A stretch of DNA of 64,000 bases, taken from positions 5,928,001-5,992,000 of the forward strand of contig CP110972.1 of NCBI GenBank assembly GCA_028869255.1, given 5' to 3'. Below, in pieces: positions 1-64,000 of the stretch (the stretch's first letter is position 1; each line of letters starts with the position of its first letter). This stretch comes from Pseudomonas poae (GTDB lineage: Bacteria; Pseudomonadota; Gammaproteobacteria; Pseudomonadales; Pseudomonadaceae). A model generated the notes under the pieces. The model saw only the letters and a list, made by a program, of their open reading frames with translations, was not told where the DNA came from and ran no database searches. Made by a program: the position numbers and the translations under genes.

Positions 1-867
1 GTCGTCCTTGAACGTGTCCACCCCGAGGGACACCACGATGACGTCGGCGCCGTAGCCTGCGATCTCGGCGCAAGCCTGTTCCAGCGCGGCGCGCCAGGTA
101 TCCCAGCCTGAGCCTGCGGGCAGCGGGTAGTTGAAATTGAAGCCCGCGCCTGTGCCTTCGCCCAACTCATCGGCGTAACCGAGGAAAAACGGAAACTCCG
201 CCTCCGGGTGGCCGTGGATCGAGGTGAACAGCACATCGCTGCGTTCATAGAAAATCGATTGGGTGCCGTTGCCGTGGTGGTAATCCACGTCAAGGATCGC
301 GACCTTTTGGTGGCCCTGGTCGAGAAAGGCCTGGGCGGCGATAGCGGCGTTATTGAGGTAGCAATAACCGCCCATCAAGTCGCTGGCGGCATGATGGCCG
401 GGCGGGCGACACAGCGCGAATGCACTGCGGGCGCCTTGTTGAATCGCGTGTTGGGCGGTCAATGCCACCTGGGCTGCGCTGTACGCGGCCTGCCAGGTGC
501 CGGCGGTAATCGGCGCGCCGCCGTCGAAGCTGTAATAACCCAGCTGGCCATGCAGGCTGGTGGGCAATACGCGGCGCAGGGTGCGGGCGGGCCAGGTGTA
601 GGGCAGCAAGTCGCCGTCTTGGTTGAATTCGGTCCAACGTGCCCAGGCGCCTTGGAAGAAGTCGAGGTAGTCGGGGCTGTGAATACGTTGCAAGGGGCCC
701 AGGCCAAAATCCGTGGGCGCCAGCACCGGGCCCAGCTCGCGGTCCTTGACGCGCTGCAGCACATGATCGGCGCGCGAGGGCATTTCAAAGCAGGGCATCA
801 ATTGCCCGTCCATCAATTCACACCGGCCGTGGTGCAGGTGGTGGTCGTCCGAGTAGATCGTCAGCAT
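1..867 (-). CDS. Acetylpolyamine amidohydrolase, histone-deacetylase family (3' end cut by window edge)
   Basis: Zinc-dependent amidohydrolase of the HDAC/AcuC/AphA family, expected to deacetylate acetylated polyamines in the cytoplasm. 289 codons are visible of a family length near 345. The catalytic His-His pair lies in RPPGHHA (His158-159). The zinc ligands are Asp195 and His197 in DVDYHHGNGTQ and Asp284 in SLGVD. These numbers coincide with those I recall for the classical acetylpolyamine amidohydrolase, which favours that subfamily over AcuC. The ATG at 865-867 begins MLTIYSDDHHLHH, the usual start of this family. The catalytic Tyr near 320 lies beyond the left edge. It is the last visible gene of a minus-strand series (aspA, symporter, asparaginase, AraC regulator) devoted to nitrogen compounds. 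Substrate is inferred from family only. Confidence 0.9.
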   Translation of the reverse strand, partial: MLTIYSDDHHLHHGRCELMDGQLMPCFEMPSRADHVLQRVKDRELGPVLAPTDFGLGPLQRIHSPDYLDFFQGAWARWTEFNQDGDLLPYTWPARTLRRVLPTSLHGQLGYYSFDGGAPITAGTWQAAYSAAQVALTAQHAIQQGARSAFALCRPPGHHAASDLMGGYCYLNNAAIAAQAFLDQGHQKVAILDVDYHHGNGTQSIFYERSDVLFTSIHGHPEAEFPFFLGYADELGEGTGAGFNFNYPLPAGSGWDTWRAALEQACAEIAGYGADVIVVSLGVDTFKDD

Positions 868-1008
868 ATTGTTGTTTTCCGCAGGCTGTGTCGTGCCTAC
901 AGTCTTGCGGCGGGCGGGGTGTATGAGAATGGCAGGAGCGGCCAAAAGGGGATGGATATGGCCAAATTGTCTGTCCGAAATTCGCCCCATTTGTGTGCGA
1001 TAGGCTCT

Positions 1009-1103
1009 TGTGGCGAGCGGGCTTGCCCGCGTTGGAGTGCGCAGCGCTCCCGCTTTTTCTGGGGCCGCTACGCAGCCCAACGCGGGCAAGCCCGCTCGCC
1101 ACA
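1009..1103. repeat. REPIN: two inverted REP palindromes (GTGGCGAGCGGGCTTGCCCGC type)
   Basis: The segment starts with TGTGGCGAGCGGGCTTGCCC and ends with its reverse complement, about 95 bp in all. The inner part (ggggccgc... / ...gcccaacgcgg) also pairs. It sits in the gap between the AraC gene and the amidohydrolase, as REP elements usually do. The same core with a GCGTTGG extension recurs at 27018-27168; most other copies in the window have the GTGGGAGC core. Confidence 0.85.
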
Positions 1104-1114
1104 GGTGGGGGTAC

Positions 1115-2107
1115 TCAAGTGCGAAATTGGCTCGGCGCCACGCCGCTCCAGCGTACAAACGCGTGCCGAAAGCTCGCGGTTTCGCTGAACCCCAGTGCCT
1201 CGGCAATCCGGTGGATCGGCCACTCATCCTCGCCCAGCAACTGCTTGGCCCGTTCGAAGCGTAACTCGTCGAGCAGGTCCTGGTAGCTGCACCCTTGGGC
1301 GTGCAGGTGCCGGCGCAGCGTGCGCGCCGAGCAGTTCATCTGTTGGGCCAGCCCCTCAAGGCCCGGCGCGGCCTGCAATTGGCTGGCGAGTAGTTGGCGG
1401 ATCCTTCCCAGCCACGCTTGGCGCCCGGTGAATTCCAGGTTCTGTTTGCGGCAGCGCTCGGCCATGGCCCGATGGGTAATCGCGTCAGCCAGGGGCAGCG
1501 GCTGGTCAAGCCAGCGCGGGTCGAAGGCAAAGGCATTGGCGGTGGCTTGAAACTGCAAAGGGCAGTCAAAGCGTTCGCGGTAGTGTGCTTGATAGTCCGG
1601 CGCAGCGTATTCAAAGCGGGCGCCGAGCAGCGGCAGCGGGTGGCCGAGCAGGTCGTCGCAGATGACTTTCAGCGAAACCAGGCAAAACTCCACATTGAAG
1701 GTTTCCAGGGTCGGGTTTTCGCGATAATCACTGGCGCTGAACCAGATCCGCTCGCCGTCCTCGACCAGGCTCAGCTCGAAAAGTGTTCCCAGCAGCGCCG
1801 GATAACGCAGCGCAAGGCGCAAAGCGTCACCGAAGGTGGCACTGGTGAGCAGGGCATACCCGAGCATGCCGTAGGACGAAACATGCATGCGTCGGCCCAG
1901 TTCCAGACCAATGTCACGCTGCAGCGCTACGGCATTGGCGCACACGCGCATCTCCTGGTTCGTGGTAATGCGCGTGTCGGCGCGGCTCAAGTCTGCCGGG
2001 CAGATGCCGCTGCCGGCCAGCAAGGCGTCGCTGGGCAGGCCCCGTTCCTTGAATGTACCGAGCACCAGGGAGACCGCATTGAGGGTGGTGAGATGGGAAT
2101 GCAGCAT
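1115..2107 (-). CDS. AraC-family transcriptional regulator (arabinose_bd-type N-terminus)
   Basis: 330-residue cytoplasmic DNA-binding regulator. Residues about 20-205 read as the arabinose-binding-like N-terminal domain (PF12625) found in OruR/ArgR-like pseudomonad regulators. Residues about 230-330 form the double helix-turn-helix, with NCSARTLRRHLHAQGCSYQ in the first HTH and LGFSETASFRHAFVRWSGVAPSQFR as the typical AraC signature at the C-terminus. It lies between the asparaginase gene (51 bp upstream) and the amidohydrolase, all on the minus strand, so it probably controls one of these catabolic genes. The ligand cannot be read from sequence; an amino acid or polyamine is an inference from the neighbours. 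Confidence 0.88.
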   Translation of the reverse strand: MLHSHLTTLNAVSLVLGTFKERGLPSDALLAGSGICPADLSRADTRITTNQEMRVCANAVALQRDIGLELGRRMHVSSYGMLGYALLTSATFGDALRLALRYPALLGTLFELSLVEDGERIWFSASDYRENPTLETFNVEFCLVSLKVICDDLLGHPLPLLGARFEYAAPDYQAHYRERFDCPLQFQATANAFAFDPRWLDQPLPLADAITHRAMAERCRKQNLEFTGRQAWLGRIRQLLASQLQAAPGLEGLAQQMNCSARTLRRHLHAQGCSYQDLLDELRFERAKQLLGEDEWPIHRIAEALGFSETASFRHAFVRWSGVAPSQFRT

Positions 2108-2157
2108 GGAAACTTCCAGCCAGGGGATGGCTGGAAGTGGAGCAAGTTATATGCCGG

Positions 2158-3138
2158 TCAGCTCAGTTCGCCACACAGGTCGAGTTCGACCAGGCGCCGG
2201 ACCTCGGCGTTATCCAGGCCCGCGCCGAGCAGCGCATTGAGCTTGCCGAACACCGCTTCACGGGTCATTCCGCCGCCCGACAATACGCCCACGCCGCGCA
2301 AACGGCTGCCGGCTTCGTAAACGTCCAGCTCCACACCGCCTTCATGGCATTGGGTGATTGCCACCACCACCACGCCCTTGTCCTGGGCGCGCTTGAGGCT
2401 GGCCAGAAACGCCGGGTTGTCGCTCGGCCCGGTGCCGCTGCCGAAGCATTCCAGCACCAGCGCCTGAATGCCGCTGTCGATCAGCGCATCCAGCTGCGCG
2501 GCGGCGATGCCCGGCACCAGCGGCAGCACGCCGACATTGGCCAGGGCCTTCTCGTGACGGTAGCCCAGCGCCGCCGGCAGCTGGTCAGCCTTGGCGATGC
2601 CGCCATTGCGTTGCAGCGCGGCAAACGGGTGGCGACCGAAACTGCGGATTTTCGCGCAACGCGTCGGCGCCATCAGCGCGCCGTGGAAGTACAGCTGCAC
2701 GCCGGGCGCCAGGCCTGCGTCCAAGGCTGCCAGCGCACCGCTGACGTTTTCCCAGGCATCGCTGTCGGGCACGCCGGCCGGCAGCATCGAGCCGGTAAAC
2801 AGCACTGGCGCGGGCAGGCCCAGCAGTTGGAAACTCATGGCGGCTGCGCTGTAGGCCAGGGTGTCGGTGCCGTGCAGGATCAGCACCGCGTCGCAGCCGG
2901 CGTCCACCGCCTCGACCACGGCGGTGCGCAGGCGCTGCCAGTAGGCCGGGGTCATGTTGGCGCTGTCGATCAGCGGGGACATTTCCCGGAAGCGCCACGC
3001 AGGTACTGGCTCATTGGCGAGCTGCTCGCGCATGCGCGCTTCAAAACCGGATGCGGGCGCCAGGCCGTTGGCGCTGGCCTGCATGCCGATGGTGCCGCCG
3101 GTGTAGAGCACCATGACGTCTTGGGCTGGTTGGGTCAT
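2158..3138 (-). CDS. ansA: L-asparaginase, cytosolic type
   Basis: Hydrolyses L-asparagine to aspartate and ammonia. 326 residues, the normal family length. The first catalytic Thr is in YTGGTIG (residues 12-18) and the second in ILHGTDT near residue 90; a Lys-containing segment follows in CAKIRSFGR. There is no signal peptide, so it is the cytoplasmic type rather than the periplasmic high-affinity type. The ATG has GGAGA about 9 nt upstream. It lies downstream of the symporter and aspA on the same strand; product aspartate would feed AspA, making a sensible asparagine-to-fumarate route. A terminator-like hairpin separates it from the symporter, so it may have its own promoter. Confidence 0.93.
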   Translation of the reverse strand: MTQPAQDVMVLYTGGTIGMQASANGLAPASGFEARMREQLANEPVPAWRFREMSPLIDSANMTPAYWQRLRTAVVEAVDAGCDAVLILHGTDTLAYSAAAMSFQLLGLPAPVLFTGSMLPAGVPDSDAWENVSGALAALDAGLAPGVQLYFHGALMAPTRCAKIRSFGRHPFAALQRNGGIAKADQLPAALGYRHEKALANVGVLPLVPGIAAAQLDALIDSGIQALVLECFGSGTGPSDNPAFLASLKRAQDKGVVVVAITQCHEGGVELDVYEAGSRLRGVGVLSGGGMTREAVFGKLNALLGAGLDNAEVRRLVELDLCGELS

Positions 3139-3157
3139 TTGAAGAATCTCCTGAACG

Positions 3158-3200
3158 AAAAACGCCGCCGGGCCCAGAGCATGCCCAAGGCCGGGCGGCG
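3158..3200 (-). terminator. Intrinsic terminator after the AGCS symporter gene
   Basis: Read on the minus strand, a 12-bp GC-rich stem with one mismatch (arms 3163-3174 and 3189-3200) is followed by TTTTTC. It lies between the symporter stop and the asparaginase start. Confidence 0.75.
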
Positions 3201-3220
3201 TGTCATCTATCTACCTGAAC

Positions 3221-4672
3221 TCAGCGTTGCGTTTGAGCGTTCAGTTCGGCGGATGCTTGAGCGCCAGGCTCAGGCTTCACCGGATTCGCCGGCCAGGCCG
3301 TGCGATCCAGGTCCAGGTCAGGGAACTGGCTGGAATCGAACACCGGCGTCTTGATGCCCGCAGCGCGCTGGTTGTCGTAGTCATTCAGGATGCGCATGGC
3401 GATCTTGAACAGGAACGCCAGGGCGAACAGGTTGACGAACGCCAGCAGGGTCATGGTGATGTCGGCGAAGGCGAACACGGTGCCGAGGTTCTCGATGGAG
3501 CCCCAGAAAATCAGCACCAGCACCAGCGCACGGTAGCCCATCAGCACCTTGCGGTTATTGCCGACCAGGAAGCGCAGGTTGCTCTCGCCGAGGTAGTAGT
3601 TGTACATGATCGAGGTGAACACGAACAACGCCAGGGCCACCGAGATGAACATCCGGCCCCAGTCACCGACCACCGCCGCCAGGGAGTTCTGGGTCAGGGC
3701 AATGCCGTCGCCTTCAAAGCCCGGGGTGTAGAAACCGGAGAGCAGGATCAGCAACGCGGTGCAGGTGCAGATCACAAAGGTGTCGAGGAACACGCTGAAC
3801 GCCTGAACCACGCCTTGGGCGATCGGGTGTTCTACCGAGGCCACTGCGGCCACATTAGGCGCACTGCCCAGACCGGCTTCGTTGGCGAACACGCCGCGTT
3901 TCACACCCATGATGATCGCGCTGCCCACCAGGCCACCGAAGGCTTGGTCGAGGCCGAAAGCGCTCTTGACGATGGTCGCGAGCATGGCCGGCACGTGGTC
4001 GAATTGCAGCACGATCACGTACAGGGTCACGGCGATGTATACCAGGGTCTTGACCGGCACCAGCAGGTCGGCGATCGAGGCGATGCGCTTGATCCCGCCG
4101 ATGAATACCAGGCCCAGCAATACCGCCAGCGCCAGGCCGGTGTAGGTGGTATCCAGGCCGAAAGCGTTGTTCAGCGAGTGAGTCACGGCGTGGGCTTGCA
4201 GGCCGTTGAAGGCAAAACCGAAGGTCACCAGCAACAGGAACGCCATCACCATACCCAGCCAGCGCTTCTGCAGGCCGTGCTGGATGTAGTAAGCCGGGCC
4301 GCCACGGTAGGTGCCTTCGGCGTCGGTGCGCTTGTACAGCTGGCCGAGGGAGCATTCGATAAAGCTCGACGACATGCCCACCAGCGCGGTGACCCACATC
4401 CAGAACACGGCGCCCGGGCCACCCAGGGTCACGGCAATGCCGACGCCTGCGATGTTACCGGCACCGACGCGGCCGGCCAGGCTGAGCATCAGCGCCTGGA
4501 ACGAGCTGAGTTGGCCGGAGCTGCTCTTGAGGCTGTCTTTAAACACCGAGAACATGTGGAAAAAGTGACGCAACTGCACGAAACGTGAGCGAATCGTGAA
4601 ATAACCGCCGAGCCCGACAATGAGCACGATCAGGACTTTCCCTGAGAGGAAGTCGTTGATGACTTCGAGCAT
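3221..4672 (-). CDS. Alanine/glycine:cation symporter (AGCS) family transporter
   Basis: 483-residue inner-membrane Na+- or H+-coupled amino-acid importer. AGCS signatures are clear: VGAGNIAGV near residue 70, GGPGAVFWMW shortly after, and GVKRGVFANEAGLGSAP in the middle. About ten hydrophobic segments are visible. I start at the ATG at 4672 (MLEVINDFLSG) because it has GAGGAA 5 nt upstream and matches the family start; an in-frame codon 30 residues earlier would add a polar, unlikely extension. It sits between aspA and the asparaginase gene, so asparagine, aspartate or alanine are the likely substrates. That is context, not a sequence-readable specificity. Confidence 0.9.
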   Translation of the reverse strand: MLEVINDFLSGKVLIVLIVGLGGYFTIRSRFVQLRHFFHMFSVFKDSLKSSSGQLSSFQALMLSLAGRVGAGNIAGVGIAVTLGGPGAVFWMWVTALVGMSSSFIECSLGQLYKRTDAEGTYRGGPAYYIQHGLQKRWLGMVMAFLLLVTFGFAFNGLQAHAVTHSLNNAFGLDTTYTGLALAVLLGLVFIGGIKRIASIADLLVPVKTLVYIAVTLYVIVLQFDHVPAMLATIVKSAFGLDQAFGGLVGSAIIMGVKRGVFANEAGLGSAPNVAAVASVEHPIAQGVVQAFSVFLDTFVICTCTALLILLSGFYTPGFEGDGIALTQNSLAAVVGDWGRMFISVALALFVFTSIMYNYYLGESNLRFLVGNNRKVLMGYRALVLVLIFWGSIENLGTVFAFADITMTLLAFVNLFALAFLFKIAMRILNDYDNQRAAGIKTPVFDSSQFPDLDLDRTAWPANPVKPEPGAQASAELNAQTQR

Positions 4673-5062
4673 GGAGTGTTCCTCGCTGATTTTTCTAATG
4701 GCAAACGCAGGACGGTTCGACGTGTCGCTCAGCACCAGGCAGTGCACGACGTTCGACCCCAATCCTTTTGCGGGTGTTGTTATTCATGCGGTTTCGCGCT
4801 GTCCAGGACCTCGTTACCGACGATCTCTGACGCGAAGAGGGGCGGCACTATACCTAGGCGAGCATCATCCGTCTGCACGGGGCGATTAAAGGTTTCAGCC
4901 GGGCTGAATCGGGAAAGTCGGATTTGCAGGGCGATATTGGATTTTTTATGGGCTTCATTTCACAACCTTGAGGCAAAAAAAGGGCCTGAAGAACGAGCCT
5001 TCAGGCCCTCAAAAGGTGAGAGGTGTCTAGTCCCTCAGCCTGGTGAGCGGTGCAACAAACGC
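4673..5062. other. 390-bp intergenic region between aspA and the AGCS gene
   Basis: Holds the aspA terminator (about 4975-5008) and the presumed promoter region of the symporter gene. I see no convincing small gene. Confidence 0.5.
4975..5008 (-). terminator. Intrinsic terminator of aspA
   Basis: On the minus strand GGGCCTGAAGG pairs with the inverse arm (stem 4982-5008, small loop) and runs into seven T residues (4975-4981). It is a textbook Rho-independent terminator 55 bp after the aspA stop. Confidence 0.9.
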
Positions 5063-6487
<1,425 letters not shown>

Positions 6488-6669
6488 GACGGAAATCATC
6501 TCGATATGGACCCGGAACTGGCCGGAACGCTGTGAATGCTAGGCTTGTGGAAGTTTTTGGGCCAATGCTGTTAAACACTGGCCTATGCACAAACGGCATA
6601 ATGTAGGTGTGACCCGGCTATCATGGCGGGCGTGTGTGCCAAAATGGTGCGTACCCTTGGGAGGAAGTG

Positions 6670-7578
6670 ATGAACCTTGAGAGCAAATGGCTGGAAGACT
6701 TCAGCGCCCTGGCGGCCACGCGCAGCTTTTCCCAGGCGGCGGAGCGGCGCTTTGTCACCCAGCCGGCGTTCAGTCGGCGTATCCGCAGCCTGGAAGCCGC
6801 GCTGGGCCTGACCCTGGTCAATCGCTCACGCACCCCGGTGGAGCTGACGGCGGCGGGGCAGTTGTTCCTGGTGACGGCGCGCACGGTGGTCGAGCAGCTC
6901 GGCGAGGTACTGCGCCATTTGCATCACCTGGAAGGCGGACAGGGCGAGGTCATGCAGGTGGCGGCCGCTCACTCGCTGGCGTTGGGCTTCTTCCCGCGCT
7001 GGATCGCGCAACTGCGCAACGAAGGCTTGAACATCGCCACACGGCTGGTGGCCACTAACGTCGGTGACGCCGTGCACGCCCTGCGCGAAGGCGGTTGCGA
7101 CCTGATGCTGGCGTTCTACGACCCGGACGCGGCGATGCAGATGGATGCGGAAATCTTTCCCTCGCTGCACTTGGGTAACACCGAAATGCTCCCGGTGTGC
7201 GCCGCCGACGCCGATGGCAAGCCGCTGTTCGACCTGGAAGGCGAGGGCAGCGTGCCGTTGCTGGCCTACAGCGCTGGCGCGTTTCTCGGGCGTTCGGTGC
7301 ACCTGCTGCTGCGCCAGCGCGCCCTGCGTTTTACCACCGTGTACGAAACGGCCATGGCGGATAGCCTCAAGAGCATGGCCCTTGAGGGCTTGGGCATCGC
7401 CTGGGTGCCGCAACTGAGCGTGCGGGCGGAGTTGGCGCGCGGTGAACTGGTGGTGTGCGGCGGGCCGCAATGGCATGTGCCGCTGGAGATTCGCCTGTAT
7501 CGCTGCGCGTTGGTGCGCAAGGCGAATGTGCGGTTGTTGTGGCGCAAGTTGGAAGGTGGGGCGGCGCAAAATACCTGA
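6670..7578 (+). CDS. LysR-family transcriptional regulator (HypT/YjiE-like)
   Basis: 302-residue regulator with an N-terminal winged HTH (WLEDFSALAATRSFSQAAERR, then VTQPAFSRRIRSLE) and a C-terminal periplasmic-binding-like effector domain. The WLEDF..L...RSFS.AA pattern resembles the HypT/YjiE group. The ATG at 6670 has GAGGAAG directly upstream (6661-6666). It is divergent from aspA with about 180 bp between starts, the standard arrangement for a LysR gene regulating its neighbour. The link to aspA is therefore inferred; hypochlorite sensing as in E. coli HypT is not demonstrable here. Confidence 0.88.
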   Translation: MNLESKWLEDFSALAATRSFSQAAERRFVTQPAFSRRIRSLEAALGLTLVNRSRTPVELTAAGQLFLVTARTVVEQLGEVLRHLHHLEGGQGEVMQVAAAHSLALGFFPRWIAQLRNEGLNIATRLVATNVGDAVHALREGGCDLMLAFYDPDAAMQMDAEIFPSLHLGNTEMLPVCAADADGKPLFDLEGEGSVPLLAYSAGAFLGRSVHLLLRQRALRFTTVYETAMADSLKSMALEGLGIAWVPQLSVRAELARGELVVCGGPQWHVPLEIRLYRCALVRKANVRLLWRKLEGGAAQNT

Positions 7579-7595
7579 GCCTGGCACCGGGAAAA

Positions 7596-7682
7596 TGTGG
7601 GAGGGGGCTTGCCCCCGATAGCGGTGTATCAGTGACAGATAAGTGCCTGACACACCGTCATCGGGGGCAAGCCCCTCCCACA
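7596..7682. repeat. REPIN (GTGGGAGGGGGCTTGCCCCCGA type)
   Basis: Two inverted copies of TGTGGGAGGGGGCTTGCCCC flank a spacer in which a second pair (ggtgtatcag... / ...ctgacacacc) also matches. It lies just after the LysR gene. Confidence 0.88.
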
Positions 7683-7762
7683 GGGTTTTGTGGTGAGTTG
7701 GCTGACTCTTAAGTCAATAAAACCGCCACTTTGCGCCACTGGACAGATGGTCATCCGAGGGG

Positions 7763-7790
7763 CTGTTTATCTGGATTATTACGGTATACT
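7763..7790 (+). promoter_or_regulatory. Predicted promoter of the purE leader
   Basis: TATACT at 7785-7790 is a near-consensus -10. The -35 (about 7763-7768) is weak. A start near 7797 would give a 112-nt leader before purE. Confidence 0.5.
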
Positions 7791-7870
7791 GCGCGGCCTT
7801 CGGCCGGTCCAACCGGCCTTAATTCGTACACCAAGCCACGCCGGATTTCCTGCGTGGCTTGTTGTTTTTT
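7791..7870 (+). promoter_or_regulatory. Structured leader upstream of purEK with an internal intrinsic terminator (attenuator or small RNA)
   Basis: Three hairpins can be drawn. GGCC-TTC-GGCC (7795-7805) and GGCCGG-TCCAA-CCGGCC (7802-7818) overlap and exclude each other. AAGCCACGC (7833-7841) pairs with GCGTGGCTT (7852-7860) and is followed by GTTGTTTTTT, a full intrinsic terminator. The terminator lies after the only visible promoter and 39 nt before the purE ATG, so transcripts must read through it to express purEK. Either this is a transcription attenuator or a short (about 75-nt) RNA ends here. I do not recognise a named riboswitch class. Confidence 0.6.
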
Positions 7871-7908
7871 GACGCGCCTGCGGGCGCCCAGAGAGAAGAG
7901 GCACGACG

Positions 7909-8400
7909 ATGAGTGCATTGGTTGGCGTGATCATGGGCTCCAAGTCCGATTGGTCCACCCTTAGCCACACCGCCGATATGCTGGAAAAACTCGGCATTCC
8001 CTACGAAGTGAAAGTGGTCTCCGCCCACCGCACTCCGGATTTGCTGTTCCAGTATGCCGATGAAGCAGAATCCCGTGGCATCGAGGTGATCATCGCCGGT
8101 GCCGGCGGTGCAGCGCACCTGCCAGGCATGTGTGCGGCCAAGACCCACCTGCCGGTGCTCGGGGTGCCGGTGCAGTCGTCGATGCTCTCGGGCGTGGATT
8201 CGCTGTTGTCCATCGTGCAGATGCCGGCCGGTATCCCGGTGGCCACCCTGGCGATCGGCAAGGCCGGCGCCATCAACGCCGCCTTGCTGTCCGCCAGCAT
8301 CCTGGGCGCCAAGCATCCGCAGTTCCACGCGGTGCTGAAAAAATTCCGTGCTGAGCAGACAGACAGCGTGCTGGACAATCCAGACCCACGCATCGCCTGA
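7909..8400 (+). CDS. purE: N5-carboxyaminoimidazole ribonucleotide mutase (purine biosynthesis)
   Basis: Class I PurE, 163 residues: converts N5-CAIR to CAIR in de novo purine synthesis, working right after PurK. Motifs visible are [10 protein letters not shown] (residues 5-14, phosphate loop), SAHRTPD near residue 41, and [11 protein letters not shown] near residue 64. ATG at 7909 with an AGAGAAGAGG stretch about 10 nt upstream. It forms an operon with purK (ATG 11 nt after the purE stop). The leader before it contains a terminator, suggesting control of read-through. Confidence 0.96.
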
Positions 8401-8411
8401 GGTTGTTGACG

Positions 8412-9497
8412 ATGAAAATCGGTGTAATCGGTGGTGGCCAACTGGGCCGCATGCTGGCCCTGGCGGGTACCCCGCTGGGGATGAACTTCGCTTTCCTGGA
8501 CCCGGCGCCGGACGCCTGCGCCGCTGCATTGGGTGAGCACCTGCGCGCTGACTACAGCGACCCGGACCACCTGCGCCAATTGGCCGACGAAGTCGATCTG
8601 GTGACCTTCGAGTTTGAAAGCGTCCCGGCCGAAACCGTGGCCTTCCTGTCGCAGTTCGTGCCGGTGTACCCGAGCGCCGAAGCGCTGCGCATTGCGCGTG
8701 ACCGCTGGTTCGAGAAGAGCATGTTCAAGGACCTGGGCATTCCGACCCCGGCCTTCGCCGACATCCAGTCCCAGGCGGACCTGGATGCCGCCGTTGCCAG
8801 CATCGGTCTGCCGGCCGTGCTCAAGACCCGCACCCTGGGTTACGACGGCAAGGGCCAGAAAGTGCTGCGCACCGCTGCCGATGTGGTCGGCACCTTCGCC
8901 GAGCTGGGCAGCGTCGCCTGCCTGCTGGAAGGTTTCGTGCCGTTCACCGGTGAAGTCTCGCTGATCGCCGTGCGGGCCCGTGATGGCGAAACCCGCTTCT
9001 ACCCGTTGGTGCACAACACCCACGACAGCGGCATTCTCAAGCTGTCCGTGGCCAGCACCGATCACCCGCTGCAGGCTCTGGCCGAAGACTATTCCAGCCG
9101 CGTGCTCAAGCAGCTGGATTACGTCGGCGTGATGGCGTTCGAGTTCTTTGAGGTCGACGGTGGCCTCAAAGCCAACGAAATCGCCCCGCGTGTGCACAAC
9201 TCCGGGCACTGGACCACTGAAGGCGCCGAGTGCAGCCAGTTCGAAAACCACCTGCGGGCGGTAGCGGGCTTGCCGCTGGGGTCCACGGCCAAGGTCGGCG
9301 AGAGCGCCATGCTCAACTTCATCGGTGTGGTACCGCCTGTGGAGCAGGTGATTGCGATTGATGACTGCCACCTGCATCACTACGGCAAGGCCTTCAAGGC
9401 CGGGCGCAAGGTCGGCCACGCCAACCTGCGCTGCAAGGACCGAGCGACCCTGCAAGCGCAGATCCTCAAGGTCCAAGCGCTGATCGCCGAGCAATAA
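8412..9497 (+). CDS. purK: N5-carboxyaminoimidazole ribonucleotide synthase
   Basis: ATP-grasp enzyme that carboxylates AIR with bicarbonate and ATP to N5-CAIR, the substrate of PurE. 361 residues. The N-terminus IGVIGGGQLGRMLALAG is the pre-ATP-grasp Rossmann segment. The ATP-grasp part includes VLKTRTLGYDGKGQ near residue 145 and EIAPRVHNSGHWT near residue 255, a PurK hallmark. I take the ATG at 8412 (MKIGVIGGG) with GAGGT overlapping the purE stop as ribosome site; a TTG three codons earlier is less likely. Confidence 0.96.
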   Translation: MKIGVIGGGQLGRMLALAGTPLGMNFAFLDPAPDACAAALGEHLRADYSDPDHLRQLADEVDLVTFEFESVPAETVAFLSQFVPVYPSAEALRIARDRWFEKSMFKDLGIPTPAFADIQSQADLDAAVASIGLPAVLKTRTLGYDGKGQKVLRTAADVVGTFAELGSVACLLEGFVPFTGEVSLIAVRARDGETRFYPLVHNTHDSGILKLSVASTDHPLQALAEDYSSRVLKQLDYVGVMAFEFFEVDGGLKANEIAPRVHNSGHWTTEGAECSQFENHLRAVAGLPLGSTAKVGESAMLNFIGVVPPVEQVIAIDDCHLHHYGKAFKAGRKVGHANLRCKDRATLQAQILKVQALIAEQ

Positions 9498-9546
9498 GCC
9501 AAGTCCGACGGGAACCATTGGTAACCGTCGTCTCTCTGATTGCAGG

Positions 9547-9574
9547 ATGCCAAAGCCTGTCTAGGCTTTGGCAT
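9547..9574. repeat. Perfect inverted repeat between purK and the GlsB/YeaQ gene
   Basis: ATGCCAAAGCC (9547-9557) and its exact inverse GGCTTTGGCAT (9564-9574) with a 6-nt loop. No T tract follows on the plus strand, so it may be an operator, an mRNA-end hairpin or a weak terminator rather than a canonical one. Confidence 0.6.
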
Positions 9575-9601
9575 AGCTCACTTCATTCAGAGGGAAATGC
9601 C

Positions 9602-9847
9602 ATGGGTATCATCGGAACCATCTTTATCGGCTTGATCGTCGGCCTGCTGGCGCGTTTCCTCAAGCCCGGCGACGACAGCATGGGCTGGATCATGACTATC
9701 CTGCTGGGTATCGCAGGTTCCCTGGTCGCCACCTACGGTGGTCAGGCCCTGGGCATCTACCAGGCGGGTCAAGGTGCGGGCTTTATCGGTGCGCTGATCG
9801 GCGCCATCGTGTTGCTGGTAATTTACGGCCTGCTGCGCAAAAAGTAA
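9602..9847 (+). CDS. GlsB/YeaQ/YmgE family small membrane protein
   Basis: 81-residue, almost entirely hydrophobic protein with three membrane segments separated by short glycine-rich turns (IGTIFIGLIVGLLARFLKPG, then GWIMTILLGIAGSLVATY, then GAGFIGALIGAIVLLVIYGLL). The LARFLKPGDDSMG turn and the G-rich helices are characteristic of the transglycosylase-associated/GlsB family (PF04226), often stress-induced; molecular role is unknown. ATG at 9602 follows AGAGGGAAATGCC, a good ribosome site. Monocistronic by spacing. Confidence 0.88.
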   Translation: MGIIGTIFIGLIVGLLARFLKPGDDSMGWIMTILLGIAGSLVATYGGQALGIYQAGQGAGFIGALIGAIVLLVIYGLLRKK

Positions 9848-9925
9848 TTTAGCGACATAGCCCTCTGCGCTACGCAGGCGCAGGGGGCTAGAATGCCGAC
9901 ACTGTTAACCTTGTCGAGCTCCTTC

Positions 9926-10462
9926 ATGCGCCGTGTTCTTTTGACTGTTCTTTTGCTGGGCTGCGGCCTGGTGCACGCCGGCGAACTGCCGGAAACCGAC
10001 TGGCTCGACCTGATGCCGCTGTCGGACCAGAAGGCCCTCGAGGCCATGCCCGAGATCGACCACAACTCCCCCGAAGCCCAAGGCACCTTTACCGACAAAG
10101 GCGGCTTGAAGCAGAGCAAAGGCTTGCCGGCGGTGATGTACTCCACCAAGACCGTGGCGGCCATGAATGGCAAGAACATCCGCATCGGCGGTTACCCGGT
10201 GCCGTTGGAGACTGACGCCAAGGGCCGCAGCACGCTGTTTTTCCTGGTGCCGTACCCCGGCGCCTGCATCCACGTGCCGCCGCCGCCGCCCAACCAGTTG
10301 GTGCTGGTGCGTTATCCCAAGGGGCTGAAGCTGGATGATATCTACACGCCGCTGTGGGTCACGGGTACGTTGAAGGTGGAGAAGGTGAATAACGACCTGG
10401 CGGATGCGGCGTATGCGCTGGATGCGGGGAAGGTGCGGGCGGTCAAAGAGTCCGATCTTTAA
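9926..10462 (+). CDS. DUF3299 domain-containing secreted protein
   Basis: 178 residues from the ATG at 9926: MRRVLLTVLLLGCGLVHAGE is a signal peptide with cleavage after HA. The mature part contains LPETDWLDLMPLSD and, near residue 110, FFLVPYPGACIHVPPPPPNQ, the DUF3299 hallmark. Probably periplasmic. No function is established that I can name. An upstream ATG at 9893 would place polar residues before the signal peptide, so I reject it. Confidence 0.85.
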   Translation: MRRVLLTVLLLGCGLVHAGELPETDWLDLMPLSDQKALEAMPEIDHNSPEAQGTFTDKGGLKQSKGLPAVMYSTKTVAAMNGKNIRIGGYPVPLETDAKGRSTLFFLVPYPGACIHVPPPPPNQLVLVRYPKGLKLDDIYTPLWVTGTLKVEKVNNDLADAAYALDAGKVRAVKESDL

Positions 10463-10479
10463 TTTGCCGCAGAACCCAA

Positions 10480-10568
10480 TGTGGGAGCGGGCTTGCTCGC
10501 GAATGCAGGATGTCAGTCAGTGCATATGTGGCTGACACACCGTATTCGCGAGCAAGCCCGCTCCCACA
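10480..10568. repeat. REPIN (GTGGGAGCGGGCTTGCTCGCGAA type)
   Basis: TGTGGGAGCGGGCTTGCTCG and its inverse bracket an 89-bp segment between the convergent DUF3299 and mutarotase genes. Inner arms GTCAG.../...CTGAC also pair. Confidence 0.9.
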
Positions 10569-10581
10569 TTTTTGATTGGGT

Positions 10582-11490
10582 TTACAAGGCGAGAGGGGTG
10601 ATGCTCACGCCCAGCGTATGACTTTCGCCTGGCGCCAGGCTCACCACATCATCCAGCACATTCGCCGTCTCGATACACAGCATGCCCTGCCAGCCATCGT
10701 CGGCCATGTCGTCGAAGGCCTTGGCGCGTTCGGTCCAGGGGTTCCAGATCACGGTGGATTTCGAGCCTTCGGCGCTGAGCTGGATGCGCCGCTGCCAGGC
10801 TTTATCGACAATATTCAGCTGGGCTGGCGTATCGAGGTAGATGCGATCCGTCTCGGCGGTGAAGTGCAGCAGGCCCGATTGCGTCTTCTCGGCCCAGCCA
10901 TCGGCGGTGTCGATATAGGCCGCGCCATCCAGACCTTCGACCTGCACGTTGCGCACATCGCTCACGGCGAAGTAGGTGTGCAGCGCCTGGCTGAGGGTCA
11001 CCGTATCGGGCCCACGGTTATGGCTGGTCAGGCGGATATGCAGTTGCTCGTCCAGCAGCAGGCTCAGCTTGAGGTCGACCTGATGGGGCCAGCCGGGGAA
11101 GCCACCCGCCGGCACCGGGAGCACCAGGTCTACGCGCAGCGTTTGGCCTTCAAGCTCGGTCCCAGCCAATTCCCACAGCGCGGTGCGCACAAAGCCATGG
11201 GCGCCGGCCGGCTGCTCGCTCTGGCGCATCGCTTTGACGCTGTGCGGGTTGCGGTCGAATACGCCAAACCACGGCCAGCACACCGGAACGCCGGTACGAA
11301 TGCCTTTGCCGGTCTTGAAGACGGCTGCCTTGTTCGGCCAGATCAGCGGCTGTTCGCCTGCGCGCTGGTAACTGAAAATATGCGCACCCTGCTGGGCCAC
11401 CATCAGTTCGGCGCCGTTGTGGCGGATGCGCCAGCAGTCCAGCTCGTCGATTTTCAGGCTTTCAACGTGGGGCGTAGGCATACAAAGCAC
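10582..11490 (-). CDS. D-hexose-6-phosphate mutarotase (aldose 1-epimerase family, YeaD-like)
   Basis: 302-residue cytoplasmic galactose-mutarotase-fold enzyme, expected to interconvert alpha and beta anomers of glucose-6-phosphate or related sugars. Visible YeaD-family landmarks are GVPVCWPWFG near residue 90, QPAGAHGFVRTALWEL after it, the histidine-containing LSQALHTYFAVSD near residue 170 and VIWNPWTERAKAFDDM near residue 250. Length is normal for the family. It lies alone, 48 bp upstream of the thioesterase gene on the same strand (the thioesterase gene is transcribed first). Confidence 0.9.
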   Translation of the reverse strand: MLCMPTPHVESLKIDELDCWRIRHNGAELMVAQQGAHIFSYQRAGEQPLIWPNKAAVFKTGKGIRTGVPVCWPWFGVFDRNPHSVKAMRQSEQPAGAHGFVRTALWELAGTELEGQTLRVDLVLPVPAGGFPGWPHQVDLKLSLLLDEQLHIRLTSHNRGPDTVTLSQALHTYFAVSDVRNVQVEGLDGAAYIDTADGWAEKTQSGLLHFTAETDRIYLDTPAQLNIVDKAWQRRIQLSAEGSKSTVIWNPWTERAKAFDDMADDGWQGMLCIETANVLDDVVSLAPGESHTLGVSITPLAL

Positions 11491-11538
11491 TCTTTATGGC
11501 AGGCAATGGGGCAATTGACCGTCAAAACCCGGCGAGGT

Positions 11539-11943
11539 TTAACGGGCGCGTGACGGCACCGAACGCGTGCGACCGCTGCCGTCGATGGCAACGAACACGA
11601 ACACCGCCTCGGTCACCTTGCGCCACTCGCTGGACAGCGGGTCGTCGCTCCACACTTCGACCATCATCTGGATCGAGCTGCGGCCGATTTCCAGGGCCTG
11701 GGTATAGAAGGACAATTGCGCGCCCACCGCCACCGGCACCAGGAATGCCATGCGATCGATCGCCACGGTGGCAACACGCCCGCCCGCGACCTTGCTGGCC
11801 ATGGCGGTGCCGGCCAGGTCCATCTGCGCGACCAGCCAGCCGCCGAAGATATCGCCAAAACCGTTGGTTTCACGCGGTAGCGCGGTGATTTGCAGGGCGA
11901 GATCGCCTTGCGGGATAGGATCTTCTTGTTCGAGTTCGATCAT
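11539..11943 (-). CDS. Acyl-CoA thioesterase (YciA-like hotdog fold)
   Basis: 134-residue single hotdog-domain thioesterase that hydrolyses acyl-CoA to free acid and CoA. ALPRETNGFGDIFGGWLVAQMDLAGTAMA is the family core: Asn-Gly-Phe-Gly-Asp-Ile-Phe-Gly-Gly with the catalytic Asp, followed by the hotdog helix; VTEAVFVFVAID is the last strand. The start MIELEQEDPIPQGDLALQ is typical. It is transcribed toward the mutarotase gene. Confidence 0.9.
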   Translation of the reverse strand: MIELEQEDPIPQGDLALQITALPRETNGFGDIFGGWLVAQMDLAGTAMASKVAGGRVATVAIDRMAFLVPVAVGAQLSFYTQALEIGRSSIQMMVEVWSDDPLSSEWRKVTEAVFVFVAIDGSGRTRSVPSRAR

Positions 11944-12352
11944 GCCGAGGGGCCTCTGACCCGTGACGCTTTTATAGGTGGAGCAAGGTGGATAGCCGAC
12001 TGTTGGAAAAACGTTTCAGCACCAACACGCGAAGCCGGGTGCGTTTCTCGTAAGGCGTACTAAAGGGAGACTCTGCCAAATCGGCTGGATGGCACCCAAC
12101 GACGTTTTGGCACAGCAGCCCCTCAAGACTGCGGTTCTTGCGCTTGCAAGGGCCGAGTATATCGAGACCCATGCGCCACGACGACCTCCCGGCGCTCATT
12201 TGGTCGGTAAATAGCCGCTGTATCGCGGCTTTTGCGAGCAACTGTTCTCCTGGCGCTGTGCTTTTACAAGCGATTTGCTATCTTGCCAGACCCGCCGCAA
12301 GTCCCGGGCGTGCCGTCCTTATTACGATGATTACTATAAGAGAAGCCTTGCC
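11944..12352. other. 409-bp divergent intergenic region (thioesterase / MHS transporter)
   Basis: Should carry promoters for both flanking genes. An 89-codon minus-strand frame is open inside it (about 11972-12241) but its composition (Arg/Ser/Leu rich, no domain) and lack of ribosome site argue against a gene. Nothing else recognised. Confidence 0.45.
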
Positions 12353-13643
12353 ATGTCCTCCGTGCCCGCAAGCAGTGCGCAACCTTCGCGCCCGCTGACC
12401 CGCAACGACTACAAAACCCTGTCGCTGTCTGCCTTGGGCGGGGCGCTGGAATTTTATGATTTCATTATTTTCGTGTTTTTCGCCACCGTGGTCGGAAAAC
12501 TCTTCTTCCCGGTGGATATGCCCGAATGGCTGCGCATGATGCAGACCTTCGGCATTTTCGCCGCCGGCTACCTGGCACGCCCGCTGGGCGGCATCATCAT
12601 GGCGCACTTCGGTGACCTGCTGGGCCGCAAGAAGATGTTCACGCTGAGCATCTTCATGATGGCCGTACCGACTTTGATCATGGGCCTGCTGCCGACCTAC
12701 GCGCAGATCGGCCTGTGGGCGCCGCTTCTGTTGCTGCTGATGCGCGTCATCCAGGGCGCAGCGATTGGCGGCGAAGTACCCGGCGCCTGGGTGTTCGTGT
12801 CCGAACACGTACCGCCACGCCATGTGGGCTACGCTTGCGGCACCCTGACCAGCGGCCTTACCGCCGGCATCTTGCTGGGGTCGTTGGTGGCGACTGCAAT
12901 CAACACTATTTATAGCCCGGAGCAGGTCTCGGATTACGCCTGGCGGATTCCATTCCTGCTCGGCGGGGTGTTCGGCCTGCTGTCGGTGTACCTGCGCCGC
13001 TGGCTGCATGAAACGCCGATCTTCGCCGAGATGCAGCAACGCAAGACCCTGGCCGCCGAGCTGCCATTGCGCGCCGTGCTGCGTGACCACCGGGGCGCCA
13101 TCGTGCTGTCGATGCTGCTGACGTGGTTGCTGTCGGCCGGTATCGTGGTGGTCATCCTGATGACCCCGACCGTGCTGCAGACCGTCTACCACTTCAGCCC
13201 AACGGTTGCGCTGCAAGCCAACAGCCTGGCCATCGTCACCCTGAGCCTGGGTTGCATCGCCTCCGGCGCCCTGGCCGACCGCTTTGGTGCCGGCCGCGTG
13301 CTGATCCTTGGTTGCGCCCTGTTGCTGGCGACCTCCTGGACCCTGTACCACAGCCTGATTGCCCACCCTGACTGGCTGTTCCCGCTGTACGCCTTGACCG
13401 GTTTGTTTGTAGGCACCATCGGCGTCGTCCCTTACGTGATGGTCAAAGCCTTCCCCGCCGGTGGTGCGCTTCAGCGGGTTGTCGTTCTCCTATAACGTCG
13501 CCTACGCCATCTTTGGTGGCCTGACGCCGCTGGCGGTGTCGCTGTTGATGAAAGAAAGCCCGATGGGCCCGTCCTACTACGTGGCTGCCCTGTGTGTGAT
13601 GGGCATGCTGGTGGGTGGGTATCTGTGGAAGCGCGGACGCTAA
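12353..13643 (+). CDS. MFS transporter of the metabolite:H+ symporter (MHS) type, interrupted by a +1 frameshift
   Basis: Inner-membrane proton-coupled carrier for an organic acid or osmolyte-like solute. About twelve hydrophobic segments; MHS signatures GGALEFYDFIIFVFFATVVG near residue 28, GDLLGRKKMF near residue 88 and RVIQGAAIGGEVPGAWVFVSE near residue 140. The frame breaks at the GG of 13460-13461; dropping one G restores VVRFSGLSFSYNVAYAIFGG and reaches the natural stop at 13643 (about 429 residues). 1291 nt equals a codon multiple plus one. Whether this is a real mutation or a sequencing error is open; see findings. Confidence 0.85.
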
Positions 13644-13658
13644 AACCAGCCCGATCCC

Positions 13659-13690
13659 CTGTGGCGCGGGAGCAAGCTCCCTCGCCACAG
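13659..13690. repeat. Single REP palindrome
   Basis: CTGTGGCGCGGGAGCAAGCTCCCTCGCCACAG forms one imperfect hairpin just after the transporter stop; an unpaired REP rather than a REPIN. It could also act in termination of the transporter mRNA. Confidence 0.75.
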
Positions 13691-13746
13691 TGCCGGTGTT
13701 CATTCAATGTGTTACCCCTCCTGAGCCTTCGCTTTTCGATAGTGGC

Positions 13747-13780
13747 CTTTCATCTAATTGTCACATTGCGGACATAGAGT
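13747..13780 (+). promoter_or_regulatory. PHO box and -10 of the pstS promoter
   Basis: CTTTCAT-CTAA-TTGTCAC (13747-13764) fits the PhoB half-site pair CTGTCAT-n4-CTGTCAT. Exactly 10 nt later comes TAGAGT (13775-13780) as -10, the same spacing as the other two PHO promoters here. Transcription should start near 13787, 56 nt before pstS. Confidence 0.85.
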
Positions 13781-13842
13781 GTTCACACGGCCTACCGATA
13801 CTTGGCCCCGATCCAATTATCCCTATCTGCTAGGAGCAAGGC

Positions 13843-14829
13843 ATGAAACTGAAACGTTTGATGGCGGCAATGACTTTTGTCGCTGCTGGCGTTGCGACCG
13901 CCAACGCGGTGGCCGCTGGTGTTGACCCGGCAATTCCTGCTTACGTGAAGACCACTGGTGTGTCGGGCAACTTGTCCAGCGTCGGTTCCGATACCCTGGC
14001 CAACCTGATGACCCTGTGGGCTGAGGGTTATAAAAAGGAATACCCGAACGTCAACATCCAGATTCAGGCTGCCGGCTCCGCCACTGCACCTCCTGCGCTG
14101 ACTGAAGGCACCTCCAACCTGGGCCCGATGAGCCGCAAGATGAAGGACACCGAACTGGCGGCCTTCGAGCAGAAGTACGGCTACAAGCCGACTGCTATCC
14201 CGGTTGCTGTGGATGCCCTGGCTGTATTCGTGCACAAAGACAACCCGATCCAGCACCTGACCATGGAACAAGTCGACGCGATTTTCTCCTCGACGCGTCT
14301 GTGCGGCGCTAAAGCCGACGTTAAAACCTGGGGTGACCTGGGTGTGACCGGCGACCTGGCCAACAAGCCGGTTCAGCTGTTCGGTCGTAACTCGGTATCC
14401 GGTACTTATGGCTACTTCAAAGAAGAAGCCCTGTGCAAAGGCGACTACAAGCCAAACGTCAACGAACAACCAGGCTCGGCTTCGGTCGTGCAGTCCATCA
14501 GCTCCTCGCTGAACGGCATCGGTTACTCGGGCATCGGCTACAAGACCGCCAGCGTGAAGACTGTGGCCCTGGCCAAAAAAGGCAGCACTGACTTCATCGA
14601 AGACACCGAAGAAAACGCCCTGAACGGCAAGTACCCGCTGTCGCGCTTCCTCTACGTTTACGTCAACAAAGCCCCGAACAAGCCTCTGGCCCCGCTGGAA
14701 GCCGAGTTCGTGAAGCTGGTTCTGTCCAAACAGGGCCAGGAAGTTGTAGTGAAAGACGGCTACATCCCACTGCCAGCCAAAGTTGCCGCCAAGGCCCTGG
14801 CTGACCTGGGTCTGAAAGAAGGCAACTAA
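13843..14829 (+). CDS. pstS: Phosphate-binding protein of the Pst ABC transporter
   Basis: 328-residue periplasmic binding protein that delivers inorganic phosphate to the PstC-PstA channel. Signal peptide about residues 1-25 ([26 protein letters not shown]). Mature part: [22 protein letters not shown] with the phosphate-contacting Ser/Thr, [11 protein letters not shown] near residue 90, [18 protein letters not shown] near residue 182 and GIGYSGIGY near residue 227. A PhoB site lies upstream. Unlike in E. coli it is separated from pstC by 233 bp containing a REPIN and a second PHO promoter, so it is probably its own transcription unit, fitting a need for excess binding protein. Confidence 0.96.
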
Positions 14830-14862
14830 GCCTGCAATATCGGGTGTAGATGCATGCTGTTC

Positions 14863-14949
14863 TGTGGGAGCGGGCTTGCCCGCGATGCTGGCGACGCGGT
14901 GTAGCGTTGAAACCGTATTGATGCCATCGCGGGCAAGCCCGCTCCCACA
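14863..14949. repeat. REPIN (GTGGGAGCGGGCTTGCCCGCGATG type) between pstS and pstC
   Basis: TGTGGGAGCGGGCTTGCCCG and inverse at the ends, with gatgc/gccatc inner arms. May stabilise the 3' end of the pstS mRNA. Confidence 0.9.
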
Positions 14950-15022
14950 TTAACCGTCTACACCCCTAATTCTTCAATCCGCTGCCAGCCCTGCTTCGCG
15001 GCGGATTTGTTGCGTCACTGCA

Positions 15023-15056
15023 CTGTCATCTTTCTGTCATACAGGATCGCTAGGGT
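15023..15056 (+). promoter_or_regulatory. Perfect PHO box and -10 of the pstC promoter
   Basis: CTGTCAT-CTTT-CTGTCAT (15023-15040) is a perfect pair of PhoB half sites. After 10 nt comes TAGGGT (15051-15056). The implied start at about 15063 coincides with the first ATG of pstC. Confidence 0.87.
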
Positions 15057-15062
15057 GTGCGC

Positions 15063-17348
15063 ATGAATGATCTGGCCAATTCCACCATGACGACGACTTC
15101 CCCTCCCAAGCGCATTGATTTCAATACGCCTGAGCTGCAACGCAAGCGCCGCATTCGCGCGCTCAAAGATCGCCTGACCCGTTGGTACGTGTTGATCGGC
15201 GGCCTCGCCGTCCTTGGCGCCATCACCCTGATTTTCTTCTTTCTCGCCTACGTGGTCGCGCCCTTGTTCCAAGGCGCCTCGCTGACCAAGGAAGACGCGC
15301 TCACGCCCGCCTGGATCCAGGACGCCGGCAAGCCGTTGATGATTTCCCTCGAAGAGCAGAACCAGGTCGCCATGCGGGTTTCCGACAAGGGCCAGGCGCT
15401 GTTCTTTAATGTGGATACCGGTGCCGAGCTCAAGCGCGTCGACCTGCCGTTACCGGCCGGCACCAGCGTTGCCTCCATCGGTGAAGACCAGCCGGGCAGC
15501 CCGCTGGTGATCCTCGGTTTGTCGAACGGCCAGTCCCTGGTGTTCCGCCACACCTATAAGGTGTCCTACCCGGACGGCAAGAAAACCATCACTCCGGCAA
15601 TTGAGTACCCTTACGGTGAAACGCCGATCGTGCTCGACGACGCCGGCCGCCCGCTGGAACACGTGACCCTCAACGCCACTGACACCTCGTTGGTGATAGC
15701 CGGCTCGGCCGGTTCGCACTTGAATGTGCTGTCCCTGAGCCGCGAAGAAAACATGATGACCGGCGAAGTCACCAGCGAGCAGAAGCGCATCGAGCTGCCG
15801 CAGATGACCGAACCGGTGAAGGCGATCTTCATCGACCCGCGCCAGCAGTGGCTGTATGTGATCAACGGCCGTGCCCTCGCGGATGTGTTCAGCCTGCGTG
15901 ACAACAGCCTCAACGGTCGCTACAAGTTGCTCGAAGACGGCAACGCCGAAGTCACCGCCAGCACGCAATTGGTGGGCGGTATCTCGCTGATCATCGGTAA
16001 CTCCAAAGGTGGCCTGGCCCAGTGGTTCATGGCCCGCGACCCGGATGGCGAGCAGCGCTTCAAGCAGATCCGCACCTTCCAGATGGGCACTGCGCCTATC
16101 GTGGAAATCTCCGCCGAAGAGCGCCGCAAAGGCTTCACCGCCCTCGACGCCTCAGGCAAGTTCGGCGTGTTCCACAGCACCGCGCACCGCACCCTGTTGG
16201 TCGACCCGGTGGTCGACGGCCAGGGCGTGTACGGCATGTCGCCACGCGCCAACCGCGTGATCGTCGAAGCCGGTGGCAAGCTGCAACCGCTGCTGCTGGA
16301 CAACCCGCACCCGGAAGTCTCCTGGAGCGCGTTGTGGAGTAAGGTCTGGTACGAAAACTACGACGAGCCTAAATACGTCTGGCAATCGACCGCCGCCAAC
16401 ACCGATTTCGAACCCAAGATGAGCCTCGCGCCGCTGACCTTCGGCACGCTGAAGGCCGCGTTCTACGCCATGCTGCTGGCTGCCCCGCTGGCGGTCGCCG
16501 CTGCGATTTACACCGCTTACTTCATGGCGCCGAGCCTGCGCCGCAAGGTCAAGCCGGTGATCGAGCTGATGGAAGCGATGCCGACGGTGATCCTCGGCTT
16601 CTTCGCCGGCCTGTTCCTGGCGCCGTATGTAGAGGGGCATCTGCCGGGGATTTTCAGCCTGCTGATGCTGTTGCCGATCGGCATCCTGGTGGCCGGCTTT
16701 GTCTTCAGCCGCCTGCCTGAATCGATCCGCCTGCGCGTTCCCGATGGCTGGGAAAGCGCGATCCTGATCCCGGTGATCCTGTTTGTGGGCTGGCTCTCGC
16801 TGTACATGAGCCCGTACCTGGAAACCTGGTTCTTCGGCGGCGACATGCGCATGTGGATCTCCCACGACTTGGGGATCACCTACGACCAGCGCAACGCTCT
16901 GGTAGTCGGTTTGGCGATGGGGTTCGCGGTGATCCCGAACATCTATTCCATCGCCGAAGACGCCGTGTTCAGCGTGCCGCGTGGCCTGACCCTGGGTTCC
17001 CTGGCCCTGGGCGCGACGCCGTGGCAGACCATGACCCGCGTGGTGATCCTGACCGCCAGCCCGGGGATTTTCTCGGCGCTGATGATCGGCATGGGCCGCG
17101 CAGTGGGTGAAACCATGATCGTGCTGATGGCCACCGGCAACACCCCGGTGATGGAGATGAACCTGTTCGAGGGCCTGCGCACCCTGGCGGCCAACGTCGC
17201 GGTGGAGATGCCGGAGTCGGAAGTCGGCGGCAGCCACTACCGTGTGCTGTTCCTCTCGGCGTTGGTGCTGCTGTTGTTCACCTTTGTCATGAACACCCTC
17301 GCCGAGCTGATTCGTCAGCGTCTGCGCAAGAAATACTCGTCGCTTTAA
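15063..17348 (+). CDS. pstC: Phosphate ABC transporter permease PstC (enlarged pseudomonad form)
   Basis: 761-residue inner-membrane permease subunit. One N-terminal membrane helix (about residues 45-65) is followed by a periplasmic region of some 350 residues absent from the 319-residue E. coli PstC, then by the MetI-like permease core from about residue 460, with the cytoplasmic loop signature LGSLALGATPWQTMTRVVILTASPG contacting PstB. The start is uncertain: ATG at 15063 coincides with the predicted transcription start, and ATG at 15087 (MTTTSPPKR) is the next in frame; neither has a strong Shine-Dalgarno. First gene of pstC-pstA-pstB-phoU under a perfect PHO box. Confidence 0.92.
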   Translation: MNDLANSTMTTTSPPKRIDFNTPELQRKRRIRALKDRLTRWYVLIGGLAVLGAITLIFFFLAYVVAPLFQGASLTKEDALTPAWIQDAGKPLMISLEEQNQVAMRVSDKGQALFFNVDTGAELKRVDLPLPAGTSVASIGEDQPGSPLVILGLSNGQSLVFRHTYKVSYPDGKKTITPAIEYPYGETPIVLDDAGRPLEHVTLNATDTSLVIAGSAGSHLNVLSLSREENMMTGEVTSEQKRIELPQMTEPVKAIFIDPRQQWLYVINGRALADVFSLRDNSLNGRYKLLEDGNAEVTASTQLVGGISLIIGNSKGGLAQWFMARDPDGEQRFKQIRTFQMGTAPIVEISAEERRKGFTALDASGKFGVFHSTAHRTLLVDPVVDGQGVYGMSPRANRVIVEAGGKLQPLLLDNPHPEVSWSALWSKVWYENYDEPKYVWQSTAANTDFEPKMSLAPLTFGTLKAAFYAMLLAAPLAVAAAIYTAYFMAPSLRRKVKPVIELMEAMPTVILGFFAGLFLAPYVEGHLPGIFSLLMLLPIGILVAGFVFSRLPESIRLRVPDGWESAILIPVILFVGWLSLYMSPYLETWFFGGDMRMWISHDLGITYDQRNALVVGLAMGFAVIPNIYSIAEDAVFSVPRGLTLGSLALGATPWQTMTRVVILTASPGIFSALMIGMGRAVGETMIVLMATGNTPVMEMNLFEGLRTLAANVAVEMPESEVGGSHYRVLFLSALVLLLFTFVMNTLAELIRQRLRKKYSSL

Positions 17349-17363
17349 GAAAGGTAGAAGTCT

Positions 17364-19034
17364 GTGAAACAGAACTCCCTGAATGGATGGTTCAAGAGCG
17401 GCGCCCCCGGCGTCTGGATCAGCGGTGGCGCGGTGTCCATCGCGGTCATCATGACCATTGGTTTGCTGGCTGTGATTGCCGTGCGTGGTTTGGGCCACTT
17501 CTGGCCGGCCGACCTGATCCAGGCCAACTACAACGTGCCGGGCCAGGAAAACCATATCGTCATCGGCGAAGTGGTGCAGAAGGAAGAAGTACCCCGCGAG
17601 CGCCTGAAAAGCGCGGGCTTGCCGGTGCCGGACCAAGGCCCGGAATTCATGACCCGCGAGCTGATCAAGGTTGGCAACCGCGACCTGAACGGTAACGACT
17701 TCACCTGGATCGTCGGCGAGTGGCTCAAGGACCAGACCACGCCTGCGAACCTGATGACCATCGAGCGTCGCGAGTGGGGCAATTTCTACGGCACCCTGGT
17801 CAACGTCAAGCAGGATGGCAAGGTCATCGCCGAAGGCGAAGCCGCTTGGCCGGAGTTGCAGGCCCGTGTCGACCGCGTCAACTCGCTGGCCGCCCAGCTC
17901 AAGACCCTGGAAAAATCCGATATCGGCGCGATCAACGCAGGCCTGGAGCGCATCCGCCTGCACGGTCGCAAACTGGAACTGGAAGGCAAGCTCGACGCCG
18001 CCGCCCAGGCCGACATGGACGCAGGCCGCGCCGAGCTGAATGCCCGTTACCAGGAAATCGAAGCGCGCCTGGCCGATCTGCACGCCCAGTTCAACCGTGA
18101 CGCCCTGACGGCCCGCGATGCGAACGGCAAGGAAGTGGAAATCGGCATCGGCAAAGTGGTGCACGCCTATCAGCCGAACGCCATGGGCACGCTGACCAAG
18201 GTCGGTTTCTACTTCAGCAAGGTCTGGGAATTCCTCAGCGATGACCCACGGGAAGCCAACACCGAAGGCGGGATTTTCCCGGCGATCTTCGGCACCGTAA
18301 TGATGACTTTGATCATGGCGATGATCGTGACCCCGTTTGGTGTGCTGGCGGCGGTGTACCTGCGTGAATACGCCAAGCAGAACGCCCTGACCCGGATCAT
18401 CCGCATCGCCGTGAACAACCTGGCCGGCGTACCGGCCATCGTCTACGGCGTGTTCGGCCTGGGCTTCTTCGTGTATGTATTGGGCGGCTCGGTGGATCGC
18501 CTGTTCTTCGCCGAAGCCCTGCCGGCACCGACCTTCGGCACGCCGGGCCTGCTGTGGGCCTCGCTGACCCTGGCGCTGCTGGCGGTGCCGGTGGTGATCG
18601 TGGCCACCGAAGAAGGCTTGGCGCGGATTCCTCGCACCGTGCGTGAAGGCTCGCTGGCACTCGGCGCGACCAAGGCGGAAACGCTGTGGAAGATCGTGCT
18701 GCCGATGGCCAGCCCGGCGATGATGACCGGCATGATCCTCGCCGTGGCCCGCGCCGCCGGTGAAGTGGCGCCGCTGATGCTGGTAGGTGTAGTGAAACTG
18801 GCACCGTCGCTGCCGCTGGACGGCAACTACCCGTATCTGCACCTGGACCAGAAGATCATGCACCTGGGCTTTCATATTTATGACGTCGGCTTCCAGAGCC
18901 CCAACGTCGAAGCCGCACGGCCGCTGGTGTACGCCACCGCCTTGCTGCTGGTGCTGGTGATCGCCACGCTCAACTTGTCGGCAGTGTGGATTCGTAACCA
19001 CCTGCGCGAAAAATACAAAGCGTTGGACAGCTAA
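17364..19034 (+). CDS. pstA: Phosphate ABC transporter permease PstA (enlarged, DUF3333-type)
   Basis: 556-residue permease partner of PstC. GTG start at 17364 with AGGTAGAAG 5-12 nt upstream. First membrane helix about residues 20-42, then a roughly 250-residue periplasmic insertion (DUF3333-like) whose middle (about residues 165-245, LAAQLKTLEKSDIGAINAGL and following) has coiled-coil heptads, then the MetI-like core with LGATKAETLWKIVLPMASPAMM near residue 433. E. coli PstA has 296 residues. It follows pstC by 15 bp; a REPIN then separates it from pstB. Confidence 0.94.
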   Translation: MKQNSLNGWFKSGAPGVWISGGAVSIAVIMTIGLLAVIAVRGLGHFWPADLIQANYNVPGQENHIVIGEVVQKEEVPRERLKSAGLPVPDQGPEFMTRELIKVGNRDLNGNDFTWIVGEWLKDQTTPANLMTIERREWGNFYGTLVNVKQDGKVIAEGEAAWPELQARVDRVNSLAAQLKTLEKSDIGAINAGLERIRLHGRKLELEGKLDAAAQADMDAGRAELNARYQEIEARLADLHAQFNRDALTARDANGKEVEIGIGKVVHAYQPNAMGTLTKVGFYFSKVWEFLSDDPREANTEGGIFPAIFGTVMMTLIMAMIVTPFGVLAAVYLREYAKQNALTRIIRIAVNNLAGVPAIVYGVFGLGFFVYVLGGSVDRLFFAEALPAPTFGTPGLLWASLTLALLAVPVVIVATEEGLARIPRTVREGSLALGATKAETLWKIVLPMASPAMMTGMILAVARAAGEVAPLMLVGVVKLAPSLPLDGNYPYLHLDQKIMHLGFHIYDVGFQSPNVEAARPLVYATALLLVLVIATLNLSAVWIRNHLREKYKALDS

Positions 19035-19043
19035 CGCAGTCCC

Positions 19044-19130
19044 TGTGGGAGCTGGCTTGCCTGCGATGGCATCACCGCGGTTTCACTGAAAGACCGCGCC
19101 GCCCGCATCGCAGGCAAGCCAGCTCCCACA
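19044..19130. repeat. REPIN (GTGGGAGCTGGCTTGCCTGCGATG type) inside the pst operon, between pstA and pstB
   Basis: Inverted TGTGGGAGCTGGCTTGCCTG arms flank gatggcatcaccgcgg... The variant with GCTGGCTTGCC matches the arms at 51410-51498 more than the GCGGGCTTGC copies. Confidence 0.9.
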
Positions 19131-19198
19131 GACACAGCATTTGAGTAAGCCGCCCCAGGCGGCTCAATGAAACGAATTGGTAGCACAGGGAGCATCCC

Positions 19199-20032
19199 AT
19201 GCAACACGACACCCATTCCCACGGCATCAACATGTCTGCCCTGGGTCGCGACAAGCAGAGCCTGAGCCTGGCCCAGGAAACCGTGGCCATCGAAGTGCCG
19301 GGCCTGAGCCTGTACTACGGTGAAAAACAGGCGCTGTTCGACGTCAGCATGAACATCCCCAAGCAGCGCGTGACGGCCTTTATCGGCCCGTCCGGCTGTG
19401 GCAAGTCCACGCTGCTGCGCACCTTCAACCGTATGAACGACCTGGTGGACGGTTGCCGTGTGGACGGTGCCATCAACCTCTACGGCACCAACATCTACCG
19501 CAAGGGCGAGGACGTGGCCGAGCTGCGTCGTCGCGTGGGCATGGTGTTCCAGAAACCCAACCCGTTCCCCAAGACCATCTACGAAAACGTGGTCTACGGC
19601 CTGCGCATCCAGGGCATCAACAAGAAACGCATCCTCGACGAAGCCGTTGAGTGGGCCCTCAAGGGCGCGGCGCTGTGGGACGAGGTCAAGGACCGTTTGC
19701 ATGACTCGGCGCTCGGCTTGTCCGGCGGCCAGCAACAGCGTCTGGTGATCGCCCGTACCATCGCCGTGGAGCCGGAAGTGCTGCTGCTCGACGAACCCTG
19801 CTCGGCACTCGACCCGATCTCGACATTGAAAGTCGAAGAGCTGATCTACGAGCTCAAGTCCAAGTTCACCATCGTCATCGTGACCCACAACATGCAACAG
19901 GCGGCGCGGGTTTCCGACTACACCGCGTTCATGTACATGGGCAAGCTGGTGGAGTTCGGCGATACCGATACCCTGTTCACCAATCCGGCGAAGAAGCAGA
20001 CCGAAGACTACATCACCGGTCGCTACGGCTAG
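19199..20032 (+). CDS. pstB: Phosphate ABC transporter ATP-binding protein
   Basis: 277-residue ATPase driving phosphate import through PstC-PstA and, with PhoU, signalling phosphate sufficiency to PhoR. Walker [10 protein letters not shown] near residue 64, ABC signature LSGGQQQR near residue 175, Walker [13 protein letters not shown] near residue 195, H-loop [13 protein letters not shown]. The first about 30 residues ([20 protein letters not shown]) are a polar extension common in pseudomonads; an internal ATG at 19232 is a possible alternative start. 70 bp precede phoU. Confidence 0.95.
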
Positions 20033-20102
20033 GAAGCTGTGGTTCTGATTGCACTGACGCTGCGGTTCTCCGCACCTTACCGGACGCTCCAAGGACGCCA
20101 AC

Positions 20103-20863
20103 ATGATTAGCAAAGAAGGCCTTACCCACCACATCTCCGCGCAGTTCAACGCCGAGCTTGAGGAAGTGCGCAGCCACCTCCTGGCGATGGGCGGTCTGGT
20201 GGAGAAGCAAGTCAACGACGCGGTCACCGCGCTGATCGAGGCCGACTCGGGCCTGGCCCAGCAAGTGCGCGAGATCGACGACCAGATCAACCAGATGGAA
20301 CGCAACATCGACGAAGAATGCCTGCGCATTCTCGCCCGTCGCCAGCCGGCGGCTTCCGACTTGCGTTTGATCATCAGCATCTCCAAGTCAGTGATCGACC
20401 TGGAGCGTATCGGTGACGAAGCCACCAAAATCGCCCGCCGCGCCATCCAGCTGTGCGAAGAGGGCGAAGCGCCGCGTGGTTACGTGGAAGTGCGGCACAT
20501 CGGCGATCAGGTGCGCAACATGGTGCGCGATGCCCTCGACGCCTTTGCCCGCTTCGACGCCGAACTGGCGTTGTCAGTGGCCCAGTACGACAAGATCATC
20601 GACCGTGAATACAAGACCGCGCTGCGCGAGCTGGCGACCTACATGATGGAAGATCCGCGCTCTATCTCGCGGGTCTTGAGCATCATCTGGGTGCTGCGCT
20701 CCTGGAACGTATCGGCGACCACGCACGTAATATCTCGGAGCTGGTGATCTACCTGGTGCGCGGTACCGACGTGCGGCACATGGGTCTCAAGCGCATGAAG
20801 GCCGAAGTTGAAGGTTCAGTCGACCAAATCCCTAATGTTCCGGGCAAAACTGACGATAAGTAA
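20103..20863 (+). CDS. phoU: Phosphate signalling protein PhoU, with an apparent -1 frameshift
   Basis: Negative regulator connecting the Pst transporter to PhoR; made of two three-helix PhoU domains binding metal clusters. Domain 1 contains LERIGDEATKIARRA near residue 100. Domain 2 should contain the matching LERIGDHARNISELVIYLV, but the frame breaks at 20701-20702: adding one C (TCC CTG GAA) restores exactly this motif and the reading to a TAA at 20861-20863, 253 residues. As written the product would end after an unrelated tail at 20747. Loss of PhoU derepresses the Pho regulon, so an intact gene and a base-call error are more likely than a true null. Confidence 0.9.
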
Positions 20864-20879
20864 GGTTGCCCGAGAAATT

Positions 20880-20911
20880 AACGCCCGGCCTTTGGCCGGG
20901 CGTTTTCGTTT
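20880..20911 (+). terminator. Intrinsic terminator of the pst-phoU operon
   Basis: AACGCCCGGCC-TTT-GGCCGGGCGTT (20880-20904), an 11-bp perfect stem, runs into TTTTCGTTTG. It is 17 bp after the phoU stop. Confidence 0.93.
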
Positions 20912-21018
20912 GTAGCGGAATCGGATGAAAGAAAGTCCGAACGTGACTGCAGAGTTTTTGGCAAAATGCCATCAGTCAGGCGTTTTGTGTGCCGCCGTTT
21001 TTATAGGATGAAGGGTCG

Positions 21019-21930
21019 ATGAGTAAAGTCAGTGTATTGGTGGTGGATGATGCCTCGTTTATCCGCGACCTGGTGAAGAAGTGCCTGCGCAACTACTTCC
21101 CCGGGATCAAGCTTGAAGATGCGGTGAACGGCAAAAAGGCCCAGGCTATCCTGATGCGCGAGACCTTCGACCTGGTGCTGTGCGACTGGGAAATGCCAGA
21201 GATGTCCGGGCTTGAGCTGTTGACCTGGTGCCGCGAACAGCCGCACCTCAAAGCCATGCCGTTCGTGATGGTGACCAGCCGTGGCGACAAGGAAAACGTG
21301 GTCCAGGCGATCCAGGCCGGGGTTTCCGGCTACGTCAGCAAGCCGTTCACCAACGAACAGTTGCTGAACAAGGTCAAGCAGGCCCTGCACAAGATCGGCC
21401 GCCTCGACGCCCTGGTCGCCAGCGCGCCCACCAAGATGAACTCGGCCTTCGGCAACGATTCCCTGAGCGCCCTGACCGGCGGCAAACCCGAAGCGGTCAA
21501 GTCCGCACCTGTGGCTGCTGCTGCGCCCGCGCCGAGTCGAGGCCTGCTCAACAGCCCGCCGGTTCAGGCGCCTGCGGCTGCATCCCCTGCCGGCGGTCGT
21601 GGCCAAGGCCAGTTGCGCCTGTCCAGCGGCACCCAGCAATGTGTGATCAAGGCGCTGAGCATCAAGGAGGCGCTGCTGGTGGTGCGGCGCGGTGAAGTCC
21701 TGCCCCAGGTGCTGGAAAGCGCTGTGCTGGACCTTGAGCAAGGCGATAACGCCGAAGTCGCCCGCCTCAACGGCTACCTGCACGCCATCGTCGCCTTCGA
21801 GCCCAAGCCGGACAGCGACTGGCTGCAACTGACCTTCCGGTTTATCGACCAGGATGCGCAGAAGCTGGACTACATCTCCCGCCTGATCGCACGCGGTACG
21901 GCGCAGAAGCACTTCGTGCCGGGTGCCTGA
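21019..21930 (+). CDS. Response regulator: CheY-like receiver with a degenerate PilZ-like C-terminus
   Basis: 303 residues. Residues 1-125 are a receiver domain with acidic pocket Asp10-Asp11, phosphoacceptor Asp56 (LVLCDWEMP) and the KPF lysine near 109. A Pro/Ala-rich linker (about 155-195) leads to a C-terminal domain (about 198-303) whose pattern, ending in LTFRFIDQDAQKLDYISRLIARG, resembles the last strand and helix of PilZ. The canonical RxxxR and D/NxSxxG c-di-GMP motifs are not evident, so binding is doubtful. The gene follows phoU in pseudomonads; a partner kinase is not in this window. The family link to PilZ is tentative. Confidence 0.82.
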   Translation: MSKVSVLVVDDASFIRDLVKKCLRNYFPGIKLEDAVNGKKAQAILMRETFDLVLCDWEMPEMSGLELLTWCREQPHLKAMPFVMVTSRGDKENVVQAIQAGVSGYVSKPFTNEQLLNKVKQALHKIGRLDALVASAPTKMNSAFGNDSLSALTGGKPEAVKSAPVAAAAPAPSRGLLNSPPVQAPAAASPAGGRGQGQLRLSSGTQQCVIKALSIKEALLVVRRGEVLPQVLESAVLDLEQGDNAEVARLNGYLHAIVAFEPKPDSDWLQLTFRFIDQDAQKLDYISRLIARGTAQKHFVPGA

Positions 21931-22075
21931 TTTGTAGAGCGACATCTATCCAGTGTGGGAGAGGCGGTGCGACGGTTCGACTCGCCCGCACCCCCATTGG
22001 ATCTTCATTGCGACGTACACAGCTGTCATGATCCGTTGCTAGTCTGCCGCTCAGTCATACCGACAGGTTCGCGCC

Positions 22076-22747
22076 ATGCTCTTTCGCCCGTTGCTGTTCT
22101 GCATGCTGGCTTCGGTCGCCGTTTCGAGCCAGGCCATGACCCTCTACAAATCCACCGATGCCAACGGCATGGTGTTTTTCAGCGACCGGCAAACCCCCGG
22201 CGCCCAGGCATTCGTGATCCAGGAGCGCAGGGTCGAGCCGGTACGACCGCCGCTGCGACAAAGGCCAACCGCGAGTTATCCACAGCAAGCCTACCGCTAC
22301 CCGCTGCCCTGGCGCGGCGGGCCGTTCCGGCTGACCCAGGGCCCCAACGGCAGCTTCAGCCACACCGATGCCAAAAGCCGCTACGCCATGGACATCGCCA
22401 TGCCCGAAGGCACGCCGATCATTGCGGCGCGCAGCGGCGTGGTGGTGAAGATCGAGAATAACCAGGCCGGGCGTGGCAACGATGCCTCGGGGAATTTCGT
22501 GCGCGTGCAGCACGATGACGGCACGCAGGGCGTGTACCTGCACCTCAAGCAAGGTTCGGTCAGTGTGCGGGCGGGGCAGCGTGTAGCGGTGGGAAGCCCG
22601 CTGGCATCGTCGGGCAATACCGGCAACAGCAGCGGGCCGCATCTGCACTTTGTGGTGCAGCAGAGTACCGAGGCCGGGCTGGTGTCGATCCCTTACGAGT
22701 TCAACCAGCCGGTCGGCACATTGCCCAACTTTGCGTTGGGCAATTGA
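22076..22747 (+). CDS. M23-family (LytM) peptidase with N-terminal DUF4124
   Basis: 223-residue exported protein: signal peptide residues 1-20 (MLFRPLLFCMLASVAVSSQA), then a DUF4124-like segment (LYKSTDANGMVFFSDRQTPG), then an M23 domain from about residue 80. Metal-site residues are recognisable: His96, Asp106 in YAMDIAMPEGTP, and His189/His191 in SSGPHLHF. The set is complete, so it may be an active peptidoglycan endopeptidase rather than an EnvC-like activator. It converges with the CNNM gene, with 3 bp between the stops. Confidence 0.88.
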   Translation: MLFRPLLFCMLASVAVSSQAMTLYKSTDANGMVFFSDRQTPGAQAFVIQERRVEPVRPPLRQRPTASYPQQAYRYPLPWRGGPFRLTQGPNGSFSHTDAKSRYAMDIAMPEGTPIIAARSGVVVKIENNQAGRGNDASGNFVRVQHDDGTQGVYLHLKQGSVSVRAGQRVAVGSPLASSGNTGNSSGPHLHFVVQQSTEAGLVSIPYEFNQPVGTLPNFALGN

Positions 22748-22750
22748 GGG

Positions 22751-24092
22751 TCAGTCCAGCAACAGGACCTTGGCCAGCACGATTTTCGGGCCTTTCATCT
22801 TCTTGATGATGATCCGCAAGCCTTCAACCTCCAGCACTTCTTCTTCTTCCGGCACCCGCTTGAGGGTGTCGTAGATCAGCCCGGCCAGGGTTTCGGCTTC
22901 GATGTGGTCCAGGTCGACGCCCAGCAGGCGTTCCACCTTGAACAGCGGCGTGTCGCCTCGTACCAGCAATTTACCTGGCTGGTAGGCGAGGATGCCGCGC
23001 TCGGCCTTGCGGTGTTCGTCCTGGATATCGCCCACCAGCACTTCCAGCACGTCTTCCATGGTCAGGTAGCCGATGATCTTGCCGTCGGCTTCTTCCACCA
23101 GGGCGAAGTGCGCGCCGCCTTTGCGGAACTGCTCCAGCAGCTGCGACAGCGGCATATGCCGCGACACGCGCTCCAGCGGGCGGGTCAGCTCGGCCAGGTT
23201 GAACGACTCGGGGATGTGGTCCAGGGCCGCCAGTTCCAGCAGCAGGTCCTTGATGTGCAGCAGGCCCACGAACTCGTTGCGCACCGCGTCATACACCGGG
23301 TAGCGGCTGAACTTGTGACGGCGGAACAGCGCAAGGATTTCCTTGAGCGGGGCGTTGAAGTCCAGGGTCACCAGGTCTTCGCGGGAGTTGGCCCAGTCCA
23401 CCACTTCCAGCTCGCCCATTTCCACGGCCGAAGCCAGCACGCGCATGCCTTGGTCGCTGGGGTCCTGGCCACGGCTGGAGTGCAGGATCAGCTTGAGTTC
23501 TTCGCGGCTGTAATGGTGCTCATGATGCGGGCCAGGCTCGCCTTGGCCGGCGATGCGCAGGATGGCGTTGGCGCTGGCGTTGAGCAGGTAGATCGCCGGG
23601 TACATGGCCCAATAGAACAGGTACAGCGGCACCGCCGTCCACAGCGAGAGCAGCTCAGGCTTGCGAATCGCCCAGGATTTGGGCGCCAGTTCACCGACCA
23701 CGATGTGCAGGTAGGAAATCACGAAGAACGCGGCAAAGAACGAAACGCCCTTGATCACTTCCGGCGACTCGACGCCCACGGCGCCCAGCAACGGCTCGAG
23801 GATGTGCGCAAAGGCCGGCTCGCCGACCCAGCCCAGGCCCAGGGAGGCGAGGGTGATACCCAGCTGGCAGGCCGACAGGTAGGCGTCGAGCTGGCTGTGC
23901 ACTGTGCGCAGGATCTGCCCGCGCCAGCCGTTCTTGTGGGCGATGGCCTCGACCCGGGTGGCGCGCAGTTTGACCATGGCAAATTCCGCCGCAACGAAGA
24001 AACCGTTGAGCAGTACCAGGACCAGTGCAAAAAGAATCATGCCGAAGTCGGCGAAGAGTGTGGCGAAGGTGATACCAGGGGGAAGGGTCCAT
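22751..24092 (-). CDS. CNNM/CorC-type (hemolysin-like) membrane protein with CBS pair, frameshifted near its start
   Basis: Inner-membrane protein of the UPF0053/CNNM family, associated with divalent-metal (Mg2+/Co2+) transport or resistance. About four membrane segments in residues 15-165 (FALVLVLLNGFFVAAEFAMVKLR first), two CBS domains about 215-340, and a C-terminal CorC/HlyC domain about 355-440 ending EEEEVLEVEGLRIIIKKMKGP. The natural start appears to be the ATG at 24092 (MDPSPG...), but a G5 run at 24078-24082 (plus strand) puts it out of frame; with G4 it reads MDPSPGITFATLFADFGM into the rest, 446 residues. An in-frame ATG exists at 24040, so the main frame could still be made. Confidence 0.87.
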
Positions 24093-24249
24093 GATGGGGT
24101 TTTGCAGGTTCCGTGTGTTCAATAAGGGGTGGCAAAAAGGCCTGAAAGGCAGGCGCAAGTCGGCCAATGTAGCGGCTGACGGGGCGCTTGCCTAGTGCCC
24201 GCTGCCGGGCGGGGCAAGGAATGCATTCTTGGAAACGATGCAAATCCAA

Positions 24250-24338
24250 TGTGGGAGGGGGCTTGCTCCCGAATGCGGTGGGTCAGTCAACACATTCATA
24301 GCTGACCCACCGCTTTCGCGAGCAAGCCCGCTCCCACA
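24250..24338. repeat. REPIN with unequal arms
   Basis: Left arm TGTGGGAGGGGGCTTGCTCC, right arm the inverse of TGTGGGAGCGGGCTTGCTCG; inner GGTGGGTCAG / CTGACCCACC pair perfectly. It lies just after phoR. Confidence 0.88.
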
Positions 24339-24361
24339 TTTGGTTGGGTGGCGTGTTCGGT

Positions 24362-25684
24362 TTATTCGTCCGTACCGATCACTCGCGAACGGGTCATCTG
24401 CGCCGGCGGAAAATGGCAGGTGAAGGTACTGCCATGGCCCAGTACGCTGCTGATTTCCAGGCGTGCGCGATGGCGCAGCAGCACATGCTTGACGATGGCC
24501 AGCCCCAGCCCGGTGCCGCCGGTGTTGGAGTTGCGGCTGGAGTCTACGCGGTAGAAGCGTTCGGTCAGGCGCGGCAGGTGCTTGGCGTCGATGCCGATGC
24601 CGGAGTCTTGCACGCTCAGGTGCGCACCGTGTTCGTCGGCCCACCAGCGGATGCGGATATTGCCCTTGTCCTGGGTGTACTTCACGGCGTTGAACACCAG
24701 GTTGGAGAACGCGCTGCGCAATTCGCCTTCGCTGCCTTTGAGCAGCACCATCGGGTCGGCTTCCAGGGTGATCTGCTGGCCGCGTTCGCCGGAGAGGGCC
24801 TGGGCGTCATTCTTGATGGTCTGCAACAGGCTTTGTACGGCCACCGGATGGTTATCCGACGGGTAATCCGTGGCCTCAAGCTTGGCCAGTAACAGCAGGT
24901 CATTGAGCAGTGTTTGCATGCGTGAACCCTGCTGCTGCATCTGCTGCAGGGCGCGGCTCCAGCGCGGGTTGATCTCGTCGACGTTATCCAGCAGCGTCTC
25001 CAGGTAACCGCAGATTACCGTCAAAGGCGTGCGCAGTTCGTGGGAGACGTTGGCGACGAAGTCTTTGCGCATCTGTTCCAACTGGTGGATACGGGTCACG
25101 TCGCGCACCAGCATCAAGTGTTCGTTGTTGCCATAGCGCGTGAGGTACAGCTGGATACGCACGCGATCATTGGTGGGCGAGGGGATTTCCAGCGCTTCTT
25201 CGTAGTTCTCCTGCTCGAAGTACTCCTTGAAGCGCGGGTGGCGCACCAGGTTGGTCACCGGCTGGCCGCTGTCCTGGGGCGTCTTGAGGCCCAGCAGGGT
25301 CTCGGCGGCGCGGTTCCACCACTCCAGGTTGCCGTCGCTGTCGAGCATGATCACCGCGTCTTTGAGCGCGGCGGTGGACTCCTGCACCCGGTCGATCACC
25401 GCTTGCAGGCGCCCGCGAACGCGTTGGTCGCGGCGTTGCAGGTGGTAGATGCTGTCGAACACCTCGCCCCATAGCCCATAGCCGTCGGGTGGCGCTTCAT
25501 CGGGTTTGTGCTGGCGCAGCCATTCATGCAGGCGCAGCAGTTGTTTGAGGGTCCAGCCCAGGTACAGGGCGATGCCGGCTGCCAGGCTCCAGCCATATTG
25601 GCCGCTGACCAGGCCCACCAGCAGGCAGCCGGTGATCAACAGCAACAGGTGGCGGATCAGGGTGCCATGCCAGTTTTGGTTCAC
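24362..25684 (-). CDS. phoR: Phosphate-regulon sensor histidine kinase
   Basis: 440-residue membrane kinase that phosphorylates PhoB under phosphate limitation and is restrained by PstSCAB-PhoU. Two adjacent membrane segments (about residues 10-48), a DUF3329-like juxtamembrane region, PAS domain about 95-200 (AVIMLDSDGNLEWWNRAA), HisKA with His215 in FVANVSHELRTPL, and HATPase_c with N box LVFNAVKYT and GGTGLGLAIVKHV near residue 400. Normal length. It follows phoB by 100 bp containing an inverted repeat. Confidence 0.95.
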   Translation of the reverse strand: MNQNWHGTLIRHLLLLITGCLLVGLVSGQYGWSLAAGIALYLGWTLKQLLRLHEWLRQHKPDEAPPDGYGLWGEVFDSIYHLQRRDQRVRGRLQAVIDRVQESTAALKDAVIMLDSDGNLEWWNRAAETLLGLKTPQDSGQPVTNLVRHPRFKEYFEQENYEEALEIPSPTNDRVRIQLYLTRYGNNEHLMLVRDVTRIHQLEQMRKDFVANVSHELRTPLTVICGYLETLLDNVDEINPRWSRALQQMQQQGSRMQTLLNDLLLLAKLEATDYPSDNHPVAVQSLLQTIKNDAQALSGERGQQITLEADPMVLLKGSEGELRSAFSNLVFNAVKYTQDKGNIRIRWWADEHGAHLSVQDSGIGIDAKHLPRLTERFYRVDSSRNSNTGGTGLGLAIVKHVLLRHRARLEISSVLGHGSTFTCHFPPAQMTRSRVIGTDE

Positions 25685-25714
25685 AATCGGTCCTTCGGAC
25701 AGTGAAAAGTTTCA

Positions 25715-25780
25715 AGCTGCAAGCGACAAGTCAGAGCAGATCGGCTTCCACTTGCCGCTTGTAGCTAACCGCTTGCAGCT
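25715..25780. repeat. Inverted repeat between phoB and phoR
   Basis: AGCTGCAAGCG (25715-25725) and its exact inverse CGCTTGCAGCT (25770-25780), with further partial copies (CAAGCGACAAG, CTTGCCGCTTG) in between. It resembles a small pseudomonad palindromic repeat and could form a hairpin in the phoBR mRNA. Confidence 0.65.
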
Positions 25781-25784
25781 GCTT

Positions 25785-26474
25785 TCAACCTTTGGTTGAA
25801 AACCGATAGCCGGTGCCGCGCACGGTTTGTACCAGATTCTCGTAGGCATCGCCCAAGGCTTTGCGCAGGCGACGGATATGCACGTCCACCGTGCGCTCTT
25901 CCACGTACACGTTGCCGCCCCACACCTGGTCCAGCAACTGGCCACGGGTGTAGGCGCGTTCCTGGTGGGTCATGAAAAATTGCAGCAGGCGATATTCGGT
26001 CGGGCCCATCTCGGCAGGCTTGCCGTCGATGGTCACACGGTGGCTGATCGGGTCCAGAATCAGACCGTCGACTTCGATAGGGGCTTCGCCATCAGTCGGA
26101 CCGGCACGGCGCAGTACGGCTTTCAGACGAGCGACCAGCTCGCGTGGGGAAAACGGTTTGGTGATGTAGTCATCGGCGCCGACTTCCAGGCCCTGGATCT
26201 TGTTGTCCTCTTCGCCCTTGGCGGTGAGCATGATGATCGGGATATCCCCGGTCAGCTCGTCACGCTTGAGGCGGCGGGCCAGTTCGATGCCGGAGGTGCC
26301 GGGCAGCATCCAGTCCAGCAGGATCAGGTCCGGCTTGCGGTCGACGATAATGGCATGGGCCTGCTGGGAGTTCTCGGCCTCCAGGCAGTCATAGCCGGCC
26401 ATTTCCAACGCAACGGCGATCATCTCGCGAATGGGCGCTTCGTCGTCAACAATCAGAATGCTCCTGCCAACCAT
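25785..26474 (-). CDS. phoB: Phosphate-regulon response regulator
   Basis: 229-residue OmpR-family activator that binds PHO boxes. Receiver domain residues 1-120 with phosphoacceptor Asp54 ([10 protein letters not shown]) and Lys in DDYITKPFS; winged-helix DNA-binding domain about 130-228 with [22 protein letters not shown] and [11 protein letters not shown]. Start [12 protein letters not shown] at 26474. It has its own PHO box promoter, so phoBR is autoregulated, and its product should act on the boxes before pstS and pstC in this same window. Confidence 0.96.
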
Positions 26475-26512
26475 GCCTAAAATCCTCTTGTCATTTAACT
26501 GTCTTGCGCCGC

Positions 26513-26546
26513 ATTAGATAACGGAATTATTGCAGTCGTGTGACAG
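26513..26546 (-). promoter_or_regulatory. PHO box and -10 of the phoBR promoter
   Basis: Minus strand: CTGTCAC-ACGA-CTGCAAT (26546-26529), a good first and weaker second half site, then 10 nt, then TCTAAT (26518-26513), a strong -10. The implied start is near 26506, 32 nt before phoB. Confidence 0.8.
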
Positions 26547-26628
26547 TAATTTAGTCGCTTGGGCAATTCGCGCCTCTCTGGGCTACGCTTGGGGTCCGAA
26601 TCCTGACAACCACAAAAGGAAGGTTCCG

Positions 26629-27006
26629 ATGACTTACAGCACTATTTCCTGGAAAGCCCTGCTGGTTACGGCGGCGCTGTCACTGCCGGGCCTGGCATTC
26701 GCGGCGGAGCCGGCGATGACCCATGACGGTTTGTTGGTGGATCACAAAGGGCTGACCCTCTACACCTTCGACAAGGATGCCGATGGCAAATCCGTGTGCA
26801 AGGACCAATGCGCAACTAACTGGCCGCCGCTGAAGGCTGAGTCCACCGACAAGTCGACGGGCGATTGGACAGTCATCACCCGCGATGACCAGACCAGCCA
26901 GTGGGCCTACAAAGGCAAGCCGGTTTATACCTACAAAGATGACAAGAAGGCCGGTGACAAGACCGGAGACGGCAAGGGTGGGGCGTGGCACGTCATCAAA
27001 CCCTGA
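26629..27006 (+). CDS. Secreted COG4315-like protein (lipoprotein_15 repeat)
   Basis: 125-residue exported protein. Signal peptide to about residue 24 (LLVTAALSLPGLAFAAEP). The mature part carries two copies of the short repeat of PF03640: GLTLYTFDKDADGKSVCKDQ with CATNWPPL, and GKPVYTYKDDKKAGDKTGDG with GAWHVIKP. Two cysteines near residues 62 and 66 may form a disulphide or bind a ligand. Function unknown. ATG at 26629 preceded by AAGGAAGG. Divergent from phoB, but its own promoter has no PHO box that I can see. Confidence 0.85.
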   Translation: MTYSTISWKALLVTAALSLPGLAFAAEPAMTHDGLLVDHKGLTLYTFDKDADGKSVCKDQCATNWPPLKAESTDKSTGDWTVITRDDQTSQWAYKGKPVYTYKDDKKAGDKTGDGKGGAWHVIKP

Positions 27007-27017
27007 TCCGCTACCTG

Positions 27018-27168
27018 TGTGGCGAGCGGGCTTGTTGTGGCGAGCGGGCTTGCCCGCGTTGGGCTGCGAAGCGGCCCCTAAACACGACAACTCGAGTTTC
27101 CTGAAATAACGCGGCGGCCCTCATAGGGGCCGCTTCGCGGCCCAACGCGGGCAAGCCCGCTCGCCACA
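27018..27168. repeat. Long REPIN-type repeat (GTGGCGAGCGGGCTTGCCCGCGTTGGGC type) with duplicated left end
   Basis: The outer arms are TGTGGCGAGCGGGCTTG and its inverse; inner arms ttgggctgcgaagcggcccct / aggggccgcttcgcggcccaa extend the pairing. The first 18 bases of the left arm are present twice (27018 and 27036), suggesting slippage or a partial second insertion. It shares the core of 1009-1103. No gene in this 195-bp gap. Confidence 0.85.
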
Positions 27169-27201
27169 ATAAGCCGGCTTATGGCAACTCAGGCCAAGCG
27201 C

Positions 27202-28092
27202 TTATCGAAACGCGTAGTCCGCCACAATCCCCACAAATATCGCCAACCCCGCCCAGTGGTTGTGCAAAAACGCCTTGAAGCACTTCATCCGATCCTTGTC
27301 GCGGGTGTACCAGAACTCCCAGGCAAAGCAGCCCGCCGCCGCCGCCAACCCCAGGTGGAACCAGCCGCCCAGCTCAAACCGAGCGCCTGCCAGCAGCAGA
27401 CACAGCAGCGCCAGGCCCTGCAGGGTAACGATGATCACGCGGTCGGCCTCGCCGAACAGAATGGCGGTGGATTTAACGCCGATCTTCAAGTCGTCGTCAC
27501 GGTCGGTCATCGCGTAATAAGTGTCATAGCCCACCGTCCACAGCAGGTTGGCGATGTACAGCAGCCACGCTGCAGCAGGCAGGCTGCCGGTCTCGGCGGT
27601 GAACGCCATCGGCATGCCCCAGGAAAACGCCGCGCCCAACACCACCTGCGGGTAATAGGTGTAGCGCTTCATGAACGGGTAACTCGCCGCCAGCGCCAGG
27701 CCGCCGAGGGATAGCAGGATGGTGGTGGCGTTGGTCAGCAATACCAGCAGGAAACTGACGCCCATCAGCACTGCAAAGAACACCAGCGCCTCTTTCGAAC
27801 TGATCTTGCCGCTGACCAGTGGGCGTTGCTCGGTACGCTTTACATGGCCGTCGACCTTGCGGTCGGCCCAGTCATTGATCACGCAGCCGCCGGCACGGGT
27901 CAGCACTACGCCCAGCACGAAAATCACGATATTGCTCAAAGACGGCGAGCCCTTGCCGGCAATCCACAGCGCCCACAGCGTCGGCCAGAGCAGCAGGTAG
28001 ATGCCGATGGGCTTGTCCATGCGGGTCAACTGAATGAAATCCCAGGCCCTGGGGTTCAGGCGGTTCAAGGACTTGAGCAGACGTTGATACAT
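27202..28092 (-). CDS. ubiA: 4-hydroxybenzoate octaprenyltransferase (ubiquinone biosynthesis)
   Basis: 296-residue inner-membrane prenyltransferase joining 4-hydroxybenzoate to the polyprenyl chain. Two Asp-rich motifs bind the diphosphate through Mg2+: [19 protein letters not shown] near residue 75 and [12 protein letters not shown] near residue 200. About eight membrane segments. Start [19 protein letters not shown] overlaps the last base of the ubiC stop codon (TGATG), so the two are translationally coupled. Confidence 0.95.
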
Positions 28093-28655
28093 CAGCAGTT
28101 CTCCGGGTGGTCATGCAGTGCGCGCCAGAAGCTCGGCAGGAAGATTTCCGCCACCAGCACACTCAGCCGCCCGCGATCGAAGCGCGAGCGGCGCGCCCAC
28201 AAGCCGTCGACCTGATCTGCGGTGGGCAGCCATGGCCGGGGGTAACGGCACACTTCGATCGCCTGGCGGGTGAAGGCGTGGTCGCAGAACAGCAATTCGC
28301 CAAGCGAACGGCTGCCCAACTCATCCATATGCAAGCCGTCGCCCTGCAGCGCACTGCGTGCCGCCACGCTGCGGGCGAACACCCACGGCTGGCCATGCCC
28401 GCGCAAATACACCTCGCGCACCCAACCGGTAGTGGCCGGCGCAAGCCCCAATGCAGTGCATTCATCGTCGCGCAGCGGCTGCCAGCCTTCGAACAGTGGC
28501 GTCACGCTGAAGCCGTCATTGGACAGCCACGTCAGCCGGCGCGTCAGCGAGCCTTCATCGAACAGCCAATTGAGGGTCAAGGGCGCGGGCAATGGGCTCA
28601 GAAGGCTCTGGGTCAGCCATTGGCAAGCATCGGGAAGGGCGATTGAGTGCGGCAC
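28092..28655 (-). CDS. ubiC: Chorismate lyase
   Basis: 187-residue soluble enzyme converting chorismate to 4-hydroxybenzoate plus pyruvate, the substrate for UbiA. Recognisable UbiC features: LTRRL near residue 36, [20 protein letters not shown] near residue 78 with the active-site Arg, and [18 protein letters not shown] near residue 118 with the Glu-carrying segment. First gene of ubiC-ubiA; divergent from the rubredoxin gene with 195 bp between starts. Confidence 0.93.
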
Positions 28656-28850
28656 GGTGAGTCAGTATTGGCAGCAAAAGAGGCGGCGAGCTTACCATGG
28701 CGTCCTGAGCTTTTGCCGGGCCGAACCGGCCGCTTGCGTCGATCATGCTTGCATCTGCCGGCCCCGATCAGTACAAAACGCCCTGAGCCGCACGGCAACG
28801 CTGGTCTATCGACCGTCGGCCAACACGCCTGGACCCTGAGGAAGCAAGTA

Positions 28851-29018
28851 ATGAAGAAGTGGCAATGTGTAGTCTGCGGCCTGATCTACGACGAAAAAGA
28901 TGGTTGGCCGGATGACGGAATTCTGCCCGGCACCCGTTGGGAAGATGTCCCGGAAGACTGGCTATGCCCGGATTGCGGCGTGGGCAAAATGGATTTCGAA
29001 ATGATCGAAATCGCTTAA
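28851..29018 (+). CDS. rubA: Rubredoxin
   Basis: 55-residue cytoplasmic one-electron carrier with one Fe held by four Cys: CVVCG (residues 6-9) and CPDCG (residues 39-42). The stretch [20 protein letters not shown] is the standard rubredoxin core. ATG at 28851 follows GAGGAAGCAAGT. It is 36 bp upstream of its reductase and surely co-transcribed; the pair passes electrons from NAD(P)H to monooxygenases or to oxygen-stress reductases. Confidence 0.96.
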
Positions 29019-29054
29019 TCATCAAGTTCAGAAACGTACTACAAGGAGAAAGGA

Positions 29055-30203
29055 ATGAACGCACCTGTCGTGATCATCGGCACAGGATTGGCCGGTTACA
29101 ACGTGGCCCGGGAGTTTCGCAAGCTCGACAGCGAAACCCCGTTGCTGCTGATCACCGCGGATGACGGGCGCTCCTACTCCAAGCCCATGCTCTCCACCGG
29201 CTTTGGCAAGAACAAGGAAGCCGATGGCCTGAGCATGGCCGAACCCGGTGCCATGGCCGAGCAGCTCAAGGCCCAAGTGCGTACCCACACCCGCGTCAGC
29301 GGCATCGACCCGGGCCACAAGCGCCTGTGGATCGGCGAGGAGGCGGTGGCCTATCGTGACTTGATCCTGGCCTGGGGCGCCGAGACAGTACGTGTGCCGG
29401 TTGAAGGTGATGCGGCGGAGTTGGTGTTCCCGATCAACGACCTCGAAGACTACGCACGTTTTCGCGCCGCCGCTGCCGGCAAACGTCGCGTGCTGTTGCT
29501 CGGCGCCGGCCTGATCGGCTGCGAATTCGCCAATGACCTGATCCTTGGCGGCTACGAGATCGACCTGGTGGCGCCGTGCGAGCAAGTCATGCCAACCCTG
29601 CTGCACCCGGCCGCCGCCGCAGCGGTACAGGCCGGGCTGGAAAGCCTCGGTGCGCGGTTCCACCTGGGCCCGGTGCTCAACCGCCTGCAGCGCACAGCTG
29701 ACGGCCTTGAAGCGCACCTGTCGGACGGTGAAGTGATCCACTGCGACCTGGTGGTGTCGGCTATCGGCCTGCGCCCGCGTGTCGACCTGGCAGCTGCCGC
29801 CGGCCTGCAGACCAACCGTGGAATCATGGTCGACCGCCACCTCAAGACCTCCCACGCCAACATCTATGCCTTGGGCGACTGCGCCGAGGTCGATGGCCTC
29901 AACCTGTTGTACGTGATGCCGCTGATGAGCTGCGCCCGCGCCCTGGCCCAGACGTTGGCCGGTAACGCCACGGCCGTCAGCTACGGCCCGATGCCGGTCA
30001 CCGTCAAAACGCCGGTGTGCCCGCTGGTGGTCTCGCCGCCGCCACGCGGCACCGAAGGCGTGTGGAGCGTCGAAGGGCAGGGCGCCGACATCAAGGCCCT
30101 GTGCCGCGACGCCAGTGGCCGCCTGCTGGGTTATGCGCTGACGGGGACCGCCGTGATGGAAAAACTGGCCCTCAACAAAGAGCTTCCGCCTTTGCTGGCG
30201 TAA
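29055..30203 (+). CDS. NAD(P)H-dependent rubredoxin reductase (FAD)
   Basis: 382-residue flavoprotein that reduces rubredoxin. N-terminal FAD motif [17 protein letters not shown] (residues 5-21), NAD(P) motif [15 protein letters not shown] near residue 150, and ATG-type motif [13 protein letters not shown] near residue 272 contacting FAD. The C-terminal about 60 residues replace the dimer domain of glutathione reductases, as in rubredoxin reductases. AAGGAGAAAGGA precedes the ATG. Confidence 0.93.
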
Positions 30204-30395
30204 ATACCGGTCGTTCTGTCGGAATAACCCTGTTTTTGTGCTGAGAAAGCTCGCCGCGAGACTGGCGGAGCGTGCGAGGGCATGCCATCCTCACTCCCGT
30301 CTGCCGCAGAGTAGAGCCTGCGGCGCCGCTGGGCGCTGCTCCATTAGAGAGCAGCACGGACATAACAACAAAAAACCGTCAAAGAGGCTTCACTT
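30204..30395. promoter_or_regulatory. 192-bp upstream region of the HU gene with a leader hairpin
   Basis: GCTGCTC (30335-30341) pairs with GAGCAGC (30349-30355) about 40 nt before the HU start; AAAGAGG precedes the ATG. I cannot assign a clear -35/-10 pair. Confidence 0.4.
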
Positions 30396-30671
30396 ATGCG
30401 TAAACCAGAACTCGCAGCCGCCATCGCTGAAAAAGCGGACCTCACCAAAGAACAGGCCAACCGCGTACTCAACGCCGTTCTCGAAGAAATCACCGGCGCC
30501 CTGCACCGCAAGGACAGCGTCACCCTGGTTGGCTTCGGCACCTTCCTGCAACGCCACCGTGGCGCCCGCACCGGCAAAAACCCGCAAACCGGTGAGCCTG
30601 TGAAAATCAAGGCGAGCAACACCGTTGCATTCAAACCGGGCAAGTCGCTCAAAGACAGCGTCAACCCGTAA
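30396..30671 (+). CDS. HU-family DNA-binding protein
   Basis: 91-residue nucleoid protein. N-terminal helical dimer part (MRKPELAAAIAEKADLTKEQA), then VTLVGFGTFLQRHRGARTGKNPQTGEP, the HU/IHF signature with the DNA-intercalating proline in the beta arm, and KASNTVAFKPGKSLKDSVN. It binds DNA without strong sequence preference. The position after rubredoxin reductase is the pseudomonad one for the HU-alpha-like gene. Own terminator downstream. Confidence 0.95.
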   Translation: MRKPELAAAIAEKADLTKEQANRVLNAVLEEITGALHRKDSVTLVGFGTFLQRHRGARTGKNPQTGEPVKIKASNTVAFKPGKSLKDSVNP

Positions 30672-30710
30672 GCGTTGGGCCGTCTCGAAGGGAGGCGGGG
30701 CGGTAAAAAA

Positions 30711-30745
30711 ATGGGCACGCCGACAGGGTCGGGTGCCCATTTTTG
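30711..30745. terminator. Intrinsic (possibly bidirectional) terminator after the HU gene
   Basis: ATGGGCAC (30711-30718) pairs with GTGCCCAT (30733-30740), followed by TTTTTG and preceded by AAAAAAA, so it can work in both directions. Confidence 0.85.
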
Positions 30746-30989
30746 TTGGTTGGTGTTAAACCTGTGCAGTGAAATAAAAAGTTATATATCGCTATATATA
30801 ATGGTGTGCGTGATTTATTAGACAGCTGTTTGTGGGGGCGGAATTTTCTTTATGGAGTGATGGCATAAGTGACAGAGCCTGCCTGATTTATAATTCAAGA
30901 AATCTGGAACTTTTAATTTTATTATGTCACTCAGGTTTTGAGAGTGCAGCGAGCCCTCTCTAAATTGTTTATTTGTTATGGGTGACACT

Positions 30990-31988
30990 ATGAAGTTATC
31001 TGGACAGTTCCATATTCCTCTTGTCTTGCCTCAAGTCAATACTGATACTCCACAACATAAAATCCCCGTGCCGCCAGGCGTGATGCATAGCGCCAATTCG
31101 ACTGCGCCCGTAACCGACTATGGTTACCCTGAAGCAACCGCTGAGGAACGCTTCAAGAGGGCTTTCAAAGCGGGCGGGCTGTTACGCTCAAAGGTGGGAA
31201 CGGGACAGAACAAAGTTAAAAATAAATGTTGTGATAGCAATAAAACCGATGGTAAAGAGAAGGCCGGTAGTAGTAACACCGTGGGTAAGGACAAGCTCAA
31301 GCCAGAAACTGCTTATAAGAAGGAGTCACAGAAATTACCCGGTGGTCCCAACAGCCCTGGCAGTGCTGCACATAAATCTCACACTATTAATAACTTGCAG
31401 CGCAGCGGCTTTTTCCCTCCTGTTTCCGCGGAGATTGCAAAGGTCGTACGCAACGCCTTAGTTGAAGCGACCGTGGGCGGTTTGGTCAGCTTGGGCTTCA
31501 GTGTTGCAAGACATGTTATTTCCGACAAAATGGAAAAACGAATTACAGCGCAGGCTGAAATGCCTGGTGCAGAAAAAAAGAATGCGGACGGAACCAAATC
31601 CACCGTAGATCCTTCCGCGACCCAGCAGCAGAAAATCGACGCACGTGTGGAAGGCGCTGAAATAAAAGTTGAATTGCTCGCCAATACGATTATTTCAGTC
31701 AACGAAGGGCCCGACGCGCCGGCAGTCGGCAAATCGCCCGATGCCCCTACGACCACCAACGAGCGCCTGGCCAACCTTGAGAAAACCCTCGATGCAGCCG
31801 AGGGCCCGCTGGAAGATATCGCAGTCAGGTATGGTCAGCTTTACACCCGCTCATCCGCCGCTGACTCGTCGTCACCTAGTACGCCGGAGGAGCGCCTTGA
31901 TCACATCGAACAACGTTATGTGAAAATGGACAAGATGTTCAAAAGGTTGGTGCTGTTGAAGGAGGCTGAGGCTGCAGAGGAAGAATAG
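30990..31988 (+). CDS. Orphan hypothetical protein in AT-rich accessory DNA
   Basis: 332 residues from the ATG at 30990 (MKLSGQFHIPLV), chosen because GGGTGA lies 4 nt upstream; an ATG four codons earlier (30978) has no ribosome site. I recognise no domain. Visible: a Pro-rich N-terminus, a Lys/Ser-rich low-complexity middle (about 65-125), one possible membrane or amphipathic helix near residue 165 (VEATVGGLVSLGFSVARHVI), and charged, coiled-coil-like helices at the C-terminus (RLDHIEQRYVKMDKMFKRLVLLKEA). Base composition is clearly less GC-rich than the core genes, as is the 250 bp upstream. It sits next to the Rhs cluster and a toxin remnant, so it may belong to the secretion cargo, but nothing in it proves that. 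Confidence 0.65.
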   Translation: MKLSGQFHIPLVLPQVNTDTPQHKIPVPPGVMHSANSTAPVTDYGYPEATAEERFKRAFKAGGLLRSKVGTGQNKVKNKCCDSNKTDGKEKAGSSNTVGKDKLKPETAYKKESQKLPGGPNSPGSAAHKSHTINNLQRSGFFPPVSAEIAKVVRNALVEATVGGLVSLGFSVARHVISDKMEKRITAQAEMPGAEKKNADGTKSTVDPSATQQQKIDARVEGAEIKVELLANTIISVNEGPDAPAVGKSPDAPTTTNERLANLEKTLDAAEGPLEDIAVRYGQLYTRSSAADSSSPSTPEERLDHIEQRYVKMDKMFKRLVLLKEAEAAEEE

Positions 31989-32015
31989 TTTTTTAAAAAA
32001 TGGTGTAGAGGGTGG

Positions 32016-32046
32016 GCGCTTAGTGGGGTAAGCGCCTTCTTCATTT
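32016..32046 (+). terminator. Intrinsic terminator after the orphan gene
   Basis: GGCGCTTA (32016-32023) pairs with TAAGCGCC (32030-32037), followed by TTCTTCATTT. It lies 28 bp after the stop at 31988. Confidence 0.75.
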
Positions 32047-32054
32047 GCCATGTT

Positions 32055-32230
32055 GCGTTCAGTTCAAACGCTGGAAACGCGGCCAAGCTAAAGACAAACC
32101 GTTGCCTAACGGCAAAGCTCCGGCATGGGATGTGGTAAGAAATCGGTACTGAAAAAACCCTTATGAAGCCTCAAAAGCCTCTGATGAATTCAATCCGGCT
32201 AACGTGAGCCGTATGACGCGCAGGTCGTCA
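32055..32230 (+). pseudogene. Remnant of an HNH-nuclease toxin tip (Rhs/T6SS-type), plus strand
   Basis: The frame starting at 32055 reads FKRWKRGQAKDKPLPNGKAP, then AWDVVRNRY, a TGA where Trp is expected, then KNPYEASKASDEFNPANVSR-M. This order (WKR, PNGK, W.xVRxRYWKN, then ExFSPANLxRM) is, from memory, the linker just before the HNH motif of a polymorphic-toxin nuclease family. No start, no HNH histidines and no upstream Rhs body remain. It faces away from rhs2 on the opposite strand. The rest of the gap (32230-32388) shows no gene. Confidence 0.6.
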
Positions 32231-32388
32231 TTAAAACCAATACCAAACTTCTTAAGGAAGCCTTGAAGGGGCAAAGGGGATGGATTTATATAATTTATCT
32301 AACTGTCATTAATCTGAATAAGCCTGTCCACTTTAATTCGGAGTCGTATAGGTCAATCAATTTTTCGTCGTCATGGCGTTGATCTTTA

Positions 32389-33048
32389 TTAGAGCGCGAT
32401 TTCAAAAACTACTTTGCCAAGACGATTTTTGATTTGGTAAGCGTCTTCATTGATTTCCGAATTTTTAAATAGGTCGCTTCGGTCAATAAAGCTGGGAAGC
32501 TCATGCATCCAGATTTTATTCGTTATTGGGCTGTTTTCTTCGCAATACCAGCCTTCACCAACCTGCGCATTGAGCAGTCTATAGATGTTTATTTTACGCT
32601 TTTTGTCCTTGCTAACTTTTGACAGCTTTTTAATTGGGGTTTCCAGCTCAAACTGCAGTTTCAGCACTGCTTCAGCAGTTGAGTTTATGATCTCCACCGC
32701 TGCGTTGTCACTCTCTTTCCTTATTGCAATAGCAACGAGTGCCAGGCGTAATTCTTCCAGCAGTTTTTTTTCCTGACTGGGACGATCCAGAGAGAGGAAT
32801 TGTTTGAAATCAAAGTTCTCTATAAAAATGTTTGTCACGCCTAAGACGTTATCAAATAGATCTTCGTCGGCACGTGGGCCCAGTGAAACAACTATTTTAC
32901 TGCTACCGTTTATCTTGACCTTAGGCAACAACGTCATGAATATCTGGGTAATATGATGACTCAGTTGACGTATACGAACACCGTCTGTCAGAGCGGATGC
33001 ATCACTTTCTTGCAGAGTAAGCATGTTCAGATTCATTGCGGTGCTCAC
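32389..33048 (-). CDS. Putative immunity protein for Rhs2
   Basis: 219 residues if the GTG at 33048 is used, 215 from the ATG at 33036; neither has a clear ribosome site, so translation may be coupled to rhs2, whose stop ends 9 nt upstream. No signal peptide or membrane segment, hence cytoplasmic, consistent with neutralising a nuclease. I recognise no family. The gene is visibly AT-richer than the Rhs body, as usual for immunity genes. Role is assigned only from its position immediately after the toxin-encoding 3' end. Confidence 0.65.
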   Translation of the reverse strand: MSTAMNLNMLTLQESDASALTDGVRIRQLSHHITQIFMTLLPKVKINGSSKIVVSLGPRADEDLFDNVLGVTNIFIENFDFKQFLSLDRPSQEKKLLEELRLALVAIAIRKESDNAAVEIINSTAEAVLKLQFELETPIKKLSKVSKDKKRKINIYRLLNAQVGEGWYCEENSPITNKIWMHELPSFIDRSDLFKNSEINEDAYQIKNRLGKVVFEIAL

Positions 33049-33057
33049 GTCGAAAAA

Positions 33058-36000
33058 CTAACGATTATCAGGCATGCCGTACAATTTAAGGTAGCCATCT
33101 CTTGTGTCAACCTGCGGTAACGGGTTTTTGTGGATCGGTGAAGGCATGTTGCCGTTATTTCTCGCCGCATGTTTGTCCGTGATCTTTTGCTCGGTAGCTT
33201 TGGCTTGAAGTCGTGTCTTGTTCTTTTCGACGATCACTGCCTTGTAGCGCCCAGCTTGAGGCTTGTTCAGCGCATTGACCTGTTGGTTGGCACGCGGTGA
33301 TGTGCCATTTTTATTTAGTGGCCGCCCGCTGATCCCAGGCTTCATCATTCGTCCTGTTTTCGTATCAACGATGACATAGACGTGATTAGGATTTTTGCTC
33401 GCATGGCTGTTGCCGTGGACTTTTCCACTGCCTCCACACGTGAGACCTAACGGATCGATCCAGCCAAGGGGGTTGTCGGCATAGAGGTAGGTATTAATGC
33501 CCCCCGCCAACCCAATCGGATCCGGCGTAGTAAACCGCCCCACATCCGGATCATAAAACCTGAACGTATTGAAATGCAGCCCCGTCTCCCGGTCCAGGTA
33601 CTGACCCTGAAACCGCAGATTCTGCTCTTCAATGTAATAGGGCTCGCGCACCTCTTCCAGCGTGTTGCCCCACACCCGATAAGTCGCCTGCCAGACGCTA
33701 TGCCCGTCAGCTTCGGTCAGCTGTTCCGGCAAGCCGTTCAGGTCATTGTGGTAGTAACGAATCTTTTGCAGGGGTCCAACGCCATCGACCCGCGCCAGGG
33801 GTTGGTAGCCTTCATCTTCATACACGTACAGGCTGGTCTGGCTGTGTTTGTGCTCTTGCAATAAACGCAGCCCATCCCATGTGAACCGGGTTTCGCCCAA
33901 TGGGTAGCCATCACTGCCATGCTCGGCTTTCTCGATGCGTCGGCCCAGCGGGTCGTAGGCCATCCTGACCACGCTGCCGTTTTCATTGCGCACCTCGATC
34001 AGCCGGCTTTCAGCGTCATACGCAAACCGCTGCACACCGCGCTTGGCGCTGCGTTTTTCGATCATCCGGCCAAACGCGTCGTAGCGGTAACGCTTGTCTT
34101 GATAGGTCAGCAGCTTGTTGTGCACCACCAGCCCGGCGCCGGGTTGTGGGCCGTCCAGCAGGTTGGCGGCGGCGTCGTAGCTGAAGGTTTCGCGTTGGCC
34201 GTGCAGGCTGTCCTGGCTGGCGATGATGCGGCCGGTGGCGTCGTAGTGCAGCAATTGGCGATGTTGCGCGGTGGGTTGCTGGTCGAGTTTGCCGATCAGG
34301 TTGTCGGCGGGGTCGTACTCGAATTGTTTTTGCGCGGCGGCCGGCATCAGCGATGGCTGACCCGCAAGGCGCCGTTGGCGCGAGCGCAGGCGGCCGCTGC
34401 GGTCGTATTCGCTGCGGGTGCTGAGCTGGCCCTGGGTGCGCAGCACTTCGCGGTGCAGGCGGTCGCGCTCGAAGTCGCTGATCACCTGGCCGTCGAGGTT
34501 GATTTGATGCAGATGGCCGCTGCCGTAGTACAGGCGATTGAGCCAGCGGCCGTCCGGCAGTTGGCTCTGGATCAGGTTGCCGAGTTCGTCGTAGTGATGC
34601 TGCAGGTTACCGGCTGAACTCTGTTCGGCCAGCAATTGGCCGAGGGCGTCGTAGGCAAAACCCAGGGCTTGGGCATTGCCTTGCCGGTCCGTGAAGGTGA
34701 CGGCAGTGAGTTGATCGACCGCATCGTAGCTGTAGTCGGTGCGGCCATCGTCGGTGGTTTTGGCAATCAGCCTGCCGACCGCATCACGTTCCAGTCGGTG
34801 GACGATGGGCGCGGGTGGCGTCTCGGGCACGACCGCCAAGCCATTGCCATACGGCGCCGGCACGGCAATGACCGCTGTGACGTTGTCGAGCGCGTCATAG
34901 TCGTAGCGTTTGGCGCTGCCGTCGAGGTCTTGCTGTTCCGTCAGCCGATCCCCGGCATCCCACGCAAACCGATAGCGTTCACCGTTCTCGTTGATCAGCG
35001 CTTGCAGCCGACCGTAGCTGTCGTAGCCGAACTGCACCTGCCGCCCATGGGCGTCGGTGCGTTGGCGCACCTGGCCACGCCGGTTGTGCTGGTAGAGCGT
35101 GGTGTGCCCGGCCGGGTCGGTATAGCCCACCAATTGCCCGCTGACATCACGCTGGAAGTGTTCGGTGCGCCCGTCCGGCAATTGGCTGCTCAGCAACCGC
35201 CCCTGGGCGTCATAGCTGAACTGGGTGCGCTCGCCCAGGGCATCGGTGATGACCTGCAGATAACCGCGCTCGTCGTAACTGAAGCGCGTGGGGTAGCCCG
35301 AGCAATCGACATGTTCGACCAGTTGCCCGAACGGGTTCCAGCGCAGCGTTTTGCTTTTGCCGGTGGCATCGATAATTTCTACCGGCTGGCCGTGAGCGTC
35401 ATAGCGGTAGCGGGTGACGTAGCCCAGCGGGTCGGTCTCGGCGATGCAGTTGCCGCGTGGGTCGTAGCGATACTGCCAACGGTTGTCGGCGGCGTCGGTT
35501 TCCACCCGCGGCAGGGCCCAATGCTCCAGCCACAAGGTCGAATCGCTGCGGCCCAGCGGGTCGGTTTCGCCGATCAGGTTGCCGCTCTCATCGTAGCTGT
35601 ATGCATAGCGCCCACCTTGCGGGTCGGTGGCGCTGAGCAACTGGCGCTCGTCGTTCCACTCGAACAGCCAGGTCTGGCCAAGGTTGTCGCTGTACTGAAT
35701 GATCTGGTGCTGGGTGTTCCAGTGCCGGCTGCTGACGCGTTGCAAGCCGTCGGTGATGCGCGTGAGACCGGCCAGCAGGTCGTAGTCGAACAGGTAAGAA
35801 TCGCCCTCATCGGTCCAGTGGCGCACTACCCGCCATTGCGTCCCTTCAACCAACGCCCAGTCATAGAAACAGCGCAGCCCGGTCGGCAACTGATGCTCGA
35901 CCATTCGGCGCCCGGCGTCGTAGGCGAAACGCCGCTGTACCTGGCCGGTGGCATCACGCACCTCAGCCAGGCTCCCCGCAGTGTCATAGCCATAGCTGAC

Positions 36001-37452
36001 GAGCACTTCACGGCGTTGGTCCGGGTACAGGCGCTCAATGCGGGTCAGGTGGCCCTGATCGCGGATCAGCTCAACCTGTACCAGGTCGAAGGTATCGCGC
36101 AGCCGCGCCAGGCGTCCCGTGGCGTCATAGTCGAGATGGATGCGGTTGTCGTTGCGGTCACCCAGTTGGCTCAGGCGAAGCCGTGATGCATGGGCCGGCG
36201 CAGGTTCGAACAGACGGTACAGGCCGTCGTCGCTTTCGATCAGCAATTGCCCATTGCGATGGCGCCGCACCGCGAGCCCTTCGCCGGCGCTGAACACCGC
36301 GCCGCCCAAGGGGATGGAGCCCATGTCGATCGGCCGACCCTGCTCATCGGTATAGACCAGTGTTTCGCCGCCCTCGGGGTGCGGCTGGATGTCGACGCAG
36401 ACCTCGTAGGCCACGCTCCAGCCAGCGCCGAACAGGCTGCCTTGGCGTTCGTCGCGGCTGTTGTAGAAGCGCTGCCAGTCGATAGGCAGGATGCCGGGCA
36501 GCACGAAGTCCAGGTCTTCGACATCGCCCAGCACCTTGGCGCCGGTCGCGGCATGTACCGGGTTCGACGAGCCCATGGCCGCGTTGGCCGCAGCCCCCAT
36601 CGCACTGCTGATGGCCATCGAGGTAGCGCCGCTGACCAACATGCACGGCAGCTTGCTGAAGAACTTGCCCTTGCCGCCCTTGAGCATCAACAGCGCCGTG
36701 ACCGCCAGGCCGACGCCCGGGGTCTTGCCGCTGCGGATTTCACGCACCACCACCGAGCCGCCGCCAATGGTCACGTTGGAGGAAATAAGTCCGGATGACA
36801 CCACCGTGGCATCGCAGGTACTGCGGTCACCGCTGCGCACCGCGGGTTGGCCGTTGATCGTGACCTTCTCCGAACCTTCGGCAAGAAACTGCGGCGGCAT
36901 CGGCGGGTGTTTCATGCAGACCACGAGGTCCAGCGGCTTGGGCACTGCGCCCGGCGCGGGTGTCGCGACGGTGGGGCGCCACATCTGCGAAAAAAAGCTC
37001 TGGGCCATGTCCAGAAAGCCGGGTTCCGGCTCAGGCTCGGATGCTTCCAGCTCGGTACCTGCCGGTGTGACATGGGAGCTGATCGCCCCGGCGGCGCGGG
37101 CAGCCGGGATGTTATTGGTGAGGGTGTTGGTGGAGCCGGTGAGAATGTTCGCCTGCACCGTGGGCGGAAACAGGGCGTTGCCAAAGGCGTCGCATATTTT
37201 GGTCAGCCCTTTGTCGGCCCCGCTCTTGCTCATGGCAAGGCCGACAATCGTACCCACCACCGCGCCCAGCAGGAAGCAGCCGAGGCCGCCGGTGGCCACG
37301 GTAATGCCGGTGGCAGCCACCACGGCGGCGGTCGCCACCGCAGTGATCGCGATATTGGCCGCCACCTCCAGCACACCGCCGAGGATGTCGGCCATCATGG
37401 AGGTGTGGGCTAGTGCATCGCCCATGCGGGCGGCCCAGAGTGCGTCAGGCAC
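33058..37452 (-). CDS. Rhs2: prePAAR/PAAR-Rhs T6SS effector with a GIY-YIG/URI-like nuclease tip
   Basis: 1464 residues, intact. Order: prePAAR motif AARMGDALAH (residues 7-16), hydrophobic helices about 20-80, a Pro/Glu linker, PAAR domain about 170-250 (HPPMPPQFLAEGSEKVTING, SGDRSTCDATVV), a second hydrophobic part about 258-295, then YD repeats making the Rhs shell (about 310-1310), the core end FRFYDPDVGRFTTPDPIGLA and autocleavage motif NPLGWIDPLGL. The last about 130 residues are unique: HVYVIVDTKTGRMMKPGISG with a later TEQKITDKHAARNN resembles a GIY-YIG/URI nuclease core (Y...Y-x-GIS, then Glu). It would be loaded on VgrG by the Eag chaperone and degrade DNA in a competitor. It is followed by its immunity candidate. 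Confidence 0.88.
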   Translation of the reverse strand: MPDALWAARMGDALAHTSMMADILGGVLEVAANIAITAVATAAVVAATGITVATGGLGCFLLGAVVGTIVGLAMSKSGADKGLTKICDAFGNALFPPTVQANILTGSTNTLTNNIPAARAAGAISSHVTPAGTELEASEPEPEPGFLDMAQSFFSQMWRPTVATPAPGAVPKPLDLVVCMKHPPMPPQFLAEGSEKVTINGQPAVRSGDRSTCDATVVSSGLISSNVTIGGGSVVVREIRSGKTPGVGLAVTALLMLKGGKGKFFSKLPCMLVSGATSMAISSAMGAAANAAMGSSNPVHAATGAKVLGDVEDLDFVLPGILPIDWQRFYNSRDERQGSLFGAGWSVAYEVCVDIQPHPEGGETLVYTDEQGRPIDMGSIPLGGAVFSAGEGLAVRRHRNGQLLIESDDGLYRLFEPAPAHASRLRLSQLGDRNDNRIHLDYDATGRLARLRDTFDLVQVELIRDQGHLTRIERLYPDQRREVLVSYGYDTAGSLAEVRDATGQVQRRFAYDAGRRMVEHQLPTGLRCFYDWALVEGTQWRVVRHWTDEGDSYLFDYDLLAGLTRITDGLQRVSSRHWNTQHQIIQYSDNLGQTWLFEWNDERQLLSATDPQGGRYAYSYDESGNLIGETDPLGRSDSTLWLEHWALPRVETDAADNRWQYRYDPRGNCIAETDPLGYVTRYRYDAHGQPVEIIDATGKSKTLRWNPFGQLVEHVDCSGYPTRFSYDERGYLQVITDALGERTQFSYDAQGRLLSSQLPDGRTEHFQRDVSGQLVGYTDPAGHTTLYQHNRRGQVRQRTDAHGRQVQFGYDSYGRLQALINENGERYRFAWDAGDRLTEQQDLDGSAKRYDYDALDNVTAVIAVPAPYGNGLAVVPETPPAPIVHRLERDAVGRLIAKTTDDGRTDYSYDAVDQLTAVTFTDRQGNAQALGFAYDALGQLLAEQSSAGNLQHHYDELGNLIQSQLPDGRWLNRLYYGSGHLHQINLDGQVISDFERDRLHREVLRTQGQLSTRSEYDRSGRLRSRQRRLAGQPSLMPAAAQKQFEYDPADNLIGKLDQQPTAQHRQLLHYDATGRIIASQDSLHGQRETFSYDAAANLLDGPQPGAGLVVHNKLLTYQDKRYRYDAFGRMIEKRSAKRGVQRFAYDAESRLIEVRNENGSVVRMAYDPLGRRIEKAEHGSDGYPLGETRFTWDGLRLLQEHKHSQTSLYVYEDEGYQPLARVDGVGPLQKIRYYHNDLNGLPEQLTEADGHSVWQATYRVWGNTLEEVREPYYIEEQNLRFQGQYLDRETGLHFNTFRFYDPDVGRFTTPDPIGLAGGINTYLYADNPLGWIDPLGLTCGGSGKVHGNSHASKNPNHVYVIVDTKTGRMMKPGISGRPLNKNGTSPRANQQVNALNKPQAGRYKAVIVEKNKTRLQAKATEQKITDKHAARNNGNMPSPIHKNPLPQVDTRDGYLKLYGMPDNR

Positions 37453-37497
37453 GGGGTGTCATACGCATAAGACTTTCCTTAGTCAGCCAATCGTTTT

Positions 37498-37779
37498 TCA
37501 GTAAGGCATGCTCATCAATGCGGTTCTGAGGCGTTTGATCAGCCGGGGGTCCTCAAGGCAGTCGGCAGGTCGCACGTTGTCGAGGGCGGGCACTTTGCGG
37601 TCGATCCACCACAACCCTTCCTTTAGCCCTCGCTTGCCACGCAGTACCACGGCCAGGTCAAGATCACCGCCCATGGCTTTCGCAAGGGTGTGCGCGTCGT
37701 CGTCCAGATAGTCTTCTCGGTACAGCGCTACCGTGCTTTGCCAATCGGCATCGCCGGGGTATTCGTCTTCAAGTGGCAT
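37498..37779 (-). CDS. Putative immunity protein for Rhs1, resembling the Xre/MbcA/ParS antitoxin toxin-binding domain
   Basis: 93 residues from the ATG at 37779, 2 nt after the rhs1 stop, with AGGA inside the rhs1 end. The C-terminal half, GLWWIDRKVPALDNVRPADC then LEDPRLIKRLRTALMSM, follows the pattern W...P.aL.g..P.d.L......v...L of the DUF2384/Xre-MbcA-ParS toxin-binding domain (PF09722), the natural partner of RES toxins. The DNA-binding HTH of those antitoxins is absent; the N-terminal 50 residues are acidic (MPLEDEYPGDADWQ). It could therefore cap a RES active site without autoregulation. Assignment is by eye. Confidence 0.72.
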   Translation of the reverse strand: MPLEDEYPGDADWQSTVALYREDYLDDDAHTLAKAMGGDLDLAVVLRGKRGLKEGLWWIDRKVPALDNVRPADCLEDPRLIKRLRTALMSMPY

Positions 37780-37781
37780 GG

Positions 37782-40700
37782 TCAAAATCCTGCGAAAGAA
37801 ATTAAGTTGCTGCCGGTTGGGTTACGTGCGGATGGCGCGAGAATTCCATCATAGCCATTGGCTTTTGCCCAACTGCCGATCTGGTGCGTTTGTGTGTACT
37901 TGTTACCCGTAATGCTTTTGAGTGACACGCCCAATTGTTTGCGCACGTCGGCGCGCGTCAAGTCCAGCACGTTGTTGAGTTGCACCTTTTTGCTGACCAG
38001 CACGCGCGTCGACAGGTCGACGCCCCAATGCGTGACTTCGCCCAGTGCGGTCTTGCGTGAGTTGGCGCCATATACGCCGCCCAGACCTTTATCCGTATAG
38101 CGGTGTCGGGAATCCACATTCCACTTGTGTGCCTGCCAGGTCGTGCCGATCCGTCCCGGTTCCTCGAAGCGGTAAACCGTACGGTTGACCTTGCGCCCCT
38201 TGGGTGGGCTTGAACATTTCATCAGGCCCAGTGGGTCGGCCCAGCTCAAGGGGTTGGGGGCATACTGGTAGAGGTTGAGGCCGCCGGCCAGGCCAATCGG
38301 ATCGGGTGTGGTGAAGCGCCCGATGTCCGGGTCGTAAAAGCGCAGCGTGTTGTAGTGCAGCCCGGTCTCGCGGTCCAGGTACTGGCCCTGGAAACGCAGG
38401 TTCTGCTCTTCGATGAAGTAAGGCTCGCGCACTTCCTCGACGGTAGTGCCCCACACCGCATGGCGCGCCTGCCAGACAGTATGGCCATCACTTTCAGTCA
38501 GCCGCTCCGGCAGGCCGTTGATGTCGTTGTGGTAGTACCGAATTTTCTGCAGGTCACCCAGGCCATCCACGCGGGCCAGCGGTTCATAGCCTTCATCGGC
38601 GTAGAGATACAGGCTGGTTTGCTGGTTGCAGTGTTCCTGCAACAGTTGCAGGGCATCCCAAGTGAAACGAGTCTGGCTCAGTTGCACGCCGTTGCGGTCG
38701 CGGGTGGTTTTGGCGATGCGCCGGCCGAGCGGGTCGTAGGTCATCTCGACCACCGAGCCGTCGGCGTTGTGCACCTGTGCCAGGCGCTGCTCGGCGTCAT
38801 AGCTGAAGTGCTGCACGCCGCGTCGGGCGCTGTGTTTCTCGATAACCCGGCCGAAGCCGTCGTAGCGGTAGCGCTTGTCCTGGTAGGTCAACAAACGGTT
38901 GTTGGCGACGGGGCCGAAGCCGTCCAGCAGGTTGGCCGCCGGGTCATAGGCGAACGCCTCGCGCTGCCCCTGCAGGCTGTCTTGGCTGGCGAGGATGCGT
39001 CCGGTTGCATCGTAATGCAGGAGTTGACGGTGTGTGCCATCGGGCCGACTTTCCAAGCGCTCGACCAATTGGTCGCTGGCGTCATAACCGAACTGCGTCT
39101 GAGACGCCGGTTGCAACCCCGCTTGGCCTCGCAGGCGGCGCTGGCGCGCACGCAGGCGGCTGCTGCGATCGTATTCGCTGCGGGTGCTGATATGCCCCTG
39201 GGTTTGCAGGACTTCACGGTGCAAGCGGTCGCGTTCGAAGTCGCTGATCACCACACCGTCCAGATTGATCTGGTGCAGGTGACCGCTGCCGTAGCGCAGG
39301 CGGTTGAGCCAGCGACCGTCGGGAAGCTGGGTCTGGACCAAATTGCCCAACTCGTCGTAGTGGTGCGCCAGGCTGCCGGCGGCCGTTTGCTCAAGAATCA
39401 GCTGGCCGAGGCGGTCGTAGCCAAAGCCGAGCTTTTGTTGCGCGCCGTCACCTCCGGTATAGGTGATGGCGGTGACTTGATCGAGTGCGTCGTACTGATA
39501 CTCGGTGCGCCCGTCCGTCGTTTGTCTGGCGGTCAGGCGACCGCCGGCATCGCGCAGCAGATCATGCACGATGGGCGGCTCGGTCCCCGCCGACGCAAGC
39601 GCCTGCACCTGGGTGACGTTATCCAGCGAGTCGTAGGCGTAACGCTTGAGGCTGCCGTCCAGGCGCTGTTCCTGGGTCAGTCGGTCGCCTGCGTCCCAGT
39701 CGAAGCGGTAGCGCTCACCGTTTTCGTTGATCAGGCTTTGCAGGCGGCCGTAGGCATCATGGTGCAATTCCACGCGGCGACCATGGGCGTCTGTGCGCTG
39801 GCGTAACAAGCCGTTCGGCGCGTGCTCGAAGTGTGTCGTTTGCCCGGCCGGGTCGCTGTAGCCGATCACCTGTCCGCTGGCGTCGCGCTGGTAGTGTTCG
39901 GTGCGGCCATCGGGCAATTGCTTGCTGACCAGGCGACCCTGGCTGTCATAGGCGAAAACGGTACGCTCGCCGAGGGCGTCGCTGCTGGTGTGCAACAGGC
40001 CGCGCTCGTCGTAGCGCAACTGGGTGCTGTAGCCCGAACAATCGGTGTGCTTGCTCAACTGTCCAAGCGGCGTCCATTGCAGGGTCTTGCGCTTGCCGGT
40101 GGCGTCGATGATTGCCACGACCTGGCCGTGGGCGTCGTGACGGTAGGCGGTCACGTGGCCCAGCGGATCAGTCTCGCTGATGCAGTTGCCTCTCGTATCG
40201 TAGCGGTACTGCCAGGTGTTGCCTGCCGCATCGGTTTCCGCCAGCGGCAGCGCCCAATGTTCCAGCCACAAGGTCGACTCGCTGCGGCCCAGCGGGTCGA
40301 GCGTAACGCTCAGGTTTCCGGCCTCGTCGTAGGCAAACTGGTATTGCCCGCCGTTCGGATCGGTAGCACCCAGCAATTGGTTTTCAGTATTCCACTCAAA
40401 CGCCCAGGTACGTCCCAGCCCATCGACCGACTCAATGATCTGGTGCGCTGCGTCCCAGCGGCGTGTGCTGGTCCGCTCAAGCCCGTCGGTGATGCGCGTG
40501 ATACCGGCGTCCAAGTCATAGCTGAACTGGTAGGTGTCGCCCGCATCGGTCCAATGCCGCACCACGCGCCACTCGCGCTCGTCGACACATGCCCACTGGT
40601 AGAAGCAGCGCAAGCCGGTCGGCAGTTGGTGCTCGACCATGCGCTGCCCGGGGTCGTAGGCGAACCGGCGCTTCACCTGGCCGTCGGACTGGCGCACCGA

Positions 40701-42198
40701 CGCCAGGTCGCCACGGCTGTCGTAGGTGTAATGCATCAGCACTTCGCGGCGCTGATCGGGGTACAGACGCTCGATCCGGCTGACACGCTGCGGCCAGAGG
40801 GCGTCGTAGCTCAGTTCGGCGCGAACCAGGTCGAAGGTATCGCGCAGGCGCAGCAGGCGACCGCCGTCGTCGTAGTCGAGGTAGATGCGGTTGTCGTTGC
40901 GGTCCCCCAACTGGCTCAGGCGTAGCCATGTTGCGTCCTGTGGCGCGGGGTCGAACAACCGGTAAAGGCCGTCCGCGCTCTCGATCAGCAGTTGGCCATT
41001 CAGGTGGCGCCGTACGCTGAGTCCTTCGCCGGCACTGAACACGGCGCCGCCCAACGGGATGGCCCCCATGTCGATGCGTCGGCCTTGTTCATCGGTGTAC
41101 AGCAACAACTCGCCACCGTCTGGGTGGGGCAGCCGTTGCACGCTGACTTCGTAACCGACGCTCCAGCCAGCACCGAACAGACCGTTACGGCGTTCGTCGC
41201 GGCTGTTGTAGAAGCGCTGCCAGTCGATGGGCATGATGCCGGGCAGGGCGAAATCCAGCTCTTCGGGGCCGCCGAGCACCTTCGCACCGGTGCTGGCATG
41301 CACAGGGTTGGATGAACCCATGGCCGCATTGGCCAGTGCCCCCATGGCCTGGCTGACCACGAGCGAATTCACCCCGGCCAGCAGCATGCACGGCAGGTTA
41401 CTCAGGAATTTGCCCTTGCCGCCCTTGAGCATCATCAAGGCCGTGACGGCCAGCCCGACCCCAGGGGTCTTGCCGCTGCGGATCTCGCGCACGACCACCG
41501 AGCCTCCGCCGATGGTCACATTCGGTGAAATCAGGCCGGACGACACCACGGTTGCATCACAGGTACTGCGGTCACCGCTGCGTACGGCGGGCTGGCCATT
41601 GATCGTGACTTTTTCCGAGCCTTCGGCCAGAAACTGCGGCGGCATCGGGGGGTGCTTGGTGCAGGTCACCAGGTCCAGCGGCTTGGGGACCGCGCCGGGC
41701 GCCGGGGTGGCCACCGTGGGGCGCCACATCTGAGCGAAAAAGCCTTTGGCCATGTCCAGGTAGCCCGGCTCCTCGCCGGGCTCAGGCTCCGTCGTTTCGG
41801 TGCCGGATGGCTCAACGTGCGACGGCACGGCGCCCGCTGCGCGCTGCGGGAGTGGTGTTGATCAGGGTGTCTGTAGAACCACTGAGAATGGTCGCCATGA
41901 CGGTGGGAGGGAACAGTGCATTGCCGATCCCCTCGCACATGTCACTCAAGCCTTTGTCGGCTCCGGTCTTGCTCATGGCCACGCCGACGACCACCCCGAC
42001 CACTGCCCCCAGCACGCACGCGCCAAGCCCGAAGGTGGCGACGGTAATACCGGTAGCCGCCACCACCGCCGCTGTCGCCAGCGCGGTAATCGCCACATTG
42101 GCCGCCACCTCCAGCACGCCGCCGAGGATGTCCGCCATGACCGAGGTGTGGGACAGCCCGTCGCCCAGGCGCGCAGCCCAGAGCAGCGCGTCAGACAT
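37782..42198 (-). CDS. Rhs1: prePAAR/PAAR-Rhs T6SS effector with a RES-domain tip; frame broken near residue 120
   Basis: About 1470 residues when joined. The first part (42198 to about 41845) holds prePAAR AARLGDGLSH (residues 8-17) and hydrophobic helices; the rest (to 37782) holds PAAR, second hydrophobic part, YD repeats, FRFYDPDIGRFTTPDPIGLA and DPLGLM. The frames are offset at the GC run 41836-41847; two more bases give PAARAAGA as in rhs2. The C-terminal about 140 residues differ from rhs2. HRYTDKGLGGVYGANSRKTA, then LGEV, matches the RES pattern R-Y-x3-G...[LV]Y-x-S...TAL-x-E, and GYDGILAPSARNPTGSNLISF matches its second conserved block. RES toxins degrade NAD+. Start codon ATG 42198, 12 nt after eagR. 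Confidence 0.85.
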
Positions 42199-42210
42199 GC
42201 AAAGGCTGCT

Positions 42211-42645
42211 TCACTGAGGTACGTCGAACACGAGCGAGCCCTTGATCGTCGCCCAGTGTGCGGCTTCGGCATCCCCCAGCGTGTCCGGTTTCACGTAACT
42301 CAAAGCCATCATCTTGCGCGTGCCCGGCAGCACTAACGCCAGCTGATATTGGAAGACCTTGTCATTGCCCTTGCTGAACTGGCTGCGCAGCTCGATAGCT
42401 TCCACTTCCTGGGCGGCGCCCAGGCGCACGCTGACGCTTGGCTGGCAGCGCAAATCCTGTACCTGTTGCTCCAGGCGCTTGAGCTGGTCGTCGAAGTTGC
42501 TGTGCAGGGTTTCGCCTTCATTCAGAAGGCTGCGGCTGATGATCAGGGAAGTGCCCAATTCGGGGAACTTGAGGATATTGATCGTCGCGTCCTGCAGCTC
42601 GGTGACCGGCAGTTGAAACTGGAATTCGTTGATTCGGTACGTCAT
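42211..42645 (-). CDS. eagR: EagR-type DUF1795/DcrB-like chaperone for Rhs effectors
   Basis: 144-residue cytoplasmic protein of the DUF1795 family. MTYRINEFQFQLP, then DATINILKFPELGTSLIISR and LNEGETLHSNFDDQLKRLEQ, is characteristic of Eag chaperones, which bind the prePAAR and N-terminal membrane helices of PAAR-Rhs effectors and help seat them on VgrG. Its place between vgrG and rhs1 fits exactly. No second copy precedes rhs2, so it probably serves both effectors, whose N-termini are alike. Confidence 0.9.
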   Translation of the reverse strand: MTYRINEFQFQLPVTELQDATINILKFPELGTSLIISRSLLNEGETLHSNFDDQLKRLEQQVQDLRCQPSVSVRLGAAQEVEAIELRSQFSKGNDKVFQYQLALVLPGTRKMMALSYVKPDTLGDAEAAHWATIKGSLVFDVPQ

Positions 42646-42660
42646 GGAAAACAGGTCTCG

Positions 42661-44601
42661 TCAGGAGCTTTTAGGCGCGGGGAAAATGGCTTTGATATTG
42701 GCGTCGATGCTTTTTTTGATGCCCTGGCCATCGGGTTGGGCGTCGGGGCCCTGACCGTTGTTCAGGTGCAGCACACCTTTGGTGTTGAACTGGGCATCGC
42801 CGCTGGCATAGAAGCTGATATTCACGCCGGTGAGGTTGATCTGCCCGCTGGCATTCAACTCCAGAATGCTTTCACCGCAGACCAGGCGCAGGTTTTCGCC
42901 CACCTCGATGACGTAGCTCTGGCTGATGCTGTCGGTCTTGCGCTGGCCCACCAAGAGCACGTCCTCCTGTTTGACGATGCGCGTACGGTTATTACCGATG
43001 GTCACCGTCTCGTTGTGGCCGATGCTCTTGTTGCGGTCATGCCCAACGGAGTGGCTTTCATCCACCTCCACCACGATGTCCTGGTTGCGCTCGGCGTGGA
43101 TGTACAGCTGCTCCAGCCCCTTCTTGTCCTCCATGCGGATTTCGTTGAAGTTGGCCGGTGTGCCGCCTTTGTTGGAGCGGCTTTTCATGCCGCTCTGGGT
43201 CGCGTTTTCCGGCAGGTCGTAAGGCACGGTCTGCTCGGCGTTGTACACGCGCCCGGTGATGATTGGCCGGTCCGGGTCGCCTTCCAGAAAGCTCACAATC
43301 ACTTCCTGGCCGATCCGTGGAATCTGCATCGAGCCCCAATTCTTGCCGGCCCAGGATTGCGAAACACGAATCCAGCATGAGCTGTTTTCGTTGGATTGGT
43401 CGTGGCGGTCCCAGTGGAAGTGCACCTTTACGCGGCCGTACTGGTCGGTCCAGATTTCCTCGCCTTTGGGGCCGACCACCAGGGCCGTCTGCGGGCCTTT
43501 GACGATGGGGCGGTAGGTGCTGGCCAGCGGCCGGAAGCTTTGTTGGGCGTCGATGCAGGTGAGGCTGCTTTCGAACTGCGCAGAACCCGAGCCGCCGCCG
43601 CTTTCCAGGCTTTCCTGGGTGATGTAGTAGCGAATGCCTACGATCAGGTATTCGCGGTTCTGGTCCTGGCGGCTGAAGCCGGTGAGGCTGAACAGGTGGC
43701 CCGAACCCAGGCCCCGTGCGTTGCCGCTGAACTCGATCTGTTCGTGCAAGGTTTGCAGGGCTTCGATGCGGGTGCGCGCATAGTGTTCGCCGTCGGCGCT
43801 TTGCACGTAGGTGCCGGGGTAGTCGTACAGCGGGTAGTCGCCGGCGGTGTGCGGGCGCGGCATGGCCGAGCGCACGTCGATGCTGGCGCTGGGGCGCTGG
43901 AAGTCGTAGTCGTTGAGCTCCAGCGAACCCGGCTGCACCTGCTGCGCGAGGTGCCAGTTGTGCATGTGGTCGCGTTCGCGCTGTTGCTCGTCCTTGGGGT
44001 AGTACGGGATCGACGCGTAGCCCGCCACCGTGGTGTGCGCGCCATAGGCGTCGGCCAGTACCAGCACATGGCGGTCCTGCTCGTGGCGGAAGAAGTAGTA
44101 GATGCCTTCCTGTTCCATCAAGCGGCTGACGAAATCGAAGCTGGTTTCGCGGTACTGCACGCAGTATTCCCACTCGCGGTACGGCCGGCTCAGGGCGTCT
44201 TCGAAGTCCGAGAAACCCAGGTCGCGGAACACCTGCTTGATGATCTGCGGGATGCTCAGGTTCTGGAAAATCCGGCAGTCCGAGGTACGGCTCAGCAGCC
44301 ACAGCCATGGGCGCAGCGTCACCTGGTAACTGGCGAACTGGCCCTGGTCGATGCTCTGGCTGCACTGCGCGACGATGCCGTGAAAGTGCCGCTCACCCCC
44401 GTCGGCCAGTTGCAGGCCCACGCTCATCGGCTTGCCCAGCAACTGGTTGAGGTCGATGTTGGCGTCCAGCGAGGTCAGTTGCAGCTCATAGGTGAACAGC
44501 CGCCCCAATTCTTCACCGCCGCCCATTTGATTGAGCAGCAGCACATCCGGCCCGAGGGGGCTGGTGATTTTGGCCAGGCGTGAGGCTTGGTTGAATAGCA
44601 T
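42661..44601 (-). CDS. vgrG: VgrG spike protein of the T6SS
   Basis: 646-residue spike (TssI) that trimerises at the Hcp tube tip and carries PAAR-Rhs effectors. gp27/gp5-like N-terminal part about residues 10-370 (LGRLFTYELQLTSLD, YCVQYRETSFDFVSRLMEQEGIYYFFRH), then OB-fold with GRVKVHFHWDRHDQSNENSS, SWAGKNWGSMQIPRIGQEVI and VSFLEGDPDRPIITGRVYN, then the DUF2345-like beta-prism region up to about residue 600. The tail after residue 615 is short, so it is not an evolved VgrG with its own toxin. It heads the cargo group vgrG-eagR-rhs1-imm1-rhs2-imm2. Confidence 0.95.
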   Translation of the reverse strand: MLFNQASRLAKITSPLGPDVLLLNQMGGGEELGRLFTYELQLTSLDANIDLNQLLGKPMSVGLQLADGGERHFHGIVAQCSQSIDQGQFASYQVTLRPWLWLLSRTSDCRIFQNLSIPQIIKQVFRDLGFSDFEDALSRPYREWEYCVQYRETSFDFVSRLMEQEGIYYFFRHEQDRHVLVLADAYGAHTTVAGYASIPYYPKDEQQRERDHMHNWHLAQQVQPGSLELNDYDFQRPSASIDVRSAMPRPHTAGDYPLYDYPGTYVQSADGEHYARTRIEALQTLHEQIEFSGNARGLGSGHLFSLTGFSRQDQNREYLIVGIRYYITQESLESGGGSGSAQFESSLTCIDAQQSFRPLASTYRPIVKGPQTALVVGPKGEEIWTDQYGRVKVHFHWDRHDQSNENSSCWIRVSQSWAGKNWGSMQIPRIGQEVIVSFLEGDPDRPIITGRVYNAEQTVPYDLPENATQSGMKSRSNKGGTPANFNEIRMEDKKGLEQLYIHAERNQDIVVEVDESHSVGHDRNKSIGHNETVTIGNNRTRIVKQEDVLLVGQRKTDSISQSYVIEVGENLRLVCGESILELNASGQINLTGVNISFYASGDAQFNTKGVLHLNNGQGPDAQPDGQGIKKSIDANIKAIFPAPKSS

Positions 44602-44647
44602 CGGTTAACCCGTAAATTACGTAATAGCTGTAGGAACCGGCTCTAAA

Positions 44648-44737
44648 TGTGGGAGCGGGCTTGCTCGCGAATGCGGTGAATCAGTCACCGGATGCATCAA
44701 CTGACACACCGCCTTCGCGAGCAAGCCCGCTCCCACA
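44648..44737. repeat. REPIN (GTGGGAGCGGGCTTGCTCGCGAA type) between tssH and vgrG
   Basis: Inverted TGTGGGAGCGGGCTTGCTCG arms with inner CGCGAATGCGGTG / CACCGCCTTCGCG pairing. It separates the structural T6SS genes from the cargo genes. Confidence 0.9.
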
Positions 44738-44759
44738 GTTTTGATCGCGTTCCGTCAGG

Positions 44760-47418
44760 TCAATCGCTGAAGTCGTAGTGCAATTCATTATCCCGGCTGC
44801 TGATGCGCACTCCCGCCAACGGCTTGCCTTCGAGCATGCGCGTGAGGAACTCACGGCTCATGTCTGGCAGCAGGCTGTTGGTGAGGATGGTGTCGATCAT
44901 GCGTCCGCCGCTTTCGGTTTCGGTGCAGCGCGAGACGATCAGGTCGACCACTGCGTCGTCGTAGTCGAAGGCGACCTTGTGGGTCGTCTCCACACGCTTT
45001 TTGATGCGGTTGAGTTGCAAGCGAGTAATCGCCTTGAGCATCTCGTCGCTCAGCGGGTAGTACGGGATGGTCACCAAACGGCCGAGCAGCGCCGGCGGGA
45101 AAATCTCCAGCAGCGGCTGGCGCAGGGCCTTGGCGATTGCTTCCGGCTCAGGGATGTTCGCCGGGTCTTTGCAAACCTGGGAAATCAGCTCGGTACCGGC
45201 GTTGGTGGTCAGCAGGATCAAGGTGTTCTTGAAGTCGATCACCCGGCCTTCGCCGTCTTCCATCACGCCCTTGTCGAACACCTGGAAAAAGATTTCGTGC
45301 ACATCGGGGTGGGCTTTTTCCACCTCGTCCAGCAGCACCACGCTGTAGGGTTTGCGCCGTACCGCTTCGGTCAGCACGCCGCCTTCGCCGTAGCCGATAT
45401 AGCCCGGTGGTGCGCCCTTGAGGGTCGACACCGTGTGGGCTTCCTGGAATTCGCTCATGTTGATGGTGATGACGTTCTGCTCGCCGCCGTACATGGCTTC
45501 GGCTAGGGCCAGCGCGGTTTCGGTCTTGCCCACGCCGGAGGTGCCGGCCAGCATGAACACGCCAATCGGCTTGCTCGGGTTGTCGAGCCCGGCGCGGGAG
45601 GTCTGGATGCGCTTGGCGATCATCTGCAGGGCGTGGTCCTGGCCGATGATGCGTTTTTTCAGGTGCTGGTCGAGGTTGAGCACCGTCTCCAGCTCATTGC
45701 GCGCCATGCGGCCCACCGGGATACCGGTCCAATCGGCAACCACCGAGGCCACGGCCTGGTAATCCACGGTCGGCAGGATCAGCGGGGTCTCGCCTTGCAG
45801 GGCGGTGAGGCGTTGTTGCAGGTCGACCAGTTGGGCGCGCAACTCGTCGTTGCCGCTGTCTACCACGCCGGCTTTTTCACGCAGGGTGGCGCGGGTAGCG
45901 AGCAACTCGTCCACCAGGGTTTTCTCTTCGCCCCAGCGGCTTTCCAGGGTTGCCAGGCGTTCACGCTCAGCAACCAGCAAGGCTTCGCTATTGCTCTGAC
46001 GCGCACCAATGGCGATGCCGATGGCATGCTCGCGGGCGATGATTTGCAGCTCGGTTTCCAGCGCTTCGATGCGACGGCGGCTGTCGTCCACTTCGGCCGG
46101 CACGGCGTGCAGGCTGATGGCGACGCGGGCGCAGGCGGTGTCCAGCAGGCTCACGGATTTATCCGGCAACTGGCGTGCAGGAATATAGCGGTGCGAGAGC
46201 TTCACCGAGGCTTCCAGGGCTTCGTCGAGGATCTGCACCTGGTGGTGTTTTTCCATGGTCGAGGCCACCGCCGCGCATCATCAGCAGCGCCTTGTCTTCC
46301 GACGGCTCCGCCACCTGTACGACCTGGAAGCGGCGGGTCAGCGCCGGGTCTTTCTCGATGTGTTTTTTGTACTCGGCCCAAGTCGTGGCGGCCACGGTAC
46401 GCAAGGTGCCACGGGCCAGCGCGGGCTTCAGCAAGTTGGCCGCATCACCGGTCCCGGCAGCGCCACCGGCACCCACCAAGGTGTGGGCTTCGTCGATAAA
46501 CAGGATGATCGGTTTGGGCGAGGCTTGAACGTCTTCGATGACTTGGCGCAGGCGCTGTTCAAACTCGCCTTTCATGCTGGCACCGGCCTGCAGCAGGCCC
46601 ACGTCGAGGCTGCGCAGTTCCACATCCTTGAGCGCGGGCGGTACGTCACCGGCGACGATGCGCAGGGCGAAGCCCTCAACCACGGCAGTCTTGCCGACAC
46701 CGGCTTCACCGGTGAGGATCGGGTTGTTCTGGCGCCGACGCATCAGGATATCCACCAACTGGCGAATCTCTTCATCACGGCCCACGATCGGGTCGAGCTT
46801 GCCGCTGCGCGCCTGTTCGGTCAGGTCGACGGTAAAGCGCTTGAGCGCTTCCTGCTTGCCCATCGCACTCGGCGCCATCGCGCCGCTGGCCTCGCCCGGC
46901 ACTGCGCCGGCGTTGAAACCGTCGCTGGCGCTGAGGGCGTTTTCCGGCGAGTCGCCGACGTATTCATCAAAGCGTTCGCTCAGGGCTTCGGCCTTGATCT
47001 TGTCGAACTCGGACGACAAGCCCAGCAGCGCATGGCGCAGGCTCGGCGTCTTCAGAATGCCGAGCACCAGGTAGCCGGTACGCACCTGGCTTTCACCGAA
47101 CATCAAGCTGCCATAGACCCAGCCGCGCTCCACGGCTTCTTCCACGTGCGACGACAGGTCGGTGATCGAGGTCGAGCCACGTGGCAGGCGGTCCAGGGCT
47201 TCGGTGAGGTCACGCGCCAGGCGCGCCGGTTCCACATTGAACTGGCGGATGATGCGGTGCAGGTCCGAGTCCTGCAGTTGCAGCAATTGGTGAAACCAGT
47301 GGGCCAGTTCCACGTACGGGTTGCCCCGCAGTTTGCAGAACACGGTGGCGGCTTCGATGGCCTTGTAGGCCACGCTGTTGAGTTTGCCGAACAGTGCGGC
47401 GCGACTGATTTCACCCAT
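44760..47418 (-). CDS. tssH: T6SS AAA+ ATPase TssH (ClpV), with an apparent +1 frameshift
   Basis: About 885 residues when joined. Cytoplasmic ClpV disassembles the contracted TssBC sheath. N-terminal Clp_N domain about 1-150; first AAA+ with [11 protein letters not shown] near residue 215 and [11 protein letters not shown]; middle coiled-coil M domain; second AAA+ with [12 protein letters not shown] near residue 625; ClpB-type C-terminus. The frame is broken at the CC of 46268-46269 (plus strand): removing one base turns [10 protein letters not shown] into [16 protein letters not shown] and continues to the natural stop. ATG at 47418 overlaps the end of tssG by 8 bp. Confidence 0.93.
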
Positions 47419-48454
47419 GCTCTGGATTCCTTGAGGTGGTGGCGTGATCGGCGTAATGCCGGGCCAGGATTAGGTCGTTGGCGTCATGCTCGGGCTTGCC
47501 GAGCCAGGTGTTGAAGCCCAGGCGGAACTGGCCGTTGAGTTGCAGCGCCGGTACTTCGGGTTGTTGCAGAACCAGGTTCAAATCCCAGTCCAGTTCATGG
47601 CCCAGGTACTCGGCCACCCACGCCACCAGCTCGTTGAACGGCGGGTGGCCGGGCAGCATGCCCATGTAGTCATCCAGGGTGAGCGGGCCGAGGCGGATGC
47701 GGAACTTATGCTGGCGGTCCCACACATGGCTGCCCAGGCAAAAGTCCACGCCCAGCTGGTTGGCGCTGACCCCTACGCGGCTGCGCTCGGGCAACTCCAG
47801 CCACTGGCCGATGTACTCTTCGATCTCCACCGGCAGGCCGAAATACTCGCCGAGGATCGCCTTCAAGCCGTCCGGGTAGCGGGTTTGCGCCGACAGGTGG
47901 CCGCTGTAATGCAGCTTCGCGGTGTCGGGGATCAGCCCCTGGTTGAGTAGGCTCGGCATGCCCCGGCCGCTGAGTGCCGCCAGGCGTGCGGACCAGTAAT
48001 CATCGTGTGGGCGGTCGTGGCTGACCGTCGGCCGCGCTTCGGCCCAGGCCCGGTAAAACAGGCTGAGCAGGCGATGGTGGAACACATCCAAAAACTGTTT
48101 GCTGGTGCTGTCGGCATTGTTGCGCTGACGCTCGCGCACGTACTCGGTGATGTGCAGTGGCAGCGGGCCGTTGGGGCCGCCGAGGCCGAAGAAGAATTGC
48201 TCCAGGCGCGCCGGTTTGCCATCTCCACCGGGGTCGACCGAGGCCAACGTGGCCGGCGCGAATGTGCAATCCGCCTGTTGCCCGAGGCGCAGCGGGTCAT
48301 CGGCCAGGCGCAGGGAATGGCCCAGGCGCGGCAGGCCCGGCGATTCGCACTCGATACGCCGCAGCGCCTGGAAGAAATCGTATTCCCAGGGCTCCTGATG
48401 CATCGCATCCAGTGTATTCACAGGGTCGGCCGCCGCCCGGGCTTGGCTTTCCAT
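47411..48454 (-). CDS. tssG: T6SS baseplate protein TssG
   Basis: 347-residue baseplate wedge component, partner of TssF and TssE. Family landmarks: PWEYDFFQALRRIEC near residue 22, FFFGLGGPNGPLPLHITEYV near residue 87, DVFHHRLLSLFYRAWAEARP near residue 122 and GLPVEIEEYIGQWLELP near residue 205. The start overlaps tssF by 37 bp; ATG at 48403 (MHQEPWEYDFF) is an alternative that would still overlap slightly less. Confidence 0.93.
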   Translation of the reverse strand: MESQARAAADPVNTLDAMHQEPWEYDFFQALRRIECESPGLPRLGHSLRLADDPLRLGQQADCTFAPATLASVDPGGDGKPARLEQFFFGLGGPNGPLPLHITEYVRERQRNNADSTSKQFLDVFHHRLLSLFYRAWAEARPTVSHDRPHDDYWSARLAALSGRGMPSLLNQGLIPDTAKLHYSGHLSAQTRYPDGLKAILGEYFGLPVEIEEYIGQWLELPERSRVGVSANQLGVDFCLGSHVWDRQHKFRIRLGPLTLDDYMGMLPGHPPFNELVAWVAEYLGHELDWDLNLVLQQPEVPALQLNGQFRLGFNTWLGKPEHDANDLILARHYADHATTSRNPEHG

Positions 48455-50277
48455 CGCATGATCTCGCCGCGTTCGGTGGTACGGATCACCGTCTCGGTAA
48501 AGCTGTTGATCGACACGTAACGTGCCAGGAAGCGCTCCAGCACCGCACCGAGCAGGAACACGCCGGTGCCGCGAAACGCGTTTTCATCGAATTCCAGAGT
48601 GATTTCCAGGCCGCGGCCAAACACGATCGGGCCGGGCATCGGCAGGCGCCGGGTCACGGCTTTGCTGCTGACTTCGCGCAGGCCTTCGATCTGCAATTGC
48701 AGGGCGGCATCGTTGCTGTCGCCGTACAGGCGCAGCAATTCGCGCAAGGCTGCGGCGCCCTGGCCTTGTTCGCTCAGGGACAAATAGTTGAGCGACAACT
48801 GGCTGATCAAACGCCAGGCCTTGGCGTCGTGGGCATGGCTGGCACGCGGGCGGCTGGGCCCAGCCACGCAGCGCACAGACAATACCGGGGCGCTGTCGGC
48901 CAGGGTGAAGTCGGTCTTGCCATTGCCCACGCTCATGAACAGCGGCAGATCGCGGTTGGTGCACAGCGCGGTCACACCGAGTTGGCGCAGGTCATGGCGG
49001 TACGGCGCTTGCTGGCTGTCGACCAGGCTGACAAAGGTTTCACTGCCCACATAGGTGGAGCGCGGGCCGTTGCGGCGTTGGTCGCTGGACAACACCCGTG
49101 GCTCGCGGCGCACGGTGTAATACGCCTGGTCGCGGCCATAGCGCGATGGGTCGCGCACTGCGTAGAACGGCAGGAACGGCTGCTCCGGTCCGGTGCCGTG
49201 GCCGGTGATGCCACTCAGCGAGTGAATCTCGAAATCCATCGGCCGCGTGCGGTCGGCGATCACATGGTGTTCGTTGACCCGGTCGGACAAGTGGATGCGG
49301 TCCACGCGTTTGGGGAACAGGTTGATCGCCGGCGTGCAGAACGGCAGGAACTGCGCCGCGCCGACGCTGCCTTCCAGGCTCGGCTCGTGGCGGTCGAACA
49401 GCACGATCAGCTCCAGTTCCTGGCCATCGCAGCGTTTGACTGCACGGCTCAGCTCGGCGAATTCGACGAACAGGAAGCGGTGGGGCAGGGCGAAGTATTC
49501 CTGCAACAGGCGATAGCCCTGGAACGCCCGCGCCACCACCGGCATGGCCGCGTCGGCGTCGTCAAAGCCCCGCGAGCGCAACGCGTCTTGCGGCAGACGC
49601 TCAACCCAATCGCCACCCGGCTTGCGTGCGAACACTGCGCAGGCACTGCCCAGTAGCTGTTCATAGAGGCGGAACGGCTGCTCATCGGCGCCGCTGAGGT
49701 ACAGCGGCAGGCTGTCGAGGTCGAGGCTGTTGAACGGCAGTTCGGCGCCGGTGCGCAGGGTCAGGCGCAAACCGGCCTTGGCCTTGGGCTCGCTGGCGGC
49801 CAGGCGACCGAGCACGGCAGCGGGGTTGCCGAAGTACTCGGCGTTACTGACCTGCAACGGCCACAGTGTGACCGGATGGGCGGTGCGGTACTCGCAGCAG
49901 GTCTGGGTTTCGCGGCCCAATGCGGCGCGCAGCACCGTGTCACGGGGCAAGGGAAAGCCGCTGGCCAGGGAGCCCTCGTCGGGGTCGGTCTGCAATTGCA
50001 CCACGGTCATCGACGGCGTTGGCGCCAGGTAGTGCGGGTAGGCGATTTCCAGCAGGTTGTGGGTGAAGGTCGGGTACTCGGCGTCGAGCTTGAGCTGCAC
50101 GCGGGCGGTGAGGTAGGCAAAACCCTCAAGCAGGCGTTCGACGTACGGGTCGGCGCAGTCCATACCGGACAGGGTCAGCCGACTGGCGATCTTCGGGTAT
50201 TCCTTGGCGAACTCGGCGGCGCTTTCGCGCACGTGGTGCAGTTCCTGGTTGTACAGCTCCAGCAGGCGCGGGTTCAT
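48418..50277 (-). CDS. tssF: T6SS baseplate protein TssF
   Basis: 619-residue baseplate wedge protein. [34 protein letters not shown] is the strongly conserved N-terminus; [27 protein letters not shown] follows, and [13 protein letters not shown] is typical. The ATG at 50277 overlaps the tssE stop as ATGA; an upstream in-frame extension to 50376 has no family counterpart. Confidence 0.95.
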
Positions 50278-50792
50278 GGGCGCCTCCGCTGGTCGGCATT
50301 CACCACGCGCACATGGCCGGATTCCAGGTCGAGGTCGGTTTGCAGCAGCAGGCGCAAGGGCACCGGCTGTGCCCACAGGTCGCCTTCGATCTCGAAACTC
50401 AGGGCGTTGTGGTTCATCTCGCCATGCCCGACACGGGCTTTGACGCGCAGGGTATGGCGCAGAATACGCGGCTCAAAGGTGGCAATCGCCTGGTAGATCA
50501 GGGCTTCCAGGGCCTTGATGTCCACGCTGGAAACGCTGTTGCCCGCCAGTGCCGGCAGGCCGTAATTGACTACCGAGGTGCCGGCCGGGGTGTGCAATGT
50601 GGCATCGGCATCCAGCAACGACGTGGTGTTGAGCAGCCACGCCAGGTCGCGCAGCACCGAGGCTTTTAATTGGGTCAGGGACAGCACGCGTTTGTCGGCG
50701 CTTTCCTTCGGGTTGGTTGGGTCATCGTCGGTCAACCGGTCCAGCAGGGACGGTTGCAGACGGTCGCGGGAAGCGATTTCAGTTACCACCAA
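50274..50792 (-). CDS. tssE: T6SS baseplate protein TssE (gp25-like)
   Basis: 172-residue sheath-initiating baseplate component with GPW/gp25 domain. [12 protein letters not shown] near the N-terminus and [12 protein letters not shown] (residues about 46-57) are the usual TssE landmarks; the region [23 protein letters not shown] and [13 protein letters not shown] completes the gp25 fold. It lies directly after hcp with 75 bp between, without the tagJ gene that P. aeruginosa HSI-I has at this point. Confidence 0.93.
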
Positions 50793-50830
50793 AGCAGCTC
50801 CACGGACAGGTTGTGAGAGGAATAGGGGGC

Positions 50831-50860
50831 GTGCAGCCGCCGCCGAAGGCAGCGGCTACA
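50831..50860. repeat. REP-like hairpin between hcp and tssE
   Basis: On the minus strand TGTAGCCGCTGCCTTCGGCG pairs with GCGGCTGCAC, a frequent pseudomonad palindrome. It lies 8 bp after the hcp stop and may limit read-through from the highly expressed hcp. Confidence 0.7.
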
Positions 50861-50867
50861 GGGGCAA

Positions 50868-51356
50868 TCAGCGTTTGGTGTTGGAACGGATGTTCCAGCC
50901 GAACTTGATCGCGCCGCCGTCTTTGGTGCCGTCGGCTTTCTGCGGCTGGTAGTCGACCATCACTTGGGCGAAGTTCAGGGTGACGTTCTCGGTCAGGCGA
51001 TCATCGCTGCCCGAACCGCCAGTGCTCAGGGACGTCACCAGCACTTCTTCCAGGTTGATCACCATGTACTCGACCTGGCTTTCGCCACCGGCCTTGCGCA
51101 CGGTCAGCTTGACCTTGTCGATGTGCTTGCCGCTGGCGCAGTGCATCATCAGGTTCGGCGAAGCCTTGTCGACGTATTTGGTCAGCGACAGGTCCTGGAT
51201 ATTCACCTTGCCCGCGCCGCCGCCACCGCCCACGTGCATGTTGCCGGACTGGGCCATGCCCCAGCTCCAGTTCAGCACGTCGATTTCGTCCTTGTGGGCC
51301 TTGTCCATGGACTCGCCCTTGATGTCGCCGATCTTGATGAAAATATCAACAGCCAT
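50868..51356 (-). CDS. hcp: T6SS inner-tube protein Hcp (Hcp1-type)
   Basis: 162-residue TssD, building the hexameric-ring tube and chaperoning small effectors. MAVDIFIKIGDIKGESMDKA, then IDVLNWSWGMAQSGNMHVGG with GGGGAGKV, and FAQVMVDYQPQKADGTKDGG are close to P. aeruginosa Hcp1, from memory. I start at the ATG at 51356; an ORF extension of nine codons upstream has no counterpart. A REPIN lies between tssC and hcp. Confidence 0.96.
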   Translation of the reverse strand: MAVDIFIKIGDIKGESMDKAHKDEIDVLNWSWGMAQSGNMHVGGGGGAGKVNIQDLSLTKYVDKASPNLMMHCASGKHIDKVKLTVRKAGGESQVEYMVINLEEVLVTSLSTGGSGSDDRLTENVTLNFAQVMVDYQPQKADGTKDGGAIKFGWNIRSNTKR

Positions 51357-51409
51357 GTTTTCTCCCTGTGTGGCGTGCGCCACTCGATTTGGTTAAGGCC
51401 AAGCTTTTC

Positions 51410-51498
51410 TGTGGGAGCCGGCTTGCCTGCGATTGCATCACCGCGGTCTGAACTGGCAGATCGCGTCGCCTGCATCGCGGGCAAGCCCGGCTCCCACA
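51410..51498. repeat. REPIN inside the T6SS operon, between tssC and hcp
   Basis: Arms TGTGGGAGCCGGCTTGCCTG and inverse of TGTGGGAGCCGGGCTTGCCC; inner GCATCACCGCGGTC / ...GCGTCGCCTGCATCGC. A variant close to the copy between pstA and pstB. Confidence 0.88.
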
Positions 51499-51524
51499 AA
51501 AGCCAGGTCCCCGTGGATCTTTTG

Positions 51525-53021
51525 TTAAGCGCTTTTCGCCGAAGGCAGCTTCGATACCAGGCGCAGCGACACGGTCAGCCCTTCGAGCTGGTAGTGCGGG
51601 CGCAGGTAGAACTTGGAGTTGTAGTACCCCGGGTTGCCTTCGACGTCTTCCACGATCACTTCGGCAGCAGCCAATGGGTGCTGGGCCTTGGTGGTTTCGG
51701 TGGAGTGCGCCGGGTCGCCGTCGACGTAGTTGAGGATCCAGTCCTGCAACCAGCGCTGCATCTCGTCCTTCTCTTTGAAGGAGCCGATCTTGTCGCGCAC
51801 GATGCACTTCAAGTAGTGGGCGAAACGGCAGGTGGCGAACAGGTACGGCAGGCGCGCAGCCAGGTTGGCGTTGGCGGTGGCGTCCGGGTCGTCGTATTCG
51901 GCCGGTTTCTGCAACGACTGGGCGCCGATGAACGCGGCGAAGTCGGTGTTTTTCTTGTGCAGCAGCGGCATGAAACCGTTCTTCGCCAGTTCCGCTTCAC
52001 GGCGGTCGCTGATGGCGATTTCGGTTGGGCACTTCATGTCCACGCCACCGTCATCGGTCGGGAACGTGTGGGCCGGCAGGTTTTCCACTTCGCCGCCGGA
52101 CTCCACGCCACGGATGCGCGAGCACCAGCCGTAGTGTTTGAACGAACGGTTGATGTTCACGGCCATCGCGTAGGCGGCGTTGGCCCAGGTATACTTGGAG
52201 CTGTCGGCGCCGTCGGTGTTTTCTTCGAAGGCGAAGGCTTCCACCGGGTCGGTCTTGGCGCCATACGGCAGGCGCGCCAGGAAGCGCGGCATGGTCAGGC
52301 CGATGTAGCGCGAGTCTTCCGATTCACGCAGCGAGCGCCAGCCGGCGTATTCCGGGGTGGTGAAAATCTTGGTCAGGTCACGTGGGTTCGACAGTTCCTG
52401 CCACGAGCCCATGCCCATCACGGTCGGCGACGCCGCAGCAATGAACGGGGCGTGCATGGCGGCGCAGACTTTCGACAGCTCGCCCAGCAGTTCCACGTCG
52501 GGTGGCGACTGGTCGAAGTAGTAGTCGCCCACCAGGCAGCCATACGGTTCGCCGCCGAATTGGCCGTATTCTTCTTCGTACATCTTCTTGAAGATCGGGC
52601 TCTGGTCCCACGCGGTGCCCTTGAATTTCTTCAGAGTCTTGTGCAGGTCCGGCTTGGAGATGTTGAGCACGCGAATCTTCAGCTGCTCATCGCTCTCGGT
52701 GTTGTTGACCAGGTAGTGCAGGCCACGCCAGGCGCTTTCCAGCTGTTGGAAATCCTGATGGTGGATGATCTGGTTGACCTGGGCGGTGAGCTTGGCGTCG
52801 ATGGCGGCGATGATCGATTCGATCGACTTGATCGCGTCGTTGGACACCAGGTCCGTCTGCGCCAGAGCCTGTTCGGCCAGGGTGCGCACGGCGGTTTCCA
52901 CGGCTTCGCGGGCACGCTCGGTCTTGGGCTTGAATTCTTGCAGCAGCAGGTTCGCGAACTCGCTGGCTTCTTGGGTGGCACCCAGGTTCTGGGCGCCTTC
53001 GCGGGCGGTATTGTCAGTCAT
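51525..53021 (-). CDS. tssC: T6SS sheath large subunit TssC
   Basis: 498-residue protein forming with TssB the contractile sheath. Typical segments: QNLGATQEASEFANLLLQEF near the N-terminus, AWRGLHYLVNNTES near residue 94, SPIFKKMYEEEYGQFGGEPYG near residue 145, RFLARLPYG near residue 265, AHYLKCIVRDKIGSF near residue 405 and GLTVSLRLVSKLPS at the C-terminus. It follows tssB by 2 bp, i.e. coupled expression. Confidence 0.96.
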   Translation of the reverse strand: MTDNTAREGAQNLGATQEASEFANLLLQEFKPKTERAREAVETAVRTLAEQALAQTDLVSNDAIKSIESIIAAIDAKLTAQVNQIIHHQDFQQLESAWRGLHYLVNNTESDEQLKIRVLNISKPDLHKTLKKFKGTAWDQSPIFKKMYEEEYGQFGGEPYGCLVGDYYFDQSPPDVELLGELSKVCAAMHAPFIAAASPTVMGMGSWQELSNPRDLTKIFTTPEYAGWRSLRESEDSRYIGLTMPRFLARLPYGAKTDPVEAFAFEENTDGADSSKYTWANAAYAMAVNINRSFKHYGWCSRIRGVESGGEVENLPAHTFPTDDGGVDMKCPTEIAISDRREAELAKNGFMPLLHKKNTDFAAFIGAQSLQKPAEYDDPDATANANLAARLPYLFATCRFAHYLKCIVRDKIGSFKEKDEMQRWLQDWILNYVDGDPAHSTETTKAQHPLAAAEVIVEDVEGNPGYYNSKFYLRPHYQLEGLTVSLRLVSKLPSAKSA

Positions 53022-53023
53022 GA

Positions 53024-53530
53024 TTACTGGTCCCCTGCTGGCTTGGGCGCGCTGGCAAGTGCCTGAAGCAATGCCGGGTCCTTGATCGCCTTCATGATGA
53101 TTTCTTCAGCGCCTGTCTTGCCGTCCATGTAGGTCAGCAGGTTGGCCAGTTGGGTGCGGGCTTCGAGCAGCTGGTTCAGCGAGTCGACCTTGCGGGCCAC
53201 GGCGGCCGGGCTGAAGTCGTCCATGCTTTCGAAGGTGATGTCCAGGCTCAGGTTGCCTTCGCCGGTCAGTTCGTTGGGTACGTGGAACGCCACGCGTGGC
53301 TGCATGGCCTTGAGGCGCGAGTCGAAGTTATCGACATCCACTTCAAGGAACTTGCGGTCGGCCACAGGCGCCAAAGGCTCGGCAGGCTTGCCGGCGAGGT
53401 CGGCCATCACACCCATCACGAAGGGCAGCTGGACCTTTTTCTCGGCGCCGTAAAGCTCGACGTCGTACTCGATCTGCACTCGAGGCGCGCGGTTGCGCGC
53501 GATGAATTTCTGAGAACTTTGCTTCGCCAC
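53024..53530 (-). CDS. tssB: T6SS sheath small subunit TssB
   Basis: 168-residue sheath partner of TssC. QKFIARNRAPRVQIEYDVEL, GAEKKVQLPFVMGVMADLAG and FLEVDVDNFDSRLKAMQPRV are the invariant N-terminal features; the C-terminal ANLLTYMDGKTGAEEIIMKA interdigitates with TssC. Starts MAKQSSQKF at 53530, 55 bp after the tssA stop. Confidence 0.96.
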   Translation of the reverse strand: MAKQSSQKFIARNRAPRVQIEYDVELYGAEKKVQLPFVMGVMADLAGKPAEPLAPVADRKFLEVDVDNFDSRLKAMQPRVAFHVPNELTGEGNLSLDITFESMDDFSPAAVARKVDSLNQLLEARTQLANLLTYMDGKTGAEEIIMKAIKDPALLQALASAPKPAGDQ

Positions 53531-53584
53531 GTTGCTGCTCCTGGTCGCTTGAGCGACGGTGTTGTTACTGCACGACTGGGCGGT

Positions 53585-54604
53585 TTATTCGCCGTCCGGG
53601 CCGCGCAGGTTTTCAAATTGGGACATGCCGTCGGGAATCAGATTGCGCACGATGGCCGCAAAGTCGGCGTGCACCAGATTCTTTGCGCGGTTCAACAGCA
53701 CCGGCAGCGGGCTCGAAGGCTCGTGCCGGGTGTAGTACGCAAGGATTTTGTCCAGGCTGCGCAGCACATCGTCGCGGCTGGCGATATCGCCAACGGGGCG
53801 CGGTGCTACGGGGGCAGCGGCGAAATCGACCGAGGGGGCATTGTCGTCACTGACGGCCTCGGGTTCGCTGCTGCCGGCCGTGTCGGGCACGGCTTGATTG
53901 AGGATTTGCAGCGCCTGCTTGAGCGGTTGCTTCAACAGGCTGAGGTCGACGCCCTGGGCGGAGCCGACCTGGTCGCTGACCTGTTGTTCGATGGCTTCGC
54001 AGGCGGCACGTGCGGCGCTCAGGGCGTCGCGGGTGGCTTGCAGTTGCTCGGGGTCGCTGTCGAGAAACGCGGCGTTGAGTTGCTGGGCGCCGAGGTGTTC
54101 ATCGGGGAAGCTCATCAGGCCGCCGGCATTCAGCGCGGCGCGCAGGCTTACCGGGCCGAAGGTGCGCGAACGTGTGAGGATGCTTTCGCGCAGCAGGCGA
54201 ATGGTCGCGTCGCTGGTCAAGCCGGACAGGGCGTTGATGCGTACGGTAGGGTCGTTATCGTCGTCGGCATCCAGGCGCGGGTGCAGGTCGGCCCAGTATT
54301 CACGCAGCAACGCGTTGATCAGGGTCAGGGCCTCGGCCAGCCCGGCCACGCCCTGGAGGGCGAGGGTGCTTTGCAACAGGAAATGGGTGATGCGCAGGTC
54401 TTTGCTGCGCTGCAACAGGTCGAGGCTTTGCTGCTGGATGCTGCGCCATTCCGGCGGTTCGGCAGGCAAGATGGAATCGCCCATGCTGCGCTCAGGCTGG
54501 CCCTTGGCATCACGTTCCAGTTGGAGAAATTGCGCGTCATATTCCATGTCTTCGCCACAGGGCGAAGTCGCGGAAACGGCGGCGAGCAGCAACGGCACAT
54601 CCAC
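53585..54604 (-). CDS. tssA: T6SS protein TssA
   Basis: About 339 residues from a GTG at 54604 (VDVPLLLAAVSATSPCGEDM), preceded by GGGAGATC; an ATG at 54649 would add a 15-residue non-conserved lead. The N-terminal ImpA_N domain shows SPCGEDMEYDAQFLQLE and WRSIQQQSLDLLQRSKDLRI, the hallmark of TssA, which primes and coordinates tube and sheath polymerisation. The C-terminal VLRSLDKILAYYTRHEPSSP plus LLNRAKNLV is the short class that forms the ring end, as in TssA1. First gene of the leftward T6SS operon. Confidence 0.92.
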   Translation of the reverse strand: MDVPLLLAAVSATSPCGEDMEYDAQFLQLERDAKGQPERSMGDSILPAEPPEWRSIQQQSLDLLQRSKDLRITHFLLQSTLALQGVAGLAEALTLINALLREYWADLHPRLDADDDNDPTVRINALSGLTSDATIRLLRESILTRSRTFGPVSLRAALNAGGLMSFPDEHLGAQQLNAAFLDSDPEQLQATRDALSAARAACEAIEQQVSDQVGSAQGVDLSLLKQPLKQALQILNQAVPDTAGSSEPEAVSDDNAPSVDFAAAPVAPRPVGDIASRDDVLRSLDKILAYYTRHEPSSPLPVLLNRAKNLVHADFAAIVRNLIPDGMSQFENLRGPDGE

Positions 54605-54998
54605 TGAAATTGATCTCCCTATCAGCCCGCTAGATGGCGGGCAATGCATGCATTAGTTGCGCGAGGAACTTTGCATGTTTTCTTGGTCATATAAGCAAGA
54701 CGCCACTAATGTGCCATCACTGGTATTCAAGAAGTTGTGCATTTTTGGTGTAGTAGTTAGGGCTTGTCAAGGTAAGCTATTCGCCCTCTGTGACAGATGT
54801 GCGGTGCTTAACAACCTGCGCGACTGGTGGGTCGAACGGCGCACCGGGACAGGATTTTTGTCATGGAGCCCAGTTAATATCAGCGATCATGCTGACATCG
54901 GCAGGCTGGTGAAGGTCGATTGCACGACCTGATGGGGATCTCTCGGGAACCGCTATCCCGGGAGTCGACTGCGCGCGAAGTATCAGCAAGGAGGCAAG
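54605..54998. promoter_or_regulatory. Divergent control region between tssA and tagH
   Basis: 394 bp, AT-richer than its flanks, without a convincing gene (a 91-codon frame from 54657 lacks features). It should hold both T6SS promoters and leaders. A bulged hairpin (about 54942-54965, CTCGGGA/TCCCGGGAG) and a perfect ribosome site CAAGGAGGCAAG lie before tagH. GGA motifs in this leader would fit Rsm-type post-transcriptional control known for H1-like systems, but I see no unambiguous RsmA site. Confidence 0.5.
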
Positions 54999-56329
54999 AT
55001 GTCGCTGTGTTTGACTATCACTAGTTATCACAAGATTACCCCTGGGCAATGCTCGGAAAAGTCCATGAACCAGGGCTCGATGGCGATCGGCCGCAGCTCG
55101 GATAATGACTGGGTATTGCCTGATCCTGAGCGCCTGGTGTCTTCGCAACATTGTGTTATTCAATACAAAGATGGCCGTTATTATTTAACCGATAACAGTA
55201 CAAACGGGGTGGAGTTGGTTAACGCCGGCATCCGTTTGCGTAGGGGCAACAGCGAGCCACTGCACGATGGCGAGCTGATCCGCATCGGCGACTATGAGAT
55301 CCAGGCGCGTATCGATTTCAACGTGCAGGCCATCGACAGCCAGGCGTTTGCCGGTGATTCAGCGAACAGTTTTGAAGCCTTGATGGGCGCCGTGGCGAAC
55401 AAACCCGCCCCCACGCCGGTGATCGCCCCGCAGTTCCAGGGGCCTCGTCGATGGACACCCTGCCGGACCTCTTCGACTTCCTCAGCCCCACCGCCGTGCC
55501 GCCACCGACCGTGGCCGATCACGTGCCCTCAGAACAACACGATTTCCGCCCGCCGACGCCGGTGGCAGTGCCTGTGGTCGAGCAGCCGTCGGTATCCGGC
55601 GCGGTGATTCCCGAAGACTGGGACCTGTTTGGCGACACGCCCGCGCCGGTCGTCAGTGCGCCACCACCACCACCGCCTGCCGCCGTCGTCCCGCCGCCAC
55701 CGGTGGTCGAGCCCGTGCTCCCCGTGGCCGATGCCCAGCAAACGCCCGACCTGCTGCAAGCTTTCCTGCGTGGCGCCGGTCTGGACCAGTTGCGGCTGGA
55801 CAAAGCCCAGGCAGAGGCCCAGATGGAAAACATCGGCCGCAGTTACCGGCTGATGGTCGAGGGCTTGATCGACGTGTTGCGCGCCCGTGCCAGCCTCAAG
55901 GGCGAGTTCCGCATGCAGCAGACCATGATTCAGCCCGCCGAAAACAACCCGTTGAAATTCGCGCCGAATGCCGACGAAGCACTCCTGCTGCTGCTGCGCC
56001 ATGGAAACCAAGCGTTTATGGCGCCGGACTTAGCCGTGCGCGACAGTTTCGACGACCTGCGCGCCCATCAGCTGGCCGTGATGGCGGGTGTGGAGGCGGC
56101 AATCAAGCACCTGCTCAGCCGCTTCGAACCGGCCCAGCTGGAAGAACGCATGGGCAAGCCTGGCGGGCTGTCGAGCATTTTCAACGGCTCGCGCCAGGCC
56201 CAGTACTGGCAGCAGTTCACCGAGCTTTACAGCAATATTTCCCGCGAGGCCCAGGAAGATTTCCAGGACCTGTTCGGTCGCGAATTCAGCCGAGCCTATG
56301 AAGAACACAGTGCACGCCAACGGCGCTGA
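54999..56329 (+). CDS. tagH: FHA-domain T6SS regulator TagH (Fha), with an apparent -1 frameshift
   Basis: About 443 residues when joined. N-terminal FHA domain residues about 25-100: AIGRSSDNDWVLPDPERLVS, SQHCVIQY, DNSTNGVELVN show the phosphothreonine-binding Gly-Arg, Ser-x-x-His and Asn-Gly. A Pro-rich linker (about 140-235) leads to the T6SS Fha C-terminal domain (about 245-430, ending LFGREFSRAYEEH). Phosphorylated by PpkA and reset by PppA, Fha1 triggers H1-type assembly. The frame breaks at the G4 run 55439-55442; one more G gives QFQGASSMDTLPDLFDFLSP-like continuity. Confidence 0.9.
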
Positions 56330-56383
56330 CAACTCGCAATACATGGATTAACGGATAGCTAAATACGTCATTGAGGACGCAGG

Positions 56384-56893
56384 ATGATTCCCAGGTTTTT
56401 ACTCGCAGTCGCCACACTGCTGCTGTTGACGGCGTGTGCCAAGGATGCGGCCAAGCCCGAGGCCGCCGCTGAAGCCGAGGCCGACACCGCCGCCGTCGAG
56501 CTGCATTTTCATGCGATTGCCGGGCTTAACCCCGGCGCCAACGGCCAGGCCGCCCCAGTGCGGGTGCGTATCTTCGAACTGAAAAACGCCGCCACCTTCG
56601 GCCGCTCCGATTACTTCGCGCTGGCCGACCGTGCGCAATCCACCTTGGGCCTGGACCTGCTGGACCAGGACGAAGTGATGGTGCAGCCCGGCCAACAGTT
56701 GAGCGTCCAGCGTGACCTCGACCCGTCCACCCGCCAGATCGGCTTGCTGGTGGGGTACCGCGAGCTGGACCGCGCACAGTGGCGCACGGTGATCAGCGTG
56801 CCGCCGCGTCAATACACCGAATACCAGATCAGCCTCGATGTGCGTGCTGTGCGCGCCGACGTCGTGGTTTCCCCATCCAGCCCTGCCCAATAA
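56384..56893 (+). CDS. tssJ: T6SS outer-membrane lipoprotein TssJ
   Basis: 169 residues. Lipobox LLLTAC with Cys18 as lipidation site, transthyretin-like fold after a spacer: VELHFHAIAGLNPGANGQAA then VRVRIFELKNAATFGRSDYF is typical TssJ. It anchors the TssJLM envelope complex to the outer membrane. 54 bp after tagH. Confidence 0.93.
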   Translation: MIPRFLLAVATLLLLTACAKDAAKPEAAAEAEADTAAVELHFHAIAGLNPGANGQAAPVRVRIFELKNAATFGRSDYFALADRAQSTLGLDLLDQDEVMVQPGQQLSVQRDLDPSTRQIGLLVGYRELDRAQWRTVISVPPRQYTEYQISLDVRAVRADVVVSPSSPAQ

Positions 56894-56909
56894 CGCAATC
56901 GGAGCCCCC

Positions 56910-58244
56910 ATGTCCTGGAACAATCGCGTGGTCTGGTCGGAAGGCATGTTCATCGGAACGCAGCACTTCCAGCAACATGACCGTTACCTGGAAAACCTGA
57001 TCGACGCCCGCAGCCGCCCGCTATCTGCCGGCGCCTGGGGGTTTTCCGAATTGCTGATCGACCAGGGCCTGCTGGCCCAGGGCAAGCTGGCGATCGTGTC
57101 GGCACGCGGCCTGTTGCCCGACGGCACACCGTTCAATATCCCCCAGGATGACCTGGCGCCAAGCCCGCTGAATATCGACGACAACCTGCGCGACGGCCTG
57201 GTGTACCTGGCCTTGCCGCTCAAGCGCGCCGGCGCCCGCGATACCGTCGATGACGGCGAAGACCTCGGCGCCGCACGCTATGTGAGCCAGGTGCGCGAAG
57301 TGCGCGACGACAACGCCCCATTCGAAAACCGTGCACCGGTGGCCGTGGGCTCCCGCGCCTTGCGCTTGCTGACGGCGCAGGATGGCATCAGCGACTATGC
57401 CGCCATCGGGTTGGTGCGCATCAAGGAAAAACGTGCCGACCGCGCACTGGTGCTCGATGACACCTACATCCCGCCGGTGCTGGACGTGGCCGCGAGCAAA
57501 CCGCTGACGGCCTTTCGCAGCGAACTGCTCGGCCTGCTGCACCAGCGCGGCGAAGCCCTGGCAGGTCGCGTGGTCGCCTCGGGTGCCGGTGGCGCGTCGG
57601 AGATTGCCGATTTCATGCTGCTGCAACTGGTCAACCGTGCCCAGCCATTGCTCCAGCATTTCAGCCAGTTGAGCCCGCTGCACCCGGAGCGTTTCTTCAG
57701 CGAACTGGTCAGCCTGGCGGGTGAGTTCTCGACGTTTTCCACCTCCGGCCGGCGCCCCCAGGAATACCCGCAATACCAGCACGACGACCTGGCCCTGAGC
57801 TTCGCCCCGGTGATGGCGGCCCTGCGTGAAGCGCTGTCGATGCTGATCGACAGCAAGGCCACGCCGATTCCGATTGTCGAGAAAGCCTATGGCATCCACG
57901 TGGCCATGCTCGCCGACAAAACCCTGCTCGACAGCGCCAGTTTCATCCTCGTGGTGCGCGCCGATGTGCCCGGTGAAACCCTGCGCGCCCGCTTCGGCCA
58001 GCAGAGCAAAGTCGGCTCGGTTGAGCACATCCGCGACATGGTCAACCTGCAATTGCCGGGCATCGGCCTGCTGCCGCTGCCGGTGGCGCCACGCCAGATT
58101 CCCTACCACGCAGGCAGCACCTATTACGAGTTGGACCGGGGCAGTGAGCACTGGCAGCAACTGAACAACTCCGGCGGCTTTGCCTTCCATATCGCCGGGC
58201 AGTTCCCGGGCTTGAACCTGGCCTTCTGGGCGATCCGAGGATAA
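56910..58244 (+). CDS. tssK: T6SS baseplate adaptor TssK
   Basis: 444-residue protein linking the baseplate to TssL/TssM. MSWNNRVVWSEGMFIGTQHF and QQHDRYLENLIDARSRPL are the invariant N-terminus; LSPLHPERFFSELVSLAGE near residue 255 and LPLPVAPRQIPYHAGSTYYE near residue 390 are typical. ATG at 56910 with CGGAG 5 nt upstream, 16 bp after tssJ. Confidence 0.95.
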   Translation: MSWNNRVVWSEGMFIGTQHFQQHDRYLENLIDARSRPLSAGAWGFSELLIDQGLLAQGKLAIVSARGLLPDGTPFNIPQDDLAPSPLNIDDNLRDGLVYLALPLKRAGARDTVDDGEDLGAARYVSQVREVRDDNAPFENRAPVAVGSRALRLLTAQDGISDYAAIGLVRIKEKRADRALVLDDTYIPPVLDVAASKPLTAFRSELLGLLHQRGEALAGRVVASGAGGASEIADFMLLQLVNRAQPLLQHFSQLSPLHPERFFSELVSLAGEFSTFSTSGRRPQEYPQYQHDDLALSFAPVMAALREALSMLIDSKATPIPIVEKAYGIHVAMLADKTLLDSASFILVVRADVPGETLRARFGQQSKVGSVEHIRDMVNLQLPGIGLLPLPVAPRQIPYHAGSTYYELDRGSEHWQQLNNSGGFAFHIAGQFPGLNLAFWAIRG

Positions 58245-58250
58245 TCCGCG

Positions 58251-59539
58251 ATGCATCCCAATGATGACGACCGCACCCAGTTCATGCCGCGTCCGGGGGC
58301 CGGGAGCCTGCACCTGCGCGTGCCGAACCTGCACCGCTGTCGATGCCTGCCGCGCCGATCCTGACCGGCAAAAGCCAGGGCCTCAACCCGCTGGAAAGCG
58401 CCGCCGGCCCGCTGTTGGCGCTGCTGACGCGCCTGCGCAACACCATCGCGCACCCAGCGCCGGCCAGTTTGCGTGCACAGTTGCTGGCCTACCTGCGCCA
58501 GTTCGAAGAGCGCGCCGAGGCCGCCGGTGTGGTGCGCAACGAAGTGCTGCTGGCGCGTTACGCGCTGTGCACCGCGTTGGATGAAGCGGTGCTCAGTACG
58601 CCGTGGGGCAGCACCAGTGACTGGGGCAAGCAGAGCCTGTTGATCACCGTGCACAACGAAGCCTGGGGCGGCGAAAAAGTCTTCCAGTTGCTCGACCATT
58701 GCCTGCAAAGCCCACGCGAACGCCTGTACCTGCTGGAGTTGCTGTACCTGTGCATGTGCCTGGGTTTTGAGGGCCGCTACCGTGTGATGAATGACGGTCG
58801 TAGCCATTTGGAAACTTTGCGTGAACGCACCGCCGCCGCGATTCGCAGCGCCCGTGGCGAGCACGAGCGCGAGCTGTCGCCGCATTGGCGTGGCGTGACC
58901 GTGGCACGCGATCGGCTGGCGCAATTCATGCCGCCGTGGATCGCCGTGGCCATCGGTTTGGCGTTGCTGCTTGCGTTGCTGTTCGGCTTGCGCCTGAAAC
59001 TGGCCTCGGACGCCGAGCCGGTGTTCAAGAATATCCATGCCCTGGGCGAGATTCCGGTGCAGGCCATCGACCGTCCGGTGGCGCAACCCAAAGTCATCGA
59101 GCGCCCGCGCCTGGCAGGCTTTCTGGTGGAGGACATCAAGGCTGGCCGCGTGGCGGTAGAGGATAAGGTCGACCGCTCCGTGGTGACGATTCGTGGCGAT
59201 GAACTGTTCGCGTCTGCCAGCTCCAGCATCCGCGATGACTTCGAGCCGCTGATGCTGCGCATTGCCGATGCCATCCGCAAGGTCAAGGGCCAGGTGCGTG
59301 TGACCGGGCACAGTGACAACCGCCCGATTGCCACGCTGCGCTTCCCGTCGAACTGGGCGCTGTCCGAAGCGCGGGCCAAGTCGGTGCTGGAGATCCTCGC
59401 GGCCAAGACCGGGCAGGCCGAGCGCTTCAGCGCCGAGGGCAGAAGCGACACTGAGCCGGTGGCCACCAACGCCACCGCTGAAGGCCGTGCCCGCAATCGT
59501 CGGGTTGAAATCACCGTATTGGCGGAGGGCGTCGAGTGA
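58251..59539 (+). CDS. tssL: T6SS membrane protein TssL with C-terminal OmpA domain, with an apparent -1 frameshift
   Basis: About 429 residues when joined. N-terminal cytoplasmic DotU domain (about 40-235: LYALCTALDEAVL-like RYALCTALDEAVLSTPWGST, LYLCMCLGFEGRYRV), one membrane helix (AVAIGLALLLALLFGLRLKL), then a periplasmic OmpA-like peptidoglycan-binding domain (VRVTGHSDNRPIATLRFPSN, then WALSEARAKSV). The first 15 codons (MHPNDDDRTQFMPRPG) are out of frame with the rest; one more G in the G5 run at 58295-58299 joins them as PGGREPAPARAEPAPLSMP. The ATG lies 6 bp after the tssK stop. Confidence 0.92.
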
Positions 59540-62500
59540 AGGCGTTTTTCAGTTTCATGATTCGCTGGGTGATCCCCGTGTTGGGCCTGATTGCCCTGAG
59601 CCTGATCATCTGGTTTGTCGGGCCGTTGCTCGACGTATTGGTGCCGGAAGGGCGGCGCTGGGCGCTGATCATCCTGGTGTTTGCGGTGTGGATCGCCTAC
59701 CGCGTGTTCCGCATTATCCAGGCGCGCCGCCAGGCAGCCGAAGTGATGCGCAGCCTTGCCGCCGAAACCCCGGCCGACCCCAACAGCGTGGCGACTGCCG
59801 AAGAGTTGTCGACCCTGCGCCAGCGCATGGACGAAGCCCTGGCGCTGCTGAAAAAGCCAAGCTCGGCGGTGATGAGCGCCGCAATCTCTACGAACTGCCG
59901 TGGTACGTGATCATCGGCCCGCCGGGTTCGGGCAAGACCACCGCGCTGGTCAATTCCGGGCTGCATTTCCCGCTGGCTGCGCAGTTGGGCGCCGGTGCGG
60001 TGCGTGGCGTGGGGGGCACGCGTAACTGTGATTGGTGGTTTACCGACCAGGCCGTTTTGCTCGACACCGCAGGCCGCTACACCACCCAGGACAGTAACTC
60101 CACGGTGGATAAAGCCGCATGGCTGGGCTTCCTCGACCTGCTGAAAAAGCAACGCTCGCGCCGCCCGATTGATGGCGCATTTATCGCCATCAGCCTCTCG
60201 GATCTGCTGCTCGGCACCGACGCCGAACGCGCCGCCCACGCGGCGGCGATCCGCCTGCGCATCCAGGAGCTGTACACCCAACTGGGCGTGCGCTTCCCGA
60301 TCTACCTGATGCTGACCAAGCTCGACCTGGTGCCGGGCTTCATGGAGTTCTTCGACAACCTGAGCAAGGAAGAGCGCGCCCAGGTGTGGGGCATGACCTT
60401 TGCCCTGGACGACGGCAAAAACAGCGACAGCCCGCTGGCCCACCTGCAAAGTGAATTTGCCGGGCTGGAACAGCGCCTCAACGAACGGCTGGTGGAACGC
60501 CTGCAACAGGAGCGCGACCCGGCGCGGCGTGACTTGATCTACGGCTTTGCGCAGCAGTTCGGCGCGTTGAAGGACTGCCTGCAAAGCTTCCTCGAAGGCG
60601 TGTTCAAGCCCAATGCCTTTGAAGAACGCGTCTTGCTGCGCGGTGTGTACTTCACCAGCGGTACACAGGAAGGCAGCCCGATTGATCGTTTGATCGGCGC
60701 CATGGCCCAGAGCATGAACCTGGACCGCCAGCACCTGGCGCGCCAAAGCGGCACCGGGCGCAGTTATTTCATCGAAAAACTGTTCACCGCCGTGGCCTTC
60801 GCCGAACGTGGATTGGTCGGTGTGAACCCCAAGGTCGAGCGGCGCCGCAAGTGGATTGCTCGCGGCGTGCTGGCGGCCACCGTGGCCTTGGTCGTGGTGG
60901 TCAGCGGCCTGTGGTGGGTGAGCTATCGCGCCAACCAGGCGTATATCGCCCAGGTCGATCAGAAGGTCGCGCCGCTGGGCCAGACCGTGCAGAACCTGAG
61001 CCCGGCGCAACGTGAAGTGCTCGCGGTGCTGCCCTTGCTCAACGCGGTGAAGAACCTGGCGGGTGACTCGCCCAGCTGGTCCGAGGGCCTGGGGCTGTAT
61101 CAAGGCGATATGCTCGAAGCCGAGTCGGCCAGTGTCTACCGCAAACTGTTGATCGCGGTGTTCGCGCCGCGCCTGGTCACGCGTATCGAAGAGCAATTGC
61201 ACGGCGGCGGCAATTCCGACTTCCTCTACGAGGGCCTGAAAGCCTACCTGATGCTCGCCGATAACGAGCATTACGACCCGGACTTTATCAAAGCCTGGAT
61301 CGCCCTGGACTGGGACCGCAACCTGCCCCGCGACCTGCCGGCCGATCAGCGCCAGGCGTTGACCGGGCACTTGCAGGCGCTGTTCGAACGCCATCCGCCG
61401 AGTGCGCGGCTCGACCCCCGTCTGATCGATGACCTGCGCCGGCAACTGCAACAACTGCCGGTGGCGCAGCGTGTCTACGACCGGGTCAAGCGCCAGAAAC
61501 TGCCCGAAGGCGTCCCGGACTTTCGCCTCAACGAAGCCGCCGGCCGCGATGCCGCGCTGGTGTTCAGCCGTAAAAGCGGCAAGCCGCTGGGCGAGCCGTT
61601 GAGTGGCTTTTTCACCGCCAAGGGTTATCGCCAGGCGTTCCTGCTGAGCAGCCTGAACCAGACCGGCACCCTCGCCGAAGAGCAATGGGTGCTGGGCCAT
61701 GCGCAGGCCGATCAGCAAAACGTGGTGAGCCTGGCCGCCGATGTGCGCCGCCTGTATTTCCAGGACTACCAGCGCCAGTGGGATGCCTTGCTCGCGGACA
61801 TCGACTTTGTGCCGATCACCAGCGTAGCCCAGGCAGCCGATGTGCTGCGGGTGATTTCCGGGCCGACCTCGCCGCTGAAAAAGCTGCTGGTGGCGGTCGC
61901 CAAGGAAACCGATCTGCAGGCCGAAGAACGCCAGATAGCCGCCAAGGGCGTGCCGGTGGAAGGCGGTGTCGACAAGCTCAAGGAGCGCCTCGGCAGCCTG
62001 CTGGGCCAGGAGCAAGCCGTGGCCAATGCACCGCAGGCGGCGGATGATCCGGTGACCGCGCACTTCGCCGAACTCAACAGCATCGTCAGCAAGAATGAAG
62101 GCGACCCGGCGGCCATCGATGGCCTGCTGGCGGATATGAACGCGCTGTATGTGCAGGTCAGCGCCATGGTCGGCGCCAGTGGCGATGCCCTGCTCGGCGA
62201 GGCGAAGAACCAGGCGGCGGCTGCGGCCACGCGGGTCAGCCTGAATGCCGAGCGCCAGCCGCCGCTGGTGCAGGGCCTGGTCAAGTCGGTGGTCAACTCC
62301 ACCACCAACAGCATGATGGGCGGGGTGCGTAACCAGCTGAATGCGGCCTGGGTGAGTGAAGTGGTGAATGTGTACCGCCAGTCCCTGGCGGGTCGTTACC
62401 CGATGTCACCGGGCAGTGCACGGGACGCCACCCTGGATGACTTCGGCCAGTTCTTCGGCGTCGGCGGGGTGATGGACAACTACTTTCGCAAGTACCTGCA

Positions 62501-63035
62501 GCCCTACGTGGACACCTCCGCGCAGACCTGGCGCTGGCAGCCGGGCGCAGCGCAGAAGCTGGGGATCAGCCCGGGCGTGCTGCAAACCTTCCAGCGGGCC
62601 GCGGCTATCCGTGATGCGTTCTTCAGGTCGGGGGGCACCCAGCCAATCGTGCGTTTCGAGCTAAAACCGGTGTCGATGGACCCAAGCATCACCCAGTTCC
62701 TGCTCGACCTCGACGGCCAGCAACTGAGCTACGACCACGGCCCGAGCCGCCCGGTGGCGATGCAATGGCCGAACCCCGGCAGCATTGGCGTGGTGCGGAT
62801 TTCGATCATGCCGCCATCGGCCAGCGGCCGCTCGGGCGTAACCCTGGACGGGCCGTGGGCCTGGTTCCGCCTGCTGGAGCAATCGGACCTGAGTGCCGGT
62901 AATTCGCCGGACCGCTTCAACCTGCGCCTGCGGGTCGACGGTGCGAGCATTGCCTACGAATTGCGCGCCAACAGCGCCTTCAACCCGTTCAAGAGCCGCG
63001 TGCTCAGTGGCTTCAGCCTGCCGGAGCGGCTATGA
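59536..63035 (+). CDS. tssM: T6SS membrane protein TssM (IcmF), with an apparent -1 frameshift
   Basis: About 1166 residues when joined. GTG start at 59536 overlaps the tssL stop (GTGA). Two N-terminal membrane helices (about residues 10-60), cytoplasmic GTPase-like domain with Walker A GPPGSGKTTALVNSG near residue 135, a third helix about 440-460 (GVLAATVALVVVVSGLWWVS), and the large periplasmic part with the TssJ-binding C-terminus. The break is at 59856: one extra G (AAG GCC AAG) restores KKAKLGGDERRNLYELPWY before the Walker A motif. Core of the membrane complex spanning to TssJ. Confidence 0.93.
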
Positions 63036-63685
63036 CCACGTTGGGTTTCTACGGCAAGTTGGCCAGCCGCGGTGACTTTGTCAGCCGCGCCTTGCCCCAG
63101 AGTTTTATCGGCCCGTGGGACAGCTGGCTGGCGGCGGGTTTGCTCGCGAGCCAGCACAGCCTGGGCGCTGAGTGGCTCAACGTGTACCTGGTGAGCCCGC
63201 TGTGGCGTTTTGTGCTGGCGCCGGGTGTGTGCGGGCCGGACGCCGCGGCGGGCGTGGTGATGCCGAGCATTGATCGGGTCGGGCGGTATTTTCCGCTGGC
63301 GGTGGTGGCCTTGCTCGATCACGACACCAACCCGGCGTCGTTGGTCGGCGGCCCGGACACCTGGTTCGAGCAGGCCGAAGAGCTGTTGCTCGGCACCCTG
63401 GATGCCGGCGCCACTTTTGAAAGCTTCAACCACGGCCTCGACACCCTGGGTATTCCATCGAGTGAGCGGCGGGCGGTGGACAGCCGTTTCGCCGGCCTGC
63501 AACGGGTCGCGGCCACCGAACCGCAGAGTCGAATGGCGGCACTGGCCGAACAGGCGTGCGACGGCGTGAGCCTGTGGTGGGGGCGTGGTTCGCAGACGAT
63601 TTCCCCCGGTTTATTGCGGTGTCAGGGCCTGCCTGCTACCGGCGATTTTGCGCAGTTTTTGCTCGGACAAGAAGGTGTGGTGTAG
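63032..63685 (+). CDS. tagF: T6SS-associated regulator TagF
   Basis: 217 residues, DUF2094/TagF family. GFYGKLASRGDFVSRALPQS then FIGPWDSWLAAGL is the typical start, and RYFPLAVVAL, WFEQAEELLLGTLD follow. In H1-type systems TagF represses assembly by a route independent of the kinase cascade. ATG overlaps the tssM stop (ATGA); pppA starts directly after its stop. Confidence 0.92.
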   Translation: MTTLGFYGKLASRGDFVSRALPQSFIGPWDSWLAAGLLASQHSLGAEWLNVYLVSPLWRFVLAPGVCGPDAAAGVVMPSIDRVGRYFPLAVVALLDHDTNPASLVGGPDTWFEQAEELLLGTLDAGATFESFNHGLDTLGIPSSERRAVDSRFAGLQRVAATEPQSRMAALAEQACDGVSLWWGRGSQTISPGLLRCQGLPATGDFAQFLLGQEGVV

Positions 63686-64000
63686 ATGGGGTCGACGTAT
63701 AAATCCGCGAGCAAAAGCCATGTGGGTATGGTGCGCCAGGTCAATGAAGATGCCTTTCTGGACCTGCCGGAGAACCGCCTGTGGGTGGTCGCCGACGGCA
63801 TGGGTGGGCATGCGGCGGGGGACTACGTGAGCAGCCTGATTGTCGACAGCCTGCGCAGCGTGCCGGTGGGGCGTTCCCTGGATGAATACTCGGTGGCCTT
63901 GCGTAATGACTTGATCCGCATCAACGCCGCCGTGCGCGAAGAAACCGCCAACCGCGGCGTGGCCATGATGGGCAGCACCGTGGTGCTGCTGGCGGCTCGC
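63686..64000 (+). CDS. pppA: PP2C-type Ser/Thr phosphatase PppA (cut by the right edge)
   Basis: 105 codons visible. SHVGMVRQVNEDAFLDLPEN and LWVVADGMGGHAAGDYVSS contain the PP2C metal-binding motifs (RxxNEDA with the first Asp/Glu, VADGMGGH with the second Asp). It should dephosphorylate TagH and reset the system; the opposing kinase PpkA is expected beyond the right edge. ATG at 63686 abuts the tagF stop. Confidence 0.93.
   Translation, partial: MGSTYKSASKSHVGMVRQVNEDAFLDLPENRLWVVADGMGGHAAGDYVSSLIVDSLRSVPVGRSLDEYSVALRNDLIRINAAVREETANRGVAMMGSTVVLLAAR

Follow-up and report, generated by a model that had tools for sequence, protein, structure and literature searches.

The 64,000-nt stretch of Pseudomonas poae DNA analysed here (the window) carries on its minus strand a VgrG-Rhs cluster in which the genes follow each other in the order VgrG, EagR-type candidate, Rhs1, a gene for a 93-aa protein and Rhs2, and which is adjoined by genes for TssG and TssF, a sheath gene and an ImpA-type gene. 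The VgrG spike protein (42661..44601, -) comprises Phage_GPD, Gp5_trimer_C and Phage_base_V domains. The candidate chaperone gene (42211..42645, -) matches PF08786 DcrB with E 1.2e-19, which we take to be the DUF1795/EagR family. Rhs1 is split near 41.8 kb into two ORFs lying in different frames: an N-terminal piece (41812..42198, -) with a prePAAR motif (E 0.0004, below the cut-off) and the main ORF (37782..41828, -), which encodes PAAR, DUF6531, RHS repeats, the RHS core and a RES tip. PAAR, the RHS repeats and core, the motif DPLGL (DPxGL type) placed after the core and directly before the tip, and the adjoining VgrG and EagR-type genes mark Rhs1 as a PAAR-Rhs effector of a type VI secretion system (T6SS), interrupted in this assembly by the break in its frame. 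The stop codon of Rhs1 occupies 37784-37782 and the ATG of the 93-aa gene, here called the immunity gene (37498..37779, -), follows 2 nt further on, with AGGA 8 nt upstream of it; the peptides quoted in an earlier, sequence-only reading of this DNA and the 2-nt gap were both found where that reading had placed them; the split of Rhs1 is absent from it. Rhs2 (33058..37452, -) ends in a Tox-URI2 tip, and the 219-aa gene behind it (32389-33048, -), for which no Pfam or NCBIfam match was found at E ≤1, probably encodes the Rhs2 immunity protein.

The toxic tip of Rhs1 behind DPLGL (37782..38222, -) matches the RES family PF08808 at 37794-38114 with E 1.1e-13 and 52 bits, as compared with the curated cut-off of 23.2, and is the only PF08808 match of the genome at E ≤0.001. 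This rules out a chance likeness seen by eye and, together with the ART-like RES fold of the predicted structure and the conserved residues, bears out the RES assignment of the sequence-only reading. In an alignment of 43 rows (A3: 38 of the best 120 of 639 matches, the window and four loci) the predicted NAD+ pocket residues, equated with those of NatT by their spacing, are conserved as R36 in 42 rows and as Y46, E57 and S126 in all 43. NCBIfam gave no match for the tip, and a single-sequence search of the PDB found no RES match and one non-RES match at 0.66. An origin of the tip from a mobile element was considered and rejected, as tblastn found no match in the plasmid and phage collections. 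Three metagenomic proteins with the source name filamentous hemagglutinin (P0145, P0147 and P0150) carry RES domains 40-42% identical to the tip.

The immunity protein had been described as DUF2384-like, i.e. similar to the toxin-binding domain (PF09722) of Xre/MbcA/ParS antitoxins. Searched alone, the 93-aa protein of the window matched no Pfam family at E ≤1 or at E ≤10. Among the 37 members of the alignment A1 (the window and 36 of 41 homologues, three short and two longer proteins having been dropped) PF09722 was the sole Pfam family at E ≤10, and another known immunity family was rejected within that scope; it was matched by 20 members with a best E of 0.0018, and 17 had no match. The best of the scores inspected among the immunity homologues was 21.5 bits, short of the curated cut-off of 24.5, and the four match ranges that were inspected begin at one common profile position. 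No member of A1 matched Imm51 at E ≤10, in a library that may or may not include an Imm51 model, and no HTH family was matched by the window's protein or the other 36 rows. When seven immunity-type sequences were searched, four matched PF09722, two had no match and two matched PF10391 weakly (0.02 and 0.031); PF10391 as the immunity family was dismissed as noise. NCBIfam gave nothing beyond one match at 0.18, and PDB sequences searched with the immunity profile gave no match. Some of the immunity homologues already bear UniRef names reading DUF2384 or Xre/MbcA/ParS-like. The only PF09722 match above the cut-off in the whole genome lies elsewhere, in a 78-aa frame (G000:C1:2455038-2455190, -), and is a solitary DUF2384 gene or a fragment.

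The structural model of the immunity protein (pLDDT 73.7) has the toxin-binding fold of Xre_MbcA_ParS_C, roughly in the C-terminal 55 residues, and in Foldseek 11 of its 12 matches were chains of MbcT-MbcA, ParT-ParS, NatRT, VPA0770-VPA0769 and P. putida Xre-RES; hhalign gave a probability of 33%. Ten residues are invariant in all of 68 aligned rows: E6, Y9, W15, A45, W60, L68, P73, C76, R85 and L86. The first three belong to the module LE..Y.GD..W at the N-terminus, which the PF09722 matches do not cover, and the last two to the C-terminal helix, which in NatR is the part that enters the toxin pocket. Judged by profiles and by the model, the immunity protein resembles the toxin-binding half of Xre/MbcA/ParS antitoxins, a likeness that is real but remote. 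The description of the protein as an antitoxin 'cut down' to that half is apt in that no HTH was found and imprecise in that an N-terminal module, conserved and some 40 residues long, stands where the HTH would be.

In the genus set of 398 genomes the tip was found in 21 and the immunity gene in 32, and in every tip-bearing genome (21/21) the two adjoin by coordinates; the Rhs1 frame is open over 1476-1488 aa in 18 of these 21. In the genome collection all loci (31/31) have an immunity-type ORF beside the tip, with its first possible start at -14 to +3 nt relative to the stop of the toxin; these loci, one of which (L109) has an in-frame stop within the tip stretch, come from Pseudomonas (24), Erwinia (2) and Serratia, Winslowiella, Burkholderia, a Cellvibrionaceae MAG and a Phocaeicola MAG (one each). 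The two collections share species and are not independent. Like antitoxins of the PF09722 type, the immunity gene is paired with a RES toxin. Counting only unsaturated pairs with dS >0.1, the median dN/dS over the window and 19 other genomes with a tip (G204, the twentieth, has a partial tip and was left out) came to 0.043 in the tip (90 pairs) and to 0.121 in the immunity gene (63 pairs). Farther afield, 9 of 398 genomes of the phylum set matched the tip profile A2 (built from 15 of 23 tip homologues) at E ≤1e-4 and 4 of 369 genomes of the class set matched A3 at E ≤1e-8, the own genome being included in both counts; the matches beyond close kin are remote RES proteins.

Immunity genes next to a broken tip or to none occur at loci L053, L062, L063, L065, L075, L078 and L079; that of L075 lies, by eye, behind an EagR-like gene, and that of L065 is flanked by a 199-aa gene and the start of the following Rhs. 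G204 has three immunity copies and a tip remnant. An orphan immunity-like protein with no RES neighbour seen (L081, 1498-1962, -; 38% identity to the query, PF09722 E 3.5e-4) falls between the immunity family and canonical DUF2384, and a nearby ORF looks by eye like a sigma factor.

The sequence-only reading had further supposed that a chromosomal toxin-antitoxin (TA) pair was recruited whole. A RES-Xre type II TA module has a standalone toxin gene and an antitoxin with a DNA-binding HTH; the locus is of another kind, because its toxin forms the end of an Rhs protein and no HTH family was matched. In the unrooted RES tree (70 of 71 rows, one having been removed by a filter) 43 secreted-type and 27 TA-labelled domains are separated by two label changes, and the secreted-type tips group together, with a join support of 92/82 and a warning of long branches from the program. 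The odd row, L117, received its TA label by default and has no clear DUF2384 partner at its locus (0.078). The secreted rows, which include metagenomic proteins seen without their neighbours, were chosen by similarity to the tip; since in addition the tree is unrooted, it gives evidence neither of a single recruitment nor of its direction, and the supposition finds no support as it was put.

RES-tipped Rhs effectors are already in print, contrary to the novelty that had been implied. The most similar published system is Tfe2/Tfi2 of Pseudomonas fluorescens F113 (PMC7970981, 2021), which, going by the part of its published description available to us, shares with the present locus the gene order with vgrG1a, EagR and two consecutive Rhs effectors, a Tfe2 composed of PAAR, Rhs core and putative RES tip, and a 92-aa immunity gene directly downstream; the tip of the second Rhs is a WHH nuclease in F113 and Tox-URI2 here. 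The pair was identified in silico, and Tfi2 was said to have 'no homologues or recognizable features'. In the accessible text of a 2019 study (PMC6612558) BCAM2253 of Burkholderia cenocepacia is a PAAR-RHS protein with a RES C-terminus, a putative NAD+ glycohydrolase effector with apparently a listed immunity gene; it differs in its Burkholderia shell and linker, and the immunity domain is left unnamed in that text. The B. cenocepacia locus L111, which may or may not be BCAM2253, has a PF09722-like immunity gene (E 0.0016). An earlier survey (PMC3482391, 2012), as far as its text was available, lists Tox-RES, a predicted RNase, together with RHS and FilH repeats and counts the T6SS as one of its routes; its partner there is Imm51, with DUF2384 kept for TA systems, whereas the partner here is DUF2384-like. 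Outside the T6SS, an eCIS-associated RES-like toxin, EAT5, and its XRE-like immunity protein were tested in E. coli, where loss of the C-terminal helix abolished protection (PMC8213781, 2021, in part). By that description both would be cases of a RES-like toxin of a contractile injection system with an XRE-like neutraliser; EAT5 differs in belonging to an eCIS and not to a T6SS Rhs protein, and in having its immunity gene upstream of the toxin. MbcT-MbcA, NatT-NatR, ParT-ParS, P. putida RES-Xre and VPA0770-VPA0769 are TA modules that stand alone, with no Rhs shell, and the P. putida Xre has, by the accessible text of PMC12204516, the N-terminal HTH that was not found in the 93-aa protein. No paper naming the immunity protein of an Rhs-RES effector as DUF2384-like was found in the open-licence literature, to the extent of the texts available. 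The earlier statement that no Rhs effector with this pairing had been characterised stands for biochemistry, within the literature found, and fails for the class, which is published. This kind of weapon had been described before; the nature of its protector seems to have been largely missed.

Our main reading, to which we assign a probability of about 0.8, is that the locus comprises the toxic tip of a T6SS Rhs effector together with the gene for immunity to it, the effector consuming NAD+ as MbcT and NatT do. It starts from the computed RES homology and fold, the genetic pairing and the DUF2384-like fold of the partner. We infer that the T6SS would carry the PAAR-bearing Rhs shell, associated with VgrG and EagR, into a neighbouring bacterium and that the RES tip, once released in the prey, would use up NAD+. 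The small gene resembles the part of antitoxins that blocks RES domains, so the producer cell is probably protected likewise, the immunity protein closing the RES pocket. The nearness of the tip to MbcT favours, without proving it, phosphorolysis as the likeliest reaction on NAD+, with hydrolysis, or transfer of ADP-ribose to a target, as further possibilities.

RES toxins of one fold vary in their chemistry: in the accessible part of PMC12457610 NatT and MbcT are phosphorylases, ParT is an ADP-ribosyltransferase, VPA0770 a predicted ADP-ribosyltransferase and RES-Pp a predicted glycohydrolase. The tip could accordingly act as an ADP-ribosyltransferase on a specific target, the activity reported for ParT, instead of consuming NAD+ in bulk, which we regard as rather improbable. 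Still less probable in our judgement is that the downstream protein neutralises the tip and is an unrelated small helical protein, its likeness to DUF2384 being convergent or an artefact. The sub-threshold PF09722 scores, the 17 members without a match, the modest pLDDT and the hhalign probability would fit such a protein; the exclusive occurrence of PF09722 in A1, the shared profile start, the RES toxin-antitoxin entries returned by Foldseek and the RES domain as genetic partner argue against it.

A different doubt concerns the state of the locus in this strain, where it might be a decaying remnant with a pair that works only as immunity. The AAA+/ClpV-like gene (44760-47418, -) also consists of two overlapping ORFs in different frames, one with weak Clp_N and AAA matches and the other with AAA_2 and the lid, so that the cluster has a second frame break; moreover, in 11 of the 32 immunity-bearing genomes whole or partial immunity genes occur without a tip (the loci of nine such genomes were viewed, plus two loci of G204). 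Two breaks in one cluster would also fit sequencing indels of this assembly, and with the ClpV-like gene affected too an assembly problem becomes plausible for Rhs1, whose copy here may be a pseudogene or contain a sequencing error. The tip protein is moreover identical to that of a relative, G372, whose frame is open over 1476 aa (dN 0, dS 0.096). Decay is unlikely in our view, less so than the two preceding alternatives.

The NAD+-consuming effector with its own immunity gene remains the preferred reading of the locus. Its wider form, for which we put the chances slightly short of even, is a T6SS family in which an MbcT-like NAD+ phosphorylase, leaving ADP-ribose-1''-phosphate, kills or arrests the prey and a distinct HTH-less DUF2384-like immunity protein has, in the LE..Y.GD..W module, a part with a function of its own. 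If this is true, one toxin-plugging domain would serve TA regulation and effector immunity alike. With the likeness described here, T6SS immunity proteins that had been published as a 'featureless' class gain an identity, their mechanism of neutralisation can be tested directly on the model of the solved TA complexes, and one pair of toxin and antidote folds links toxin-antitoxin modules, eCIS cargo and Rhs effectors.
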